Of a stretch of DNA of 64,000 nt, positions 1 through 64,000 are shown piece after piece. Made by a program: the position numbers and the translations under genes. The notes beneath the pieces were generated by a model. That model did not search any database, was not told the origin of the DNA, and saw only the letters and a list, made by a program, of their open reading frames with translations. This DNA is from Bosea sp. (in: a-proteobacteria) (GTDB lineage Bacteria; Pseudomonadota; Alphaproteobacteria; Rhizobiales; Beijerinckiaceae), in the NCBI GenBank assembly GCA_023910605.1, contig JAAVVV010000001.1, positions 62,001 to 126,000 of the forward strand. The letters are read 5' to 3'. How positions within the stretch are numbered: the stretch's first letter is position 1; each line of letters opens with the position of its first letter.

Positions 1-2
1 TC

Positions 3-1097
3 ACCAACACTCTGGCCAAGGACAAGGACATCCAGGACAAGTGGCGCGGCTTCGGCGATGTGGCCCAGTCGCGCCATCTCGCCAACCGGGTCGAGCCTGC
101 CGTGGTCGATGCGCTGGTCAGCGCCGTGCGCGATGCCTATCCGCGCCTGTCTCACCGTTATTATGCGCTCAAGGCCCGCTGGTTCGGCAAGAGTGAGCTC
201 AACTTCTGGGATCGCAACGCCCCGCTGCCCAAGGTGGAGCAGCGCACGATCCCGTGGAGCGAGGCGCGCGACACCGTACTCGGCGCCTACGACGCCTTCT
301 CGCCGCGCATGGCCTCCATCGCGCGTCGCTTCTTCGACGAGCGCTGGATCGATGCGCCCGTTCGCCCCGGCAAGGCGCCGGGCGCCTTCGCTCACCCTAC
401 GGTTCCCTCCTCGCACCCCTATGTGCTGATCAATTATCAGGGCAAGCCGCGCGACGTGATGACGCTGGCCCATGAGCTGGGCCATGGCGTGCATCAGGTG
501 CTGGCCGCGCCCAATGGCGCGCTGATGGCGCCGACCCCGCTCACCCTGGCCGAAACCGCCTCGGTCTTCGGCGAGATGCTGACCTTCCGCCGCCTGCTCG
601 ACGCCACCACCAGCCAGAGCCAGCGCAAGGCCATGCTGGCGAGCAAGGTCGAGGACATGATCAACACGGTCGTGCGCCAGATCGCTTTCTACTCCTTCGA
701 GCGCAAGCTCCACGAGGAGCGCAAGCAGGGCGAGCTCACCGCCGATGCGATCAGCGCGCTGTGGATGAGCGTGCAGGCCGAGAGCCTTGGCCCCGCCATC
801 AGGCTCGGCCCCGGCTACGAGACCTACTGGACGTACATTCCCCACTTCATCCACTCGCCCTTCTACGTCTACGCCTATGCCTTCGGCGATTGCCTCGTGA
901 ATTCGCTTTATGGCGTCTACGAGCGCTCGGCCGACGGTTTCCAGGACCGCTATTTCGCCATGCTGAGCGCAGGCGGCACCAAGCACCATTCCGAGGTGCT
1001 CGCGCCTTTCGGCCTTGATGCGCGCGACCCCGGCTTCTGGCAAATCGGGCTTGGGCTGATCGAGCGCATGATCGTGGAACTGGAACAGATGGGATGA
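3..1097 (+). CDS. M3 family oligoendopeptidase (PepF-like), 3' part
   Basis: C-terminal 364 residues of a zinc oligopeptidase; the open frame runs in from the left edge, so the true start lies outside the window. The zinc motif HELGH is encoded at 471-485, and a downstream TLAETASVFGEM segment supplies the third ligand Glu, as in the M3 (thimet/PepF) family. The helical C-terminal half, with its conserved Tyr/His-rich YIPHFIHSPFYVYAYAFG region, is intact. Members are soluble cytoplasmic enzymes that trim short peptides released by larger proteases. No signal peptide can be judged because the N-terminus is missing. The gene is not obviously in an operon with the next intact gene, about 300 bp away. 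The family call is secure; the exact subfamily (pepF against related M3B enzymes) is less so. Confidence 0.93.
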   Translation, partial: TNTLAKDKDIQDKWRGFGDVAQSRHLANRVEPAVVDALVSAVRDAYPRLSHRYYALKARWFGKSELNFWDRNAPLPKVEQRTIPWSEARDTVLGAYDAFSPRMASIARRFFDERWIDAPVRPGKAPGAFAHPTVPSSHPYVLINYQGKPRDVMTLAHELGHGVHQVLAAPNGALMAPTPLTLAETASVFGEMLTFRRLLDATTSQSQRKAMLASKVEDMINTVVRQIAFYSFERKLHEERKQGELTADAISALWMSVQAESLGPAIRLGPGYETYWTYIPHFIHSPFYVYAYAFGDCLVNSLYGVYERSADGFQDRYFAMLSAGGTKHHSEVLAPFGLDARDPGFWQIGLGLIERMIVELEQMG

Positions 1098-1117
1098 CGG
1101 CCGCGTGCTGGCTCTAG

Positions 1118-1226
1118 GCGGCGATCAACGGTCCCTGGGGCAAGAGCCGCCAACCCGGCATCCCGACCAGCATGCGCGACATCGTCGCGGACGGCATCGC
1201 AGCGGCGAAGGCCGGGGCGGGCATGG
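1118..1226 (+). pseudogene. Decayed N-terminal fragment of a BKACE (DUF849)-like gene
   Basis: This short stretch, in the frame starting at 1118 just after a TAG, reads AAINGPWGKSRQPGIP, then TSMRDIVADGIAAAKAGAG. That resembles the first beta strand and helix of beta-keto acid cleavage enzymes (DUF849), which carry an NG..(K/R).(R/N)QP.IP signature followed by an ADGI..A.AGA helix. Homology stops where the family would continue into its metal-binding HxH motif, and the frame closes at about 1303. No start codon with a ribosome binding site precedes it. I read it as a relic left by deletion; the rest of 1098-1394 (for example the open frame 1105-1338) shows nothing I recognise. The match is from memory of the family, so confidence is moderate. 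Confidence 0.42.
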
Positions 1227-1394
1227 CCGCTCAGGGCTCGCCGCGCTCACGCAGGAGCAGCTTGACGACAAGGGCATGCGCTCCGATCGGGACCTGATGC
1301 TGGGCGCCGTGTCCCGGTTGACCGCCGGCGAGCCCTGAGCGGCATGCCCCCCCGCGACCTTGGCGAGGGCCGGGAGCAGGCTTATGTCAGGGAC

Positions 1395-2771
1395 ATGAGC
1401 AGCCCCCGCGACACCGAAGAGAACCGATTTTCCGCGCGCGCCTCGCGCTATGCCCGCGTCGGCGCCAATGTCGGCGGCGTCGCGGCGCGAATCGCCACGA
1501 CCTTCATCACCGGCCGTACAGGCGCGGCGGACAGCCGCAATGCCGCCGCTCTGGCGCAGGCGCTCGGCGGGCTCAAGGGCCCGCTGATGAAGGTCGCGCA
1601 GCTTGTCGCCACCATTCCCGATGTGGTCCCGCCCGAATATGCCGAGGAGTTGCAGAAGCTCCAGTCGGAAGCCCCGCCCATGGGCGCGGCCTTCGTCAAC
1701 CGGCGGATGATGGCCGAGCTTGGCGGCAACTGGCGCCAGCGTTTCGGCGCCTTCGACCTCAAGCCTGCTGCCGCGGCCTCGCTCGGCCAGGTCCACCGCG
1801 CCACCTCGCTCGACGGCGTGTCCCTGGCCTGCAAGCTCCAGTATCCCGACATGGAATCGGCCGTGGAGGCGGACCTCAAGCAGCTCCAGCTCCTGCTGGC
1901 GCTGCACCGCCAGCTCGACTCGGCCATCGACACGCGCGAGATCGCCAAGGAACTCGGCGCCCGCGTGCGCGAGGAGCTCGACTATCACCGCGAGGCGAGG
2001 CATGCGGCGCTTTATCAGCTCATGCTGGCCGGCACCGATGATGTGCGCGTGCCGAAGGTGGACGCCGCCCTGTCCACGCGGCGCCTGCTGACCATGCACT
2101 GGCTCGAGGGCGCCAAGCTGCTCAGCCACAAGGATGCCGATCTGGACACGCGCAACCGGATCGCGCGCGCCATGTTCCATGCCTGGTGGCGGCCCTTCAT
2201 CCGCTTTGGCGTCATCCATGGCGATCCGCATCTGGGCAACTACACCGTGTTCGACGATGGCGGCCGCCCAAGCGGGCTGAACCTGCTCGATTATGGCTGC
2301 GTGCGCATCTTTCCGGCCAGCTTCGTCAACGGCGTCAACGAGCTGCGCAACGGCCTGCTCCACGGGGACGCGGCCCGGATCGTCCATGCCTACGAGGTCT
2401 GGGGCTTCAGGAACCTCAGCAAGGACCTCATCGAGATCCTCAACATCTGGGCGCGCTTCATCTATGGCCCGCTGCTCGATGACCGGGTGCGCACCATCGC
2501 GGACGGGGTCAGCCCCGGCAATTACGGGCGCCGCGAAGCGTTCGCCGTGCATCAGGCGCTCAAGGAGAAGGGCCCCGTCACCGTGCCGCAGGAGTTCGTC
2601 TTCATGGACCGCGCCGCCATCGGGCTGGGCGGGGTCTTCCTGCATCTGCGCGCCGAGATGAATTTCTTCCGCCTGATCGAGGACGAGCTGACCGCCTTCT
2701 CCGCCGAGACGGTGGCGCGCCGTCAGGCCGAGGCGCTGGCGGCGGTCGGTCTCAGGCCCGCGCAAGCCTGA
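1395..2771 (+). CDS. AarF/ABC1/UbiB-family atypical kinase
   Basis: 458-residue member of the UbiB/ABC1 protein-kinase-like family, which supports ubiquinone biosynthesis or lipid homeostasis at the membrane. Visible motifs are the KxGQ-type segment (here MKVAQ near residue 65, Ala replacing Gly), the Ala-rich nucleotide loop AAAASLGQVHRA, the Lys in ACKLQYP, the catalytic HGDPHLGN and the DFG-equivalent LDYG. I chose the ATG at 1395 because homologous sequence begins there; an upstream ATG at 1344 adds only 17 unlikely residues. The stop codon at 2769-2771 lies inside a 15-bp tandem repeat and the frame stays open for another 66 codons. Homologs of this MKVAQ subtype are common in Rhizobiales, and their precise substrate is not known. 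Confidence 0.88.
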   Translation: MSSPRDTEENRFSARASRYARVGANVGGVAARIATTFITGRTGAADSRNAAALAQALGGLKGPLMKVAQLVATIPDVVPPEYAEELQKLQSEAPPMGAAFVNRRMMAELGGNWRQRFGAFDLKPAAAASLGQVHRATSLDGVSLACKLQYPDMESAVEADLKQLQLLLALHRQLDSAIDTREIAKELGARVREELDYHREARHAALYQLMLAGTDDVRVPKVDAALSTRRLLTMHWLEGAKLLSHKDADLDTRNRIARAMFHAWWRPFIRFGVIHGDPHLGNYTVFDDGGRPSGLNLLDYGCVRIFPASFVNGVNELRNGLLHGDAARIVHAYEVWGFRNLSKDLIEILNIWARFIYGPLLDDRVRTIADGVSPGNYGRREAFAVHQALKEKGPVTVPQEFVFMDRAAIGLGGVFLHLRAEMNFFRLIEDELTAFSAETVARRQAEALAAVGLRPAQA

Positions 2772-2846
2772 GACGCAAAAGTCTTGGACGCGCAAGCCTT
2801 GGACGCGGAGGCCTGGGAGGCGGAGGCCTGGGAGGCGAAGCTGCCC
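2757..2846 (+). repeat. Imperfect 15-bp tandem repeat (about six units) across the AarF stop codon
   Basis: Units of 15 bp run head to tail: 2757-2771, 2772-2786, 2787-2801, 2802-2816, 2817-2831 and a degraded 2832-2846. The best-conserved units read GACGCGCAAGCCTTG and GACGCGGAGGCCTGG. In the AarF frame they encode pentapeptides of the type (D/E)A(Q/E)A(L/W), and the AarF TGA falls at the end of the first unit. Such minisatellites change copy number by slippage; each unit is a multiple of three, so gain or loss keeps the frame. Confidence 0.8.
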
Positions 2847-3009
2847 CTGCAACAGCCGGGAACGGCACGCGACACAAAGCCCGACACGAAGCGCAACCTG
2901 GCACGGTTTCCGGCCTCACAATCTGCGTTGACTCGTTGCCACCGTTCATGTCCATGCGCTAAACGCTGGTGAGCTGCAACGCTCGCTTTCAACATATTCG
3001 GGGACGATC
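2772..3009. other. Intergenic region between aarF-like gene and oxidase IV gene
   Basis: About 240 bp. The first third is the 15-bp repeat; the AarF frame then remains open (without a stop) to 2972, encoding a polar, low-complexity tail. The remainder presumably carries the promoter of the oxidase IV-pnt operon, but I see no pair of -35/-10 boxes that I would defend. A TTGACT at 2928-2933 has no good -10 at 16-18 bp. Confidence 0.4.
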
Positions 3010-3315
3010 ATGGCCGACCACGGCAAATCCGCTGAAACGGGACATCCGGAGATGGATTACCCGGCTCATGAAGACACCTTCAAGGGCTTCGTTCACTTCA
3101 CCGAGGTCGGCACCGTCGCCGTTACGGCGATCGTGGTGGCCCTCGCCGTAGGCGGCGTGCGCCATGCCTGGGTCACGGTGATCTTCGGCACGATCCTGAC
3201 ACTCGTCACCGCGGCCATCGGCGTCGCGTCGCCCCGCATTGGCTGGCGCGCGCCCGCCATCCCGCTGGTGCTGATGCTCATGGCCCTCGCCTTCATGGGC
3301 GGCGGCACTCACTGA
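3010..3315 (+). CDS. aa3-type cytochrome c oxidase subunit IV family protein
   Basis: 101-residue membrane protein. The N-terminal soluble part contains MDYPAHEDTFKGF, the signature of the bacterial aa3 oxidase subunit IV family, followed by one to three hydrophobic segments (about residues 34-58 and 60-98). The classic subunit IV is a single-helix peptide lying on the oxidase; versions of about 100 residues such as this one are typical of Rhizobiales and sit immediately upstream of the transhydrogenase genes, as here (33 bp before pntAA). A GGGGAC ribosome binding site precedes the ATG. Co-expression with pnt would link respiratory and NADPH-generating membrane complexes. Membership is clear, but a physical role in the oxidase is inferred from the family. 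Confidence 0.82.
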   Translation: MADHGKSAETGHPEMDYPAHEDTFKGFVHFTEVGTVAVTAIVVALAVGGVRHAWVTVIFGTILTLVTAAIGVASPRIGWRAPAIPLVLMLMALAFMGGGTH

Positions 3316-3347
3316 CGCCCGCCCGCCTCTCCGGAGAACAGCATTCC

Positions 3348-4487
3348 ATGCGCATCGCAATCCCGGCGGAAGCCAAAGGCACGGAAACCCGCGTCGCCGC
3401 GACGCCCGAGACCGTCAAGAAGTTCCTTGGCCTCGGCGCGAGCGTCACGGTCGAGAAAGGCGCGGGCCTGACCGCAGGCATTTCGGACGCCGAATACGAG
3501 GCGGCCGGGGCGAGCCTTGCGGCCAGCGGCAAGGCCGCGCTGAAGGACGCTGACATTGTCCTCAAGGTCCGCCGTCCGGCCGCAGCCGAGCTTGAGCAGA
3601 TGAAGGCAGGCGCCATCGTCGTCGCCACCATGGATCCTTATGGCCAGGAAGAGGCGCTGGCGGCGATGGCGAAGGCGAATGTCGCCGCCTTCGCCATGGA
3701 GTTCATGCCGCGCATCACGCGCGCCCAGGTCATGGACGTGCTCTCCAGCCAGGCCAACCTCGCCGGCTATCGCGCCGTGATCGACGGCGCCGCCGAATAT
3801 GGCCGCGCCGTGCCGATGATGATGACGGCCGCCGGAACCGTTCCGGCCGCGCGCATCTTCATCATGGGCGTCGGCGTTGCGGGGCTTCAGGCCATCGCGA
3901 CCGCCCGCCGCCTCGGCGCGGTCGTGACCGCCACCGACGTGCGCCCCGCCACCAAGGAGCAGGTCGAATCACTCGGCGCCAAGTTCCTCGCCGTCGAGGA
4001 TGACGAGTTCCGTCAGGCCCAGACTGCCGGCGGCTACGCCAAGGAGATGTCGAGGGAGTATCAGGCCAGGCAGGCCGAGCTCACCGCCTCCCACATCGCC
4101 AAGCAGGACATCGTCATCACCACGGCGCTGATCCCGGGCCGGCCCGCGCCGCGCCTCATCACCGCAGCCATGGTGGAAAGCATGAAGGCTGGTTCCGTCA
4201 TCATCGACCTTGCGGTCGAGCGCGGCGGCAATTGCGAGCTGGCCAAGCCTGGCCAGACCGTCGTCACCCCCAACGGCGTGCGCATCGTCGGCCATCTCAA
4301 CGTGCCCGGCCGCCTCGCGGCAACGGCTTCAGCGCTTTACGCCAAGAACCTCTTCGCCTTCGTCGAGACCATGATCGACAAGAAGGACAAGAAGCTGGCG
4401 GTGAACTGGGAGGACGAGCTGGTCAAGGCCACGCTGCTGACCCGCGACGGTGCTGTCGTCCATCCGACTTTCCAGCCCAAAGCCTGA
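3348..4487 (+). CDS. pntAA: Proton-translocating NAD(P)+ transhydrogenase, subunit alpha 1
   Basis: 379-residue NAD(H)-binding domain I of the Re/Si-specific transhydrogenase, which transfers hydride from NADH to NADP+ driven by the proton gradient. Visible are the alanine-dehydrogenase-like N-terminal fold (MRIAIPAE.KG.ETRVA.TP), the Rossmann stretch IMGVGVAGLQAIATARRLGA near residue 170, and the mobile loop region before GNCELAKPG. In this three-gene form domain I is a separate soluble cytoplasmic subunit, as in Rhodospirillum rubrum and other alphaproteobacteria. An ACCGAAGGGGC stretch then leads into pntAB, 36 bp downstream. Confidence 0.96.
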   Translation: MRIAIPAEAKGTETRVAATPETVKKFLGLGASVTVEKGAGLTAGISDAEYEAAGASLAASGKAALKDADIVLKVRRPAAAELEQMKAGAIVVATMDPYGQEEALAAMAKANVAAFAMEFMPRITRAQVMDVLSSQANLAGYRAVIDGAAEYGRAVPMMMTAAGTVPAARIFIMGVGVAGLQAIATARRLGAVVTATDVRPATKEQVESLGAKFLAVEDDEFRQAQTAGGYAKEMSREYQARQAELTASHIAKQDIVITTALIPGRPAPRLITAAMVESMKAGSVIIDLAVERGGNCELAKPGQTVVTPNGVRIVGHLNVPGRLAATASALYAKNLFAFVETMIDKKDKKLAVNWEDELVKATLLTRDGAVVHPTFQPKA

Positions 4488-4523
4488 CCACCATCCGTCA
4501 CCGGACCGAAGGGGCATCATTCC

Positions 4524-4961
4524 ATGTCGACCATCACACCCCAGGAAGCGCTTGAGCGGGCCCGCGCCGCCGCCGATGCGGCACGGCAGGCGGCGGAGGC
4601 CGCCCAGCGCTATGCCGACCAGATCGCCGCCACGGCCAGCGCCACCACCGGCGGGGCCATCGATCCCATCGTGTTCCAGCTCGCCATCTTCGCCCTGGCG
4701 GTCGCGGTGGGCTATTATGTCGTTTGGTCAGTGACGCCCGCGCTGCACACTCCGCTGATGTCGGTGACCAACGCCATCTCCTCCGTCATCGTGGTGGGCG
4801 CACTGCTCGCGGTCGGCGTCAACGCCACCCCAGCCATGGGCGATGGGCCGCTCTGGGCGAAGGTGATGGGGTTCTTCGCGCTCATCCTCGCGTCCGTGAA
4901 CATATTCGGCGGCTTCCTCGTCACCGAACGCATGCTCGCCATGTACAAGAAGAAGGGCTGA
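4524..4961 (+). CDS. pntAB: NAD(P)+ transhydrogenase, subunit alpha 2 (membrane domain)
   Basis: 145-residue subunit carrying the alpha-side transmembrane helices of the transhydrogenase. An Ala/Arg/Glu-rich N-terminal helix (about residues 8-40) is followed by three to four hydrophobic segments, including the conserved [18 protein letters not shown] stretch that lines the proton path. Length matches the split PntAB of Rhizobiales (about 110-145 residues). The gene ends 6 bp before the pntB start, so the two are almost certainly co-translated. Confidence 0.95.
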
Positions 4962-4967
4962 CGCCAG

Positions 4968-6371
4968 ATGGCCGCCAATCTCTCAGCCCTGCTCTATCTC
5001 GTCGCGGGCATCCTCTTCATCATGGCGCTGCGGGGGCTTTCGCACCCCACCACCAGCCGCCAGGGCAATCTCTTCGGCATGGCCGGCATGGCCATCGCGG
5101 TCCTCACCACGGTGATGTTCTTCCGGCCCGCCGGCTTCTCGGGCTGGCTTCTGGTCGTGCTCGGCATCGGCATCGGCGGCGGCATCGGGGCTGTGATGGC
5201 CCGCAAGGTGCAGATGACGCAGATGCCCCAGCTTGTGGCCTTCTTCCACAGCCTGGTGGGCCTTGCCGCCGTGCTCGTGGCGGGCGCCGCGCTCTATGCG
5301 CCGGAAGCCTTCGGCATTGGCCGCGTCGGCCAGATCAAGGCCGCCAGCCTCTTCGAGATGGCGCTGGGCGTCGCGATCGGCGCCATCACCTTCACCGGTT
5401 CGATCATCGCCTTCCTCAAGCTCGACGGGCGCATGAGCGGCAAACCGATCATGCTGCCGCAGCGCCACGCCATCAACATCGGCCTCGGCATAGCCCTTGC
5501 GATCCTGATTCTGATCTTCCTGCGCACCGAGAGCCATGCCGTATTCTGGCTGATCGTCATCGTCTCGTTTGCGCTCGGCGTGCTGCTGATCATCCCGATC
5601 GGCGGGGCGGACATGCCTGTCGTCGTCTCGATGCTGAATTCCTATTCCGGCTGGGCCGCCGCCGGCATCGGCTTCACGCTCGGCAACATGGCGCTGATCA
5701 TCACCGGCGCGCTGGTGGGCTCCTCGGGCGCGATCCTGAGCTACATCATGTGCAAGGCGATGAACCGTAGCTTCATCTCGGTCATCCTCGGCGGCTTCGG
5801 CGCCGATGAGTCCGGTGCGGCTGCCGCCACCGAGGCGCGGCCTTACAAGGCCGGCTCCGCCGAAGACGCCGCCTACATCATGAAGAACGCGCAGAAGGTC
5901 ATCATCGTGCCGGGCTACGGCATGGCCGTGTCTCAGGCCCAGCACGCCCTGCGCGAGATGGGCGACCTGCTCAAGAAGGAAGGCGTCGAGGTCAAGTATG
6001 CCATCCATCCGGTGGCGGGCCGCATGCCCGGCCACATGAACGTGCTGCTGGCGGAAGCCAATGTGCCCTATGACGAGGTCTTCGAACTGGAGGACATCAA
6101 CTCCGAGTTCGGCCAGGCCGACGTCGCCTTCGTCATCGGCGCCAACGACGTGACCAACCCGGCTGCCAAGACCGACAAGACCTCGCCGATCTACGGCATG
6201 CCGGTCCTCGACGTCGAGAAGGCCGGCACCATCCTCTTCGTCAAGCGCGGCATGGGCGGCGTCGGCTATGCCGGCATCGACAACGAGGTGTTCTACCGCC
6301 CCAACACCATGATGCTGCTCGCCGACGCCAAGAAGATGGTTGAAAGCATCGTCAAGGCGCTGGCCCACTGA
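4968..6371 (+). CDS. pntB: NAD(P)+ transhydrogenase, subunit beta
   Basis: 467-residue beta subunit. Residues 1 to about 265 hold roughly nine transmembrane helices including the proton-channel HSLVGLAAV region; residues from about 290 form the NADP(H)-binding domain III with VIIVPGYGMAVSQAQHALREM, the KYAIHPVAGRMPGHMNVLLAEANVPYD loops (split here for length) and VIGANDVTNPAA. Last gene of the operon, followed within 26 bp by an intrinsic terminator. With PntAA and PntAB it makes NADPH for biosynthesis and oxidative-stress defence. Confidence 0.96.
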   Translation: MAANLSALLYLVAGILFIMALRGLSHPTTSRQGNLFGMAGMAIAVLTTVMFFRPAGFSGWLLVVLGIGIGGGIGAVMARKVQMTQMPQLVAFFHSLVGLAAVLVAGAALYAPEAFGIGRVGQIKAASLFEMALGVAIGAITFTGSIIAFLKLDGRMSGKPIMLPQRHAINIGLGIALAILILIFLRTESHAVFWLIVIVSFALGVLLIIPIGGADMPVVVSMLNSYSGWAAAGIGFTLGNMALIITGALVGSSGAILSYIMCKAMNRSFISVILGGFGADESGAAAATEARPYKAGSAEDAAYIMKNAQKVIIVPGYGMAVSQAQHALREMGDLLKKEGVEVKYAIHPVAGRMPGHMNVLLAEANVPYDEVFELEDINSEFGQADVAFVIGANDVTNPAAKTDKTSPIYGMPVLDVEKAGTILFVKRGMGGVGYAGIDNEVFYRPNTMMLLADAKKMVESIVKALAH

Positions 6372-6396
6372 CAATGCTGGCCATCGTCGCGAACGC

Positions 6397-6424
6397 AGGG
6401 CCAGCCTTCACGCTGGCCCTTTTT
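6397..6424 (+). terminator. Rho-independent terminator of the pnt operon
   Basis: A perfect 9-bp GC-rich stem (AGGGCCAGC at 6397-6405, GCTGGCCCT at 6412-6420) with a 6-nt loop is followed directly by a short run of T. It lies 25 bp after the pntB stop and just ahead of the GNAT gene. Confidence 0.88.
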
Positions 6425-6441
6425 GCTGGAAGGGCATGAAC

Positions 6442-6924
6442 ATGATCGAGCTGGTCATTCGCGACATGGAGGATGCCGACCGCGAGGCCGTGATCGATCT
6501 GATGTGGCTCCTCAACCGCTTCGAGGACGGCATCACCGCTGATCGCGCCACGGATCGGAAGTCAGCGAGAAACTGCCTTCAGGATGACCTTGAGAAGATG
6601 CGGCCCGTCGGCGGCGCTCAGTATGTCGCCGATCAGGCCGGCAAGGTGGTTGGCTATGTCTGCTGCGCCATCACGGAGGGCGGCCCGTTCATCCGCGAAG
6701 ACGTCCGGACCTACGGCTATGTCACGACACTGGTGGTCGCTCCGGACGCACGCAGGGCAGGCATCGGCGAAGCCCTGATGCGCGCGGCGGAAGACTTCAC
6801 TCGTGGGCAAGGATTGCGCTCATTTGCCGTGGGCCATGTGGCGGGCAATGAGGGCGCAGCCCGGCTATATGCACGGCTTGGGCTGAAGACCCACGCCATC
6901 GAGCGCGTGAAGTGGCTGGATTGA
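6442..6924 (+). CDS. GNAT-family N-acetyltransferase
   Basis: 160-residue single-domain acetyltransferase. The acetyl-CoA binding signature appears as TTLVVAPDARRAGIGEALMRAAE (motif A, Q/RxxGxG/A form RRAGIGEA at about residues 105-112), and the C-terminal strand LYARLGLKTHAIER fits motif B. Two in-frame ATGs (6436, 6442) are possible; a GGAAGGG at 6428-6434 is 7 nt from 6442 but only 1 nt from 6436, so I chose 6442. The substrate cannot be inferred. The gene overlaps the region leading into the downstream hydrolase (next start 6 bp after the stop), suggesting one transcript. Confidence 0.85.
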   Translation: MIELVIRDMEDADREAVIDLMWLLNRFEDGITADRATDRKSARNCLQDDLEKMRPVGGAQYVADQAGKVVGYVCCAITEGGPFIREDVRTYGYVTTLVVAPDARRAGIGEALMRAAEDFTRGQGLRSFAVGHVAGNEGAARLYARLGLKTHAIERVKWLD

Positions 6925-6929
6925 GCCAG

Positions 6930-7802
6930 ATGAGCGCACCAGCCAGCGTGAAGCCAACTGCCGGAACAGCCCGCTGGCTGCACCGCTCGCTCTGGCTGAT
7001 CGGTGGACTTGCGCTGCTCGGCTACCTCGCCATCTGCGCCTACATGTTTGCTGTCCAGCGCTCCTTGCTGTTCATTCCCGACATCCGCGATGTCAGCGGC
7101 GACGCAAGCCGCGTCCCCGGCGCCGAAGCCATCACGTTGCAGACAAGCGATGGCGAGCGATTGAACGCCTGGTGGAAGCCGCCACGCAACGATGTCGACC
7201 CGGTCTATCTTTACCTGCACGGCAACGGCGCGAACCTGACGCGTCGGGCGGGCCGCTTCCAGCGTCTGACGGAGGATGGCGCCGGCCTGCTGGCAGTCAG
7301 CTGGCGCGGCTATGGCGGCTCGAGCGGCAGCCCCTCGGAGGCCGGCCTGCGGCTGGATGGCCGGGCGGCGCATGACTGGCTGCTTGGCCGGTTCAGCGCC
7401 TCGCGCATCATCCTCTTCGGGGAATCGCTGGGCACCGGCGTCGCCATCGGGCTCGCGGCGCGGGGCGGGGCCGCATTGCTGGCGCTCGACTCGCCCTATG
7501 CCTCGATCGTGGATCTGGGCCGGATGAGGTTCCCGTGGCTGCCTGTGACGCTGCTGTCGCGCGACCCGTTCCGCGCCATCGACGATGCGCCTGAGGTCGC
7601 GATTCCAGTGGTCGCCCAGCACTGCACGCACGACTGGATCATCCCGCTCAGCGAGAGCCGGAGGCTGATGCAGGCTTTCCCGAAGCCCCCCGACTTCGCG
7701 ATCATTGAAGGCCGCTGCCATGTCCCCGATGTCGGCCGGGCGCTGCTGCCGAAGATCCGCGCCGCCTGGGCTTTGCGCCGCGACGACGCCGCCGCGCGCT
7801 GA
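6930..7802 (+). CDS. Membrane-anchored alpha/beta hydrolase (BEM46/ABHD-like)
   Basis: 290 residues with an N-terminal membrane anchor (about residues 20-43) followed by a serine-hydrolase fold. The strand YLYLHGNGANL gives the HGNG oxyanion loop, GESLG (about residue 160) is the nucleophile elbow, and likely partners are the Asp in HDWIIP and the His in GRCHVPD. The arrangement is that of the BEM46/Bud13/ABHD13 group of hydrolases, whose substrates are mostly unknown. I prefer the ATG at 6930 over the upstream GTG at 6912, which would overlap the GNAT gene. It converges with the TPR lipoprotein gene, leaving only 9 bp between them. Confidence 0.85.
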   Translation: MSAPASVKPTAGTARWLHRSLWLIGGLALLGYLAICAYMFAVQRSLLFIPDIRDVSGDASRVPGAEAITLQTSDGERLNAWWKPPRNDVDPVYLYLHGNGANLTRRAGRFQRLTEDGAGLLAVSWRGYGGSSGSPSEAGLRLDGRAAHDWLLGRFSASRIILFGESLGTGVAIGLAARGGAALLALDSPYASIVDLGRMRFPWLPVTLLSRDPFRAIDDAPEVAIPVVAQHCTHDWIIPLSESRRLMQAFPKPPDFAIIEGRCHVPDVGRALLPKIRAAWALRRDDAAAR

Positions 7803-7811
7803 GACGAAGGC

Positions 7812-8663
7812 TCAGAGGCGGAAGAGCCCGCCGCCGCCTCCGACGCGGGAGGCGCCAGCCCGTGCCGTGGCATTGGAACTGTCGAGCCCCAGCGCCCGCT
7901 GGTAGTTCTCGCTTGCCTCGCGCATCCGGTTCTGGCGTTCGAAGGCGAGGCCGAGCCCGGCCCAGGCCTCGGCATTGCGATTATCGACGTTGAGCGAGGC
8001 GGTGAGATCCTCCTGCGCCTTCTCGAACTGGCCAAGCTCGATCAGGCTCAGCCCGCGCGCCGTATAGGGCGGCGCGTTGTAGGGATTGCGGTCGATGGCT
8101 GAGTCGAAGTCCTGCACGGCCTGGCGGTGGTTGCCCTGCCGCTGGTAGACCAGCCCGCGCGCGTGCAGCGCCTCTGCGCCTTCCGGATTCAGCCGGATGG
8201 CCTGATTGAGATCCGTCACCGCTTCGGCGAGTTGGTTGCGCGCGCGAAGCAGATTGCCGCGGGCCAGATAGGCCGGGGCGTAATTGGGATCGGCCTGGAT
8301 GGAGCGGCTGAAGTCCTGCAGGGCGGCGTCGTTGCGGCCGCTCTGGCGGTGGGCAAGCCCGCGATTGGCGTAGGCCGGGGCAAATCCGGGATCGAGGCTC
8401 ACCGCCTTGGTGAAGTCGGCGATCGCATCGGAGAAGCGGCCGATGCGGGCATAGGCCGCGCCGCGCTGATTGAAGACCTCCGGGTCGGTCGGCCGACGGT
8501 TCACCACCTCGGTAAGCGAGGCGAGATTGGCCGAGGCGGCCGGATTGTCCGCAGCCTCGATCTCGGCCACGGCGGCGCCAGGCCCGAGAGCGGACACCGA
8601 CTCGCAGGCGGCAAGGCCGCCGGCCAGGGAAACCATGATCACGAAGCGGCCGACGCTCAGCAT
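7812..8663 (-). CDS. Tetratricopeptide-repeat lipoprotein
   Basis: 283-residue precursor. Start ATG at 8663 has a GAGGGACA ribosome binding site and opens a lipoprotein signal peptide ending in the lipobox LAAC (about residues 15-18). From about residue 45 on there are six to seven consecutive 34-residue TPR units (for example AYARIGRFSDAIADFTKAVSLDP, given in pieces, then AYANRGLAHRQSGRNDAALQ), with Asn/Pro turns typical of Sel1/NlpI-like scaffolds. Such proteins bind periplasmic partners, for example cell-wall hydrolases; no specific partner is visible here. It is a separate unit downstream of rpsU on the same strand. Confidence 0.88.
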   Translation of the reverse strand: MLSVGRFVIMVSLAGGLAACESVSALGPGAAVAEIEAADNPAASANLASLTEVVNRRPTDPEVFNQRGAAYARIGRFSDAIADFTKAVSLDPGFAPAYANRGLAHRQSGRNDAALQDFSRSIQADPNYAPAYLARGNLLRARNQLAEAVTDLNQAIRLNPEGAEALHARGLVYQRQGNHRQAVQDFDSAIDRNPYNAPPYTARGLSLIELGQFEKAQEDLTASLNVDNRNAEAWAGLGLAFERQNRMREASENYQRALGLDSSNATARAGASRVGGGGGLFRL

Positions 8664-8801
8664 TGCCTGTCCCTCTACGCCCTGCCACCCAACCGGTGAC
8701 GCAGACAACGGTTCAAACATGAAAACGGCGCGTGGACGAAACCCATCCAGGCGCCGGCTCAGTATCCTGAAAACGGATGGCGGCGGCAAGGCCGCCCGCA
8801 G

Positions 8802-9056
8802 TCACACACGCGGCGGCTTGGCGCCGGCGATCACCCGCGGCTTGGACGGCGGCAGCAGGCCTTCGCGCTGCAGGCGCTTGCGCACCAGCTTGCGCGCGCG
8901 GCGCACGGCTTCCGCCTTCTCGCGGGCCTTCTTTTCCGAGGGCTTCTCGTAATGGCCACGGAGCTTCATTTCGCGGAAGATACCTTCGCGCTGCATCTTC
9001 TTCTTCAGGGCGCGGAGCGCCTGATCAACGTTATTTTCGCGAACGAGAACCTGCAC
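8802..9056 (-). CDS. rpsU: 30S ribosomal protein S21
   Basis: 84-residue protein. Homologs begin [25 protein letters not shown], and here that sequence starts at a GTG at 9056 ([20 protein letters not shown]), preceded by an AGGTC-type Shine-Dalgarno. An upstream in-frame extension exists but is not conserved in the family. The C-terminal half is the lysine/arginine-rich, Ala-rich extension usual for alphaproteobacterial S21. S21 sits near the anti-Shine-Dalgarno end of 16S rRNA and helps initiation. Confidence 0.94.
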
Positions 9057-9223
9057 GTCTGACCTGCTTCTGGCGTTGGATCCATGAAAAATGCCGCGTC
9101 TTGCCGGAGCCGGCGCGATCAAGAAAGCGGCGTCTACCAAAAAACCAGCGTCCTGTCCACAGCGCGCGGGTCAGGAATCCGTCAGATGCGAACGAAACGG
9201 CGCAGGCGCGAGGCGCTCCGCGC

Positions 9224-10345
9224 TTACGCGGGCCCGGCTTGCCCGCCGGGCAGCAACCTGTTGACATGCCCCATCTTGCGGCCAGCGCGCATCTGCGCCT
9301 TGCCGTAAAGATGCAGCCTTGCGGCGGGATCGCGCAGGATCGCCTCCCAGCCGGCGGCGTCCTCGCCGATCAGGTTGATCATCTCCACCTGCGCGGCCAG
9401 CCGGCCAGGAGAGCCCAGCGGCCAGCCCGCCACGGCGCGCACATGCTGCTCGAACTGGCAGGTCACCGCGCCGTCCATGGTCCAGTGGCCGGAGTTGTGC
9501 ACCCGCGGCGCGATCTCGTTGACCGCGAGGCTTTCGCCCGCCGGCCCGTCGCTGACGAAGAACTCCACGCCCAGCACGCCGACATAATCAAGCGCCTCCG
9601 CGATCCGCCCCGCAATGGCCACGGCCTGCGCCGCGGTGGTCGCGCTGATGCCTGCCGGCGCGACCGATCTGTGCAGGATATGATGGCGATGCTCGTTCTC
9701 GGTGACGTCGAAGGCGGTGAAGGCGCCGTCGGCCCCGCGCGCCGCCACCACCGAAACCTCCCGGCTGAAGCGCACGAAGCTTTCGAGGATCGCGGCCTGC
9801 CCGCCCATGGCCATAAGGGCGCCGGCTGCGTCCTCCGGGGTGGTGATCCTGGCCTGGCCCTTGCCATCATAGCCGAAGCGCACGGTCTTGAGCACGGCAG
9901 GGCTGCCGATGGCTGCGAGAGCGGCCTTCAGCTCATCCATGTTGCCGACGGCGCTGAAGTCGGCCGTGTCGGCGCCGAGGGCGCGTGCCAGCCGCTTTTC
10001 GGCGAGCCTGTCCTGCGCCACCGCCAGCGCTCGCGCGCCGGGCCTGACCGGCACGAGGCTTTCCAGAAAGCGGATGGTCTCGACCGGCACGTTCTCGAAC
10101 TCGAAGGTCGCGGCTTGAACACCGGCTGCGAAGGCGCAAAGAGCCGCCTCATCGTCATAGGCCGCCACGGTCCGGGCGGCGCTCACGGCGAAGGCGGGGC
10201 TGTCCGCCTCAGGGGCATAGACGTGGCAGGACAGGCCCAGCCGCGCCGCCGCGAGCGCGAGCATCCGCCCCAGTTGCCCGCCGCCGAGGATGCCGATCCG
10301 GTCGCCGGGCCTGAGGGCTGCAACGCGCATCTCAGCCGTCGTCAT
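9224..10345 (-). CDS. purK: 5-(carboxyamino)imidazole ribonucleotide synthase
   Basis: 373-residue ATP-grasp enzyme of purine synthesis; it carboxylates AIR to N5-CAIR using ATP and bicarbonate. The N-terminal [16 protein letters not shown] fingerprint, the ATP-grasp core ([12 protein letters not shown], then EVSVVAARG) and the metal-binding [14 protein letters not shown] motif are all present. The ATG at 10345 overlaps the purE stop by 14 bp; a second ATG at 10330 directly after the purE stop would trim five residues and is also credible. Together with PurE it converts AIR to CAIR, the usual bacterial two-enzyme route. Confidence 0.95.
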
Positions 10346-10829
10346 GGGGCGCCTCGGCCACGGCGTCGCTCTGCCGCTGGCGCCACGCGTCAAGCCGCGC
10401 GGCCAGCGCCCCGTCGTTGAGCGCGAGCACCGCTGCGGCCAGCAGCGCGGCATTGACGGCACCCGCCTTCCCGATCGCGAGGGTGCCGACAGGGATGCCC
10501 GCCGGCATCTGCACGATCGAGAGAAGGCTGTCCTGGCCCGAGAGCGCCCTTGATTCCACCGGCACGCCGAAGACGGGCAGCGGCGTCATCGAAGCCGCCA
10601 TGCCGGGAAGATGGGCCGCGCCCCCCGCGCCTGCGATGATGATCTGATGTCCGGCCGCGCGCGCGCCCTTGGCGAAGGCCACCAGCCGGTCCGGTGTGCG
10701 GTGCGCGGAGACGATCCGTGCGACGAAGCCGATTCCAAGCGCCTCCAGCGTGTCGGCGGCGTGGCGCATGGTGGCCCAGTCGGACTGGCTGCCCATGATG
10801 ATGGCGACTGGCGCCCTGGCTGTCGTCAT
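10332..10829 (-). CDS. purE: N5-carboxyaminoimidazole ribonucleotide mutase
   Basis: 165-residue class I PurE, which moves the carboxylate of N5-CAIR to C4 to form CAIR. Visible are [12 protein letters not shown] (substrate loop), the [13 protein letters not shown] helix with the catalytic His, and [13 protein letters not shown]. The ATG at 10829 has a GGAGCAGGG ribosome binding site; the longer open frame upstream has no family match. The gene overlaps purK. Confidence 0.95.
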
Positions 10830-10950
10830 GCCCTGCTCCCGGCCCCGGAAGCGCTCGACCCCGGAAGCGCTCGGCCATAGCGCGCCGCGCCGGTCCCCGC
10901 AAGGAGCGCGCAGGCATGCAGGGCCGTGCAAGCCCCGGCGCCCCTCGGCC

Positions 10951-11172
10951 TCATGCGATGATGTCGGGAGTCAGCTGATCCTCGATGAACTGGATGCGGT
11001 CCTTGAGGTAGAGCTTGCGCCGCTTGAGCCGCATGATCTGGATCTGGTCGATCAGCGGCATGCGCTCAAGCGCAAGGATCGCCGAATCAAGATCGCCATG
11101 TTCCTGACGAAGCCGGTGCAGCTCGCTCTCGAGGGAGATGCGCCGCTCTTCGTCGAGGTCGAAACGCATCAT
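10951..11172 (-). CDS. YdcH/DUF465-family small protein
   Basis: 73-residue, highly charged, mostly helical protein with the family pattern L..EH..LD..I..LE..P..D...I..LKRRKL.LKDRI. It probably forms a short coiled coil. A second member lies divergently at 11380 and both carry the same (L/M)KRRKL.LKD core. The function of the family is unknown. Two adjacent ATGs (11172 and 11169) are possible starts. Confidence 0.85.
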
Positions 11173-11262
11173 CGGACCCCGCTCTCATTTGGCCGCAATC
11201 GCAGAAGAAAGTTACGGTGGCTCCAAGACTTGGGCAAGACCCAACGGTGGCTTGCAGCGTTT

Positions 11263-11292
11263 AAATTTGAGGTAGGAAAATCCTTCAAATTT
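11263..11292. promoter_or_regulatory. AT-rich inverted repeat in the divergent ydcH promoter region
   Basis: AAATTTGAGG (11263-11272) and CCTTCAAATTT (11282-11292) form an inverted repeat with one bulged base, in the 207-bp AT-rich gap between two divergently transcribed DUF465 genes. It could be a shared operator or a structured leader; the position between two paralogs favours shared control. Confidence 0.4.
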
Positions 11293-11379
11293 CATGTTGC
11301 GACGCACGGCTGAAATTGGACAGCCCGTTTCCGAGCTGTCAGACTTTGCCGGCTGTTTGTCACAACACGGAGAACGTCC

Positions 11380-11571
11380 ATGTCGCTGCAGACCCATCTC
11401 GTCGAACTCGAAAAGAAGCATCGGGCGCTGGAGAACCAGATCGCCAGCGCACTGGCGCATCCCTCCGCCAGCGATGTCGAGCTCGCGGAAATGAAGCGCA
11501 GGAAGCTGCAACTGAAGGACGAGATCACCAAGCTCAGGGCCTCGCTGAACGCGCGCCAGACTCTCCACTGA
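11380..11571 (+). CDS. YdcH/DUF465-family small protein (second copy)
   Basis: 63-residue helical protein with the DUF465 pattern (LEKKH..LE..I at the start, MKRRKLQLKDEITKLR at the end). An ACGGAGAA ribosome binding site precedes the ATG. It is divergent from the other DUF465 gene. Right after its stop a 6-bp hairpin (11574-11589, GCTGCG/CGCAGC) occurs but lacks a T run, so I do not call a terminator. Confidence 0.86.
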   Translation: MSLQTHLVELEKKHRALENQIASALAHPSASDVELAEMKRRKLQLKDEITKLRASLNARQTLH

Positions 11572-11743
11572 AAGCTGCGGGGCCGCAGCCTTGCCGCCCC
11601 TCGGCCCCTGACCGATCCAAGCCGGTGGACGCCTCAGATGCCGCGTCCGCCGGCTTTATCGCATTCAGCGCCGGCCGCCGGCCTGTCGCCGTCGCGTGTC
11701 TCCGGGCCGCGTTCCTGCATCGGTGTTTGGTCGTCACGGGCGA

Positions 11744-11768
11744 TTGACATGAAAGATCATATGATACT
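11744..11768 (+). promoter_or_regulatory. Promoter/operator region of the FadR-type regulator gene
   Basis: A TTGACA (11744-11749) and a perfect 10-bp palindrome ATCATATGAT (11756-11765) that itself contains a TATGAT -10-like hexamer lie 12-36 bp before the regulator's ATG. The spacing of TTGACA to TATGAT (10 bp) is too short for one promoter, so the elements need not belong together. FadR-type proteins usually bind short palindromes overlapping their own promoter; this is the obvious candidate. Confidence 0.4.
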
Positions 11769-11779
11769 ACCTTCATTGC

Positions 11780-12508
11780 ATGAGGCCAAAGAGCTTTCAC
11801 GCGGCAGTCGTTGACCGGCTCGCTGCGATGATCATTGGAGGAGACATCGTGGCGGGGTCGCAAATGCCGACCGAAGCGGAGCTGTGCGCCTCGATGGGCG
11901 TGAGCCGCACCATCCTGCGCGAGGCGGTCAAGACGCTCAGCGCCAAAGGTCTGGTCGCCACCGGCCCGCGCATCGGCACGAGGCCGCTGCCCCCCTCCGC
12001 CTGGAACCTGCTCGATCCTGACGTGATCCGCTGGCGCCTCGCGGCAGGCGTCGACCAGACCTTCGTGCGCGACATCCTCGAGCTGCGCCTCGCCATCGAG
12101 CCCGAAGCCGCCGCCCTGGCCGCGCGCCGGGCCGAGCCGGATGACATCGCGCGCCTCGGCGCGGCTCTCGCCGGCATGGAGGCGGCCGTGAAGGGCCATG
12201 GCGCCAGCTATCTCGATGCCGATCTCTCCTTCCACCAGACCATCCTCGGCGCCACGCGCAACCAGTTCTTCGCCGCGCTGAAGCCGGCCATCGATGCGCT
12301 GCTGCGCGTCTCCTTCCGCTTTTCGGTCAAGAGCCGCGCCAGCGCGATGTCGTCACTGCCCCTGCACCGCGATGTCCACGACGCCATCGCAGCCGCCCGG
12401 CCCGATGAGGCCGAGCGCGCCCTGCGCCGGCTCATCAGCGCCGCGCGCGAGGACATCGAAATCGACATGGCGCGCGACGATTTCCTGTCCACCGGAGACC
12501 AGACCTGA
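11780..12508 (+). CDS. FadR/GntR-family transcriptional regulator (FCD domain)
   Basis: 242 residues: N-terminal winged helix (about 5-75; MPTEAELCASMGVSRTILREAVKTL is the recognition segment, given as one motif by position 30-54) and C-terminal FCD ligand domain. FCD metal/ligand residues appear as the Asp and His in DLSFHQTIL and the His in SLPLHRDVHDAI. The gene's TGA overlaps the dctQ ATG (TGATG), so the regulator heads the TRAP operon and probably represses it until the substrate appears. No ribosome binding site is visible before the ATG at 11780, so the message may be leaderless or nearly so. Confidence 0.9.
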   Translation: MRPKSFHAAVVDRLAAMIIGGDIVAGSQMPTEAELCASMGVSRTILREAVKTLSAKGLVATGPRIGTRPLPPSAWNLLDPDVIRWRLAAGVDQTFVRDILELRLAIEPEAAALAARRAEPDDIARLGAALAGMEAAVKGHGASYLDADLSFHQTILGATRNQFFAALKPAIDALLRVSFRFSVKSRASAMSSLPLHRDVHDAIAAARPDEAERALRRLISAAREDIEIDMARDDFLSTGDQT

Positions 12509-13089
12509 TGCGGACACCCGACGCCGCCCTGCCGCCCAACGGGTGGCGCCGCATCGAGAACGCCTTCTTCAGGACGCTCGAGACCCTTCTCGTTCTGCTC
12601 CTGGTGGCCATGGTGCTCATGGTCTTCGGCAACGTCATGATGCGCTGGTTCGCCAATGACGGCATCCAGATCTCGGAAGAGATGAGCCGCTACTGCTTCG
12701 TCTGGCTCACCTTCATAGGCGCGGTGGTTGTGGCGCGCGAGAATGCGCATCTGGGCGTCGATGCCCTGGTGGCGGCGCTCGGGCACCGCGGACGGCTTGT
12801 CTGCATGGTGCTCTCGGACCTGCTCGTGCTGCTGTGCTGCATCGTGTTCTTCTGGGGCACCTGGCAGCAGGCCCCGCTCAACGCCACCAATGTGGCCCCG
12901 GTCTCGGGGCTGAACATGCTGGCCGTGTTCGGTGTGGGCTTCTTCACCAGCGCCGGCATCGGCGCGATGGTGCTGCTGCGGCTCATCCGCGCCGTCACGG
13001 GCCGGCTGCTGCCGGGCGAGCTTGACCACTTCGCCGGCCGCTACAGCGATGAGGAGACGGCTCACAGCGTGCGGGGCAAGATCGAATGA
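12508..13089 (+). CDS. dctQ: TRAP transporter small permease (DctQ type)
   Basis: 193-residue membrane protein with four hydrophobic segments (about residues 25-47, 60-80, 98-118, 140-162). The family signature is seen as VFGNVMMRWFANDGIQISEEMSRYCFVWLTF, cited here by position 38-68, with the conserved EE and W. It pairs with DctM to form the sodium-coupled tripartite transporter. Overlaps its neighbours at both ends. Confidence 0.92.
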   Translation: MRTPDAALPPNGWRRIENAFFRTLETLLVLLLVAMVLMVFGNVMMRWFANDGIQISEEMSRYCFVWLTFIGAVVVARENAHLGVDALVAALGHRGRLVCMVLSDLLVLLCCIVFFWGTWQQAPLNATNVAPVSGLNMLAVFGVGFFTSAGIGAMVLLRLIRAVTGRLLPGELDHFAGRYSDEETAHSVRGKIE

Positions 13090-14426
13090 CTGTCCTCGTC
13101 TTCATCACCTCGCTATGCGGAGCCATGGCGCTGGGCATGCCCTGCGCCTTCGCGCTGATGGTCTGCGGCATGGCCATCATGCTCTGGATGGTTCAGACCG
13201 GCATCTACCCCGCCTTCGACGCACAGGTCATCGCGCAGAAGATGCTCGACGGCGCCGACAGCTTCATCCTGCTGGCCATTCCCTTCTTCATGCTCGCGGG
13301 CGAGTTGATGAATGCGGGCGGGCTCTCCAGGCGCATCGTCAATTTCGCGCTTGCGCTCATCGGCCATCGCCATGGCGGTCTCGGCTATGTCGCCATCATC
13401 GCTGCGGTCATCATGGCGTCGCTGTCCGGCTCGGCCGCGGCCGACACCGCCGCCATCGCCGCCATCCTGATCCCGATGATGCGCTCCTCGGGCTACAACG
13501 TGCCGCGCTCGGCCGGGCTCATCGCCGCCGGCGGCATCATCGCTCCCGTCATCCCTCCCTCCATTGGCTTCGTCATCTTCGGCGTGGCGGCCAATGTCTC
13601 GATCCCGCAGCTCTTCATCGCGGGCGTGTTTCCCGGCATCCTGATGGGGGTGAGCCTCGTCTTTGCCTGGTGGTGGGTCTCGCACAAGGAGAAGATGCAG
13701 GCCTACCCCAAGCGCAGCTGGACGGAGCGCTGGCAGGCGACCAAGGACGGCGCCTTTGCCCTCGCCATGCCGATCTTCATCCTCGGCTCCATCCGCTTCG
13801 GCTTCGCCACGCCGACGGAGGCTGCGGTGGTGGCCACCGTCTATGCCCTGTTCGTGGGCATGTTCATCTACAAGGAGTTGAAGCCGAGCCAGCTTTACGG
13901 TCTCTTCCTGTCAGCGGCAAAGATGACGGCCGTGATCATGTTCCTGGTCGCAGCGGCCTTGATCTCCTCCTGGCTCATCACGGCAGCGAACATTCCCGGC
14001 GAGATCGCCGGCTATCTCCAGCAGATTACCGACAACAAGACAGTCATGGTCCTGCTGATGATGATCCTGGTGCTGATCGTCGGCACCGCCCTTGATTTCG
14101 CCCCGACCGTGCTGATCCTCACGCCCGTGCTCATGCCGATCGTCAAGCAGGTCGGCATTGACCCGATCTATTTCGGCGTGCTGTTCATCATGAACAACGC
14201 CATCGGGCTGATCACGCCGCCCGTCGGCATCGTGCTCAACGTCGTCGCCGGCGTGGCGCGGGTGTCGATGACCGACGTGATCAAGGGCATCAACCCCTTC
14301 CTGATTGCCCAGAGCGCTGTGCTGTTTATTCTGGTGCTCTGGCCGCCCCTCGTGATGGCGCCCTTCCGTCTGCTCAGCGGCCGGATCGGATTCACGCAAT
14401 TCGTCCAGCAATTGCTGGGCTACTGA
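13086..14426 (+). CDS. dctM: TRAP transporter large permease (DctM type)
   Basis: 446-residue transport subunit with about 12-13 transmembrane helices. The repeated family motifs IPFFMLAGELMNAGG, SLSGSAAADTAAI (helical hairpin) and PPVGIVLNVVAGVA are clear, and GTALDFAPTVLILTPVLMPI marks the C-terminal repeat. It overlaps dctQ by ATGA. The protein moves the substrate delivered by DctP across the inner membrane using the sodium gradient. Confidence 0.95.
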   Translation: MTVLVFITSLCGAMALGMPCAFALMVCGMAIMLWMVQTGIYPAFDAQVIAQKMLDGADSFILLAIPFFMLAGELMNAGGLSRRIVNFALALIGHRHGGLGYVAIIAAVIMASLSGSAAADTAAIAAILIPMMRSSGYNVPRSAGLIAAGGIIAPVIPPSIGFVIFGVAANVSIPQLFIAGVFPGILMGVSLVFAWWWVSHKEKMQAYPKRSWTERWQATKDGAFALAMPIFILGSIRFGFATPTEAAVVATVYALFVGMFIYKELKPSQLYGLFLSAAKMTAVIMFLVAAALISSWLITAANIPGEIAGYLQQITDNKTVMVLLMMILVLIVGTALDFAPTVLILTPVLMPIVKQVGIDPIYFGVLFIMNNAIGLITPPVGIVLNVVAGVARVSMTDVIKGINPFLIAQSAVLFILVLWPPLVMAPFRLLSGRIGFTQFVQQLLGY

Positions 14427-14464
14427 TAGGCCGAAGAGCCCCAACCCCCTGGAGGAAGCAAGAC

Positions 14465-15472
14465 ATGTTGAAGACATCGCTGATCGCCGCAGCCGGCGCC
14501 CTGGCCCTCATGACCGGCGCCGCCAACGCCCAGTTCACCGAACGCACCATCCGCGTGTCGAACGGCATCAACGCCGACCACCCGGTGGGCAACGGCGTCA
14601 CCAGGATGACCCAATGCCTCACCACCCGCTCGGGCGGCAAGATGAAGCTTCAGGCCTTCTGGGGCGGCGCGCTCGGCGGCGACCTTCAGGCGACGCAGGC
14701 CCTGCGCTCCGGCACGCAGGAAATGGTCGTCACCTCGTCCTCGCCGCTGGTGGGCATCCTGCCCGATCTCGGCGTGTTCGACCTGCCTTTCCTCTTCGCC
14801 AACGAGAAGGAAGCCGACGCCATCCTCGACGGGGCCTTCGGCAAGTACATCGCCGACAAGCTGCCGGGCGTGGGCCTTGTCAACCTCTCCTATTGGGAGA
14901 ACGGCTTCCGCAACCTCACCAACTCGCGCAAGCCCGTCGAAAAGGTCGAGGATTTCCCCGGCCTCAAGGTCCGCGTGATGCAGAACAACATCTTCCTCGA
15001 CACCTTCCGCACCGTGGGCACCAATGCCGTGCCGATGGCCTTCCAGGAGGTGTTCGCGGCGCTCGAGACCCGCGCCATCGATGGCCAGGAGAATCCCTTC
15101 GTCACCATCGACACCTCGAAGATGTATGAGGTGCAGAAGTTCCTCTCCATCACCAACCACGCCTACACGCCCTTCCTCGTGCTCTACTCCAAGGCGCTGT
15201 TCGACCGGCTCTCCGCCGACGAGCAGAAGGCGCTCGTCGAATGCGCCGCCGAGGGCCAGAAGGAGCAGCGCACCGTCTCGCGTGATCTGTCCACCAAGTC
15301 GCTGGCGAACCTCCGCAACAAGGGCATGCAGATCAACGAGATCGCGCCCGAGCAGCAGAAGCGCATGCGCGAGGCGGTGAAGCCTGTCTATGAGCGCGCC
15401 GGCGCCACCATCGGCAAGGAAACCGTCGACCGCATGCAGGCGGAACTCGCCAGGCTGCGCGGCTCGAACTGA
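14465..15472 (+). CDS. dctP: TRAP transporter substrate-binding protein (DctP type)
   Basis: 335-residue periplasmic binding protein with a signal peptide (about residues 1-22, AANAQ cleavage region). DctP hallmarks are the ligand-carboxylate Arg in LKVRVMQN and the segment VFAALETRAIDGQENPF. A GGAGGAAGC ribosome binding site precedes the ATG. Because the next gene encodes an enolase-superfamily dehydratase, the ligand is likely a sugar acid; I cannot say which. Confidence 0.94.
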   Translation: MLKTSLIAAAGALALMTGAANAQFTERTIRVSNGINADHPVGNGVTRMTQCLTTRSGGKMKLQAFWGGALGGDLQATQALRSGTQEMVVTSSSPLVGILPDLGVFDLPFLFANEKEADAILDGAFGKYIADKLPGVGLVNLSYWENGFRNLTNSRKPVEKVEDFPGLKVRVMQNNIFLDTFRTVGTNAVPMAFQEVFAALETRAIDGQENPFVTIDTSKMYEVQKFLSITNHAYTPFLVLYSKALFDRLSADEQKALVECAAEGQKEQRTVSRDLSTKSLANLRNKGMQINEIAPEQQKRMREAVKPVYERAGATIGKETVDRMQAELARLRGSN

Positions 15473-15490
15473 GGCCGAAGCGCCGCCTTG

Positions 15491-15531
15491 ATTGAGTGCC
15501 GGGCGCTCGCCTCACGGCGGGCGCCCTCAAT
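15491..15531 (+). promoter_or_regulatory. Long intercistronic hairpin between dctP and the dehydratase gene
   Basis: Outer arms ATTGAG/CTCAAT (15491-15496, 15526-15531) flank an inner 11-bp GC-rich stem (GGGCGCTCGCC against GGCGGGCGCCC, one G-U pair) with a TCAC loop. No T run follows, so it is not a standard terminator. Hairpins at this place in TRAP and ABC operons often protect the binding-protein message from 3' exonucleases and so raise its level. Confidence 0.55.
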
Positions 15532-15569
15532 GCCGCCCTGCATGCCGCTCTCTCGAAATCCGTGTCCCC

Positions 15570-16775
15570 ATGAAGATCACAGCCCTCGAAACCATCCGGC
15601 TCGAAGAGTTCGGCAACATCATCTTCGTGCGCCTGCACACGGATGAGGGCCTCATCGGGCTCGGCGAGACCTTCATGGGGCCGCAGGCGGTCGAATCCTA
15701 TCTGCATGAGACGGTCGCGCCCAAGCTGATCGGCGAGGACCCGCTCCGCATCGAGGCCATCAACCTCAAGCTGCGCAACTATCTCGGCTGGCGATCCGCC
15801 GGCGCTGAGACGCGCGGCAATTCCGCCGTTGACATCGCGTTGTGGGACATCTTCGGCAAGGCGCACGGCAAGCCCGTCTGCGACATGCTGGGCGGCCGCA
15901 GCCGCGACAGCATCCGCGTCTACAATACCTGCGCGGGCTACAGGTACATCCGCGACAGCCGCGCCCAGGCGGTGGCCAATTGGCATCTCGGCGAGCAGGG
16001 CGGCCCTTACGAGGACCTCGAGGGCTTCCTCACCCGCGCCGATGAAGTGGCCCATTCCCTGCTCGAGCAGGGCATCACGGGCATGAAGATCTGGCCTTTC
16101 GACATCGCGGCGGAGCGCACCGGCGGCTTCGACATCTCGCCGCAGGAGCTGACAGCAGCGCTCGAACCCTTCGCGAAGATCAGGAAGGCCGTGGGCGACC
16201 GCATGGACATCATGGTCGAGTTCCATTCGCTTTGGAGCCTGCCCATGGCCAAGAAACTCGCCCAGCGCCTTGCCGAGTTCGACACCTACTGGCACGAGGA
16301 CCCGTTCCGCCTCGACAATATCGCAGACCTCAAGGACTATGCGCGCCATTCCAGGGCATGGGTCTGCGCCTCCGAGACGCTGTCATACACCCACGCCTTC
16401 CGCGAATATCTCGAGACCGGGGCCGCCGGCGTCGTCATGCTTGATCTGAGCTGGTGCGGCGGGCTGACCGAGGCCCGCAAGATCGCCGGCATGGCGCAGG
16501 CCTGGCACACGCCGGTGGCTCCGCATGACTGCACCGGCCCCGTGGTCTACACCGCCTCGTGCCATTTTTCGCTGCATGCGCCCAATACGCTCATCCAGGA
16601 AAGCGTCCGGGCCTTCTACACGGGCTGGTACAGGGAGCTGGTCACGGACCTGCCCGTGGTGGCCAATGGCGAGGTCCGCATCAGCGACCGGCCGGGCCTC
16701 GGCCTCGAACTGCTGCCCGACCTCACAAGGCGGCCCGACGCGCGGGTGCGCATCTCCGACGGGGCCACGATCTGA
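15570..16775 (+). CDS. Enolase-superfamily sugar-acid dehydratase (mandelate racemase/muconate lactonizing group)
   Basis: 401 residues with an N-terminal capping domain (MKITALETIRL start, TDEGLIGLGET) and a C-terminal barrel. Probable metal ligands are the Glu of MVEFHS, the Glu of WHEDPF and the Glu of ASETLS; PHDCTGP carries a His/Asp pair at the end of the barrel. The position of the usual KxK base is GMKIW, so only one Lys is kept. The family dehydrates sugar acids to 2-keto-3-deoxy acids. Being last in the FadR-TRAP operon, it should act on the imported compound. The ATG at 15570 is chosen because homology starts there. Confidence 0.85.
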   Translation: MKITALETIRLEEFGNIIFVRLHTDEGLIGLGETFMGPQAVESYLHETVAPKLIGEDPLRIEAINLKLRNYLGWRSAGAETRGNSAVDIALWDIFGKAHGKPVCDMLGGRSRDSIRVYNTCAGYRYIRDSRAQAVANWHLGEQGGPYEDLEGFLTRADEVAHSLLEQGITGMKIWPFDIAAERTGGFDISPQELTAALEPFAKIRKAVGDRMDIMVEFHSLWSLPMAKKLAQRLAEFDTYWHEDPFRLDNIADLKDYARHSRAWVCASETLSYTHAFREYLETGAAGVVMLDLSWCGGLTEARKIAGMAQAWHTPVAPHDCTGPVVYTASCHFSLHAPNTLIQESVRAFYTGWYRELVTDLPVVANGEVRISDRPGLGLELLPDLTRRPDARVRISDGATI

Positions 16776-16847
16776 GACGCGAAGCGGGTTTGCACACGGG
16801 GCGCCGTCCCCTCCCGTCAGCGCCGTCTCCGGCGAGGCCCTCTCCGC

Positions 16848-18479
16848 TCAGGCCTGCCTGGCCATCTCCCTGAGCCGGAATTTCTGGATCTTGCCGGTGC
16901 TGGTCTTGGGCAACTCCACGAACACGACATGGCGCGGGCATTTGAACCCGGCAAGCAGCGTGCGGCACCAGGCGATGGCCTCCTCCGCGCTCAGCGCCAT
17001 GCCCGGCTTGACCTCCACGAAGGCGCAGGGCGTCTCGCCCCATTTCCCGTCGGGCCGCGCGACCACCGCGGCCGCCTGCACGGCCGGGTGCTTGTAGAGC
17101 GCATCCTCCACCTCGATCGAGGAGATGTTCTCCCCGCCCGAGATGATGATGTCCTTGGAGCGGTCCTTGAGCTGGATGTAGCCATCGGGATGGCGCACCC
17201 CGAGATCCCCTGAGTGGAACCAGCCCCCGGCGAAGGCCGCTTGCGTGGCTTTCGGGTTCTTGAGATAGCCCTTCATCACGACATTGCCCCGGAACATGAC
17301 CTCGCCCATGGTCACGCCATCGCGCGGCACGGGCTGCATCGTGTCCGGATCGAGCACGTCCAGCGCCTCCAGCGCGCCGTAGCGCACGCCCTGCCGCGCC
17401 TTCAGCGTCGCCTGTTCGCCTGGCGCAAGGCCATTCCAGTGCTCGTGCCAGTCATTCACCACGGCCGGTCCATAGACCTCGGTGAGCCCGTAAAGATGGG
17501 TCACCGTGAAGCCGGCCTTCGCCATCGCTTCCAGCACGGCGGCTGGCGGCGGCGCCGCGGCGGTGAAGAACTGCACCGCATGCGGCAAGGGCCGCTTCTC
17601 CGCCTCGGGCGCGTTCAGCAAGGTCGACATCACGATGGGCGCGCCGCACAGGTGCGTCACGCCATGCTCGGCGATGGCGTCGAACAGGGCCCGCGCCCGC
17701 ACCTGCCTGAGGCAGACATGGGTGCCCGCCACGGCCGAGATCGACCACGGGAAGCACCAGCCATTGCAATGGAACATGGGCAGCGTCCACAGATAGACCG
17801 GATGCTTGCCCATGGCGCAGGTGACGATATTGCCCAGCGCCAGAAGGTGCGCGCCGCGATGGTGATAGACCACCCCCTTGGGATCGCCCGTGGTGCCGGA
17901 GGTGTAGTTGAGCGAGATCGCGTCCCATTCGTCATGAGGCGGCACCCAGGCGAAATCGGGGTCCCCCGATGCGAGCATATCCTCATAGACCACGGCGCCT
18001 TCGAGGGTGACGCCGTGACCCTCATAGGCCGCGTCATCATCGGTGATGAGGATGGGCCTGGCGCGGCACAGCGCCAGCGCGGCTTGCGCCAGCGGCGTGA
18101 ACTCCCGGTCCACGATCAGCGCCTTCGCCTCGCCGTGATCCAGCGAGAACGCGATCGTGGCCGCGTCCAGCCGGGTGTTGAGCGTGTTGAGCACGGCTCC
18201 GGCCATGGGCGCGCCGTAATGACATTCGAGCATCGCCGGCGTGTTGGGCAGCAGCGCCGCGACCGTGTCGCCGCGCCCGATGCCGCGCCGCGCCAGCGCC
18301 GAGGCGAGGCGGCGCGCGCGAGCATAGAACTCGGCATAGCTGCGCCTGACCTCGCCATGGATGATCGCGACGCGATCGGGAAACACCTCCGCCGCCCGCT
18401 CGAGAAAGCCCAGCGGCGTCAGCGGCTGGTAGTTCGCCGCGTTCTTGTCGAGATCGCGTTCGTAGGCGGCTTGGCTCAT
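16848..18479 (-). CDS. Acyl-CoA synthetase (AMP-forming; medium/long-chain type)
   Basis: 543-residue ANL-superfamily ligase. It shows the P-loop YTSGTTGDPKGVVYHH, the adenine-binding YGLTEVYGP, the hinge SGDLGVRHPDGYIQLKDRSKD and the C-terminal catalytic Lys in KTSTGKIQKF. Start ATG at 18479 has an AGGGAGA ribosome binding site. The group (AlkK-like) activates fatty or aryl acids to CoA thioesters; the exact acid is not predictable. It faces the dehydratase gene across a 72-bp convergent gap. Confidence 0.9.
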   Translation of the reverse strand: MSQAAYERDLDKNAANYQPLTPLGFLERAAEVFPDRVAIIHGEVRRSYAEFYARARRLASALARRGIGRGDTVAALLPNTPAMLECHYGAPMAGAVLNTLNTRLDAATIAFSLDHGEAKALIVDREFTPLAQAALALCRARPILITDDDAAYEGHGVTLEGAVVYEDMLASGDPDFAWVPPHDEWDAISLNYTSGTTGDPKGVVYHHRGAHLLALGNIVTCAMGKHPVYLWTLPMFHCNGWCFPWSISAVAGTHVCLRQVRARALFDAIAEHGVTHLCGAPIVMSTLLNAPEAEKRPLPHAVQFFTAAAPPPAAVLEAMAKAGFTVTHLYGLTEVYGPAVVNDWHEHWNGLAPGEQATLKARQGVRYGALEALDVLDPDTMQPVPRDGVTMGEVMFRGNVVMKGYLKNPKATQAAFAGGWFHSGDLGVRHPDGYIQLKDRSKDIIISGGENISSIEVEDALYKHPAVQAAAVVARPDGKWGETPCAFVEVKPGMALSAEEAIAWCRTLLAGFKCPRHVVFVELPKTSTGKIQKFRLREMARQA

Positions 18480-18555
18480 CGATGTCTCCCTTTCGCTACG
18501 CGCCCGAGTATGGCGCGGCGGCTCGGGCAAGCAATCGCTATCCTTGGAGCGAGCC

Positions 18556-19335
18556 TCAGATCAGCCCCGCCAGACCATCCCAGGTCAGCTTCAGGCCGAC
18601 CAGGAGCAGAATCGCGTAGATAAGCGGGTAGAACTTCGCGACCGTGATGCGCCGCACCAGCCAGATGCCGAACATGTTGCCGAGGATGGCCACAGGCAGC
18701 AGCGCCACCGAGCCGATCAGCGTCTCGCGCGTGATCAGGCCCAGTTGCAGATAGGGCCAGAGCTTGACGATGTTGACCACGAAGAAGAGCCAGGCCAGCG
18801 TTCCTGCGAAGACAACGGGGCTGAGCCGCTGCGGCATCATGTAGACCTGCGCGGGCGGCGCGCCGGCATGGGCCACGAAGCTGGTGAGCCCGCACCAAAC
18901 GCCCCAGAACACGCCCGCCGCATCGGGCGCGCGGTAGGGCGGCCGCTCGGGCATGCCGCGCAGGCGCAGGATCCACCAGTTCAGCGCGAAGGCCAGCGCG
19001 ATGGCGCCGACCATGAGCTTGAGCCCGGCATCGGAAATCAGCGTCACTGTCGCGGCCCCGATCGCCGTGCCGATGAGGCAGCCGATCAGCAGCACCACGA
19101 AGCTGCGTTTGTCGATGTTGCGACGAAAGGCCCAGATCGTGACGAGATCCTGCGCCATCAGCACCGGCAGCATGATGGCAGCCGCCGTCAGGGGCGGCAT
19201 GGCGAGCGCGAACACGGGCAGGCCCAGGACAGCGAGGCCCACGAACCCGCCCTTGGACAAGCCGAAGGCTGCGACGGCGATCGATCCGTAGATCCAGAAG
19301 GCGGGAGAGGTCAGAAGCTCGGGCAAGGCAGCCAT
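18556..19335 (-). CDS. TauE/SafE-family membrane permease
   Basis: 259-residue protein with about eight hydrophobic segments and the family's two related halves. Members export sulfite or related small anions, for example sulfoacetate or organosulfur products, but many are uncharacterised. The conserved N-terminal GLSKGGFVGLAVLGLPVFALAM (20 residues shown in two halves by position 25-46) resembles the family motif G..KGG. The start at 19335 is preferred over 19377; its ribosome binding site is weak. Confidence 0.88.
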   Translation of the reverse strand: MAALPELLTSPAFWIYGSIAVAAFGLSKGGFVGLAVLGLPVFALAMPPLTAAAIMLPVLMAQDLVTIWAFRRNIDKRSFVVLLIGCLIGTAIGAATVTLISDAGLKLMVGAIALAFALNWWILRLRGMPERPPYRAPDAAGVFWGVWCGLTSFVAHAGAPPAQVYMMPQRLSPVVFAGTLAWLFFVVNIVKLWPYLQLGLITRETLIGSVALLPVAILGNMFGIWLVRRITVAKFYPLIYAILLLVGLKLTWDGLAGLI

Positions 19336-19419
19336 TCCATATGGCGGCACCCTGCCCTTTCCGGGCGAGGGCGGCAACCGCGCGGAGCGCGGAACGCGCC
19401 TGCTCTCGCCGCCAAGCGC

Positions 19420-19938
19420 TCAGCGGGCGAAGGCGGCCCTGAGGCGGTCGATCTGGCTGACCACGTCATTGGCGCCCTGAGGCGGGAAGGCGGCGATGTC
19501 GGACTCGGCGATGACGAGATTCTCGAGATGCCGCACGCGGGCCTGCATCCTGAGCGACGCGTCCATAAGTTCACGCAGCCGCTCGGGCAGCATGGCCTCG
19601 ATCTGCGGCTCCGTCGCGGCGCTCATGTCCGTGATCTTGACGCGGTTCTTTTCCGTGCGGGCCTGGTCGGAGGTGATCTCGCCCTCGGCCACGGCACGCT
19701 GCACCAGAAGCCAGGAGGCGATCTGCATCAGGCGAGTGGTGAGGCGCATGCTCTCGGTCGCGTAGGCCAGCGCCACATCGCGCGGCAGAAGGCGTGATTC
19801 CTCGCGGCCGCCCCCGTCGAGATAGGCGGCCGTTTCCTCGACAAGCAGCATGCCTTCACGGAACATGGCCCGGAAGGCGTCGGAGGACACGAAGGTCCTC
19901 CCGAAGGGGACGGCGGACGATCGGCTGAAGTCTACCAT
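19420..19938 (-). CDS. DUF1465-family protein
   Basis: 172-residue soluble, mainly helical protein of a family confined to alphaproteobacteria. It begins MVDFSRSSAVPFGRTFVSSD, the usual DUF1465 start, and contains the LMQIASWLLVQRAVAEGEI core. No enzyme motif is visible. It lies near DUF1192 and trcR, a neighbourhood repeated in many Rhizobiales, which suggests a cell-cycle or envelope role; that is inference from context. Confidence 0.85.
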   Translation of the reverse strand: MVDFSRSSAVPFGRTFVSSDAFRAMFREGMLLVEETAAYLDGGGREESRLLPRDVALAYATESMRLTTRLMQIASWLLVQRAVAEGEITSDQARTEKNRVKITDMSAATEPQIEAMLPERLRELMDASLRMQARVRHLENLVIAESDIAAFPPQGANDVVSQIDRLRAAFAR

Positions 19939-20055
19939 GGACGCAACTCACTCTGATGTGGGCCGGCACCGTGCCAATCTGGCACAGATATCCGGTGGCT
20001 CCAAAATCTTCGCAAGGATAGCGCCATTTGTCCCCAACGGGGCGTTGACGTTCTG

Positions 20056-20074
20056 TTAACCTTAACGCCGTTAA
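20056..20074. promoter_or_regulatory. Cluster of three TTAA half-sites upstream of the DUF1465 gene
   Basis: TTAA occurs at 20056-20059, 20062-20065 and 20071-20074, about 120-135 bp upstream of the DUF1465 start codon. The spacings (2 and 5 bp) do not match the full CtrA site, but TTAACC is the CtrA half-site core. Confidence 0.35.
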
Positions 20075-20148
20075 GCATGGCTCAGACGCCATCGGCTTGC
20101 AGGGGCTTGAGTCCCGCAGGGATTTGGGCTCCGGCAGGGGCTGCGACC

Positions 20149-20177
20149 AAAAAAAAGAGCCGCAGGATCTGCGGCTC
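20149..20177 (-). terminator. Intrinsic terminator, minus strand
   Basis: On the minus strand a perfect 9-bp stem GAGCCGCAG/CTGCGGCTC (20177-20169 with 20165-20157) closes a 3-nt loop and runs straight into eight T. It would end transcripts arriving from the DUF1192 side. Confidence 0.9.
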
Positions 20178-20260
20178 GAAGGTCAACAGGGAGGCGTCAA
20201 ACAGAGTGACAAAACCACTCGGCGTCCAGAAACCGGACACGTTCTTCATACATTGGAAGT

Positions 20261-20277
20261 GTTAAGCATATCTTAAC
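20261..20277. promoter_or_regulatory. Palindromic CtrA-type box TTAA-N7-TTAA
   Basis: GTTAAGCATATCTTAAC is a fully symmetric sequence containing TTAA-N7-TTAAC on both strands, the consensus of the alphaproteobacterial cell-cycle regulator CtrA. It is 78 bp beyond the DUF1192 stop and about 85 bp upstream of the minus-strand terminator. Confidence 0.5.
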
Positions 20278-20354
20278 GGCAAAGGAACCGTTAGCGGCGT
20301 CGCTGCCATCGCGCCGAATCGGGGCAATGGTGCATAGGGGCCGCGGGCAGGGGT

Positions 20355-20549
20355 TCAGCGTTTGAAGAACAGGTCGGCCGCAGCCTTCGACGCCTGCTTT
20401 CCGGCGCGGGCCTCCACAAGCCGCGCGATCTCGGCCTTCAGCATCTCGATGCGCCGATCGAGCTCTTCGAGAGAGAGCGGGGCCAGATCCTGGCCAATCT
20501 CGTGGACGCGCGCGGGGCGCGGGCGGTCATCGTCACCGAAAACGCTCAT
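20355..20549 (-). CDS. DUF1192-family protein
   Basis: 64-residue small protein starting MSVFGDDDRPRP, followed by the conserved LSLEELDRRIEMLKAEIARL helix, a probable short coiled coil. An AGAAGGA ribosome binding site lies 7 nt before the ATG at 20549. The family is restricted to alphaproteobacteria and has no known function. It is divergent from trcR. Confidence 0.85.
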   Translation of the reverse strand: MSVFGDDDRPRPARVHEIGQDLAPLSLEELDRRIEMLKAEIARLVEARAGKQASKAAADLFFKR

Positions 20550-20661
20550 GGGCCATCCTTCTTCCGGGTCATCCCTTTCAGCCTGTTGCAGCATGATAGC
20601 AACATCGTCGCGTTGTGGCAGCCGCCCCATCTTCAGTGTCACGGCAGGCCGACATGGCGCA

Positions 20662-20690
20662 TGGACAGGCGCGCTTCACGCCACTATAAC
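20662..20690 (+). promoter_or_regulatory. Sigma70-type promoter of trcR
   Basis: TGGACA (20662-20667) and TATAAC (20685-20690) are separated by exactly 17 bp. Transcription would start near 20697, giving a leader of about 128 nt before trcR. Confidence 0.65.
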
Positions 20691-20794
20691 GCAGCGGTTC
20701 CCTGCATGGTCGATGTCGAGAACGCTCCGGTCCCCGCCGGTTCGGAGCTCGAAGAGTTTTGCCGCAACGGTAGTGAGCGTCGGCGACGGCCCCC

Positions 20795-20816
20795 TGTCGG
20801 CCGCCCGACAAGGAGG
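20795..20816 (+). promoter_or_regulatory. Hairpin abutting the trcR ribosome binding site
   Basis: TGTCGG (20795-20800) and CCGACA (20805-20810) pair around a 4-nt loop directly before the strong AGGAGG at 20811-20816, 8 nt upstream of the trcR ATG. The stem ends exactly where the ribosome binding site begins, which may keep that site exposed. Confidence 0.45.
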
Positions 20817-20824
20817 CTATTGAA

Positions 20825-21520
20825 ATGTCCCAGAATGCGCCGCTGATGCCGAAGGCCACCGCCGTCTGGCTGGTGGAGAACACCTCGCTGACCTTCGAGC
20901 AGATCGCCGATTTCTGCAAGCTTCACCCGCTCGAAGTGAAGGGCATCGCGGATGGCGAAGTCGCCTCCGGAATCAAGGGCCTCGACCCGATCTCGACCGC
21001 GCAGCTGACCCGCGAGGAGCTGGAACGCGCCCAGACTGACCCTGACCATCGCCTGCGCGTGGCCGAGCCCAAGGTGCGCGTGCCCGAGCTGAAGAAGGCG
21101 CGCGGCCCGCGCTACACGCCCGTTTCCAAGCGCCAGGATCGCCCGAACGCAATCCTCTGGCTGCTGCGCAACCATCCCGAGCTCAAGGACGCGGCGGTGA
21201 TGCGTCTCGCCGGCACGACCAAGCACACCATCCAGCAGATCCGCGAGCGCACCCACTGGAACTCGGCGCAGCTCGCCCCGATGGATCCGGTCAGCCTTGG
21301 CCTGTGCTCGCAGGTCGATCTCGACATGGAAATCTCGCGCGCCACCAAGGACCGCCCGAAGATCGAGCCCGAGCTTGGCCCCACCCTCCTGTCGGCGGAA
21401 GTCTCGACCCAGCCCGAGGAGATGGACGACGAGCCCGTGCGCAAGCCCGAGGTGCAGCACACCGCCGATTCGGTGTTCGGCAAGCTCAAGCAGCTCAAGC
21501 GTGACGAGGAAGAGGCCTGA
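20825..21520 (+). CDS. trcR: Cell-cycle transcriptional regulator TrcR (DUF1013)
   Basis: 231 residues. The N-terminal half is a helix-turn-helix-like domain (MPKATAVWLVENTSLTFEQIADFC region, about residues 8-31), and a second similar element follows (NAILWLLRNHPELKDAAVMRL, then TTKHTIQQIRERTHW). This double arrangement is that of the alphaproteobacterial DUF1013 family named TrcR, which associates with RNA polymerase and is essential in several species. A strong AGGAGG site precedes the ATG, and a good promoter lies about 130 bp upstream. Confidence 0.93.
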   Translation: MSQNAPLMPKATAVWLVENTSLTFEQIADFCKLHPLEVKGIADGEVASGIKGLDPISTAQLTREELERAQTDPDHRLRVAEPKVRVPELKKARGPRYTPVSKRQDRPNAILWLLRNHPELKDAAVMRLAGTTKHTIQQIRERTHWNSAQLAPMDPVSLGLCSQVDLDMEISRATKDRPKIEPELGPTLLSAEVSTQPEEMDDEPVRKPEVQHTADSVFGKLKQLKRDEEEA

Positions 21521-21548
21521 CACTGGCGCTGCGGCCCGGGAGCCGGCC

Positions 21549-22430
21549 ATGGACCCGTTGGTCTTCACCTTTCTTGGCACTGGCGCCCCGCCGCTCTCCG
21601 CAAGGCGGGCAGGGCCGGCGCATCTGGTGGAAGCGGCCGGTCAGCTTGTCCTGATCGATTGCGGGGCCCGTGTCGCGCAGCAGCTTGTCGATGCCGGCAA
21701 GCGCGGCGCCGATGTCGATGCGCTGATTGTCACCCATCTGCACTCGGACCATCTCGTCGATTTCTACCAGCTCGTGATCTCGAGCTGGCATCAGGGCCGC
21801 CTCAAGCCCTGGCGCGTCATCGCGCCCATGCCGGTTCTGACGGCGCTGCAGGGCATCCATGCCGCCTTTGGCCAAGAGCGCGACCTGCGCATCGCCTTCG
21901 AGCGCCGCCCATCTCCGACCGGCCTCGACATCCTGTGGGAGGAGTTGCGGGAAGGCCCGCTGCCGGGCCTCGGCGACCTCGCCATCGACGCCTTCGCGGT
22001 GGATCATCGTCCGGTCGAGCCGGCCTTCGGCCTGAGCATCCGCCATGGCGGACAGCACATCGTGTTTTCGGGAGACACGCGCCCCTGCGCCGCGCTGGAG
22101 CAGGCGGCCGCCGGCGCGGATCTGCTGGTGTGCGAGGTCTGCATCGACCGACAGATGCCGGTGGTTCCCGGCGTGCGCAGCGCCGAGACGGTCGAGGCCG
22201 TGCGCAGCTATCACATGACGCCGTCCGAGATCGCGCGCCTGGCCACGCTGTCGGGGACAAAGGCGCTGGCCCTCACCCATGTGGTGCCGCCGGCGGCCGA
22301 CCCCGGGCCGATCCTCGCCGAGCTGCGCGAGGCGGGCTACGCCGGCCCGGCATTGGTGGGGGAGGACCTGATGACCCTCTCCCTGCCCCAGCGCATCCTG
22401 CGCTGGCGCGGGCTGGCCGCCAGCTTCTGA
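21549..22430 (+). CDS. MBL-fold metallo-hydrolase (RNase Z/ElaC-like)
   Basis: 293 residues starting MDPLVFTFLGTGAPP, with the zinc motif HLHSDHLVD (about residues 66-74) and downstream ligands in SGDTRPC and ALTHVVPP. The fold group includes tRNase Z and arylsulfatase-like hydrolases. It lacks the long flexible arm of true RNase Z, so a small-molecule hydrolase is equally likely. It follows trcR by 28 bp and may share its transcript. Confidence 0.82.
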   Translation: MDPLVFTFLGTGAPPLSARRAGPAHLVEAAGQLVLIDCGARVAQQLVDAGKRGADVDALIVTHLHSDHLVDFYQLVISSWHQGRLKPWRVIAPMPVLTALQGIHAAFGQERDLRIAFERRPSPTGLDILWEELREGPLPGLGDLAIDAFAVDHRPVEPAFGLSIRHGGQHIVFSGDTRPCAALEQAAAGADLLVCEVCIDRQMPVVPGVRSAETVEAVRSYHMTPSEIARLATLSGTKALALTHVVPPAADPGPILAELREAGYAGPALVGEDLMTLSLPQRILRWRGLAASF

Positions 22431-22445
22431 CGCGCCAGCCCCTGC

Positions 22446-24359
22446 TCAGGCAGCGCCTGTCACGCCCCTGGCCTTCAGCGAGGCGGCAATCTCGTCGAGT
22501 ACGGCCGGATCGTCGATCGTCGCGGGCATCGACCAGGCCTCGCCATCGGCGATCTTCTTCATCGTGCCGCGCAGGATCTTGCCCGAGCGCGTCTTGGGCA
22601 GGCGCGCCACCGTGACGGCGAGCTTGAACGCCGCGACCGGCCCGATCTTCTCGCGCACCAGCTTGACCAACTCCGCCTCGATCTCGGCGGGAGCCCTGGC
22701 CGTGCCCGCCTTCAGCACCACGAAGCCGCAGGGCGCCTCGCCCTTGAGGGCGTCGGCTATGCCGATGACGGCGCATTCGGCCACGGCCGGGTGCGAGGCC
22801 AGCACCTCCTCCATGCCGCCTGTGGAGAGCCGATGGCCCGCAACGTTGATGATGTCGTCGGTGCGGCCCATGACGTAGAGATAGCCGTCGGCGTCGACGA
22901 AGCCGGCATCGGCGGTCTTGTAGAAGCCGGGGAAGTCCGCGAGATAGGATTCGCGGAAGCGGTCATCGGCCTGCCACAGCGTCGGGAAGGCGCCCGGCGG
23001 CAGCGGCAGCTTCACCACGATCGAACCCATCTGGCCCGTGGCCACCGGCTTGCCTGCCTCGTCCACGATGCGGATGTCATAGCCCGGCATCGGCACCGTG
23101 GGCGAACCGTGCTTGACGGGCAGCAGCCCAAGACCCATCGGGTTGCCGACCATGCACCAGCCGGTCTCGGTCTGCCACCAATGGTCGATCACAGGCACCT
23201 TGAGGATGCTTTCGGCCCATTTCACCGTGTCCGGGTCCGCACGCTCGCCGGCCAGGAACAGGGCGCGGAACTCCGGCAGCCGCTCGATATTGAGGAAGCT
23301 TGCCTCCGGGTCCTCCTTGCGGATGGCGCGGAAGGCGGTGGGCGCGGTGAACAGCGCCGCCACCTTGTGCTGCTCTATCACCCTCCAGTAGGCGCCGGGA
23401 TCGGGCGTGCCGACCGGCTTGCCCTCGTAGATGATCGAGGTGCAGCCCGCGAGGAGCGGCGCATAGACGATGTAGGAGTGGCCCACCACCCAGCCGACAT
23501 CGGAAGCGGCCCAGAACACCTCGCCCGGCGCGATGCCGTAGAGATTGCGCATGCTCCAGCTCAGCGCCACCATGTGCCCGCCATTGTCGCGCACCACGCC
23601 CTTGGGCTTGCCGGTCGTGCCCGAGGTGTAGAGCACATAGAGCGGATCGGTCGCGGCCAGCTCGGCGCAGGGCGCGAGCCGCCCCCCGGCCTTGGCGGCG
23701 GCGACGGCCTCGCTCCAGTCATGGTCGCGCGGGCCCATGGCAGACGCAAGCTGCGGCCTTTGCAGGACAAGGCAGGCCTCGGGCTTGTGCGAGGCGATCT
23801 CGATCGCGCCTTCCAGCAACGGCTTGTAGTGGACGATCCTCGCTCCCTCGATGCCGCAGGAGGCGGCCAAAACGGCCTTGGGCGTGGCGTCGTCGATGCG
23901 CGTGGCCAGCTCCTTGGCCGCGAAGCCGCCGAACACCACCGAATGCACCGCGCCGATCCGCGCGCAGGCCAGCATCGCGAACACGGCCTCCGGGATCATC
24001 GGCATGTAGATGATCACCCTGTCGCCCTTGGCGATGCCCATCCCGATCAGCACGCCCGCCAGAGCCGCGACCTCGTGCTTGAGCTCGGCATAGGTGATGG
24101 TGCGCTGGGAGCCTGTCACAGGGCTGTCATGGATCAGCGCGGGCTGGTCCCCGCGCCCGCCATCGGCGTGGCGGTCCACCGCATTATGGCAGGTGTTGCA
24201 GATTGCATCCGGGAACCAGCGGCCATAGATCCCGGCGGCGGCATCGAAGATGGCGTCCGGGGGCCTGATCCAGTCGATGGCCTTTGCGGCCTCGCGCCAG
24301 AAGCCTTCAGGGTCCTGGCTCCAGGCGGCGTAGCTTTCGTGATAGCGGCTCTTGCTCAT
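22446..24359 (-). CDS. prpE: Propionyl-CoA synthetase
   Basis: 637-residue AMP-forming ligase of the acetyl/propionyl-CoA synthetase group. Features are the PrpE-type start YHESYAAWSQDPEGFW, the CNTCHNAVDRH segment, the P-loop YTSGTTGKPKGVVRDNGG, the WWQTETGW acyl pocket and the C-terminal KTRSGKILRG with the Lys that is usually acetylated. It activates propionate for the methylcitrate or methylmalonyl route. No other propionate gene is in the window. Confidence 0.93.
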   Translation of the reverse strand: MSKSRYHESYAAWSQDPEGFWREAAKAIDWIRPPDAIFDAAAGIYGRWFPDAICNTCHNAVDRHADGGRGDQPALIHDSPVTGSQRTITYAELKHEVAALAGVLIGMGIAKGDRVIIYMPMIPEAVFAMLACARIGAVHSVVFGGFAAKELATRIDDATPKAVLAASCGIEGARIVHYKPLLEGAIEIASHKPEACLVLQRPQLASAMGPRDHDWSEAVAAAKAGGRLAPCAELAATDPLYVLYTSGTTGKPKGVVRDNGGHMVALSWSMRNLYGIAPGEVFWAASDVGWVVGHSYIVYAPLLAGCTSIIYEGKPVGTPDPGAYWRVIEQHKVAALFTAPTAFRAIRKEDPEASFLNIERLPEFRALFLAGERADPDTVKWAESILKVPVIDHWWQTETGWCMVGNPMGLGLLPVKHGSPTVPMPGYDIRIVDEAGKPVATGQMGSIVVKLPLPPGAFPTLWQADDRFRESYLADFPGFYKTADAGFVDADGYLYVMGRTDDIINVAGHRLSTGGMEEVLASHPAVAECAVIGIADALKGEAPCGFVVLKAGTARAPAEIEAELVKLVREKIGPVAAFKLAVTVARLPKTRSGKILRGTMKKIADGEAWSMPATIDDPAVLDEIAASLKARGVTGAA

Positions 24360-24526
24360 GATGACCACACCCATGCATTTCCGGGGCGACCGGCGTCTCG
24401 TTCGGCGGACGCGGCGTTGTCGTGACGTTCAGAACCATGCGCCGGATCGCGCGTCGAGAGCAACTTTGGGCGAGGTCGGCGATGTCCGAGCCGCCACAAT
24501 GCCGGCGCCTGCGCGCTGCGCAAGAC

Positions 24527-24555
24527 AAAAAACCCGGGTCGCAGGGCCCGGGCTT
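24527..24555 (-). terminator. Intrinsic terminator after rpmE (minus strand)
   Basis: Minus strand: AAGCCCGGG, eight-base loop, CCCGGGTT, then a run of T (A run at 24527-24532 on the plus strand). It lies about 38 bp past the rpmE stop. Confidence 0.8.
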
Positions 24556-24592
24556 GATGACAGGCGGACACGGCGGGCAAGCCGCCGGCGCA

Positions 24593-24820
24593 TCACTTCT
24601 TGAAGTTGATCGCCCCGAACTTGGAGTTGAAGCGCGACAGGCGACCGCCGCGATCCATCAGCTGCTGCGAGCCGCCGGTCCAGGCCGGATGGGTCTTGGG
24701 GTCGATGTCGAGATTCATGGTGTCGCCATCCTTGCCGTAGGTCGAGCGGGTCATGTACTCGGAGCCATCGGTCATCACGACCTTGATGAAATGATAGTTC
24801 GGGTGGATATCAGCTTTCAT
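24593..24820 (-). CDS. rpmE: 50S ribosomal protein L31
   Basis: 75 residues starting [19 protein letters not shown], with [21 protein letters not shown], the L31 core. The CxxC zinc motif of the C+ type is absent, so this is the zinc-independent form common in Rhizobiales. The upstream open frame is not conserved. A strong terminator follows. Confidence 0.95.
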
Positions 24821-24909
24821 GGCCAGCCTCTTGGGCGCGGAAGGCCTCTTGCGTCCTGTCAATGTGACGCCAAGCCCTTCATGCGACGATGTCTTGTGAA
24901 GTCGGCGGG

Positions 24910-24937
24910 CTATAGCCGAAGCAGTCGGGAGACGCAA
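24910..24937 (-). promoter_or_regulatory. Likely rpmE promoter overlapping the start of the divergent ABC gene
   Basis: Minus strand: TTGCGT (24937-24932), 16 bp, CTATAG (24915-24910), similar to the CTTGAC/CTTGCG...CTATAT promoters of alphaproteobacterial ribosomal genes. The -35 lies against the TTG start of the divergent gene. Confidence 0.42.
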
Positions 24938-24938
24938 G

Positions 24939-26729
24939 TTGCGAAAGCCGCGTAAGACAGCCGATCCAGCCGCCGCGGATGCGCCGCGCGCGCCCTTGTC
25001 TGCGCTGAGGGCGCTGTTGCCCTATGTGCTGCGCCATCGCGGCCGGATCGCGGCCGCAATGCTGGCGCTGCTCGTGGCCTCGCTGGCGACGTTGACGCTG
25101 CCGCTTGCGCTCCGCCGCGTGATCGACACCGCCTTCGAGCCAGGCGCGAGCAGCCTCAAGGACTACTACTTCATGACGCTGATGGGCGTGGTCCTGGTGC
25201 TCGCGCTGGCGAGTTCGGCGCGCTACTATCTCGTCATCACCCTGGGCGAGCGCATCGTCGCCTCCGTGCGGCAGGACGTGTTCCGCCACCTCACCACGCT
25301 CGACGCCGCCTTCTTCGACCGCACCCGCTCGGGCGAGATCGTCTCGCGGCTGTCGACCGACACCACCAAGATCCAGTCGGCCTTCGGCGCCTCGGCCTCG
25401 ATCGCGTTGCGCAACCTGCTGCTCTTCGCTGGCGCAACCGTGATGATGATCATCACCAGTCCGCGCCTGTCCATGCTCGTGCTGGGAGCGATTCCCCTCA
25501 TCGTCCTGCCGCTGGTGCTGTCGGGACGCGGCGTGCGCAAGCGCGCCCGCATCGCGCAGGACAGGCTCGCCGACGCCTCCGCCTATGCCACCGAGGCCAT
25601 CGGCGCGGCGCGCACCATGCAGGCCTTCGGCGCCGAGGCCGAGACGACGCGGCGCTTCGCCCTTGCTGCCGAGAACGCCTATGAGGCCGCGCGCCAGTCC
25701 ACCGCCGCGCGGGCCTGGCTCTCGGGGGCCGGCATCTTCCTGGTGTCGGCCAGCGTGGTCTGGGTGCTCTGGACCGGGGCCGCCGATGTCATGGCGAACA
25801 CCATGACGGGAGGCCGGCTGTCGCAGTTCGTGCTCTATGCCGTGTTCGCGGCCTCCTCGCTGGGCCAGCTCTCGGAGGTCTATGGCGAGATCCAGTCTGC
25901 CGCCGGCTCGGCGGGCCGTCTTGGCGAATTGCTGGCCGCCCGGCCGGCGGTGGCGCCGCCGCCCAACCCCGCCCCTCTCCCGGCCCGGATCAACGGCGCG
26001 CTCTCCTTCAGCCATGTCACCTTCCGCTATGCGGGCCGCGATGACGCGGCGCTTCACGACTTCACCTTGCATGTCTCGCCTGGAGAGCGCGTGGCGCTGG
26101 TGGGCCCTTCGGGCGCCGGCAAGAGCACCGTCCTCCAGCTCGCCCTGCGCTTTTACGATCCGCAGGCGGGCGTCATCACCGTGGACAACATCGCCTCGAC
26201 CGGGGCGGATCCGACAGACTGGCGCCGCGCCTTCGCGCTGGTTCCGCAGGACCCCGTCGTGTTCGGCTCCAGCGTGCTCGACAACATCCGTTATGGCAGG
26301 CCCGAGGCGAGCGAGGCGGAGGTCATGGCCGCCGCCCGCCTTGCTTCGGCGCATGACTTCATCGTGGCCCTGCCGAACGGCTATGCGACCGAGATCGGCG
26401 AGCGAGGCGTGACGCTTTCGGGCGGCCAGCGCCAGCGCCTCGCGATCGCGCGCGCCATCCTCAAGGATGCCCCCATCCTGCTGCTCGACGAGGCCACGTC
26501 CGCGCTGGATTCCGAAAGCGAGCGCGCGGTTCAGATGGCGCTCGACGAGCTGATGCGCTCGCGGACCACCCTTGTCGTCGCCCACAGGCTCGCCACCGTG
26601 CTCAAGGCGGACCGGATCATCGTCATCGATCAGGGCCGCATCGTCGAGGAAGGCAGCCATGAGCGGCTGATGGCGCGCGGCGGCCTTTATGCGCGGCTTG
26701 CCGAACTCCAGTTCGGCGGGCTGGAATAG
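24939..26729 (+). CDS. ABC exporter, fused permease-ATPase (MsbA/multidrug type)
   Basis: 596-residue half-transporter. The membrane domain covers about residues 25-320 with six helices and conserved [17 protein letters not shown]. The ATPase domain has Walker [10 protein letters not shown], the Q-loop VPQDP, the signature [15 protein letters not shown], and Walker [13 protein letters not shown]. It would work as a homodimer exporting a lipid or drug; the substrate is not deducible. The frame's first reasonable start is a TTG at 24939, with GGGAGA 7 nt upstream; no ATG with family homology is available. Confidence 0.9.
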
Positions 26730-26752
26730 ACGCCCCTGTTTCATGCTAAGGC

Positions 26753-27619
26753 ATGGCCATGCTGCGTCCCTTCCGCCTGCTGGCCAAGGCCTTCGACCGT
26801 TTCATCGCCCATGATGGCTGGGCCATCGCCAGCCACATCGCCCTTTCGGTGCTGATGTCGCTGTTCCCCTTCCTCATCCTGGTGACGGCGCTGGCCGGCC
26901 TGTTCGGCTCGGAGAACCTCGCCAACGAGGCGGCGAACCTGATCCTCGAGGCCTGGCCGCGCGAGGTGGCCGTGCCGATCGCCGGCGAGATCCGCAACGT
27001 GCTCACGGCCGTGCGCGGCGATGCGCTGCTCATCGGCGCGGTGCTGTCGCTCTATTTCGCCTCCTCGGGCGTGGAGGCGCTCCGCGTCGGGCTCAACCGA
27101 GCCTACGAGGCCTACGAGTGGCGCGCCTGGTGGCTGACGCGGATCGAGTCGATCGGCTACGTCATCGCGGCGGCGCTGTGCATGATCGCCTTCGCCTTCC
27201 TCATCGTGCTCTTCCCGCTCGGCTGGCGCGGCTTGCTTCGCTGGGCTCCTGCGCTTGCGCCGCTGAGCGGCGTCGTGGGTTTCAGCCGGATCGCGCTGGC
27301 CTCTCTGATCATCATGTCGGCGCTGGCCATCGCCCATCGCCTGCTTCCTGCCGGGCGCATGAGCTGGCCGGCGCTCTGGCCGGGAATCTCCTTCACGCTG
27401 GCCTTCTGGCTTTTCGGCGGCCTTATCTTCGGCGCCTATCTCGATTCCTTCGCCGGCGCCTATGTCACCACCTATGCCGGCCTCGCCACGGCGATGATCG
27501 CGCTGGTCTTCCTTTACGTGCTGTCGGCGATATTCCTGCTCGGCGCGGAGCTCAACGGCGCCATCGAGGACGAGATGAAGCCAAGGCCGCCCTTGCGCGA
27601 GTCGCTCTCGACCTTCTGA
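26753..27619 (+). CDS. YihY/BrkB-family inner-membrane protein
   Basis: 288 residues with six transmembrane segments. Family marks are GWAIASHIALSVLMSLFPFL near residue 22, SSGVEALRVGLNRAYE and the final FLYVLSAIFLLGAELNGAIE. Once mis-annotated as RNase BN, these proteins have no established function. Twenty-three bp separate it from the ABC exporter gene, so co-transcription is likely. Confidence 0.9.
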   Translation: MAMLRPFRLLAKAFDRFIAHDGWAIASHIALSVLMSLFPFLILVTALAGLFGSENLANEAANLILEAWPREVAVPIAGEIRNVLTAVRGDALLIGAVLSLYFASSGVEALRVGLNRAYEAYEWRAWWLTRIESIGYVIAAALCMIAFAFLIVLFPLGWRGLLRWAPALAPLSGVVGFSRIALASLIIMSALAIAHRLLPAGRMSWPALWPGISFTLAFWLFGGLIFGAYLDSFAGAYVTTYAGLATAMIALVFLYVLSAIFLLGAELNGAIEDEMKPRPPLRESLSTF

Positions 27620-27734
27620 TCGGGCATGTCGCCGACCTGCACCGCGGGGCACGCACCCAGCCGCCGGCGCGCCCGTTCATCTTTTATCATCCTTCGCGTG
27701 GCATGTTCGTCCCAGTCGCCTGTCCGGAGAACCG

Positions 27735-28046
27735 ATGATCCATCAGCTTCAACACGCCCTGGGTTGGCGCCTTCTCTCGACCGGCGACATCGTCTTCATC
27801 CTGGGCATGGCAGGGGCGGTCTTCCTCATCCTGGCCTGGCTCGCCGACATCCTGATGGGAAGGCTGAGCTTCGGCCTCATCGTCAACACACTGTTGATGA
27901 TGGTAGGGGCCTTCCTCGGCCTTGCCGTAATGGTCTGGCTCGGTTTCCCGCCGACGCGGCGTGACTTTCTTCCCACGGTCTTCGTATGCGGCACCTCCGG
28001 GGTGCTGATGCTGATGCTGTTTGCGGCCTTCAGACGCGCGGCATGA
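27735..28046 (+). CDS. Small membrane protein of unknown function
   Basis: 103 residues with three hydrophobic segments (about residues 17-40, 45-68, 78-98) joined by short polar loops; the PTRRDF turn precedes the last helix. A CCGGAGAACCG ribosome binding site precedes the ATG. I recognise no family motif; the layout recalls transglycosylase-associated (GlsB/YeaQ) small proteins but lacks their GxxGG pattern. It converges with xerD. Confidence 0.65.
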   Translation: MIHQLQHALGWRLLSTGDIVFILGMAGAVFLILAWLADILMGRLSFGLIVNTLLMMVGAFLGLAVMVWLGFPPTRRDFLPTVFVCGTSGVLMLMLFAAFRRAA

Positions 28047-28050
28047 CGCC

Positions 28051-28995
28051 TCAGCCTTCGCGATCCGGCTCCGAGCCCAGCGGATGCAGGTCTCGCACCA
28101 TCGCCTTCAGCCGCTCGTCGAGCACGTGTGTGTAGATCTGCGTCGTGGCGATGTCCGCATGGCCGAGCAGTTCCTGCACGATGCGCAGATCCGCGCCATT
28201 CTGCAGCAGATGGCTGGCGAAGGCGTGGCGCAGCACATGCGGGCTCACCAGATCGGACCGCAGGCCGGCGGCGGCCGCCGCAGCCTTGAGCTCGCGCGCG
28301 AAGGCCTGCCGGGTCAGGTGGCCGCTCTCGCTGTCGGCCGGAAACAGATGCGGCGATGCGGCGGCGGCGCTCCTTGCCCTGTGCTCCAGATGCAGCCGAG
28401 CCGCATCCTTCGCCCTGGCCGTCAGCGGCACGAGGCGCTCCCTGGCCCCCTTGCCCCTGACAATCAGGAAATCCTCGCGCGTCTTGGCCGCCATCACCGG
28501 CAGGCTGATCAGCTCCGACACGCGCAGCCCCGTGGCGTAAAGCAGCTCCAGCAGGCAGCTCATCCGGGCCGCGCGCGCCTTCTCCCCGAAGCCGGCCTCG
28601 GGTCTGTCGAGCGGCTCGCGCACCAGGCCCAGCAGCCGGTCGACCTCCGCGACGCCGAGTGTCTTCGGCAAGGGCCGCAGCCGACGCGGGCCTGCCACCG
28701 CCGCAGTCGGATCATCGGAGCGATGGCCCTCGGCATAGAGGAACCGGTTGAACTGGCGCACGGCCGACAGCCGGCGCGCCGCCGATGACGCCTTCAGCCC
28801 GCGCGCGCCCAGCGCGGCCATGAAGTCGCGCACGGCCCCGGCATCGGCCCCCAGGAGCCCGCCGCAGCTGCGCACGAAGGCCGCGTAGTCGGCCAGATCC
28901 GCTTCATAGGCCGCCAGCGTCGCGCGGGCGGCGCCCCGCTCGGCCGCCATCATGTCGAGGAACTGGCCGATGGCAGCCCTGTCGCGGCCGCTCAT
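28051..28995 (-). CDS. xerD: Site-specific tyrosine recombinase XerD
   Basis: 314 residues. The N-terminal SAM-like domain (IGQFLDMMAAERGAARATLAAY) is followed by the catalytic domain with Arg in GLRVSELISL, HVLRHAFASHLL (HxxR) and the nucleophile Tyr in TTQIYTHV. With XerC it resolves chromosome dimers at dif. Location beside aroKB is typical of Rhizobiales, so this is the housekeeping enzyme and not an integrase. The ATG overlaps the upstream small gene by ATGA. Confidence 0.95.
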   Translation of the reverse strand: MSGRDRAAIGQFLDMMAAERGAARATLAAYEADLADYAAFVRSCGGLLGADAGAVRDFMAALGARGLKASSAARRLSAVRQFNRFLYAEGHRSDDPTAAVAGPRRLRPLPKTLGVAEVDRLLGLVREPLDRPEAGFGEKARAARMSCLLELLYATGLRVSELISLPVMAAKTREDFLIVRGKGARERLVPLTARAKDAARLHLEHRARSAAAASPHLFPADSESGHLTRQAFARELKAAAAAAGLRSDLVSPHVLRHAFASHLLQNGADLRIVQELLGHADIATTQIYTHVLDERLKAMVRDLHPLGSEPDREG

Positions 28996-29135
28996 TTCAC
29001 GAAACGCGAGGGCGGGATCGTCACCGTCATCTCGCGCCCCTCGGGCTGCACCAGCGTGGCGAGCGCCACCATCGCGCCAAGGCCCAGCGCGCCGATCACG
29101 GCCAGCAACCCCAGGAATCGGAACAGCGTGGGCAC
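28992..29135 (-). CDS. 47-residue small membrane protein coupled to xerD
   Basis: Short frame starting at a GTG (29135, GAGG 9 nt upstream): residues 5-26 form one membrane helix (FRFLGLLAVIGALGLGAMVALA), followed by a soluble tail REMTVTIPPSRFVK. The stop overlaps the xerD ATG (ATGA), strong evidence of translation. Homologous tails are found upstream of xerD in other Rhizobiales. Function unknown. The open frame extends further upstream without a better start. Confidence 0.7.
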   Translation of the reverse strand: MPTLFRFLGLLAVIGALGLGAMVALATLVQPEGREMTVTIPPSRFVK

Positions 29136-29305
29136 CTGTGCTGGCCTCGCAACATGCTTGCCATCGCTAGATGACGTTTGGCGAGCCCGGACGCAAGCCC
29201 GTTGCACGCGCGGGGCGCCGGGACAGAACCGCGGCCCACGCCTCTTCACGATCGCACGACGACGCCATGATGACTTGCGCGCGGTCGCCATGCTAGAGCG
29301 CACGC

Positions 29306-29905
29306 ATGGGCGAGGATCTGGCCGGAGCGGCCGCACAAGCGGCGCAGGACGTGGACAACCGGTCGCTGCGCGGGCGTCTCGGGGCGCGTTCGATCGTGCT
29401 TGTGGGCATGATGGGCTCGGGCAAGAGCACCATCGGCATGCGTCTCGCCTCCCGCTGCGGCCTGCGCTTCGTCGACGCCGACAGCGAGATCGAGCGGGCG
29501 GCCGGCATGTCCATCCCCGACATCTTCGCGGCGCGCGGCGAGGCCGAGTTCCGCGCCGGCGAACGCCGCGTCATCGCCCGCGTGCTCGGCCACGGGCCGC
29601 AGGTGCTGGCCACGGGCGGCGGCGCCTTCATGGCTGCCGAAACACGCGAGCGCATCGCCGAGCGCGGCATCTCGATCTGGCTCCGCGCCGACCCAGAAAC
29701 CCTGCTCAGGCGCGTGCGCAAGCGCTCGAACCGCCCCCTCCTGCAAACCGCAGACCCCGAGGCGACGCTGCGCGCCCTCCTCGCCGAGCGCGAGCCGATC
29801 TATGCCCTCGCCGACATCGCCGTGCACTCGCGCGAGGAGCCGCACGAGCTCGTCGTCGAGGCCGTGATCGAAGCGCTCGACGCCTACCTCACGGGTCGCC
29901 CATGA
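29306..29905 (+). CDS. aroK: Shikimate kinase
   Basis: 199 residues. Walker A GMMGSGKST (about residues 34-42), shikimate-binding DADSEIE and RAGERRVI, the GGGAF loop and the lid segment KRSNRPLL are all present. It phosphorylates shikimate at the 3-OH in aromatic amino acid synthesis. The stop overlaps the aroB start (ATGA). The N-terminal 25 residues are a variable extension seen in Rhizobiales. Confidence 0.95.
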   Translation: MGEDLAGAAAQAAQDVDNRSLRGRLGARSIVLVGMMGSGKSTIGMRLASRCGLRFVDADSEIERAAGMSIPDIFAARGEAEFRAGERRVIARVLGHGPQVLATGGGAFMAAETRERIAERGISIWLRADPETLLRRVRKRSNRPLLQTADPEATLRALLAEREPIYALADIAVHSREEPHELVVEAVIEALDAYLTGRP

Positions 29906-31047
29906 CGATGACCGCACCGCGCGCGCCGGGCGCCTTCAGCATCGTGCCCGTGCCGCTGCCGGGCCGGGCCTATGACATCGTGATCGGCCGCGGCGCTCTG
30001 GGCGAGGCGGGCAAGCGCATCGCCGCGCTCGGTGCGGTCCGCACCGTCGGAATCGTCACCGATGCCCATGTCGGACCCCTCCATGCCGACCGGCTCGAGC
30101 AGTCGCTGGCCAGCTCCGGCCTCAGGTCAAGCCGCATCACCATCCCTGCCGGGGAGACCTCGAAGTCATGGGAGCAGTTCGCTGCGGTCGGCGACCGGCT
30201 GCTGGAAGCCCGCATCGAACGCCGGGACGTGGTGCTCGCGCTTGGCGGCGGCGTCGTCGGCGATCTGGCCGGCTTCGCGGCCGCTGCGCTGCGCCGGGGT
30301 GTGCGCTTCGTGCAGGCTCCCACCAGCCTGCTGGCTCAGGTCGATTCCTCGGTCGGCGGCAAGACCGGGATCAACTCCGTCCATGGCAAGAACCTGATCG
30401 GCGCCTTCCACCAGCCCGCGCTGGTGCTGGCGGACACCGGCCTCATCGACACCCTGCCGGAGCGCGAGCGCAAGGCGGGATACGCCGAGATCGTGAAATA
30501 CGGGCTCATCAACGACCGCCCCTTCTTCGAATGGTGCGAGCGCCATGGCCCCTCGGTGCTGAAGGGCGCGCCCGCGCTGGACGAGGCCGTGGCGGTGAGC
30601 TGCGCGGCCAAGGCGGGCATCGTGGTGCGCGACGAGCGCGAGGATGGCGAGCGGGCGCTGCTCAACCTCGGCCATACCTTCGCCCACGCCATCGAGCGCA
30701 TCGTCGCCTATGACAATGCCCGCATCGTGCATGGCGAGGCCGTTTCCATCGGCCTCGCGCTCGCCTTCCGCTTCTCGGCCCGGCTTGGCCTGTGCTCCGG
30801 GCAGGATGCGGCGCGCGTCGAACGCCATCTGGCGTCGCTGGGCATGCCGGTCAGGCTCGATCAGGTGCCCGGCGGGGTGGGCTCGCCCGAGGCCATGCTG
30901 GAAGCGATGGCGCAGGACAAGAAAGTGTCGGCCGGCCGGCTCACCTTCATCCTGGCGCGCGGCATCGGCGAGAGCTTCATCGCGCCGGATGTGGCGCAAA
31001 GTGACGTGCTCGGCTTCCTCGCAGCCGAAATGAGCCGCCCAGCCTGA
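29902..31047 (+). CDS. aroB: 3-dehydroquinate synthase
   Basis: 381 residues. NAD-binding GGGVVGDLAGFAAA, the PTSLLAQVDSSVGGKTGIN active-site segment, zinc ligands in the AEIVKYGLI helix and in LGHTFAHAIE plus HGEAVSIG are visible. It makes 3-dehydroquinate from DAHP, the second step of the shikimate pathway. The ATG at 29902 overlaps the aroK stop; the longer open frame upstream is a shadow. Confidence 0.96.
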   Translation: MTMTAPRAPGAFSIVPVPLPGRAYDIVIGRGALGEAGKRIAALGAVRTVGIVTDAHVGPLHADRLEQSLASSGLRSSRITIPAGETSKSWEQFAAVGDRLLEARIERRDVVLALGGGVVGDLAGFAAAALRRGVRFVQAPTSLLAQVDSSVGGKTGINSVHGKNLIGAFHQPALVLADTGLIDTLPERERKAGYAEIVKYGLINDRPFFEWCERHGPSVLKGAPALDEAVAVSCAAKAGIVVRDEREDGERALLNLGHTFAHAIERIVAYDNARIVHGEAVSIGLALAFRFSARLGLCSGQDAARVERHLASLGMPVRLDQVPGGVGSPEAMLEAMAQDKKVSAGRLTFILARGIGESFIAPDVAQSDVLGFLAAEMSRPA

Positions 31048-31077
31048 CTGGCGGGATCATCACGCGGGCGCTATCTG

Positions 31078-32403
31078 ATGGCCATGGACAACATCGACAT
31101 CACCTCCAACCCCTGGATCGCGCTCGCGATCGTGGCCCTGTGCCTTGGCATGTCGGCCTTCTTCTCGGCGAGCGAGACAGCGCTGACAGCCGCCTCCCGA
31201 GCCCGGATGCACGCCCTCGAGAACGCTGGCGATGACCGCGCCGGCATTGTCACGCGGCTGCTGATGGCGCGCGAGCGGCTGATCGGCGCGGTGCTGATCG
31301 GCAACAACATCGTCAATGTCGGAGTTTCGGCCTTCACCACCGTGGTGATGGTGAACCTCTTCGGCGATGCCGGCGTGATCTACGCCACCATCTTCATGTC
31401 GCTGTTCATCATCATCTTCGCCGAAGTGATGCCCAAGACGGTGGCGATCATCAAGCCTGACACGGTGGCGCTGCTGGTGGCGAGGCCTGTTTCCTTGGCC
31501 GTCGCCGCCTTCACGCCCCTGCTCTATGCGGTCGAGGGGGTGGTGCGGCTCTTCCTGCGGCCGTTCGGCGTGGTGATCGGCCAGAACCAGTCGCTCCTCA
31601 CCGCCCATGAGGAAATCAAGGGCACTGTCGATCTGCTCCATCGCGAAGGCGGCGTGGTCAAGTCCGACCGCGACATGCTGGGCGGCCTGCTCGACCTGCG
31701 CGAGCTGACGGTGGAGGATGTCATGATCCACCGCACCAAGATGCGCACCATCGATGCGGATCTCAGCCCGGCTGAGATCGTGCGCGAGGTCCTGGCCTCG
31801 CCCTACACGCGCATGCCGCTCTGGCGCGGCACGACCGAGAACATCATCGGCATCCTGCACGCCAAGGACCTGCTGCGCGCGCTCGACGCGGTGGGCGGGG
31901 ATGCGGCGAAGCTGAACGTTCAGCAGATTTCCTTCTCGCCCTGGTTCGTGCCGGTGAACAGCTCGCTCGCCGAGCAGCTCAAGGCCTTCCTCGCAAAGAA
32001 GACGCACTTCGCGCTCGCCGTGGACGAATATGGCGAGGTCATGGGCCTCGTCACGCTCGAGGACATCCTCGAGGAGATCGTCGGCGACATCAAGGACGAG
32101 CACGACGTGACCGTGCAGGGCGTCAAGCCCCAGCCCAACGGCGCCGTGATCGTGGATGGCGCGGTGCCCATCCGCGACGTCAACCGCGCCATGGACTGGA
32201 GCCTGCCGGACGAGGAGGCCACCACCATCGCGGGCCTCGTCATCCATTCGGCGCAGCTCATCCCTGATGCCGGCCAGGCCTTCACCTTCTATGGCTTCCG
32301 CTTCGAGGTGCTGCGCCGCAGCCGCAACAAGGTCACCAGCCTCAAGATCACGCCGGTGCGCGCCGAGGATGCAGGCCGGGACGGCGCGGCGCAGGCCGAC
32401 TGA
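31078..32403 (+). CDS. CNNM/CorC-family membrane protein (DUF21, CBS pair, CorC_HlyC)
   Basis: 441 residues. The DUF21 membrane domain (about 1-195; [19 protein letters not shown] is its signature), two CBS domains (about 210-330) and a C-terminal CorC_HlyC domain (about 345-430) occur in the normal order. Family members export magnesium or cobalt and were long called hemolysins. The ATG at 31084, two codons downstream, is an alternative start. It follows aroB by 30 bp and may be read through from it. Confidence 0.9.
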
Positions 32404-32413
32404 ACGCGCGGGC

Positions 32414-34240
32414 TCAGCCCCCCCCACCCAGCTTCGCCGCGGGCGAGGACGCTTCGGGCGCGGCAAGCCCGCCTTGCGGCCTCTCCTCGGCGCCCGCCAG
32501 ATACTGCGCCCGCGCCAGCGCGGCGAAGCGGCCGCCCCTGGCCACCAGCTCCTCGAAATTGCCCATCTCGACCACGCGCCCCTGCTCGAAGACGAGAATC
32601 CGCGTGGCGTTGCGGATGGTGGCGAGGCGGTGGGCTATCACGAAGGTGGTGCGGCCTCTCATCACCTCGTCGAGGGCCTTCTGCAGCTTGGCCTCGGTCG
32701 TGGCGTCCAGCGCCGAGGTGGCCTCGTCGAGGATGAGGATCGGCGGGTTTTTCAGCAGGGCGCGGGCGATCGACAGGCGCTGGCGTTCGCCCCCCGAGAG
32801 CGTGCGCCCGCGCTCGCCCACCATGGTGTCGAGCCCTTCGCTCTGGCGGGCCATGATATCGGTGGCCTGGGCGCGCTCCAGCGCCAGCGCCATCTCCTCC
32901 TCGGTTGCATCCGGCTTGCCGACGAGCAGGTTCTCGCGGATCGTCCGCGCGAACAGCATGGGCTCCTGGAAGACCACGCCGATGTTCCGGCGCAGGGAGC
33001 CCAGCGTGTACTCGCGCAGGTCCACACCGTCGGCGCTGATCACGCCCGACTGCGGATCGAAGGCGCGGTGCAGCAGGCCGAGCGTCGTCGACTTGCCCGA
33101 GCCGGTGGAGCCGACGATGGCGATGGTCTCGCCCGGCTGCACGTCGAAGCTGACATCGAGCACCGCGGGCCGCCGTCCGTCATAGGAGAAGGAGACGTTG
33201 CGGAAGCTGACATGCCCGTTCAGCCGCTCCGCCTCGATGCCGCCGGGCTTGTCGCGGACCTGAGGCAGCGTGTCCATGACGTCGAAGAACTCGCGGAGCT
33301 TGGGCGCCTGCATGAAGATGTAGTTGATGAAGCTGACCACCTGCTCGAGGCGGCCGATCAGCATGGTCGCGAAGGCGGTGAAGGTGACGATCTCGCCGAC
33401 CGTGGTGAGGTCGCGCATGTAGAGCCAGGTGCCGAGCATGAAGATGGAGAGCACCGTCAGCGTGGCGGAGGCGCGCGTGGCGATGCTGGCCAGCGCCCAC
33501 CAGGACAGCACCGGCATCTGCGCCTCGAGCAGGCGCTTCATGGTGTGGTGCAGACCGCGCACCTCGGTCTCGATCCGCGTGAAGCTCTGGATCACCGGCA
33601 CATTGCCGAGCGCGTCGGAGGCCCGCTCGGCAAGGTCCGAGTGATAGCGCTCGACATTGCCCTGCAGTTTCTCGGTCTTGCGCAGCACGAAGGCGGTAAG
33701 CAGCCCGAAGAAGAACACGAGCACCACCAGCAGCAGGCCCATCTGCCAGTTGAGCCACATGGTGAACGGCAGCAGCACGAACAGCGCGACAATCGAGGCG
33801 CAATGCTCGCGGAAGAAGGAAAGCCACAGCCCCCACATGCCCGACGTGCCCTCGAGCATCACCTTGAGCACCCGGCCCGAATGGGTCGCGGTATGGAAGG
33901 CCACCGGCAAGGTCAGCGCGTGCTCGAAATAGTTGGCCATCACCGCGAGCCGGCGCCGGTGCGAGAGCGCATCGGCGTGCAGCGCCACATAGACCCCGGC
34001 CATGATCGTGAAGATGCCGAAGCCCATCCAGGCCAGCATCAGCGGGGCCAGTTCGCCCCAGCCCGGCTTCGCGCCCGTGCCAGCCGAGCGCGTCAGCACG
34101 TCGATGATCCGGCCGAACAGCACCGGCTCGGCGAAGGCGGCCACGGCAAGCATGAGGTTGGCCAGCGCCAGCATGATGCCCAGACGCTTCTCGGGCCCGA
34201 GCTGCGTCAGGACGCGAAGGTAGATGGAAAGCATGGCCAT
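32414..34240 (-). CDS. ndvA: Cyclic beta-1,2-glucan-type ABC exporter (NdvA/ChvA family)
   Basis: 608-residue fused permease-ATPase. The membrane domain begins [23 protein letters not shown] and contains [14 protein letters not shown], characteristic of NdvA/ChvA exporters; Walker A is GSTGSGKST, the signature [15 protein letters not shown], Walker [13 protein letters not shown]. In rhizobia the family exports cyclic glucan to the periplasm. No glucan synthase (ndvB) is in the window, so the substrate is inferred from sequence type. ATG at 34240 is 5 nt after a GAGGAG. The C-terminal tail is Gly/Ala-rich. Confidence 0.82.
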
Positions 34241-34369
34241 GCCGGCTCCTCGACTCAATATGAGGCCGGAGCGCCGTGATGCAGCCTGTCCGGACTACGC
34301 CGCTTCGCCCCCCGCGAGCGCCTTCTGCGCCACATCGGCTGAACTGAGGATGACGAAATCAGCCTCCCG

Positions 34370-35194
34370 TCAAGGTTTCAGACCGGGCGGCATCACCGGA
34401 GCGCTATACAGCAGCGTGATCGTCACGCGCCGATTGGACGCGAGAGACGGGTTTTCGGGAAAGAGCGGATCGTGATGCGCCTTGCCGCTGATCGAGGCGA
34501 AGCGGCTGTCCGGGACGCCGGCGCCAGCCAGGACGTCCCGCACCGTGCCGGCGCGGCTGACCGACAGGTCCCAGGGCGAAATTGCCGGAGTGCGGCCGGT
34601 CTGCGGCGCGGAGGTGTGCCCGGTGATCGCGATGGCGTTGGGCAGGCGCCGCAGCGTCGGCGCGATCTGTTCGAGCACCCGTTGCGTCAGCGCGAGGGGG
34701 GTGAAGGAATTCTCCGCGAACATCGCCCGCCCATCCTGATCGACAAGGGAGAGGTCCAGGCCCTCCTTCGTCTCCTCGATCATGATGTTCTTGGAGACCT
34801 GCGAGATCTCCGGCATGTCGTTGAGCGCCTGCCGGAGCGAGGTCGCCGCCAGCGCCACGGCGCGGTCGGAAGATGCCGGGATCTGCCCTTCGGCCCTGCG
34901 CCTGGAATCGCTGGGCGCGGTGAACTCGTGGGCCTCCTCGATCGGCCTGAGCTTGGCGTTCTCGAGAAAAGGCCTGGTCGGAATGCCGTTGATCTCGACG
35001 ATGCCGTTGAAGCGGTTCTGCGGGTTGTTGCCGAAAGCCTCCCGGAATGAGCCGGCGACGACGGCCATCTTCTCCTTGTTCTGGGAGGAATAGGCCGCCA
35101 CCATCACGAAGAAGCTCATGAGCAGGGCCATCAGGTCGGCGAAGGTCACGAACCAGCCGTGACCGCCATGTCCGCCGCGTTTCTTCCTGGCCAT
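34370..35194 (-). CDS. motB: Flagellar motor stator protein MotB (OmpA-like)
   Basis: 274 residues. A short basic N-terminus is followed by one membrane helix, FADLMALLMSFFVMVAAYS, whose Asp20 is the ion-binding residue; a plug region and an OmpA/PAL peptidoglycan-binding domain (ITGHTSAP, then SRAGTVRDVL, RFASISGK and NRRVTITL) complete it. It anchors the stator to peptidoglycan. The helix reads F-A-D-L-M, as in PomB-like stators, and not the Y-A-D-F-M of classical MotB. It is 23 bp downstream of motA. Confidence 0.9.
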   Translation of the reverse strand: MARKKRGGHGGHGWFVTFADLMALLMSFFVMVAAYSSQNKEKMAVVAGSFREAFGNNPQNRFNGIVEINGIPTRPFLENAKLRPIEEAHEFTAPSDSRRRAEGQIPASSDRAVALAATSLRQALNDMPEISQVSKNIMIEETKEGLDLSLVDQDGRAMFAENSFTPLALTQRVLEQIAPTLRRLPNAIAITGHTSAPQTGRTPAISPWDLSVSRAGTVRDVLAGAGVPDSRFASISGKAHHDPLFPENPSLASNRRVTITLLYSAPVMPPGLKP

Positions 35195-35217
35195 GGTCCT
35201 GCCTCCGAACGCCGCGC

Positions 35218-35985
35218 CTACGCGTCGACGAACTCCGCACGGTGATAGTCGGGCAGGTAGGCGAGCAGCATTTCCTTGATCAGGGTCGGGCTCTTGGCGT
35301 CGCGGATCTGCAGGATGCCGTCGATAATGAGAGTGCGTGACACCTCCTCCTCCTCGATCTTGACGTGCAGCTTGTCCGCGATCGGGGTTGCGATCGCATT
35401 GGCGATGACCGCGCCGTAAAGCGTCGCGAGCAGGGCGGTCGCCATCGCGGGCCCGAGCTTGGAGGGGTCCGACATGTTGGCGAACATGGTCACCATGCCC
35501 AGGATCGTGCCGATCATGCCCCAGGCGGGCGCGCAGTCCCCGATGGCGCGGTAGACCTTGGAGCCCTCCTCGAGGCGCAGCAGGAAGTTGTCGCGGTCAC
35601 GCTCCATCGTGTCGCGGATGAACTCCTTGTCGTAGCCATCCGCCACGTAGCGCGCGCCCTGCGCGAGGAAGGGGTCGGAGATCTTCACCGTCTCCAGCGC
35701 GACATTGCCCTGCTTGCGCACGAGCGCCGCCAGTTCCGTGATCTCGGTGATGAGGTCGCGCGGATGGAAGGCGCGCATCTGGAAGGCGAAGCGCAGCCCC
35801 ATCGGGATGCCGTTCATGATGACGCTGAAGGGATAGCGGACCATGGTGGCGGCGATCACGCCGCCGAAGATGATGATGATGGCATGCGTGTCGAAGAAGG
35901 CGCCGAAGTTGCCCCCGTCGATGATGATGATGATGGCGATCGTGCCCATGCCGGCCAGCAGGCCCAAACCCGTCGCAATATCCAT
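35218..35985 (-). CDS. motA: Flagellar motor stator protein MotA (PomA-like)
   Basis: 255 residues with four membrane helices. It has the short PomA-like N-terminus MDIATGLGLLAGMG, the cytoplasmic loop with the charged stretch RDTMERDRDNFLLRLEEG and the conserved prolines in APAWGMIGTILGM and ATPIADKL. With MotB it forms the ion-driven stator of the flagellum. No other flagellar gene is in the window; the stator genes are isolated here. Confidence 0.9.
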   Translation of the reverse strand: MDIATGLGLLAGMGTIAIIIIIDGGNFGAFFDTHAIIIIFGGVIAATMVRYPFSVIMNGIPMGLRFAFQMRAFHPRDLITEITELAALVRKQGNVALETVKISDPFLAQGARYVADGYDKEFIRDTMERDRDNFLLRLEEGSKVYRAIGDCAPAWGMIGTILGMVTMFANMSDPSKLGPAMATALLATLYGAVIANAIATPIADKLHVKIEEEEVSRTLIIDGILQIRDAKSPTLIKEMLLAYLPDYHRAEFVDA

Positions 35986-36060
35986 GGACCGCCCCGACTC
36001 GCCGTAGCAAAAACCTGAACGGAGCGTTACCGAACGTGGTTAAGGAACCCTGAACCGCGG

Positions 36061-36276
36061 GCCCGCTTCGGTCTCCTTGACGATGGACTTCCCCATGCGC
36101 GCTTCGCCACGGTGGCCGGCAAGGCCGACGCCGGGCCGCTGTTTGCGGACAATCCCCATCTCGCCGCCAACCGCCGGGTCACGATCGCCCTGCCCGACGA
36201 GGCCCCGCCCCTGCCGCGCGGGCTGAGGCCCGGCCCCCGGGGTCAGGCTCACTCGGCCAGCACGAGCGCCCAGTAG
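36061..36276 (+). pseudogene. Relic of a second motB (C-terminal OmpA-like segment)
   Basis: The plus-strand frame from about 36061 to a TAG at 36274-36276 reads ARFGLLDDGLPHARFATV, then AGKADAGPLFADNPHLAANR, then RVTIALPDEAPPLPRGLRP. It aligns with the end of the intact MotB (SRFASISGKAHHDPLFPENP, then SLASNRRVTITL) with 20 identical residues of 31 from RFA to TIAL/TITL, counted by eye, and even keeps the typical tail EAPPLP. Everything before the last 60 or so residues, including the membrane helix, is missing, and no start or ribosome binding site precedes it. It points away from motA, is divergent to the intact pair and runs 28 bp into the convergent CAP gene. Confidence 0.78.
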
Positions 36277-36740
36277 ACCTGATACTTCGAGTCCGGAGCG
36301 CGGGCAGTGGCGATGCCCATCCGCTTCGCCGTGGCGGCCTTCATCACCCCGTCATGCCGGGCTGAATCGCGCCAGCCCGAGAACGCCTCCGCCAGCGTGC
36401 GGTAGCCGGCCGAGAGATTGGCGTCGGGCCGGCTGAAACCCGCTGCGCTCAGCCGGCGCTTCACCGCTTCGGCCGAGCTGGGCCTGTCGGCCTTCGCCAT
36501 CGCATCCGCCTCGCGCTGCGCGGCTGCCTGCAACTCGCCATCGAGCTGGAGTCGCCCGAGCCCGGCATTCATCCGGTAGGCCGAGATCATGGCCCGCGCC
36601 TCGGCCGCATCCACCCGCGCGCCCGGCTGGCCAAGATCGGCATAGAAACTCGGCTGGCCGGCGCCGGGCCTCGCAGCCCCGGTGCATGCGCTGAACCCCA
36701 GCAGCGAGGCCAGCGCGGCGGCGGCGGCGGTGCAGCTCAT
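36249..36740 (-). CDS. CAP-domain (SCP/PR1) lipoprotein
   Basis: 163 residues. The ATG at 36740 opens a signal peptide with a lipobox-like LGFSAC (Cys at about residue 19), preceded by AAGGGAAAGG. The rest is a CAP/SCP domain: AMISAYRMNAGLGRLQLDGE, then AQREADAMAKADR, ending in KYQVYWALVLAE. Secreted CAP proteins are common in Rhizobiales; their molecular role is unclear. The C-terminal end overlaps the motB relic on the other strand. Confidence 0.85.
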   Translation of the reverse strand: MSCTAAAAALASLLGFSACTGAARPGAGQPSFYADLGQPGARVDAAEARAMISAYRMNAGLGRLQLDGELQAAAQREADAMAKADRPSSAEAVKRRLSAAGFSRPDANLSAGYRTLAEAFSGWRDSARHDGVMKAATAKRMGIATARAPDSKYQVYWALVLAE

Positions 36741-36772
36741 GAATCGGCCTTTCCCTTGACCTGCGCCCATCC

Positions 36773-39424
36773 TCACGGCCGGGACCCCTTCTTCGCGGCA
36801 GGGCGTGGCGCTTCCGTGGCGGGAGCGGCCGGCGGAGGCGGCGGGGCCGGGCGGCGACGCGCCTGATAGGCCGCCGCCTGCGCCTCCTGCGCATCCTCGA
36901 TCGTGTCGACGAGCTCGTCCAGCGTGTCCTCGATGCGGTCCAGCCCCTTCACTGCCACCTCCCGCTCCGGCTGGCCGATGCCATGCTGCGCCAGCTCGGG
37001 GAAGATGGCGAAGTGCAGGTCGCTTGCGACCACGCCCACCATGTCCACATCCGGCACCACACAGAACAGCTCGAACTCCAGCGACGTCTCGCCGATCTTC
37101 TTGAACATCACCCGCGGCGACGGCTCGGCCATGACCTGCGGGTGGGCGAGGGCTGCCGTCAGCATGACCTCGCGCACGTGATCGGGCCTGGCCGTGCGCG
37201 CCACTGCAAGGGCGATCAGCACGCGGCCGGTCCGGTCCGAACGCACCCGGTTCTTCACCACGCCGGAGATGAGGTTGGAGTTGGGCACGATCACGGTGGA
37301 GCGGTCGAAGGTCTCGATCTCGGTCGAGCGCACGTTGATGCGCTTCACGATGCCCTCGCCGTCGCCGACCACGATCTGGTCGCCGACGCGGATCGGCCGC
37401 TCCCAGAGCAGGATCAGCCCCGAGACGAAGTTCGAAACCACCGATTGCAGGCCAAAGCCGATGCCGACCGACAGCGCACCGGCCACGATGGTCAGCCGCT
37501 CGAGGCTCAGCCCCAGCGATGAAATCGCCAGCGCAAGGGCAGCGAGGAAGCCGACATAGCGAACCATGGTGCGCATCGAGTTGCGCAGGCCGGTGTCGAG
37601 ATCGGTGGCGGGCAGGAAGCGCTCGTCCAGCCACCGCGTCAGCGCCTTGGTGGCGGCAAGCCCCAGCGCGAAGAGCAGGGCCGCGATGATGATCGCCGAG
37701 AGCGACACCGTCACATCCCCGACCTTGAAGCCGAAGAAGGCGGCCTTGATCGAGGAGGTCAGGTCAGCCGATTCGATCCCCCAGGGCGCGAGGATGAGCA
37801 TGCCCGCCAGGAAGAGCAGCACGAGCTTGACGAGGCCCGTGCCCAGCACGGCCGCCTGCTCCAGCGAGCGCCTGCGCAGGCCGACATTGGCCTGCAGCGT
37901 CAGCGACACACGCCCATTGCCGGCGAGCAGCCTCTGCAGCGCCTCATCGGCGAACATCAGCGCGAGCGCGACCAGCGTGGCAACGATCACCACCCAGGCC
38001 GACTGCTCCACGAGGAAGGAGGCGAAGGCGGCATAGCCGGCCAGCGCCGCCCCCCCGATCAGCACGACGAGCAGCCAGCCCACGAGCCTGAGCGGCGCCA
38101 GCTTGGCTCCGTCCACCAGCATGTAAGGACCGAGGCAGGCCTCGTCCTCGTCATGTGTGTCGCGCAGCTTGTTGAGCCAGTAGGCCAGCACGCCCGCGAA
38201 CAGCAGCGCGAAGACGGAGCGGGCAGCGATGGACAGCGACAGGCCCGCGGCGATGGCCCCCAGCAGGGCCTCCACCGCCTTCGACGTCACCAGCACCGCT
38301 GCGGCCGAGCCCATCAGCCGCTTGAGGATACGGGCATTGCGATCGGCCACGCCGAAGATGCGCCGATGCGGCCATTTCGGCGCCAGGGTCGCATCCGAGA
38401 GCGCGCTGACGAAGGCGAGGAATGCGAAGCCGCCCAGCAGCGCCCAGACGAAGGGCTCCACTCGCCGCGGCACCAGCCCGCCATTGACCAGCGCGGAATA
38501 GACGAGCCAGCTCGCCAGCGCAGCCGGCAGCGCCCCCGCGACCAGCCGTACGAGGGCGGCAAGCAGCCGTTTCATGCGCGTGGCTTCAGCCCCCGTCTCG
38601 AGCCTGCCCATGATCGAGGGCAGATAGCGCAGGCGGGCGGAATAGAGCGCGAAGCCGGCCAGCAACGACAGCAGCACCAGCCCGAAGCTGCGCTCCTGCA
38701 TCCGCATCAGCGCCGTGGCCAGCCAGTCCGACGCCAGCAGATTCATGGCCCGGACATCGGCCGGCAGCGTGGACAGGAGCGGGCCCCAGAGCGCCGGCGA
38801 GACAAAGCTTGGAGAGGATTCGAACAGCGTGCGTGCAAACAATGCCCGGCGCTGGTCGGCCACGTTGGCGATGATATGCTCGGCCTGCAGCAATACGGCG
38901 CGCGAGAGCCGCGCCCCCTCATCGGCCTCGGTCTGCGCCTTCTCGCGCAGCGCGCGCTCGGCGGCGATGTCGCCGCTTTCGGGCGGGGCCTTGGCATCGG
39001 GCTTGGGGCCGAGCTGGTCGAGCCTGAGCTTGGCCTGCTCGGCGCGCTGGCTGAGCTGGTCGGTGAGGACGCGCAACTCGTCCAGCATGGGATCGACACG
39101 CTGCCGCATGCGCTGAAGTTCGGGGTCGCGCAGCTCCCGGCTGCCAAGCGCGGTCTCGACCAGCTGGATCTCGCTGCGCAGCGCCTCCATCCGGGTGCGC
39201 GCTGCGCCCGGATCCGCCGGTTGCGCCTGGGCCAGCGATGCCATCAGCACCACCACAAGTGCGCCGGCGAGCCGCAGAGCGCCCGCCGCTGCGCGGGCAG
39301 CGGCATGACGGCAGCGCGCGCCGGCCCGGATCAGGAAGCCCGGAAACCGGTCGGCACGGGCGGATGGACCTGCGCCGGAGGCCTGCGCCACGGAGCGGCT
39401 GGCGGCGATCATGCTCATGCTCAC
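36773..39424 (-). CDS. Large MscS-type mechanosensitive channel (DUF3772 N-terminus)
   Basis: About 883 residues: an unusually long basic leader before a hydrophobic stretch ending SLAQAQ (signal peptide near residues 48-68), a periplasmic coiled-coil DUF3772 region (about 75-215), roughly eleven membrane helices, and the MscS core GIGFGLQSVVSNFVSGLILL (about 655-675) with VGDQIVVGDGEGIV. It relieves turgor on osmotic downshock, as MscK/YbdG-like channels do. A GTG at 39424 overlaps the dgcR-like stop (GTGA); ATG codons at 39418 and 39412 are alternatives. The C-terminus is Pro/Ala/Lys-rich. Confidence 0.87.
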   Translation of the reverse strand: MSMSMIAASRSVAQASGAGPSARADRFPGFLIRAGARCRHAAARAAAGALRLAGALVVVLMASLAQAQPADPGAARTRMEALRSEIQLVETALGSRELRDPELQRMRQRVDPMLDELRVLTDQLSQRAEQAKLRLDQLGPKPDAKAPPESGDIAAERALREKAQTEADEGARLSRAVLLQAEHIIANVADQRRALFARTLFESSPSFVSPALWGPLLSTLPADVRAMNLLASDWLATALMRMQERSFGLVLLSLLAGFALYSARLRYLPSIMGRLETGAEATRMKRLLAALVRLVAGALPAALASWLVYSALVNGGLVPRRVEPFVWALLGGFAFLAFVSALSDATLAPKWPHRRIFGVADRNARILKRLMGSAAAVLVTSKAVEALLGAIAAGLSLSIAARSVFALLFAGVLAYWLNKLRDTHDEDEACLGPYMLVDGAKLAPLRLVGWLLVVLIGGAALAGYAAFASFLVEQSAWVVIVATLVALALMFADEALQRLLAGNGRVSLTLQANVGLRRRSLEQAAVLGTGLVKLVLLFLAGMLILAPWGIESADLTSSIKAAFFGFKVGDVTVSLSAIIIAALLFALGLAATKALTRWLDERFLPATDLDTGLRNSMRTMVRYVGFLAALALAISSLGLSLERLTIVAGALSVGIGFGLQSVVSNFVSGLILLWERPIRVGDQIVVGDGEGIVKRINVRSTEIETFDRSTVIVPNSNLISGVVKNRVRSDRTGRVLIALAVARTARPDHVREVMLTAALAHPQVMAEPSPRVMFKKIGETSLEFELFCVVPDVDMVGVVASDLHFAIFPELAQHGIGQPEREVAVKGLDRIEDTLDELVDTIEDAQEAQAAAYQARRRPAPPPPPAAPATEAPRPAAKKGSRP

Positions 39425-40401
39425 ACCTTGCTGGAGGGTCGATTCGGAACGCGGCGAGCCTCGCCTCGGGAGTACGGCAAAGGCAAGGCCCGCGATGGAA
39501 GGCCGGCCTGCCCGGCCCCCTCCACCATGCGCCGCCAGATCTCGGTCACGCTGCGCCGGCGCTGCTGGCGAGCCTTGAAGGCGACAATCGACAAAGGCAG
39601 CCGCCAGCCTTCGCCGCCCAGAGGCGTCAGCACGCCGCCATGGGCCGCAACGGTGGAGGCGGTGAGCCAGGCCACGCCCAGATCGGCCGCGGCCATGGCA
39701 TGGAGCACGTCCGACATGTCGCTTTCGGCAACGCGCGCTCCCACCAGCGGCGCGGGCGCGGCCTCGATCACGATGTCGGCAAGCCGCGCGAAGTAGATCG
39801 CCGGAGAGTACATCAGGAGCGGCACTGGCCGCGCTTCGGAGCCGGGAAAACTCCAGCCCTGCGCAAGGGCGCTGCGGCTGGCATGAGGCGCAAACATGTC
39901 GGTGGCAAGCACGAGCCGGTCAAAGCGGTCGGGATCGACATGGATCGGCTGCTGCCCCGTCTCGTGGCAGATCATGATGTCGGCGGCGCCCGAGACGAGC
40001 GAGCCGACCAGATCGAGCACATTGCCGTGGACCAGCGCGCAGGTGGCGGAGCTCTCCGCCGTCCATTGCCGCCACCAGGAGCTGAAGATCGAGCTGGCGA
40101 TGACATAAGGGAGCGCTACCCGCAAATGGTCGCGCCCGAAGACCGGGCGGCCGTCGACCTCGCTGCGGGCCTCGGCGAGCTTGAGCAGCAACTCGGCCGC
40201 ATGCAGGCGGAATTGCTCCCCGGCTGCCGTCAGTCGCGGCGGAAAGCTGCCGCGGTCGATCAGTGCTGCGCCGGCCCAGGCCTCGAGCGACTGGATGCGC
40301 CGGCTGAACGCCGCCTGCGAGGTGTTGCGCCGCCCGGCCGCGCGGGTGAAGCTGCCGACCTCGGCGAGCGCCAGAAAATCCTGCAGCCAGCGCGTATCCA
40401 C
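39421..40401 (-). CDS. dgcR: LysR-family regulator, probable DgcR (D-glutamate locus)
   Basis: 326 residues. N-terminal helix-turn-helix: WLQDFLALAEVGSFTRAAGR, then NTSQAAFSRRIQSLE, typical LysR; the C-terminal effector domain follows. The GTG at 40401 has a GGGAGCG ribosome binding site 9 nt before it and begins VDTRWLQDF, which matches family starts better than the TTG at 40422. The gene is divergent from dgcN across 224 bp containing a perfect LysR box. The assignment to DgcR rests on this position beside dgcNA, as known for D-glutamate loci; sequence alone only says LysR. Confidence 0.75.
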   Translation of the reverse strand: MDTRWLQDFLALAEVGSFTRAAGRRNTSQAAFSRRIQSLEAWAGAALIDRGSFPPRLTAAGEQFRLHAAELLLKLAEARSEVDGRPVFGRDHLRVALPYVIASSIFSSWWRQWTAESSATCALVHGNVLDLVGSLVSGAADIMICHETGQQPIHVDPDRFDRLVLATDMFAPHASRSALAQGWSFPGSEARPVPLLMYSPAIYFARLADIVIEAAPAPLVGARVAESDMSDVLHAMAAADLGVAWLTASTVAAHGGVLTPLGGEGWRLPLSIVAFKARQQRRRSVTEIWRRMVEGAGQAGLPSRALPLPYSRGEARRVPNRPSSKV

Positions 40402-40484
40402 AGCATTCGCTCCCGGAAACAAGGCCGCCCTGGGTGCGGCGGCTGAAGCTATGCCACGGCAGGGTGCGCCTCGCCTAGGAGGCC

Positions 40485-40499
40485 ATGCAGAATTTGCAT
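40485..40499. promoter_or_regulatory. LysR-type operator box T-N11-A
   Basis: ATGCAGAATTTGCAT is a perfect inverted repeat (ATGCA-N5-TGCAT) that contains T-N11-A (T at 40486, A at 40498), the LysR-family recognition pattern. It lies in the divergent dgcR/dgcN promoter region, 84 bp from the dgcR start and 126 bp from the dgcN start. Confidence 0.7.
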
Positions 40500-40506
40500 C
40501 GCTCGG

Positions 40507-40522
40507 CCGGGTTCAGACCCGG
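40507..40522. promoter_or_regulatory. Short hairpin in the dgcR/dgcN intergenic region
   Basis: CCGGGT (40507-40512) and ACCCGG (40517-40522) pair around TCAG, 7 bp from the LysR box. It could be a second half-site for the regulator or a leader hairpin of either message. Confidence 0.3.
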
Positions 40523-40625
40523 TGAACAGCCCCGTTCTCGCGCGACATGTTGCGTCCTTTGCATTGGCGAATGGCGCGATGCCCGTGCCATGCTTGGCTG
40601 ACAGGACGCACAGCCGGAGCCACGC

Positions 40626-41663
40626 ATGCAGATCACCCCGCCTTATCTCATGTTTCTCGGCGATGTCCCCGACCAGTTGGCCGCCAAGACCGCCCATGGC
40701 ATCGCGGACTGGCGCAAGGAATGGTGCCTCGGCCAAATGCGCCTGCCCGGCTGCGGCGCGGACCTTCACATCCCCGACATGAGCATCGACGCGGCCGTGG
40801 CGGCCGGAGCCCGGACATTTGTGGTCGGGGTCGCCAATGCGGGCGGCGTGCTGCCCGGGCATTGGACGCACTCCATCGTAGCGGCCATCGAGGCGGGTCT
40901 GGATGTCGCCAGCGGGCTGCACATGCGGCTGGGGGACAACCCCGCCATAGCGGCGGCGGCCGCGCGCCATGGCCGGGCGTTGCACGATGTGCGCCACACA
41001 ACGCAGCGCTTCGACACCGGCAAGGGCACGAAGCGGCCGGGCCTGCGCCTGCTGACAGTCGGCACGGACTGCTCAGCCGGCAAGAAATACACCGCGCTGG
41101 CGCTGGAGCGCGAGATGCGGACCCGCGGCTTCGACGCCGATTTCCGCGCCACTGGCCAGACCGGCGTGTTCATTTCCGGCCGCGGCGTCGCCATCGACGC
41201 GGTGGTGGCCGATTTCATCTCGGGCGCGGTCGAATGGATCGCGCCGGCAGCCGGTCCGGGCCACTGGGATCTCGTCGAGGGCCAGGGTTCGCTCTTCCAT
41301 CCATCCTTCGCGGGTGTGAGCCTGGGCCTGCTGCACGGCGCCCAGCCCGACGCCTTCGTGGTCTGTCACGAGCCGACCCGCACGACCATGCGCGGCGTTC
41401 AGCATCCCTTGCCCTCCATCCGGGAGGTGATCGACCTCACCATCGCCTGCGGAAGGCTCACCAATCCGGCGATCCGCTGCATCGGCATCGCCATCAACAC
41501 CCAGGCGCTGGATGAGGCGGCCGCGCGCCAGGTTCTCGCCGAGGCTGACGCGGCGCATGGCCTGCCGGCTGTCGATCCGGTGCGCTTCGGCGTCGGCCCC
41601 ATCGTGGATCGCCTCGCCTCGGCATTCCCGCAATCCACACGGAGCGGAGCGGAGCGCCGATGA
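40626..41663 (+). CDS. dgcN: D-glutamate N-acetyltransferase DgcN (DUF1611)
   Basis: 345-residue DUF1611 protein. The N-terminal Rossmann-like half (GARTFVVGVANAGGVLPG) is followed by a P-loop-like domain with GTDCSAGKKYT at about residues 146-156 and GQTGVFISGRGVAID. This family contains DgcN, which acetylates D-glutamate to N-acetyl-D-glutamate in the D-glutamate catabolic route described in marine proteobacteria. The ATGA overlap with dgcA downstream and the divergent LysR gene match that locus. Other DUF1611 members are uncharacterised, so the assignment relies partly on context. Confidence 0.85.
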   Translation: MQITPPYLMFLGDVPDQLAAKTAHGIADWRKEWCLGQMRLPGCGADLHIPDMSIDAAVAAGARTFVVGVANAGGVLPGHWTHSIVAAIEAGLDVASGLHMRLGDNPAIAAAAARHGRALHDVRHTTQRFDTGKGTKRPGLRLLTVGTDCSAGKKYTALALEREMRTRGFDADFRATGQTGVFISGRGVAIDAVVADFISGAVEWIAPAAGPGHWDLVEGQGSLFHPSFAGVSLGLLHGAQPDAFVVCHEPTRTTMRGVQHPLPSIREVIDLTIACGRLTNPAIRCIGIAINTQALDEAAARQVLAEADAAHGLPAVDPVRFGVGPIVDRLASAFPQSTRSGAERR

Positions 41664-42655
41664 ACAGCTTCCCGCCCTTGCATCTGGCCGCCGAGATCGA
41701 GCGCTTCCCGATCGCCGGTGCCTTCACCATCGCGCGCGGCAGCCGCACCGAGGCCGTGGTCGTCCGCGCCAGCGTCAGCGACGGGGTGCATGCAGGCCAT
41801 GGCGAATGCGTGCCCTATCCGCGCTATGGCGAGACGGTGGAGGGCGTGCTTGCCGATATTCTTGCGCAGGCAGGCCGGCTCGACGAAGGCGGCGCCCAGC
41901 AGGCGTTGACGGCAGGGCTGAAGGCAGGCGCCGCCCGCAACGCGCTCGATTGCGCCTTGTGGGACTTCGCCGCCAAGGCCGCGGGCCGCCGTGTCTGGGA
42001 GCTTGCCGGCGTGCCCGCGCCGCCGGAGCTGACGACCTGCTTCACCTTGAGCCTCGGCAGCCCGCAAGAGATGGAGGCCGCCGCGCGCGGCGCGGCGCAT
42101 CGCCCGCTTCTCAAGGTCAAGCTCGGGGCGCCGGGCGATGTCGAGCGCATCGCCGCGGTGCGTCGCGGGGCGCCAACCTCGCGCATTGTGGTCGACGCCA
42201 ACGAGGGCTGGACGCCTCAGAGCTTCACGCCGAACCTCGCCGCCTGCGTCGCGGCCGACGTCGAACTGATCGAGCAGCCCTTTCCCGCAGCCGATGACGC
42301 CGCGCTCGAGGCGCTTGAGAGCCCCATACCGATCTGCGCGGACGAGAGCTTCCACGGCGTGGAGCACCTCGAGGCCATCATGCGCCGCTACGACGCAATC
42401 AACATCAAGCTCGACAAGACGGGCGGGCTCAGCGGCGCGCTCGAGGCCATGCGCGCGGCGCGTGCGCGCGGCATGCCCGTCATGGTCGGCTGCATGCTCG
42501 CGACCTCGCTGGCCATGGCGCCGGCCATGGTGATCGCCGCCGAAGCCGCCTTCGTCGATCTCGATGGGCCGCTGCTTCTGGCGCGGGACCGCGATCCGGG
42601 CTTGCGCTTTGCCGGCAGCACGATCCACAGTTACGGATCGGATTTATGGGGCTGA
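41660..42655 (+). CDS. dgcA: N-acetyl-D-glutamate racemase DgcA (enolase superfamily)
   Basis: 331-residue member of the dipeptide-epimerase branch. Catalytic residues visible are Lys152 and Lys154 (LKVKLG), metal ligands Asp179 (VVDANEGW), Glu205 (LIEQPF) and Asp228 (CADESF), and the opposing Lys250 (INIKLDKTGG). This two-base pattern supports racemisation. Beside dgcN it should interconvert N-acetyl-D- and N-acetyl-L-glutamate. Without that neighbour it would be called an L-Ala-D/L-Glu epimerase, and the two cannot be told apart from sequence alone. It overlaps dgcN by ATGA. Confidence 0.85.
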   Translation: MNSFPPLHLAAEIERFPIAGAFTIARGSRTEAVVVRASVSDGVHAGHGECVPYPRYGETVEGVLADILAQAGRLDEGGAQQALTAGLKAGAARNALDCALWDFAAKAAGRRVWELAGVPAPPELTTCFTLSLGSPQEMEAAARGAAHRPLLKVKLGAPGDVERIAAVRRGAPTSRIVVDANEGWTPQSFTPNLAACVAADVELIEQPFPAADDAALEALESPIPICADESFHGVEHLEAIMRRYDAINIKLDKTGGLSGALEAMRAARARGMPVMVGCMLATSLAMAPAMVIAAEAAFVDLDGPLLLARDRDPGLRFAGSTIHSYGSDLWG

Positions 42656-42742
42656 GCGCCACAGCGCCAGACACGACGAAAACGCGATCAGACGGTCGCA
42701 GGCCGATCTGCTTCAACGGGATGCAAAAGGGGAGAACACGAC

Positions 42743-43780
42743 ATGACCAGACATTTCCTTACGGGGACGCTGACAGGCTGCGCCCTGCTGGCCGCGGGGG
42801 CGGCCGCGGCCCAGACGCTCGTGCCCAGCCCGACGCTGGATGCGATCCGGACGCGCGGCCACATCGAGTGCGGCGTCCATCTTGGCCTGCCCGGCTTCTC
42901 CTTCGCCAATGACAAGGGCGAATGGACCGGGCTCGACGTGGATTTCTGCAAGGCGCTGGCGGCGGCCGTGCTGGGCGACGCCGGCAAGGTGAAGTTCACG
43001 CCCACCTCCGTTCAGCAGCGCTGGCCCATCCTGCAGTCCGGTCAGGTCGACCTGCTCTCGCGCAACACCACCATCACCTTCTCGCGCAATGCCTCGCTCG
43101 GCGTGAACTTCCAGGGCATCAACTTCTACGAGGGCCAGACCTTCATTGTCCGCAAGGCGGCAAAGGCGACGGCGGCGAAGGACCTCGACGGCGCCTCGGT
43201 CTGCGTCGCCGCCGGCTCGACCGAGGAAAAGAACGCGGCCGACTGGTTCCGCGAGCGCAATCTCAAGGTGACCATCACCAACTTCCAGAAGAACGACGAC
43301 GCCATCGCCGCCTATGACGCCGGCCGCTGCGACGCCTACACCGCAGGCATCGGCGCGCTGGCAGGCCAGCGCATCAAGCTCAAGGCGCCGGACGACCACA
43401 TCATCCTGGCCGAGCCGATCTCCAATGATCCGCAGGGCCCGACCACGCGCTATGGCGACGAGCGCTGGCAGGCGGTGGTGCGCTGGGTGCTCAACGGCAT
43501 GATCGCCGCCGAACATCTGGGCGTGACCTCGAAGAACGTGGACGACATGAAGGCCAACTCGAAGAACACCGAGGTTCGCCGCCTGCTTGGCGCGGAGGGC
43601 AATTTCGGCGCGATGCTGGGCCTGTCCAATGACTGGATGCACAACGCCATCAAGCAGGTCGGCAATTACAGCGAGAGCTTCGAACGCACGGTCGGCAAGG
43701 AATCGCCGCTCAAGCTCGAGCGCGGCCAGAACGCGCTCTGGACCAAGGGCGGCCTGCTCTTCACCCCACCCTTCCAGTGA
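42743..43780 (+). CDS. aapJ: General amino-acid ABC transporter, substrate-binding protein (AapJ type)
   Basis: 345-residue precursor with a signal peptide (about 1-23, AAAAQT cleavage). AapJ/BztA family marks are ECGVHLGLPGFSFANDKGEW, TGLDVDFCKALAAAVLGD, RNTTITFSRNA and CVAAGSTEEKN, all conserved. It captures amino acids, mostly acidic and polar ones, in the periplasm. It follows dgcA by 87 bp, and a hairpin separates it from the permease genes. Confidence 0.92.
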   Translation: MTRHFLTGTLTGCALLAAGAAAAQTLVPSPTLDAIRTRGHIECGVHLGLPGFSFANDKGEWTGLDVDFCKALAAAVLGDAGKVKFTPTSVQQRWPILQSGQVDLLSRNTTITFSRNASLGVNFQGINFYEGQTFIVRKAAKATAAKDLDGASVCVAAGSTEEKNAADWFRERNLKVTITNFQKNDDAIAAYDAGRCDAYTAGIGALAGQRIKLKAPDDHIILAEPISNDPQGPTTRYGDERWQAVVRWVLNGMIAAEHLGVTSKNVDDMKANSKNTEVRRLLGAEGNFGAMLGLSNDWMHNAIKQVGNYSESFERTVGKESPLKLERGQNALWTKGGLLFTPPFQ

Positions 43781-43826
43781 GATCGCAGGACGTGGTGCTT
43801 GGGGCCATGCCTCATCTCCACCCTCA

Positions 43827-43848
43827 CCCTCCCCGCAAGCGGGGAGGG
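43827..43848 (+). repeat. Palindromic hairpin element between aapJ and aapQ
   Basis: A perfect 10-bp GC stem, CCCTCCCCGC (43827-43836) and GCGGGGAGGG (43839-43848), surrounds AA. The flanks CTCACCCT and GGGCATGAG extend the symmetry partially. Elements of this wording (ctccccgcaagcggggag) are scattered as repeated palindromes in many Rhizobiales genomes; only one copy is seen in this window. With no T run it more likely stabilises the aapJ message than ends it. Confidence 0.7.
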
Positions 43849-43894
43849 CATGAGCGGCGATATGCAGTCCATCCCAAACCCCTGAAAGCCCCGC

Positions 43895-45058
43895 ATGCCT
43901 ACCCTGCGCCGCCTGTTTTATGACGCCCGGGTGCGTGACCTGTTCTGGCAGGCGCTGATCTGCGGGACGCTGGTGGCCCTCACCATCTTCTTCGTGCGCA
44001 ATGCCTCGCAGAACATGGTCAATGCCGGCATCGCCTCGGGCTTCGATTTCCTGTGGCGCTCCTCGGGCATCGACGTGCCCTTCGTGCTCACCAGCTACCG
44101 GCCCTCGGACACGATCTGGTCACTGTTCTGGGCCGGCGTCGCCAACACGCTGTTCGTCTCGCTCATCGCCATGGCGCTGGCCACGGTTCTCGGGTTTTTC
44201 ATCGGCCTCGCCAGGCTGTCGACGCACTGGCTGCTCGCCGCCGTGGCGGGGGCCTATGTCGAGTTCGTGCGCAACATACCTTTGCTGTTCTTCGTGCTGT
44301 TCTGGTATTTCGGGGTGATTGCGGCCCTGCCCGCCCCACGTGACAGCCTCTCCGCGTTTTCCAGCATCTTCCTCAACAACCGGGGCCTCACGATTCCCGC
44401 CACGGCCGATGGCGCGGCCTTCCGCTGGGCGCTCATGGCCATCCTCGCAGGCTTCATCGCGCAGTGGCTCATCGCGCGCTGGGCCGCAGCGCGCAAGGCG
44501 CGGACCGGCCAGGATGCGCCTGTGACGGCGGCCGGGCTAGCGCTGTGCGTGGGCCTGCCCATCCTTGCGCTGGTTATCGCGGCCCGCGCCACCATCTGGG
44601 AGTTTCCCGAGGCCGGGCGTTTCAACCTGCGCGGCGGCTTCGTCGTCATTCCGGAATTCGTGGCGCTGCTGGCCGCGCTCGTGACCTACACCGCCGGCTT
44701 CGTGGCGGAGATCGTGCGCGGCGGCATTGCGGCGGTGGCAAGGGGCCAGCGCGAGGCGGCGGCCTCTCTGGGGCTGAAGCCCGCCCAGATCCTGCGCTTC
44801 GTGGTCGTGCCGCAGGCGCTGCGGGTGATGATACCGCCCATGACCAGCCAGTATCTGAACGTGCTGAAGAACTCGTCCTTCGGCGCGGTCATCGCCTATC
44901 CCGACGTGGTCAGCCTGTTCATGGGCTCAGCGCTCAACAACACCGGCCAGGCCATAGAGATCATCGCCATGACGCTGGCAGTCTACCTCTTCTTCGGCCT
45001 CATCGTGTCGGCCTTGATGAACGTCTACAATGCGCGCATCGCGCTGGTGACCCGATGA
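43895..45058 (+). CDS. aapQ: Amino-acid ABC transporter permease (AapQ type)
   Basis: 387 residues, longer than the usual HisQM permease, as AapQ/BztB proteins are. Several N-terminal helices and the long periplasmic insert come before the core; the EAA loop reads GGIAAVARGQREAAASLGLK. The C-terminal NTGQAIEIIAMTL matches HisM-type permeases. The stop overlaps the aapM start (ATGA). Confidence 0.93.
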   Translation: MPTLRRLFYDARVRDLFWQALICGTLVALTIFFVRNASQNMVNAGIASGFDFLWRSSGIDVPFVLTSYRPSDTIWSLFWAGVANTLFVSLIAMALATVLGFFIGLARLSTHWLLAAVAGAYVEFVRNIPLLFFVLFWYFGVIAALPAPRDSLSAFSSIFLNNRGLTIPATADGAAFRWALMAILAGFIAQWLIARWAAARKARTGQDAPVTAAGLALCVGLPILALVIAARATIWEFPEAGRFNLRGGFVVIPEFVALLAALVTYTAGFVAEIVRGGIAAVARGQREAAASLGLKPAQILRFVVVPQALRVMIPPMTSQYLNVLKNSSFGAVIAYPDVVSLFMGSALNNTGQAIEIIAMTLAVYLFFGLIVSALMNVYNARIALVTR

Positions 45059-46107
45059 TCGCCGCCCCGTCCGGCTTCTCTCTCTGGCGTTCGCGCCTGT
45101 TCGCGAGCCCCGGCGGCGCGGTTGTGACGCTTCTGGTGCTGGCCACGATGCTGTGGGTGCTCATTCCCTTCCTCCGCTGGGCCGTGATCGACGCCAGCTG
45201 GTCCGGCGAGACCCGGGCCGACTGCAAGGCGGGCGGAGCCTGCTGGGTTTTCGTCAAGGCCCGCTTCAGCCAGTTCATGTACGGGTTCTATCCCGCAGCC
45301 GAGCGCTGGCGCCCCAACCTGCTGGGCCTTGCCGTGATCGGCGCGCTGGCCCCGCTTTTCATCCTGCGCGGACGGGCGCGGCTCCGGCTTGGCCTTGTCG
45401 CTGTCCTTGTCCTGCCGGTTCTGGGCATCTGGCTGCTCGGCGGCGGCATGGGGCTGCGGCCGATCGAGACGCGCGAATGGGGCGGGCTGATGCTCACCCT
45501 GTTCATCGCCATCCATGCCGGGCTGATCGCGGTGCCGCTCGGCATCCTGCTGGCGCTCGGCCGGCAATCGCGCCTGCCGCTGATCCGCACCCTTTCGGTG
45601 ATCTTCATCGAGTTCTGGCGCGGCGTGCCCATCATCGCCGTGATCTTCCTCGCATCCCTGCTCCTGCCGCTCATCATGCCGGCCGGCGTGGGCGTGGACC
45701 GGCTGGCCCGCGCGGTGATCGGCCTTGGCCTCGTCATCGCCGCCTACATGGCCGAGGCCGTGCGTGGCGGCCTGCAGGCCCTGCCCAGGGGACAGGCCGA
45801 GGCCGCCGCCGCTCTCGGGCTGGGCTACTGGCAGACGACCGCGCTCATCACCTTGCCGCAGGCGCTGCGCATCTCGCTGCCGGCCATGACGAACGAGTTC
45901 ATCGCGCTGGTGAAGAACACGACGCTCGTCCTGGTGGTCTCGATCCTGGATCTGCTCGGCATCGCGCAGGGCTCGCTTGCCGACCCGGCCTGGGTGGGCA
46001 TGAACATGGAAGCCTATCTGTTCTCGGGCGCGATCTATTGGCTGATCTGCTTCGCGCTCTCGCGCTGGAGCCGTTCGCTCGAGGCGAGCGGGCCGGGGGC
46101 GCACTGA
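45055..46107 (+). CDS. aapM: Amino-acid ABC transporter permease (AapM type)
   Basis: 350 residues; the ATG at 45055 overlaps aapQ. The EAA loop is GGLQALPRGQAEAAAALGLG, followed by ALRISLPAMTNEFIALVKNT, typical of AapM/BztC. The expected next gene of the operon, the ATPase aapP, is not present: a tRNA gene on the opposite strand comes next. The ATPase must be supplied from elsewhere or the system is incomplete. Confidence 0.92.
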   Translation: MIAAPSGFSLWRSRLFASPGGAVVTLLVLATMLWVLIPFLRWAVIDASWSGETRADCKAGGACWVFVKARFSQFMYGFYPAAERWRPNLLGLAVIGALAPLFILRGRARLRLGLVAVLVLPVLGIWLLGGGMGLRPIETREWGGLMLTLFIAIHAGLIAVPLGILLALGRQSRLPLIRTLSVIFIEFWRGVPIIAVIFLASLLLPLIMPAGVGVDRLARAVIGLGLVIAAYMAEAVRGGLQALPRGQAEAAAALGLGYWQTTALITLPQALRISLPAMTNEFIALVKNTTLVLVVSILDLLGIAQGSLADPAWVGMNMEAYLFSGAIYWLICFALSRWSRSLEASGPGAH

Positions 46108-46158
46108 CAGCGCCCGCTCCGCACCCGGCGGCGCTCCGCCGGGCGGTGGGACGAACAA

Positions 46159-46235
<77 letters not shown>

Positions 46236-46422
46236 ACGCGCCGCTTGTAGCATGATTTGGGAACCCGTGAAGAGCCTGCCTCGCGCGGTGGGGCCGTGCA
46301 TGGCTGCGTGATCGCCAGCATCGCGCATGCTGATCGTGCGCGCGCTGCACTTGCCCGCCGGCCCGATCTGTCCCAAACCGGGACTGATAGCCTTGCCTCC
46401 CCCGTTCCGGACCGGATTTGCC

Positions 46423-47256
46423 ATGTCAGCCACCTATGTCGAATTTGTCCTGATGGCGCTGGCGCTCCTGGCTGGCGGCGCGGCCACGGGCCTGCTGGCC
46501 GGGCTGTTCGGCGTGGGCGGCGGCGCCGTGATGGTGCCGGTTCTCTATGAGGTCTTCGGGCTGGTCGGCGTCGGCGACGAGGTGCGCATGCCGCTGTGCG
46601 TCGGCACCTCGCTGATGGCCATCATCCCGACCTCGATCAGCTCCTATCGCAAGCACCTGAGCAAGGGCATGGTCGAGCAGGACATCCTGAAGCTCTGGGC
46701 GATACCGGTGCTGCTGGGCGTCGTCGCGGGCTCGCTTGTGGCGCGCCATGCCCCGGCCGGGCTGTTCAAGCTTGTCTTTGTTCTGGTGGCCGGCGTCTCC
46801 ACCGCCCGTCTGCTCTTCGGCAGCGAGAAGTGGCGAATCTCCGACACGCTGCCCTCGAAACTCGTGATGCGCGTCATCGGCGGGATCATCGGCGCGCTGT
46901 CCTCGCTCATGGGCATTGGCGGAGGCCAGATCTCCAACATCTTCATGCTGCTCTATGGCCGCAACATCCATCAGGCGGTCTCGACCTCGGCGGGCCTGGG
47001 CGTGATCATCGCGATCCCCGGCGCCCTGGGCTACATCTATGCAGGCTGGCCGAAGATGGGCGATCTGCCGCCCGGCTCGCTGGGTTACGTCTCGCTCATC
47101 GCCTTCGCCTGCATCGTGCCGGCCAGCATCGTCACGGCCCCGATCGGCGCGCAATGGGCCCACAAGCTGCCGCGCCGCAAGCTCGAGCTGGCCTTCGGCG
47201 TTTTCCTGCTCCTGGTCTGCGCCCGCTTCCTCCACGCCCTGGTCACGGGGAGCTGA
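46423..47256 (+). CDS. TauE/SafE-family membrane permease (second in window)
   Basis: 277 residues, about eight hydrophobic segments; the two symmetric family motifs are GLLAGLFGVGGGAVMVPVL near residue 20 and GALSSLMGIGGGQISN near residue 170, the classic GxGGG repeats of the family. Probably exports or imports a sulfur compound. It resembles the typical TauE pattern more than the protein at 18556. The ATG at 46423 is preferred; an upstream ATG at 46327 adds a proline-rich stretch without homology. The stop overlaps the next start (TGATG). Confidence 0.9.
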   Translation: MSATYVEFVLMALALLAGGAATGLLAGLFGVGGGAVMVPVLYEVFGLVGVGDEVRMPLCVGTSLMAIIPTSISSYRKHLSKGMVEQDILKLWAIPVLLGVVAGSLVARHAPAGLFKLVFVLVAGVSTARLLFGSEKWRISDTLPSKLVMRVIGGIIGALSSLMGIGGGQISNIFMLLYGRNIHQAVSTSAGLGVIIAIPGALGYIYAGWPKMGDLPPGSLGYVSLIAFACIVPASIVTAPIGAQWAHKLPRRKLELAFGVFLLLVCARFLHALVTGS

Positions 47257-48056
47257 TGGCAGGGCCGCGCCCCGGCCTGCGCCTGCCTGCCCTTGCGGCG
47301 CTGGCGCAGCTCGGCTTGGGCCCCTGCCTGGCTGCGGCGCTCGCCTGCGAGGCGCCGCAGGCGCCCGTGCTTGGCGCGGCAGTGAACGGCATCGATGCGC
47401 GCGGCGACCTCACCTTGTCCTCCGGCGAGGGGGCGCGCCTTGTCGGCCTGCGCTTTCCCGAGCCTCCCGGCCAGTGGCTTGACCCGGCCAGCCTTGATGC
47501 CCTGCTCGCCCCCTATCGTGGCCTTGCGCCGATAGCCGCCGACCCGGCCGCGCGCACGGATCGCTGGGGGCGCATCCCGGTCTGGGTGGCTTCATCCTCC
47601 GGCAATCAGGCGGACAGCCTGGCGCTTGCCCTGCTCCGGGAAGGACTGGCGCTGACATGGCCACCGGAGTTGCCCCCAAACTGCCGCATTCTGTATCTTA
47701 ACGCGGAGGCAGCCGCGCGGGGCAGCGCGAAGGGGCGTTGGAGCGACATGCAGAATGCGGTGCTGGAAGCGGCAGATGGCGCGGCCGTAGCCATGCGCGC
47801 CGGCCAGCTGGCGCTGATGCAGGGCCGCGTCATGCATGTGGGCCAGACCCGCCGCGCCATCTACCTGAACTTTGGACGACGCGGAGAAGGCGCCAGCGCC
47901 GAGCTGTCCCTGGCAATCTGGCGCGAGATGGAGCGCGAGGGCTGGACCTCCGCATCGATCAGGGGCCGGATGGTGCGCATTCGCGGCATCGTTAGCGAAG
48001 CGCGGCCTGCGCGCCTGCTCGTCGGCGCGGCGTCCGCCCTCGAAAAACTGGACTGA
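47256..48056 (+). CDS. Exported SNase-like (thermonuclease-fold) protein
   Basis: 266-residue precursor with a signal peptide (about 1-30). The fold signature is seen as GDLTLSSGEGARLVGLRFPEPP, DRWGRIPVWV, LREGLALTWP and LNAEAAARGSAKGRW, which match the staphylococcal nuclease-like domain. In the SNase active-site segment (RLLLVDTPE) this protein reads ARLVGLRFPE: Arg35 and Glu43 equivalents stay, but Asp40 becomes Arg and Thr41 Phe. Arg87 is kept (GRIP). The altered metal site raises doubt about activity. A C-terminal extension of about 90 residues is not recognised. Confidence 0.72.
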   Translation: MAGPRPGLRLPALAALAQLGLGPCLAAALACEAPQAPVLGAAVNGIDARGDLTLSSGEGARLVGLRFPEPPGQWLDPASLDALLAPYRGLAPIAADPAARTDRWGRIPVWVASSSGNQADSLALALLREGLALTWPPELPPNCRILYLNAEAAARGSAKGRWSDMQNAVLEAADGAAVAMRAGQLALMQGRVMHVGQTRRAIYLNFGRRGEGASAELSLAIWREMEREGWTSASIRGRMVRIRGIVSEARPARLLVGAASALEKLD

Positions 48057-48065
48057 TCGAACGGC

Positions 48066-49565
48066 ATGAGGCTGGCATCGGCGACGGCACGGCAGGTCAA
48101 GAAAGCGCAAGGCGCGGCCGCGCGTCTGGCGACGTTGCTGCTTGGCGCCGCACTTGTGGCAGGCTGCGCCGGCGAGCGTCCGGTCTTCCTGCCGCCCGAT
48201 CCGCCGCGACAGCCGGCCGCCCTTCAGGGCAGCGCGGCCGGGACAGCCACCCAGCGCGAACATCAGCGCCTCATGCAGGCCTTCGGCGGCGAATATCGCG
48301 CGCCGGCTGCGAAGCGGGCGGTGGATGAGATCGTGGCCAAGCTGGCTGCCGCATCCGGCAGCGCCAGCTACAATTACGAAGTGACCCTGCTCAACTCGCC
48401 CGTGGTCAATGCCTTCGCCCTGCCCACGGGGCGGCTTTATCTGACGCGCGGGCTGCTGGCCCTCGCCAATGACCGCGCCGAGATCGCCTCGGTGATCGCC
48501 CACGAGATCGCGCATGTGCAGGCGCGCCACGGCGCCGAGCGCGCGGAACTCCAGCAGCGCTCCGAACTGGTGCAGCGGGTTGTCTCGCAGGTGCTGGAGG
48601 ACCCCGTGGCGGGCGCGCTCGTGCAGGCGCGCTCGAAGCTCTCGCTCGCCAGCTTCTCGCGCCAGCAGGAGCTGGAGGCAGACATGATAGCCGTCAAGGC
48701 CATCGCCGCTGCCGGCTACGACCCCTATGGCGCCTCGCGCTTCCTCGCCTCGCTGGGGCGGACCACAAGGGACCGCGCCATGCTGATGGGTGAGCGGCCG
48801 GGTTCTCGCGGCATGGACATCCTGTCCACCCATCCCTCGACCACCGAGCGCATCCAGCTCACGCTCGCCACCGCACGGCAGATCGCCGCGCCCGGCCTCG
48901 GCCAGCGGGACAGGGACAACTGGCTGACCGCGCTCGACGGCCTGTCCTTCGGCGACGATCCCCGCGAGGGCGCGGTGCGTGGCCGGCGCTATGTGAACCC
49001 CTCCCTTGGCCTGAGCTTCACAGCGCCCGAGGGCCTGACGCTGGAGAGCACGCGCGATGCCGTGCTGGGCGTGGGCGGGAACGGCGCCAGGGCGATGCGC
49101 TTTGATTCCGTGCAGCTCGATTCCAGCCAGACCTTGGAGAGCTATGTCGGAACCGGCTGGATCGATGGCGTCACGCCTGGCCGGGTCGAAACCTCCACCA
49201 TCAACGGCCTGCCAGCCGCGCTCACCTCCGGCAAGGGCACCGACTGGAGCTTCCGGCTGGCCGCGATCCGGTCGGACCAGCGCACCTACCGCTTCATCTT
49301 CGCGGCGAAGGGCCCGGAGGCGGATCTCGACCGCAACTTCCGCGCGGTGGTGTCGAGCTTCACGCGGCTGTCAGCGGCGGAAGCGGCGCAGGTGCGGCCG
49401 CTGCGCATCCGGACAGTGGTGGCCTCAGGCAGCGACACCCCCGCCACGCTGGCCTCCCGGATGGCTCCCGACGAGCGCGCGCTCGACCAGTTCCTGATCC
49501 TGAACGGGCTCGACAGGGGCGCGGCGCTCACGCCGGGCCAGCGCTACAAGCTGATCGTTGAGTGA
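48066..49565 (+). CDS. M48-family periplasmic metalloprotease lipoprotein (BepA/YfgC-like) with LysM-like tail
   Basis: 499 residues. The lipobox LVAGC (Cys at about residue 34) follows a long basic leader. Zinc motif HEIAH lies in IASVIAHEIAHVQARHGAE, with the third ligand Glu in QELEADMIAV. The C-terminal 60 residues (VASGSDTPATLASRMAP, LTPGQRYKLIV) resemble a LysM-like glycan-binding repeat. It probably degrades or matures outer-membrane proteins, as BepA does. Nine bp separate it from the SNase-like gene, so the two are likely co-transcribed. Confidence 0.9.
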   Translation: MRLASATARQVKKAQGAAARLATLLLGAALVAGCAGERPVFLPPDPPRQPAALQGSAAGTATQREHQRLMQAFGGEYRAPAAKRAVDEIVAKLAAASGSASYNYEVTLLNSPVVNAFALPTGRLYLTRGLLALANDRAEIASVIAHEIAHVQARHGAERAELQQRSELVQRVVSQVLEDPVAGALVQARSKLSLASFSRQQELEADMIAVKAIAAAGYDPYGASRFLASLGRTTRDRAMLMGERPGSRGMDILSTHPSTTERIQLTLATARQIAAPGLGQRDRDNWLTALDGLSFGDDPREGAVRGRRYVNPSLGLSFTAPEGLTLESTRDAVLGVGGNGARAMRFDSVQLDSSQTLESYVGTGWIDGVTPGRVETSTINGLPAALTSGKGTDWSFRLAAIRSDQRTYRFIFAAKGPEADLDRNFRAVVSSFTRLSAAEAAQVRPLRIRTVVASGSDTPATLASRMAPDERALDQFLILNGLDRGAALTPGQRYKLIVE

Positions 49566-49585
49566 GAAGGCCGGGCGGGCCCGGC

Positions 49586-50458
49586 TCAGACGAGGACCGT
49601 CTCGGGCTTGGGGTGCCGCTCCAGCAGGGCACGCTTGAGCTTCTCCAGCGCGCGGTTCTCGATCTGGCGCACGCGCTCCTTCGAGATGCCGAGCCTGTCG
49701 CCAAGCGATTCCAGAGTGGCCTGCTCGTCGTTGAGCCTGCGCTCGTGCAGGATGCGCATCTCGCGCTCCGAAAGCACGGCCAGCGCCGCACGCAGCCACT
49801 TCACGCGGCGGTCGCTGTCGATGCTGTCGCCGACCACTTCGTCCTGGAGCGGGCCCTCATCGGGCAGGAAATCCATGCGCTGCGCGGCGGAGCCTGAGTC
49901 GTCGTCCAGCAGCGGCGCATTCAGCGAAACATCCGGGCCGGAGAGCCTTGCATCCATGGTGGCGACATCGGCCTTCGAGACCCCGAGCGTGGTGGCGATC
50001 TCCTGATGCACGCGGTCGCTGATGCGCTCGTCGCCATTGCGGGTCAGGCGCGCGCGCAGGCGGCGCAGGTTGAAGAAAAGCGCCTTCTGGGCCGAGCTTG
50101 TCCCCCCGCGCACGATCGACCAGTTGCGCAGGATGTAGTCCTGGATCGAGGCGCGGATCCACCAGGTGGCGTAGGTGGAGAAGCGCACCTCGCGCTCCGG
50201 CTCGAAGCGCGCGGCCGCTTCCAGCAGGCCGACATGGCCTTCCTGGACAAGATCGGCCATGGGCAGGCCGTAATGGCGAAAGCGGGCTGCGAGCGCCATC
50301 ACGAGGCGCATATGGGCCGCGGCAAGCTGGTGCAGGGCGTATTCGTCGCCATGGTCCTTCCAGCGTACGGCCAGGGCCCGTTCCTCCCCGCGTTCGAGGA
50401 AGGGCGCGTTCATCGCCGCCCTCACGAAACTGCGCTGGACCCCGGCAACATCAGCCAT
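49586..50458 (-). CDS. rpoH: RNA polymerase sigma-32 factor
   Basis: 290 residues. Region 2 is seen in AHMRLVMALAARFRHYGLPM, DLVQEGHVGLLEAAARFEP and FSTYATWWIRASIQDYIL. The RpoH-specific box QKALFFNLRRLR is present, as is the region 4 helix-turn-helix (TLESLGDRLGISKERVRQIE). It drives heat-shock genes. Rhizobiales often carry two or more rpoH copies; which one this is cannot be told. The ATG at 50458 is preferred over a GTG at 50464. A 12-bp palindrome lies 17 bp upstream. Confidence 0.93.
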   Translation of the reverse strand: MADVAGVQRSFVRAAMNAPFLERGEERALAVRWKDHGDEYALHQLAAAHMRLVMALAARFRHYGLPMADLVQEGHVGLLEAAARFEPEREVRFSTYATWWIRASIQDYILRNWSIVRGGTSSAQKALFFNLRRLRARLTRNGDERISDRVHQEIATTLGVSKADVATMDARLSGPDVSLNAPLLDDDSGSAAQRMDFLPDEGPLQDEVVGDSIDSDRRVKWLRAALAVLSEREMRILHERRLNDEQATLESLGDRLGISKERVRQIENRALEKLKRALLERHPKPETVLV

Positions 50459-50475
50459 GCTCACCCCCCGTGATA

Positions 50476-50487
50476 CGTAACGTTACG
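50476..50487. promoter_or_regulatory. Perfect 12-bp palindrome before rpoH
   Basis: CGTAACGTTACG at 50476-50487, 17 bp before the rpoH ATG. Such a site this close to the start codon would lie in the leader or at the transcription start, a good place for a repressor. Confidence 0.5.
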
Positions 50488-50598
50488 GAGCGCAGCGCAG
50501 GCTGGATCACCGGCGCTTAAGGTCTTGTTCAGAATCGTCCAGTGCCTTCCCCCTGAGTCGGATTGACGCAGACAGGACCAGCAGCGGCGGCAGCCACA

Positions 50599-50627
50599 AA
50601 AAGCCCGGCGCTGGCGGCGCCGGGCTG
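50599..50627 (-). terminator. Intrinsic terminator of carD (minus strand)
   Basis: Minus strand: AGCCCGGCGC, 5-nt loop, GCGCCGGGCT, then T run (A run 50599-50603 on plus). Perfect 10-bp stem, 40 bp past the carD stop. Two copies of GGTGTTGAT (50631-50648) lie between the stop and the stem. Confidence 0.92.
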
Positions 50628-50667
50628 ATGGTGTTGATGGTGTTGATGGGGAGGCCGGGAGCGCCCG

Positions 50668-51252
50668 TCAGGCGGCCTCCGCCTCGTCGGCGGCATCCTC
50701 TGCCTCGGCCTCCTCGGAACCCTTGGGCGCGCGGCGGGGCGACCTGGCGAGCTGCGCCTCGATCTTCTTGAGGGCCTCGGTGTCGGTCACGTCATCGACC
50801 GCGGCAATTTCACGCACCATGCGATCCAGAGCCGCTTCATAGAGCTGGCGCTCCGAGTAGGACTGCTCCGGCTGCGCCTCCGAACGGTGCAGGTCGCGCA
50901 CCACTTCCGAAATCGCGACGATGTCGCCCGAATTGATCTTCGCTTCATATTCCTGCGCGCGGCGCGACCACATGGTGCGCTTGATGCGCGCGCGGCCGGT
51001 CAACGTCTCCAGCGCCTTGGCGACGACGGATTCATCGGCGAGCTTGCGCATGCCGACGGTGGCGGCCTTGGCGGTCGGCACGCGAAGCGTCATCTTGTCC
51101 TTGGAAAAGCTCACGACGAAAAGTTCAAGCTTGAAGCCGGCGACTTCCTGCTCCTCGATGGCAACGATCTGGCCGACCCCATGGGCCGGATAGACAATGA
51201 ACTCGCCGGTCTTGAAGCCCAGGCGCGTCGTGCTCTTCTTGATCGTGGACAT
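50668..51252 (-). CDS. carD: CarD-family transcriptional regulator (CdnL-type)
   Basis: 194 residues. The N-terminal RNA-polymerase-interacting Tudor-like domain (FKTGEFIVYPAHGVGQIVAI, then LELFVVSFSKDKMTLRVP) and the helical DNA-binding part (MWSRRAQEYEAKINSGDIVAIS) are clear. A long acidic/Ala-rich tail (about 165-194) ends it. It binds the RNA polymerase beta subunit and stabilises open complexes at ribosomal promoters. AGGAGAG lies 10 nt before the ATG, and a 6-bp hairpin (51273-51289) lies directly before that site. Confidence 0.94.
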   Translation of the reverse strand: MSTIKKSTTRLGFKTGEFIVYPAHGVGQIVAIEEQEVAGFKLELFVVSFSKDKMTLRVPTAKAATVGMRKLADESVVAKALETLTGRARIKRTMWSRRAQEYEAKINSGDIVAISEVVRDLHRSEAQPEQSYSERQLYEAALDRMVREIAAVDDVTDTEALKKIEAQLARSPRRAPKGSEEAEAEDAADEAEAA

Positions 51253-51597
51253 CTAAAATGACTCTCCTGTCAGTCTGCAAAACGCAGACACAACCCCCGA
51301 TGGCCAGACCTTCTGGCAGGCCAGATCCCGAAACCGCATGCGTCAGTTCAACGCTTGCGCACTCCACAGTCGTTCCTGTTTTTCACGTCCCATTGAAGCA
51401 ACAAGCCAGCGGCCGCACAAAACGCGGCTGCATACGCTGCATCCGGATGGATTGAACCCCGCGCGGCGGATGACGGGACATGAACTTCGACTGTGGGCGG
51501 ACCCATAACATGAATGGCCCGCAATTCAAAGCTTAAGCGAATCGTTAACCATGGACGGGGCCAGTTTGGTTAACGCTTTGAGCTTCCGCTCAGGGGC
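51253..51597. other. 345-bp carD upstream region
   Basis: No gene. It holds a GTCTGC/GCAGAC hairpin (51273-51278, 51284-51289) next to the carD ribosome binding site, and an inverted repeat of GTTAACCA far upstream. AT-rich compared with its neighbours, so the carD promoter probably lies here, although I cannot single out its boxes. Confidence 0.5.
51544..51574. promoter_or_regulatory. Inverted repeat of GTTAACCA (CtrA-type half-sites)
   Basis: GTTAACCA (51544-51551) and TGGTTAAC (51567-51574) form a perfect 8-bp inverted repeat with a 15-nt spacer; the first contains TTAACCAT, the CtrA half-site. A third TTAA lies at 51533-51536, 8 bp from the first. It stands 24-54 bp beyond the fdxA stop, so it might also act as a fdxA transcript end, but there is no T run. 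Confidence 0.5.
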
Positions 51598-51936
51598 TCA
51601 GTCGCCTTCGCCGGGAGTTGCCGAGAAATGCGCCTCGAACTTGCCGGGCTGCCCGTCGAAGGCCTTTGCGTCGGCGGGCGCGTCCTTCTTCCGGGTGATG
51701 TTGGGCCACGACTTGGCGTAGTCGCTGTTGAGCTTCAGCCATTGTTCGAGGCCGGGCTCGGTGTCGGGCTTGATGGCCTCGGCCGGGCATTCCGGCTCGC
51801 ACACGCCGCAGTCGATGCACTCGTCGGGGTGGATGACGAGCATGTTCTCGCCCTCATAGAAGCAGTCGACCGGACAAACCTCGACACAGTCCATGTACTT
51901 GCACTTGATGCAGTTTTCCGTGACGACATAGGTCAT
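51598..51936 (-). CDS. fdxA: 7Fe ferredoxin FdxA
   Basis: 112 residues, soluble. Cysteines follow the 7Fe pattern: [17 protein letters not shown] (residues 9-25) for the 3Fe-4S cluster and part of the second cluster, and [12 protein letters not shown] (about 40-51) for the 4Fe-4S cluster. The C-terminal extension (about 60-112) is typical of Azotobacter-type FdI. Low-potential electron carrier. It is located 88 bp after the S4 gene. Confidence 0.94.
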
Positions 51937-52024
51937 TGCTTATCCCCGCGGGCCGTTCGGCCTCCTCGCTGCGAACAAGCACCTCTAGACGGTGACGATG
52001 GCCGGTTCAAGCAAGGTCAAATCC

Positions 52025-52294
52025 TTATTGGTCTGCCACCCTGACATAAAGCGCCGCAACGCTCGATGCGTCCCCGCGCCGCTCCCCCAGCCCGATGACG
52101 CGCACCACGGCGGTCTCATGCGGCGCAGCCACCGTGAGCACGTCGCCAAGCTTCAGCGGGTGGGCGGGTGCGGTGACGCGTCGCCCTTCGATGCGCACGC
52201 GCCCGGCCTCGATCAGTTGCTGGGCCGCGCCGCGGGTGCGGGCGAACCGCGCAAACCAGATCCACTTGTCCAGCCGCTGCCGATCCTCCCGCAT
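52025..52294 (-). CDS. S4-domain RNA-binding protein (Hsp15-like)
   Basis: 89 residues: RLDKWIWFARFARTRGAAQQLI, then RVRIEGRRVTAPAHPLKLGD is the S4 fold, as in heat-shock protein 15, which rescues stalled 50S-tRNA complexes. The ATG at 52294 is chosen over upstream starts because homology begins there. It follows the helicase gene by 31 bp, a conserved pairing in Rhizobiales. Confidence 0.9.
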   Translation of the reverse strand: MREDRQRLDKWIWFARFARTRGAAQQLIEAGRVRIEGRRVTAPAHPLKLGDVLTVAAPHETAVVRVIGLGERRGDASSVAALYVRVADQ

Positions 52295-52325
52295 GATCAA
52301 GATCCTGTCATGGGGGCGGGCCTGT

Positions 52326-55300
52326 TCACGGCTTGCGCTGGCCCTCCAGCTGCGCCTTGAGCGCGGCCAGCTTGGCGAAGGGCGAATCCGGATCCGGTTG
52401 ACGGTCGGGCCGCGGGGCCTGGCTCTCGGGCCGGGAGGGCCGCGCCTCGCGCTGGTCGGGCCTCGGTCCACGCCCGTCGCGGGCGCCGGGCGGCCGGTTG
52501 CGCGCGTCGTCGCGCGGAGCGCGCTCGGGCGCGCCATCCCTGGCCTTGAAAGGACGCCCGGCGCGGTCGGGACGCTGCGCCTCAGCTTCCGTCCTCACGG
52601 GCCTCGGCCCGTCCGTCCTGTCAATGGCATTGCGCTCTGGCCGGGGGCGGTTCTGCCGTTCGGCGCGCGCCGGATCGGCAGGCGCGGCCACGACTTCGCC
52701 TGGCTCGGGCGCACGATAAACCACACGGCCACGGCGATTGGCACGGCGGGCCTGATCGGCTCCCTCCGGCCCACGTCCGCGCCCCTGGCCACGCTCGGCG
52801 CGGCGCGGTCCCTGATGCTGATGCTTGCGCTGCGGACGCCAGACCTCGATCTCGGCGGCGGCGGCAGGCGCGGCTGGAGCTTCTGCTGCGGATGCATCGG
52901 CAGGGGCTTCGGCGGCAGGGGCTTCGGCGGCAGGGGTTTCGGCGGCCAGCTTGTCGGCTGCAACGTCCTCGCGCGCCGGCGCTTCAGCCATGGTGGCGGC
53001 AGGGACTTCGGTCTGATCGCCCCCCGGCGCCGCATCCATGCAGAACGCATCGGCAGCCAGTTCCTGGTCCGCAGCGTCGGCCTTGCCCGTGCCAGCCTCG
53101 GCTGAGCCCTGTTCGCCGGGTTCCTGATCGCTTGCATCATCGCCGGCCGCGGGCTTCACGACCAGCGCCTCGGTCGGCGCGGGCTTGAGAAGCGGCACCG
53201 TGATGGCCGGGCCCAGCCGCGTCGACACGGCATAGCCGAGCGCCTTCAGCACATTGGCGAAATCGGGGCCCGAGGCGCCGACCAGCGAGGTCATCGCGCC
53301 GGTGATGACGAAGCCGTCGCCATCGGCGGCGCCCGCAGGGGGCTCGCCGGGCGTCACGCCGGGGCGGTAGGCGATGGCCGGCCTGATGAGATCGGCCAGC
53401 CTCTCGAGGATATCGACGCGCAGGGCACGCTCGCCCGCCACGTGGAAGCCGGCCGAGCGATACAGATCGCGCGGGACCTCCTTGTTGGCCGGGATCGAGG
53501 TGCGGCCCGACAGCGCCAGATACGCGATCTCGTCGCGGCCCGGCTGGTCGAGCCCGCCATGCTTGAGCGCCCAGAGCTGCGAGGCGAGGCCGCGCGGGGC
53601 CGGCTTGAGCAGCAGCGGCATGTAAAGATGATAGGCGCCGAAGCGCACGCCATGCTTGCGCAGCGCGGCGCGGGCATCCTGCTCCAGACCCTTGACGTCG
53701 TTGGCGACCTTGGCGCGGTCAAGCACGCCCAGCGACTCCGACAGCTGGAAGGCGAGGCCGCGGGCCATGCCGGTGATGCCGGGAGCCTCCTCAAGCACCA
53801 GCAGCGCGCCCAGATGACGGGTCAGATGCGCCTTCAACCACAGCTCGAGCCGCTGCTCCACCGGCTCGCGGGCTGCCGGCGGCAGGTTCTCGTCGGCGAT
53901 CAGGCGGATGCGCGGCGCCAGGATCTTCTCGCCAGGCGCCAGCCGCGCGACCGGCTCGCCCGTCCAGCGGATGATGCCATCATTGGCGAGCACGATCGCG
54001 TCGTCGGCAGCCAGCGACAGGCGGGCCGCGCGGGCTTCAAGCTCGCCCACCAGCGCCTTCTGCGCCGCCGCGTTCAGGGCCTTGGCTTCCGGCCCGGTCG
54101 CGTTGGCGTCCGGGATGAAGTGAAAACCCGAAAGGCTCCCCACATGCTGGCCTTCGACCGTAACGTCACCCGTCGCGGTGACCTGTGCCTCAAGCATCGT
54201 ATTCTCCCGCAAGCGTCGCATCAGCACGCTGGTCCGCCGGTCCACGAAACGGGCCGCCAGACGCTCGTGCAGCGCATCGGATAACTTGTCCTCTACCTGA
54301 CGCGCCAGCCCCTGCCAATGCTCAGGATCAGCCAACCAGTCAGGCCGGTTGGCCACGAAAGTCCATGTCCTGATCTGGGCGATGCGGCTGGACAGGGTGT
54401 CGATGTCCCCGTCGATCCGGTCGAGCATGGCGATCTGCCGTTTGAGCCAATCCGCAGGGATGACCCGCTGCTGCATCAGGAAACGGTAGAGCGTCCCCAC
54501 GAGTTCGGCATGAACCTGCGGCGAGGACTTGCGATAGTCGGGCACCTGGCAGGCATCCCACAGCCTCTGCACCGCCTCACGCCCATTGGCGAGATTGCGC
54601 AGCTCGGGATCGGCCGAGACGATCTCGAGCGCGATCTCGTCATCGGCGGCGAGGGCCTTGCTCAGCCCCGCCTCGTTGGGAAGCACGGCCAGCGCGGCCT
54701 TGAGCGCCTTGAGCGTGCGGAAATCGAGGTCCGGATTGCGCCATTGCAGATTGCGGACCGGATCGAAGCGGTGGTTCTCGATGGCCTCGACCAGTTCTGG
54801 ATCCAGCGGCGGGCAACGTCCCGTGGAGCCGAAAAGCCCATCGCGCATATGGCGGCCCGCCCGTCCGGCGATCTGCCCGAATTCGGGCGGGGTGAGCTGC
54901 CGGAAGCGTTGGCCGTCGAACTTTCGGTCAGAAGCGAAGGCGATCTGCTCGACATCGAGGTTGAGCCCCATGCCGATGGCGTCGGTGGCGACGAGATAAT
55001 CGACATCCCCCGCCTGGAACAGCTCGACCTGCGCGTTGCGTGTGCGAGGGCTGAGAGAGCCCATCACGACTGCGGCTCCGCCCTTCTGGCGACGGATCAG
55101 CTCGGCCACGGCATAGACCTCATCGGCCGAGAAGGCCACGATCGCGGCCCGGGGCGGCAGCCGCGTGAGCTTTTTCTCGCCTGCGAAGCTCAGCTGCGAG
55201 AGCCGAGGCCGCGTCACCACGTGCACGCCGGGCAAAAGCTGCTCGATCAGCGGACGCATGGTGCCGGACCCGATCAACAGCGTCTCGGAACGGCCGCGCT

Positions 55301-55667
55301 GGTTCAGCAGCCGGTCGGTGAAGACATGGCCCCTGTCGAGGTCTGCGGCGAGCTGGATCTCGTCCACGGCCACGAAATCGACGCTGACATCGCGCGGCAT
55401 GGCCTCCACCGTGGAGACCCAGAAGCGCGCCTTGTCAGGCTTGATCTTCTCCTCGCCCGTCACGAGCGCCACCGCCTGCGCGCCGACCCGCTCGACGAGG
55501 CGGCCATAGACTTCGCGGGCGAGAAGGCGCAGCGGCAGCCCGATCATGCCCGTGGCATGGGCCGCCATGCGATCGAGCGCATAATGCGTCTTGCCGGTGT
55601 TGGTGGGCCCGAGCACGGCTGTGACGCCGCGAGTGCGCACGGCAGGGGGTAATGACCGCATCAGCAT
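52326..55667 (-). CDS. SUV3-like superfamily 2 RNA helicase with low-complexity tail
   Basis: 1113 residues. Helicase motifs are Walker A GPTNTGKTHYA (about residue 18), the DEAD-equivalent VDEIQLA, and the C-terminal lobe YLVATDAIGMGLN, QIAGRAGRH. The arrangement is that of mitochondrial SUV3 and its alphaproteobacterial relatives. The last 260 residues are a disordered Ala/Glu/Pro tail with AAEAPA repeats, then an Arg-rich stretch RGRGPEGAD, RPDRAG. Start ATG 55667 has TGGAG 6 nt before it. The role is probably RNA turnover. Confidence 0.88.
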   Translation of the reverse strand: MLMRSLPPAVRTRGVTAVLGPTNTGKTHYALDRMAAHATGMIGLPLRLLAREVYGRLVERVGAQAVALVTGEEKIKPDKARFWVSTVEAMPRDVSVDFVAVDEIQLAADLDRGHVFTDRLLNQRGRSETLLIGSGTMRPLIEQLLPGVHVVTRPRLSQLSFAGEKKLTRLPPRAAIVAFSADEVYAVAELIRRQKGGAAVVMGSLSPRTRNAQVELFQAGDVDYLVATDAIGMGLNLDVEQIAFASDRKFDGQRFRQLTPPEFGQIAGRAGRHMRDGLFGSTGRCPPLDPELVEAIENHRFDPVRNLQWRNPDLDFRTLKALKAALAVLPNEAGLSKALAADDEIALEIVSADPELRNLANGREAVQRLWDACQVPDYRKSSPQVHAELVGTLYRFLMQQRVIPADWLKRQIAMLDRIDGDIDTLSSRIAQIRTWTFVANRPDWLADPEHWQGLARQVEDKLSDALHERLAARFVDRRTSVLMRRLRENTMLEAQVTATGDVTVEGQHVGSLSGFHFIPDANATGPEAKALNAAAQKALVGELEARAARLSLAADDAIVLANDGIIRWTGEPVARLAPGEKILAPRIRLIADENLPPAAREPVEQRLELWLKAHLTRHLGALLVLEEAPGITGMARGLAFQLSESLGVLDRAKVANDVKGLEQDARAALRKHGVRFGAYHLYMPLLLKPAPRGLASQLWALKHGGLDQPGRDEIAYLALSGRTSIPANKEVPRDLYRSAGFHVAGERALRVDILERLADLIRPAIAYRPGVTPGEPPAGAADGDGFVITGAMTSLVGASGPDFANVLKALGYAVSTRLGPAITVPLLKPAPTEALVVKPAAGDDASDQEPGEQGSAEAGTGKADAADQELAADAFCMDAAPGGDQTEVPAATMAEAPAREDVAADKLAAETPAAEAPAAEAPADASAAEAPAAPAAAAEIEVWRPQRKHQHQGPRRAERGQGRGRGPEGADQARRANRRGRVVYRAPEPGEVVAAPADPARAERQNRPRPERNAIDRTDGPRPVRTEAEAQRPDRAGRPFKARDGAPERAPRDDARNRPPGARDGRGPRPDQREARPSRPESQAPRPDRQPDPDSPFAKLAALKAQLEGQRKP

Positions 55668-55799
55668 GACGGCTCCAGACACCACGCCGACAGCCCAGGT
55701 GCAACCGCCATTATCCCCAGGCGAACCCTTCGCTTCCCTTTGCGCCAGCCCCTCAGACACCGATCGGCCCGCACAAGCCGTGAGTTCCCGGTTTTCATG

Positions 55800-55811
55800 G
55801 TGAAATTTCAC
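55800..55811. promoter_or_regulatory. 12-bp palindrome GTGAAATTTCAC
   Basis: GTGAAATTTCAC, with TTCA/GTGAA half-repeats on both sides (TTCATGGTGAAATTTCACAG, 55794-55813), 133 bp upstream of the helicase ATG. Candidate operator. Confidence 0.4.
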
Positions 55812-55947
55812 AGTGAACAGGGGCAGAACAGAAACGGCCCGAATCGGTGACCCGGAACAAATCTGCCTTTGTTCTTCCTGAATTGCACCTTCCCCGCCTG
55901 GCGTTTCAGACCATGCGGCCACCGGAGAGGACATCACAGGCGCCCGC

Positions 55948-56052
55948 TCACCCGAGCGGCTTGTCCCGGTCGAGCTTCACGACACCCCGGATGCAGGCGC
56001 CGATGCAGGAGCCGATGCAGGCGCCGAGGGCGGCGCCCCAGAACAAGCCCAT
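55948..56052 (-). CDS. Possible 34-residue glycine-zipper membrane peptide
   Basis: MGLFWGAALGACIGSCIGAC, then IRGVVKLDRDKPLG: a hydrophobic stretch with GxxxGxxxG and Cys every four residues, ending in a charged tail. The repeat GACI-GSCI-GACI comes from a 12-bp tandem. No clear ribosome binding site precedes the ATG. It could be chance. Confidence 0.28.
   Translation of the reverse strand: MGLFWGAALGACIGSCIGACIRGVVKLDRDKPLG
55990..56037. repeat. 12-bp tandem repeat, four units
   Basis: Plus strand: GATGCAGGCGCC (55990-56001), GATGCAGGAGCC (56002-56013), GATGCAGGCGCC (56014-56025), GAGGGCGGCGCC (56026-56037). Three nearly identical units plus a diverged one. Confidence 0.85.
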
Positions 56053-56229
56053 GGCGCAGCCGCCCGAATCGCCGACGCCGCATCGCGGGTGGCGGCAAGC
56101 CGCACGAACACGAGCGCCGGCCCCGCCAGAAGGCCGACAAACCCGCCTCTGATCGATCACTGACCCTGCCTCACCGGATGATTGCGCACCTGGAAGGCGC
56201 GCGTGTCCAGCCTTGGCGAGCGGATCGCC

Positions 56230-57048
56230 TCACGGCCGCGCAGCGGCGGCCTTCGTGGGCGCCTCGAAGCGGTTGGCCTCGATGACGACCATCCCGATCT
56301 CGCTGCGCACCGCAATACGGTAGGGCGCGACGAGCGAAGTGCCCGCCACGGGCGCGAGCCAGGCCTCGATGTCGCGATTATCCGCCATAAACCGCGTGGC
56401 GCGGCCATCGCGATGGCCTGCGATGGGAATGTAGCGCGCCTTGCAGACCGCAACGGCGCCGCTGTAGCCGCGCCCCTCGACTTTTCGCGTGCCGGCATAG
56501 CTCAACGCGATGTCATAGCGCGCATTGCCGTCGAAGATCTGGATCTGGCGATCGCAGGCGGCGGCGGAAACCGGGTCCTTGCCGGCCGGGACCGGCATCA
56601 GCAGCGCGCTGACCGGATCGGTGATGCCGCGCTTGTGCGCGTCTGTGACCGGGATTGCGTCGGGCTTCTTGACGATCGGCGGCGCGATATCGACCGATGT
56701 GGCGGTGCCGCCGCTCATCGCCATGCGCACGGTGCGCGCCTCTCTGCCATTCGAGCCGGACGCGGCATAGCCCGTGCTCGCGGGCCGTCCCTGCGCGAAG
56801 GCGCCGCTGGCTGAGCCTGCCCCCTTGCCGCCCGTGACCATGCCGGCAAGCCCGGTGAGCCGGGCCTGGACCTCGATCTTGTAGCGGCCCGGATCGAGCG
56901 CGGCCGTGACCTGCGCCGTGCCGATGGGCAGGCCGATCAGCGTGACGCCATAGCTGGCCTGCCACCTGCCCTCGGCCTGCGCCGCGGCGCGCTCCGCAGC
57001 GAACAGCGCTGCTGCACTCAAAACAAGCGTGACGCACTGGCGACGCAT
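56230..57048 (-). CDS. DUF3108-family exported protein
   Basis: 272-residue precursor with a signal peptide (about 1-24, RAAAQAEG). DUF3108 pattern: WQASYGVTLIGLPIGTAQV, YKIEVQARLTGLAG, then KRGITDPVSALLMPVPAG and the C-terminal strands. A GGGAG lies 7 nt before the ATG at 57048. The family is periplasmic, of unknown function, and sits next to rpmB in many Rhizobiales. Confidence 0.88.
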   Translation of the reverse strand: MRRQCVTLVLSAAALFAAERAAAQAEGRWQASYGVTLIGLPIGTAQVTAALDPGRYKIEVQARLTGLAGMVTGGKGAGSASGAFAQGRPASTGYAASGSNGREARTVRMAMSGGTATSVDIAPPIVKKPDAIPVTDAHKRGITDPVSALLMPVPAGKDPVSAAACDRQIQIFDGNARYDIALSYAGTRKVEGRGYSGAVAVCKARYIPIAGHRDGRATRFMADNRDIEAWLAPVAGTSLVAPYRIAVRSEIGMVVIEANRFEAPTKAAAARP

Positions 57049-57203
57049 CGCGAACTCCCGCGGTCCTTTGATATCCGGAACCCGAATCACGCATGATCCG
57101 GGACCATGGTTAAGTCTTCGTAACCCGGCGCCTCCCAACCGGCGATGAACCGTGGCGCCGCTCGCGTGCCCGTGATGAGCCCTGTGCCCCATATGCTTGC
57201 GCC

Positions 57204-57232
57204 TTGACCTTCCCGCGCGGTTGGGCCATAGA
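57204..57232 (+). promoter_or_regulatory. Likely rpmB promoter
   Basis: TTGACC (57204-57209), 17 bp, CATAGA (57227-57232). The CTTGAC-like -35 with a weak -10 is common in alphaproteobacterial ribosomal promoters. Leader about 95 nt. Confidence 0.45.
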
Positions 57233-57330
57233 CCCCGCGACCTTGATTTATCCGGCTCTTGCAGGCCGATGCGTGACAGCGCGTCGGTTGTTTTGTTTGA
57301 GGGCCGCGCACGCACAAGAAGGAAGATGGC

Positions 57331-57618
57331 ATGTCGCGTCGTTGTGAGCTCACAGGCAAGGGTGTTCAGGTCGGCAACCTGGTCAGCCACTCCAACATCA
57401 AGACCAAGACCCGGTTCCTGCCGAACCTCGTCAACGTCACCCTGACCTCCGACGCGCTGGGCCGTTCGGTCAAGATGCGCGTCTCGGCCAACGCGCTGCG
57501 TTCGGTCGATCACCGCGGCGGCCTCGACGCATTCCTGCTCAAGGCGAACAATGACGAGCTTTCCACCAATGCGCTGTCGCTCAAGCGCGACGTTCAGAAG
57601 AAGCTCGCCAGCGCCTGA
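57331..57618 (+). CDS. rpmB: 50S ribosomal protein L28
   Basis: 95 residues: [20 protein letters not shown], then [16 protein letters not shown], the L28 signature, ending in [11 protein letters not shown]. An AGAAGGAAG ribosome binding site precedes the ATG. Alphaproteobacterial L28 is longer than the E. coli protein, as here. Confidence 0.96.
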
Positions 57619-57640
57619 TCGATCTTCGGCAGCTTGACGG

Positions 57641-57667
57641 AAAGCGGCCTGACAGGGCCGCTTTTTT
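57641..57667 (+). terminator. Intrinsic terminator of rpmB
   Basis: AAAGCGGCC (57641-57649), 6-nt loop, GGCCGCTTT (57656-57664), T run to 57667. It lies 22 bp past the rpmB stop. Confidence 0.92.
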
Positions 57668-57939
57668 CGTTTCGGAGCCCCCAAAGGCTTGAGCGCGGCG
57701 CTTTTCGGCGTCGTGAATGGCAACGCCGCCATTGTGGCCCGCATTGAAGCGACTGCCAGCAGGCAAGCCGGGTTCTCCGCCAGCGCCGGCGCAGACCGCA
57801 TGGCCTTCATGCTCGCGATCCTGGCCATGGCTGCGGTCGTGACCGCCTGCAAACTGCTGGTGCATCATCCGATCAGGCAGTTCGGACTGGCCGATTTCGC
57901 GGTGAGGCTGGTGATCGCGCAGGCGGCCTGAGTCCGGTT
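57668..57939. other. Region between rpmB terminator and phytase-like gene
   Basis: No gene I would defend. A plus-strand frame 57689-57931 (TTG start; first ATG 57800) would encode an 80-residue product with one hydrophobic stretch (MAFMLAILAMAAVVTACKLL), without ribosome binding site or recognisable family. Confidence 0.3.
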
Positions 57940-58962
57940 TCAGCCGACCAGCTCGAACTCGAGCAGCACGGTGCGCTGGATCATCGAGAAGTTGTCATCC
58001 GATATCACAGTCAGGATGGTGCGCCCCTGCTCCTGATGCACCGCGAGACCTTCCATGTTGTCGATCTCATGGGCAAGGTCGAGATCGGCGAGCAGCGCGC
58101 CCTCGACCAGCGCCCCGGGAAGCAGCATGGCCGCCGGCACGCGCCTGAGCCGCATCCCGAGCCCGCGCCAGGGGCGATACCACCGCTCCAGCACAAGCAT
58201 GTCGCCCTGCGGCAGAAAGGCGAGGTCAGTGACCTCGTAGCCGTCCTGCAGCCGGTAGCGGAAGCGCCCCGGCCCTGCCCCCCCCAGGATGAGCCCCAGC
58301 GTCGGCTCGTCATGCCCGGCCGAACGCTCCGAGATCGCAACGACCGCGCCAGCGACCGGGCTGGGGGCCGGAGCGACGCCGATCGCCTCGAGCCCCCGGT
58401 TGCGCGGCAGCTGCCGCGCCTCGGCCGGCAGCGCCATGGGCTGGCCCCGCGCGGCCACGCCGCGCGCCGCCCAGTCGAATCGCAACACCTCATGGCTGCG
58501 CTCGACGCCGACATAGGCCACGCCCCCAGCCATCGCGAGCCCTTCGGTGTCATAGGAGCGCGTGCGCGAGAGCGGTCGTCCGCCGGCGCCGAGCATCGGG
58601 GCCAGCACGGCGTCGGTCAGCCCCGCAAGCTGCCCCCCCTCACGCTGGAGCCGTGCCGTGAGCCAGTGAGCATTGTCCGACACCGCGACGATGCGCTGCC
58701 CGTCATCGCTGCGCCAAAGGCCGGAAAAGCCGCCGAAGGCCGCTTCCCGCGCCGACAGCACCAGCCCCCCGCGAAACGCCAGCGCGCCGAATCGTGTCTG
58801 GCCCGGCGCCCGCGCCAGAAGCGCGGGTATCGGGCGGGCGGCGATGTCGAGCGAAACGGGGCCAGGCCCGACAGGCTCGGGCCGCGCCAGCGCGCCCTGG
58901 CCGGTCAAGGCGGCGACGGCGCCGATGGACAGGCCCAGCGCGCCGCGGCGCGTGAGGTTCAC
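57940..58962 (-). CDS. Phytase-like esterase, probable Tat substrate
   Basis: 340 residues. The leader [20 protein letters not shown] carries a twin-arginine motif. The body is the esterase-like beta-propeller of the phytase family ([53 protein letters not shown]). The substrate is unknown. It overlaps the cobT stop by ATGA, an arrangement shared by other Rhizobiales. Confidence 0.85.
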
Positions 58963-60872
58963 TGAAGCCGCCGGCCGGTGTGGGCCGCCCCGCCCCGCCC
59001 GCGCGAACCCGCCACATGATTGTCCTCGAACAGCTCGGCGAGCTTCTCGGTCATGACCCCGCCAAGCTCCTCGGCGTCCACGATCGTCACCGCGCGCTTG
59101 TAGTAGCGCGTCACGTCATGGCCGATGCCGATGGCGATGAGCTCGACCGGTGAGCGGTTCTCGATCTCGCCGATGATATGCCGCAGATGCTTTTCGAGAT
59201 AATTGCCGGCATTCACCGACAAGGTGGAGTCATCGACCGGCGCCCCATCCGAGATCACCATCAGGATCTTGCGCTGCTCCGGGCGCCCGAGCAGGCGCTT
59301 GTGCGCCCAGTCCAGCGCCTCCCCGTCGATGTTCTCCTTCAGCAGGCCCTCGCGCATCATCAGCCCGAGGTTCTTGCGCGCGCGCCGCCATGGCGCATCG
59401 GCGGATTTGTAGATGATGTGGCGCAGGTCGTTGAGCCGGCCCGGCGTCGGCGGCTTGCCGGCCTGCAGCCAGGCCTCGCGGCTCTGCCCGCCCTTCCACG
59501 CCTTGGTGGTGAAGCCCAGGATTTCGACCTTGACGCCGCAGCGCTCCAGCGTGCGGGCCAGGATGTCGCCGCAGGTGGCCGCCACCGTGATGGGCCGGCC
59601 GCGCATCGACCCGGAATTGTCGATCAGCAGCGTCACCACCGTGTCGCGGAAATTGGTGTCCTTCTCCCGCTTGAAGGAGAGCGGCTGGTAAGGGTCGAGG
59701 ATGATGCGCGTCAGCCGCGCAGGATCGAGCGCGCCCTCCTCGAGGTCGAACTCCCAGGATCGGTTCTGCTGCGCCATCAGCCGGCGTTGCAGCCGGTTGG
59801 CGAGGCGGGCCACCACGCCCTGCAGGCTGGCGAGCTGCTTGTCGAGATAGGCGCGCAGCCGCGTCAGCTCCTCGGCGTCGCACAGCTCCTCGGCCTCGAT
59901 GACTTCATCATGCTTGAGGGAGTAAGCCTTGTAGTCCGGCCCCTTGTGCTCATTGGCGCGCATCTCGCGCTGGCGCGGCGCGTCCCCGGCCTCCTCGGCA
60001 TCGGCCTGATCGTCATCCTCGCGCCAGTCGCCCGAGGGCGCGTCGGCGGCCTCGGAGGCCCCCTCCTCCATCTCCTCGGCGGCATCCTGGCTGACATCGA
60101 CCTCGGCCTGCTGGCCTTCGGACTGGTCTTCAGCCTCGCCGTCCTCCTGCTCCTGCTGGTCCTGCTCCTGGCTGTCGTCGTCCTTGCTTTCGTCATCGTC
60201 AGGGCTCGACGTCATCTCGTCGGCCATGTCGAGCGAGGCGAGCAGATCGCGCACGGCGCGGGCGAACCCGCGCTGGTCCTCGATGGTGCGGCCCAGCGCC
60301 TCGAGATCCGCCCCGGCCTTCTCCTCGATCACATCGCGCCACAGATCGACGATCTTCTGCGCGGAGGGCGGCGGCTTGAGGCCCGTCAGCTTCTCGCGGA
60401 CCATGAGCGCGACAGCGTCCTCGACCGGCGCATCGGCACGGTCGGTGATGTCCTCGTAGCGAGCGCCGCGATGATACTTGTCCTCGAGCATGGCGCCGAT
60501 GTTGGCCCCAACTCCCTCCATGCGCCGCGCGCCGATGGATTCGACCCGCGCCTGCTCCACGGCGTCATAGACAGCGCGCGCGCCCTCGCCTTCGGGCATC
60601 ATCTTCCGGTGCACGGCGGCGTCATGGCAGGCCATGCGCAGCGCCATGGAGTCGGCATGCCCGCGCAGGATGGCGACATCGGCGGCGGTCAGCTTTCGCG
60701 GCGGCTCAGGCAGGCGCGCCCGACCCGGGATCAGCGCAGGCTTGTCGGCGGCGAAGGTGACTTCAAGCTCGGGGCTGCGCGCAATGGCCTTGAGGCAGGA
60801 CGCGACCGAGCGCTTCAGCGGCTCCGTGGGCGCTTCCTTCGGCTGGCCGGGCTTGCGGTTGGAGATGCTCAT
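58959..60872 (-). CDS. cobT: Cobaltochelatase subunit CobT
   Basis: 637 residues. An N-terminal domain (1-215), a long acidic, Gln/Glu/Asp-rich linker (about 220-300) and a C-terminal VWA domain with the MIDAS motif DNSGSMRG at residues 418-425. With CobS (AAA+) and CobN it inserts cobalt into hydrogenobyrinic acid a,c-diamide in aerobic B12 synthesis. cobN is not in the window. Start overlaps the GNAT stop by ATGA. Confidence 0.95.
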
Positions 60873-61285
60873 AGGTCCTTCGACAGCCAGAAACGGCTGT
60901 TTCCCTTGGGAAAATCCTTCAGCTCGCCAAACACCCGATAGCCGCGCTTCTCGTAGAATGGCTTGGCCTGGAAGCTGAACGTGTCGACATATGCATGCTG
61001 GGCGCCGATGCGGCGGGCCTCGTCCTCCAGCGCATCCATCGCGGCGGTGGCCCAGCGCTCGCCGCGATGAGCCTCATCCAGCCAGAGCAGCTGCACGAAC
61101 AGCCAGTCGCCCCAGACCTCGCCGCAGACGCCGCCAACGATGTAGTCCGCCTCGTTCCGGAGCGTGATCGCCAGGTCATTCGCAGGCTGCTTGCCGATCT
61201 TGCTGCGGTTGAAGCCGCGCAAGCCCTTGAGGATAGCCTTTCTGGCCGGCCCGGAGTTTTCTTCAACCCTGATGCTGGCCACCAT
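60869..61285 (-). CDS. GNAT-family N-acetyltransferase lodged between cobS and cobT
   Basis: 138 residues; ATG at 61285 beginning [20 protein letters not shown]. The GNAT core reads [20 protein letters not shown], then [20 protein letters not shown], then [20 protein letters not shown]. The acetyl-CoA loop RGERWATAA is a degenerate Q/RxxGxG. It is 8 bp after cobS and overlaps cobT by ATGA, so all three are translated together. The substrate is unknown. Confidence 0.85.
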
Positions 61286-61293
61286 CGCGCGCC

Positions 61294-62280
61294 TCAGCTC
61301 AACGCCACGTTCACCGCGCTCTCGGGCAACTCCTTGCCGAAGCAGCGCTGGTAGAACTCGGCCACCAGCGTGCGCTCCAGCTCGTCGCACTTGTTGAGGA
61401 AGGTCAGCCGGAAGGCGAAGCCCACATCCTGGAAGATGTCGGCGTTCTCGCTCCAGGTGATGACCGTGCGCGGGCTCATCACCGTGCTCAGATCCCCGTT
61501 CATGAAGGCGTTGCGGGTCAGGTCCGCGACGCGCACCATCTTGCTGACGATGTCCCGGCCGGCCGCGCTGCCCTTGTAATGGGGCGACTTGGCCAGCACG
61601 ATCTCCACCTCATTGTCATGGGGCAGGTAGTTCAGCGTCGAGACGATGGACCAGCGGTCCATCTGGCCCTGGTTGATCTGCTGCGTGCCGTGATAGAGGC
61701 CCGATGTGTCACCGAGGCCCACCGTATTGGCCGTTGCGAAGAGGCGGAAAGCGGGGTGCGGCCGGATGACGCGCTTCTGGTCCAGCAGCGTCAGCTTGCC
61801 CGACTGCTCCAGCACGCGCTGGATCACGAACATCACGTCGGGGCGGCCCGCGTCGTATTCGTCGAAGACGAGCGCGATGTTGTGCTGCAGCGCCCAGGGC
61901 AGGATGCCATCCTGGAATTCGGTGACCTGCTTGCCGTCCTTGAGCACGATGGCGTCCTTGCCCACCATGTCGAGGCGGGAGACATGGCTGTCGAGGTTGA
62001 CGCGCACGCACGGCCAGTTGAGCCGCGCGGCCACCTGCTCGATATGCGTCGACTTGCCTGTGCCGTGATAGCCCGAGATCATCACGCGGCGGTTGCGCGA
62101 GAAGCCGGCCAGGATGGCGAGCGTGGTCTGCCGGTCGAACCGGTAATCGGGGTCGAGATCCGGCACATGGGCTTCGGTCGTCGAGTAGGCCGGCACTTCG
62201 AGATCAGCGTCGATGCCGAATAGCTGGCGCACCGACACCTTCATGTCGGGCAATCCGGTCGTGTAGTCCGTCATCGTCAT
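61294..62280 (-). CDS. cobS: Cobaltochelatase subunit CobS (AAA+)
   Basis: 328 residues. Walker [10 protein letters not shown] (70-78), Walker [13 protein letters not shown], sensor [20 protein letters not shown], and [16 protein letters not shown] are the MoxR/CobS type. It provides ATPase activity for CobN. An in-frame ATG at 62274 is an alternative start; GGAGAATGAG precedes both. Confidence 0.96.
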
Positions 62281-62476
62281 GCTCTCATTCTCCGGCGGGA
62301 GCGCTCAGGGCCGGCTTCGCCTGCGCCCGTGCCGGGATGCAAGACAATGGCCATCAAGGCTCGAAGCGACCCCGAAACCGGGATCGCCGCTCCAAGGGTT
62401 CCTTACCCATTTCAGTTCGGGGCGGCAATCGCCCTGGCTGCGAAACGGTCGTGCGCAAAGCGCGCAGCCCCGGCCG

Positions 62477-63097
62477 TCAGGCCCGCCCGGCTCGCTTGAG
62501 GTGGTTGTAGGCGTTGACGATCTCCGTCAGCCGGGCCTCGCGCGAGCGGTCCCCGCCATTGGCGTCGGGGTGAAAGCGCTTCACCAGCTCCTTGTAGCGG
62601 GTCTTGATCTCGGGCTTGGTCGCGGCATCCTCGAGCCCCAGCGCGTCCAGCGCCTTTCGGGTGGGCTCGGTGAGCTTGCGGCGCTCTTCCTCGGCCTTCT
62701 GCCTGGCCTTGAAGCGGTTCTCGAACAGGCCGAACAGGTCCTCGGTCTCGGGTCCCTCCGCCGGCGCCCGCCTGGCGCCGCGCTGGGCGGCGCGCGGGTT
62801 CTTGGCGTTGGCGCCGAGCGTCCATGTCGGCCGGTGCCCGATCGAGGCGTCCTTATGGTAGGCGGCGACGGCATCGTCGCTCATGCCGTTGAAATAGTTG
62901 TAGGTGGCGTTGTAGGCCTTCACGTGCTCCAGGCAGAAGAAGAAGAACTGGCCCTCATGGTTGCGCCCTTTCGGCGCGCGGAACTCGCCCTTGCCCCGGC
63001 AGCCGGCATGGTCGCACACGCGCTCCTCGGGCCGGGCCTCCGGCTCCGGCTCGCGCTTGACGCGGATGCTGTCAAACAGGGGCGAGTTGAGATTCAT
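62477..63097 (-). CDS. J-domain protein
   Basis: 206 residues: N-terminal CxxxGCRGKGEFRAPKG-type Cys segment (CDHAGC), a central linker, and a C-terminal J domain with HPDANGGD (HPD motif) and LVKRF, TEIVNAYNHL. It recruits a DnaK-type Hsp70. The J domain at the C-terminus is unlike DnaJ. It is divergent from bolA, as in many Rhizobiales. Confidence 0.9.
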   Translation of the reverse strand: MNLNSPLFDSIRVKREPEPEARPEERVCDHAGCRGKGEFRAPKGRNHEGQFFFFCLEHVKAYNATYNYFNGMSDDAVAAYHKDASIGHRPTWTLGANAKNPRAAQRGARRAPAEGPETEDLFGLFENRFKARQKAEEERRKLTEPTRKALDALGLEDAATKPEIKTRYKELVKRFHPDANGGDRSREARLTEIVNAYNHLKRAGRA

Positions 63098-63182
63098 GCT
63101 CAGATCATTAGGTCTCGAAAGCGTGTCGGGCAAGCGCACATGGTGTTTGGCGATGAGCCCCGCAATGGAGTAAGCCACTGTC

Positions 63183-63479
63183 ATGACCGTCAAGGAACGC
63201 ATCACGGCCACGCTGCAACTGGCGTTGACGCCCGAGTCGCTCGTCGTGATCGACGAAAGCCACCAGCATGCCGGCCATGGCGGCTGGCGCGAGGGCGGCG
63301 AGACCCATTTCCGCGTCGAGATTGTGGCGTCGGCCTTCGCCGGCCGGAGCCGTATCGAGCGGCACCGCATGGTCAACGCCTTGCTCGCCGCCGAGCTTGC
63401 GGATCGTGTGCATGCGCTGGCGCTTGCCACGCGGACGCCCGAGGAAGCCGCCGGCGCGTCCGGCACGTCCGGCGCGTGA
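63183..63479 (+). CDS. bolA: BolA-family protein
   Basis: 98 residues: LTPESLVVIDESHQHAGHGG, then THFRVEIVASAFAGRSRIER, HRMVNALLAAEL, the BolA KH-like fold with the invariant RxxRHRxV segment. It probably partners a monothiol glutaredoxin in iron-sulfur handling. The C-terminal tail (ATRTPEEAAGASGTSGA) is low-complexity. Confidence 0.93.
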   Translation: MTVKERITATLQLALTPESLVVIDESHQHAGHGGWREGGETHFRVEIVASAFAGRSRIERHRMVNALLAAELADRVHALALATRTPEEAAGASGTSGA

Positions 63480-63486
63480 GGCCTGC

Positions 63487-63609
63487 GTGAGCAAGCCGGG
63501 CCCACAGCCTTCGCTCATGCGCATGTCCGCGCTGGCGCGGCTCGCCGTCGCGGGCGGGCTGATCGGCCTGATCTGGGCGGCCGTGTTCTGGGCGATGAGG
63601 AGCGCGTGA
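63487..63609 (+). CDS. 40-residue membrane protein before a metal ABC transporter
   Basis: GTG at 63487 opens MSKPGPQPSLMRMSALARLA, then VAGGLIGLIWAAVFWAMRSA: a basic N-terminus and one membrane helix (about 17-36). Its stop overlaps the next ATG (TGATG). Such tiny proteins sit before zinc/manganese ABC genes in several Rhizobiales. Function unknown. Confidence 0.65.
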   Translation: MSKPGPQPSLMRMSALARLAVAGGLIGLIWAAVFWAMRSA

Positions 63610-64000
63610 TGAGCGCGCCTCCCATAAGCCGGGGCGCAGGCGCGCCGCTCCGCGCTGAGCCGATCATCCTCGAGGATCTGACGCTCGGCTATGACCGGCA
63701 TCCGGCGGTCCATCACCTCACCGGGCGCATCGAGCCGGGCGCCCTGCTCGCCGTGGTCGGCCCGAACGGGGCCGGCAAGTCCACATTGCTCAAGGGCATG
63801 GTCGGCGAGATCAGGCCCCTTGGCGGCCAGATCCGGGGCGGCCTCGGCCGCCATGCGCGTTTCGCCTATGTGCCGCAGAAGGATGGCATCGACATGAGCT
63901 ATCCCGTCTCGGTGTTCGATCTGGTGGCCATGGGCCTCTGGCAGCGCCGGGGCCTGTTCGGCGCCTTCGGCGGCCGGGACCGCGAGGCGATCAGCGCCGC
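63609..64000 (+). CDS. Metal (Zn/Mn-type) ABC transporter ATPase, 5' part
   Basis: First 130 residues; the frame continues past the right edge. Walker A GPNGAGKST (about residue 53), Q-loop YVPQKDGIDMSYPVSVFDLV, which is the MntB/ZnuC-type group's FPVSVxDVV motif. It supplies energy for metal uptake. Translationally coupled to the 40-residue gene. Confidence 0.85.
   Translation, partial: MSAPPISRGAGAPLRAEPIILEDLTLGYDRHPAVHHLTGRIEPGALLAVVGPNGAGKSTLLKGMVGEIRPLGGQIRGGLGRHARFAYVPQKDGIDMSYPVSVFDLVAMGLWQRRGLFGAFGGRDREAISA

Follow-up and report, generated by a model that had tools for sequence, protein, structure and literature searches.

D-glutamate is a main D-amino acid of bacterial walls, and the DgcN-DgcA pathway that converts it has been characterised in marine bacteria and haloarchaea; the pathway and its regulator DgcR were reportedly described by Yu et al. 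2023 (ISME J 17:537). AapJQMP is the general amino-acid ABC importer of rhizobia. In the passages covered, a survey of genomes from the Mariana Trench counts 32 class-level clades with dgcN (PMC12363236), eight candidate D-glutamate transport genes have been named from expression (PMC10845958), and the Anabaena importers N-II (NatFGH-BgtA) and Bgt are described as using a common ATPase, BgtA, whose gene adjoins natFGH and whose sharing is reported from experiments (PMC4500139). The literature passages covered tie no importer to the DgcN-DgcA route.

We analysed a window of 64,000 nucleotides from a Bosea genome (Hyphomicrobiales, formerly Rhizobiales), in which ORF and domain checks place six genes, all open, at positions 39421-46107: a LysR gene on the minus strand, dgcN-dgcA, and aapJ-aapQ-aapM (Table 1). 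This is the order given by the initial annotation, and the ATGA coupling of dgcN and dgcA that it reported is likewise confirmed; a second ATGA overlap joins aapQ* and aapM*. The true start of the LysR gene may sit a few codons further in. Names with an asterisk (AapJQM*, AapJ*, AapQ*, AapM*) denote an ATPase-less lineage, and unstarred names the canonical one.

Table 1. Features of the locus (positions in the window)
Feature	Position	Strand	Remark
LysR-type regulator	39421..40422	-	HTH_1 and LysR_substrate over cut-off; divergent to dgcN
Palindrome ATGCA-N5-TGCAT, predicted LysR operator	40485..40499		Conserved across LysR-linked dgcN loci
CTTTGCATTGGC element, between palindrome and dgcN	40557..40568		Conserved in aligned relatives
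dgcN, D-glutamate N-acetyltransferase by family	40626..41663	+	NF041892; nearest solved relative 7xrj
dgcA, N-acetyl-D-glutamate racemase by family	41660..42655	+	NF042940; nearest solved relative 4gfi
Gap dgcA-aapJ*, 87 bases	42656..42742	+	Without the promoter-like block of relatives
aapJ*, periplasmic binding protein, ATPase-less Aap lineage	42743..43780	+	SBP_bac_3; nearest solved relative 4z9n
Gly202 codon of AapJ*	43346..43348	+	Replaces the alpha-amino-contacting Asp of relatives
aapQ*, permease	43895..45058	+	BPD_transp_1 and HEQRo_perm_3TM over cut-off
aapM*, permease	45055..46107	+	BPD_transp_1 and HEQRo_perm_3TM over cut-off

An operon converting D-glutamate to N-acetyl-L-glutamate is well supported by family assignment, because both enzymes exceed the cut-offs of their NCBIfam equivalog models (530.6 bits against 480 for DgcN, 454.2 against 400 for DgcA); the competing L-Ala-D/L-Glu epimerase model PRK15129 gives DgcA 293.3 bits, below its cut-off of 343. 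The pair with its divergent LysR is thus supported in a Hyphomicrobiales background, as had been proposed. The accompanying statement that the pathway is mainly marine and haloarchaeal is true of where it was characterised, but dgcN is more widespread: 456 relatives were confirmed in our scan, and most of the 80 kept belong to Hyphomicrobiales, for example Methylobacterium. In the DgcN tree the clade of seven that includes the window is firm (100/98). A role of DgcNA in supplying arginine precursors was considered and set aside, since ArgJ is present and DgcNA is not needed for it.

LysR-type domains adjoin dgcN, making the gene a candidate DgcR-like regulator, and a homologue of this LysR (45-76% identical) lies divergent to dgcN in 15 of the 80 loci kept. 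All 15, which are kin and not independent samples, carry ATGCA-N5-TGCAT with at most one mismatch; the window and 13 of these loci have an exact palindrome, the remaining two show one mismatch, and no exact copy occurs in the 65 dgcN loci that lack this LysR. This promoter palindrome is a new observation here, and its conservation suggests that LysR probably acts through it. The CTTTGCATTGGC element, identical in the window and in all six aligned relatives (L016-L021), is a possible second LysR contact. No consensus sigma-70 site was found in 39300-46400.

A binding protein and a pair of permeases of the AapJQMP family make up the importer, and AapP is missing from the cluster; in fact no ABC ATPase match occurs from 33253 to 63711 of the window. 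Since no ATPase gene accompanies the importer, the proposal of a self-contained scavenging unit is not supported. The initial annotation wrote AapJQM and left the absence of AapP unremarked. Around 20 loci of the genus, the stretches fetched contain no AapP match above 35%, and around 12 AapJQM* loci from two other families there is none above 31%. The importer would have to borrow an ATPase, most likely the AapP of the complete aap operon (J-J-Q-M-P) found 2.4 Mb away in the same genome, where only two AapP-like ATPases occur, AapP itself and one at 52%; further matches of more than 100 residues stand at 41% or below. AapP is not the sole partner everywhere, because five of the 61 sampled genus genomes (G012, G021, G026, G031, G050) have AapM* without a close AapP (91% identity or more). 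The ATPase-contact loops are more alike than the whole permeases (AapQ*/AapQ 59% versus 45% overall, AapM*/AapM 57% versus 48%), and three of four other permeases showed no match to the loop pattern; we discarded this likeness as a pointer to AapP, since it does not single that ATPase out.

AapM* is whole in 56 of the 61 sampled genomes and dgcN of the window's type occurs in 7, so that the same importer is retained in many genus members without dgcN. On this distribution, the aapJQM genes of the window belong to an older ATPase-less lineage predating the link with dgc. Moreover, a promoter-like block precedes aapJ* at all 14 genus loci that have no adjoining dgcNA, and at none of the six dgcNA-linked loci; within 400 bases upstream of aapJ* in the window the best match to it has four mismatches, at -256. 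The gap itself (42656..42742) contains neither a plus-strand terminator-like nor a sigma-70-like site, and its fold z-score is -0.07. The pattern looks like a capture of the importer by the dgc operon. A second family carrying AapJQM* also lacks the block, so its absence need not mean loss within the dgcN subclade, and adjacency alone proves little, because MscK and TauE genes also flank the cluster in several dgcN-positive relatives. The GG required by a sigma-54 reading of the block is present in 9 of 14 loci; that reading was dropped because 6 of these loci have similar blocks, with TTGACA ahead of them, close to the acetylornithine transaminase gene, which favours a -10 element.

The binding pocket was compared with AncQR, whose residues D167, R83 and T78 have described roles, the Asp touching the ligand alpha-amino group (PMC5431781). 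These align with Gly202, Arg115 and Thr110 of AapJ*. Residue 202 is Gly in all 33 AapJ* and Asp in all 18 canonical AapJ sequences, and the carboxylate-binding Arg115 and Thr110 are kept in all 51. Because the Asp is lost while Arg and Thr are retained, AapJ* probably binds something other than an ordinary free amino acid; the likely ligand is a carboxylate that lacks a free alpha-amine at the usual position, for example an N-acylated or glutarate-like acid, and not L-Glu or L-Asp. Pyroglutamate was tried as a candidate, as in the second family aapJ* has a large upstream gene that looked 5-oxoprolinase-sized, and was rejected when the best models for that gene proved to be histidine kinases. 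The next gene at that locus encodes a tryptophan-tRNA ligase. A limited literature search for D-amino-acid binding proteins gave nothing of use.

The reading we favour, with somewhat better than even confidence, is a LysR-controlled dgcNA operon that captured the ATPase-less AapJQM*, the latter working with a borrowed ATPase on a ligand other than an ordinary free amino acid; the cluster is probably not a complete D-glutamate scavenger. DgcN would acetylate D-Glu to N-acetyl-D-Glu and DgcA would convert this to N-acetyl-L-Glu, as their equivalog models predict. AapJQM*, already present, would have been captured in one subclade of the genus, where adjacency and the missing block are observed, and dgcNA and aapJQM* may form one transcript under LysR control through the palindrome. 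AapJ* would carry a carboxylate such as an N-acylated or glutarate-like acid, with energy most likely from the distant AapP, and free D-Glu might be supplied by cell-wall turnover or by the canonical Aap system. A bolder version, which we put forward only tentatively, makes AapJQM* a new substrate class of the Aap family (glutarate-backbone acids without a free alpha-amine) that in this subclade brings N-acetyl-Glu of either hand straight to DgcA while free D-Glu enters through DgcN, a single LysR operator controlling the whole and the ATPase being borrowed.

A true scavenging unit would result if AapJQM* imported D-Glu itself with a borrowed ATPase, the lost Asp marking a switch from L- to D-configuration. 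The retained carboxylate Arg would fit, as would the position next to dgcNA, seen in the window and, where contigs permit, in five relatives, with the promoter-like block missing there; however, the same pocket occurs in 15 genus loci without adjoining dgcNA and, outside the genus, in 11 genomes of one family and a single genome of another, and we judge this unlikely. Furthermore, in other lineages all 11 aligned binding proteins linked to dgcNA retain the Asp, so that dgc-linked uptake does not need the pocket change.

The initial annotation saw an ordinary acidic amino-acid importer, which would here tolerate the pocket change and lack only its ATPase gene. The family domains of the permeases and the kinship of AapJ* with 4z9n, an Aap-type binding protein, speak for this view; an acidic amino-acid substrate is doubtful given the lost Asp and the retention of the importer without dgcN. 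As 28 positions besides residue 1, several near the ligand, separate the two AapJ groups, which split sharply among the matches listed (74-84% versus at most 55%), the view is improbable. Least credible, indeed very improbable, is that AapJQM* is a functionless, decaying remnant: the ATPase gene is absent, and AapM* is split in two in one genome (G032) and carries a single internal stop in two others (G047, G049), but the window has aapJ*, aapQ* and aapM* all intact, identity of AapJ* is 82-88% across aligned genus loci and 77-84% in its best matches beyond the genus, and the pocket residues are invariant.

The annotation "amino acid ABC transporter" may mislead for AapJ* proteins, and the locus offers sharp tests: the ligand of a pocket without the alpha-amino contact, the serving of two Aap systems by one ATPase, and a defined operator for the regulator. 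Compared with the DgcN-DgcA/DgcR pathway, it has both enzymes passing curated models, adjoining in the expected order and next to a regulator gene, and differs in the ATPase-less importer downstream. With AapJQMP it shares the J-Q-M order of a single binding protein followed by two long permeases, but it lacks AapP and has Gly in place of the alpha-amino-contacting Asp. The Anabaena systems, in the passages covered, provide the precedent of one ATPase energising a pair of importers from the polar amino-acid family; there bgtA lies beside natFGH and the sharing is reported from experiments, whereas here the predicted partner is encoded 2.4 Mb off.

The importer AapJQM proves to be the more interesting half of the cluster at 39421-46107; its partner pathway, DgcN-DgcA, is already known. 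The six open reading frames (lysR, dgcN, dgcA and aapJQM) match the initial annotation, which had recognised the D-Glu pathway correctly: DgcN and DgcA both pass curated equivalog models (530.6 bits against a cut-off of 480 and 454.2 against 400, respectively), and DgcA does not reach the dipeptide epimerase model PRK15129 (293.3 bits against 343). Of the solved structures, 7xrj is nearest to DgcN, 4gfi to DgcA and 4z9n to AapJ. ATGA overlaps couple dgcN to dgcA and also aapQ to aapM; a frame at 45153-46250 encodes a tRNA-like peptide because a tRNA-Arg (CCT) gene lies there. The route is reported from Shewanella (PMC10845958), both enzymes from a Rhodobacteraceae strain growing on D-Glu (PMC11747546), and dgcN from 32 class-level clades of trench genomes (PMC12363236). 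Among the papers listed by a literature search that combined AapJ with terms for D-glutamate or D-amino acids, none contains the word aapJ. Homologues of dgcN (54% identical) also occur on plasmids of Klebsiella and Enterobacter, and 20 of the 103 plasmid records with a dgcN match are from Klebsiella.

The importer had been taken for an acidic amino-acid system, and this was probably a misreading. No ATPase gene is near, and AapJ has Gly202 where all 18 canonical AapJ sequences have Asp. A survey of the AapJ family found matches in 306 of 347 genomes of the order, with identities among the matches listed of either 74-84% or at most 55% and none between. The high group, here called ATPase-less AapJ, occurs among these matches in the window's genus and two other families. 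The second family contributes 11 genomes, out of 12 sampled from a single genus, and two of the 11 have a second copy; the third contributes one genome. We aligned 33 ATPase-less sequences (the window, five dgcN-linked relatives, 15 other genus loci, 11 from the second family and one from the third, leaving out the two second copies) with the 18 canonical ones. The groups are separated at 29 positions, of which residue 1 rests on 7 sequences. Residue 202 is Gly in 33/33 ATPase-less sequences, and Thr110 and Arg115 are identical in 51/51. The three positions align with D167, T78 and R83 of AncQR, where D167 contacts the alpha-amino group of the ligand in related structures (PMC5431781); four other PDB matches, judged by eye, also have Asp at the D167 position. 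As a control, the binding proteins that adjoin dgcNA in other lineages keep Asp in 11/11 cases, therefore dgc-linked uptake needs no loss of it. From these residues we infer that ATPase-less AapJ would carry an acid that lacks a free amine at the usual position.

In the second family, a class III CoA-transferase gene lies 3' of aapM in 11/11 ATPase-less loci with enough contig, with a gap of between 48 and about 800 bases where this was measured by eye; a twelfth locus (genome G336, third family) ends too early and stands outside this count. The one representative tested matches PF02515 with 410.6 bits, and its best NCBIfam model, succinate-glutarate CoA-transferase, scores 287 bits, below the cut-off of 750. 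This neighbour is a hint at dicarboxylates as ligand, not more. The second AapJ copies, of genomes G450 and G532 (73-76%; fetched loci L212:8944-9918, L215:8901-9938), stand alone, with no aapQM, and face another importer set, which has its own ATPase.

The importer predates, or is at least independent of, its join with dgcNA. ATPase-less AapM, at least 71% identical and in one piece, is present in 56 of 61 genomes drawn from the genus, including G047 and G049 with one internal stop each; it is split into two pieces in G032, and G004, G011, G056 and G059 lack it. The window's type of dgcN is found in 7/61: its own genome and six others of 3.2-3.9 Mb (84-86% identical, one match partial). An eighth match, in G020 (L143:1501-2496), is 52% identical and lies on another contig, far from aapJQM. 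Among 20 fetched genus loci, 14 lack dgcNA beside aapJ; in representatives of these, GMP reductase, EamA, AbrB-family or iron/B12-type uptake and serine-hydrolase genes lie upstream, and gcrA and an acetylornithine transaminase gene downstream (10 proteins from three loci tested for family). The neighbours of dgcNA were also compared across the best 80 of 456 dgcN loci found with one query. The aapJQM-dgcNA association was seen in five loci of the window's subclade and in 0/74 others; the sixth subclade contig (L020) ends within dgcA. In 11 of these 80 loci a polar-amino-acid importer lies upstream together with an ATPase of its own (56-61% identical to AapP, the canonical ATPase). Other arrangements were tested on one representative each: L024 has a peptide-type binding protein, L035 a TRAP transporter and L041 an MFS protein. 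Genes for a class IV aminotransferase or for a DAO-family oxidoreductase also adjoin other dgcNA loci (L024:7844-8725, L036:8788-9960); both families are known for D-amino acid enzymes.

The join also coincides with a difference ahead of aapJ. The block CTGTTGCATAGTC lies at -44 to -61 in 14/14 genus loci without adjoining dgcNA (13 exact, one with one mismatch), among them G020 with its distant dgcN. In the window and five relatives, where dgcA precedes aapJ, its best matches have 3-5 mismatches and lie at distances above 230 bases. Counted from the last sense codon of dgcA to the codon that aligns with residue 1 of aapJ, the gap is 67-174 bases in the relatives and 90 in the window. Similar blocks follow TTGACA near the transaminase gene in 6/14 loci, which suggests that the block is a -10 element. 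It is also absent in the second family, so loss in the dgcN subclade and gain in the others are both possible. The join may be read as one transcript running from the dgcN promoter into aapJQM, by which the dgc operon would have captured the importer.

A homologue of the window's LysR is divergent to dgcN in 15 of the best 80 of 456 loci, and all 15 have ATGCA-N5-TGCAT within 300 bases upstream of dgcN (13 exact, 2 with one mismatch). The exact palindrome is found in 0/65 of the other loci, with one mismatch in L037 and L046, and one exact copy occurs elsewhere in 1.45 Mb. It fits the T-N11-A pattern of LysR boxes. Genome-wide the palindrome occurs three times and a reversed control pattern once, so the two sites outside the window may be chance. 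The DgcN tree requires 3 changes of the LysR label against a shuffled mean of 14.7, therefore the 15 loci are related by descent rather than independent.

Coordinates of features in the window and in a locus of the second family
Feature	Location	Strand	Remark
Palindrome ATGCA-N5-TGCAT, predicted LysR operator	window 40485-40499		single copy in window
tRNA-Arg (anticodon CCT)	window 46159-46235	minus	between aapM and TauE/SafE gene
Class III CoA-transferase	L203:12329-13549		follows ATPase-less aapJQM

The ABC ATPase family has 128 matches across the genome and none between window positions 33253 and 63711. With the genome's own AapP as query, a second search returned AapP itself, one 52% identical protein (C1:238986-239753) and, over at least 100 residues, further matches of at most 41% identity. 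The 52% protein is adjoined by two permease matches and, judged by eye, by an open frame resembling a binding protein; the gene of AapP sits in a complete aap operon of the same genome. In this operon two aapJ copies stand in tandem upstream of aapQ-aapM-aapP, and their mature parts look identical (L096:9720-11857). Another polar-amino-acid-type permease pair lies at C1:1688140-1689578 (L170:8140-9578); the stretch around it from C1:1666384 to C1:1738751 holds no AapP match. AapP at 91% identity or more is present in 56/61 genus genomes; it is absent, yet ATPase-less AapM present, in G012, G021, G026, G031 and G050, and the best AapP-like ATPase of G012 (69%) adjoins two other permeases. No AapP match above 35% was found in the AapM surroundings fetched in 20 genus genomes, G032 included. 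As no ATPase gene is near the window's AapJQM, the importer, if working, borrows one, and ATPase sharing has a reported precedent in BgtA, common to the N-II and Bgt systems of Anabaena (PMC4500139).
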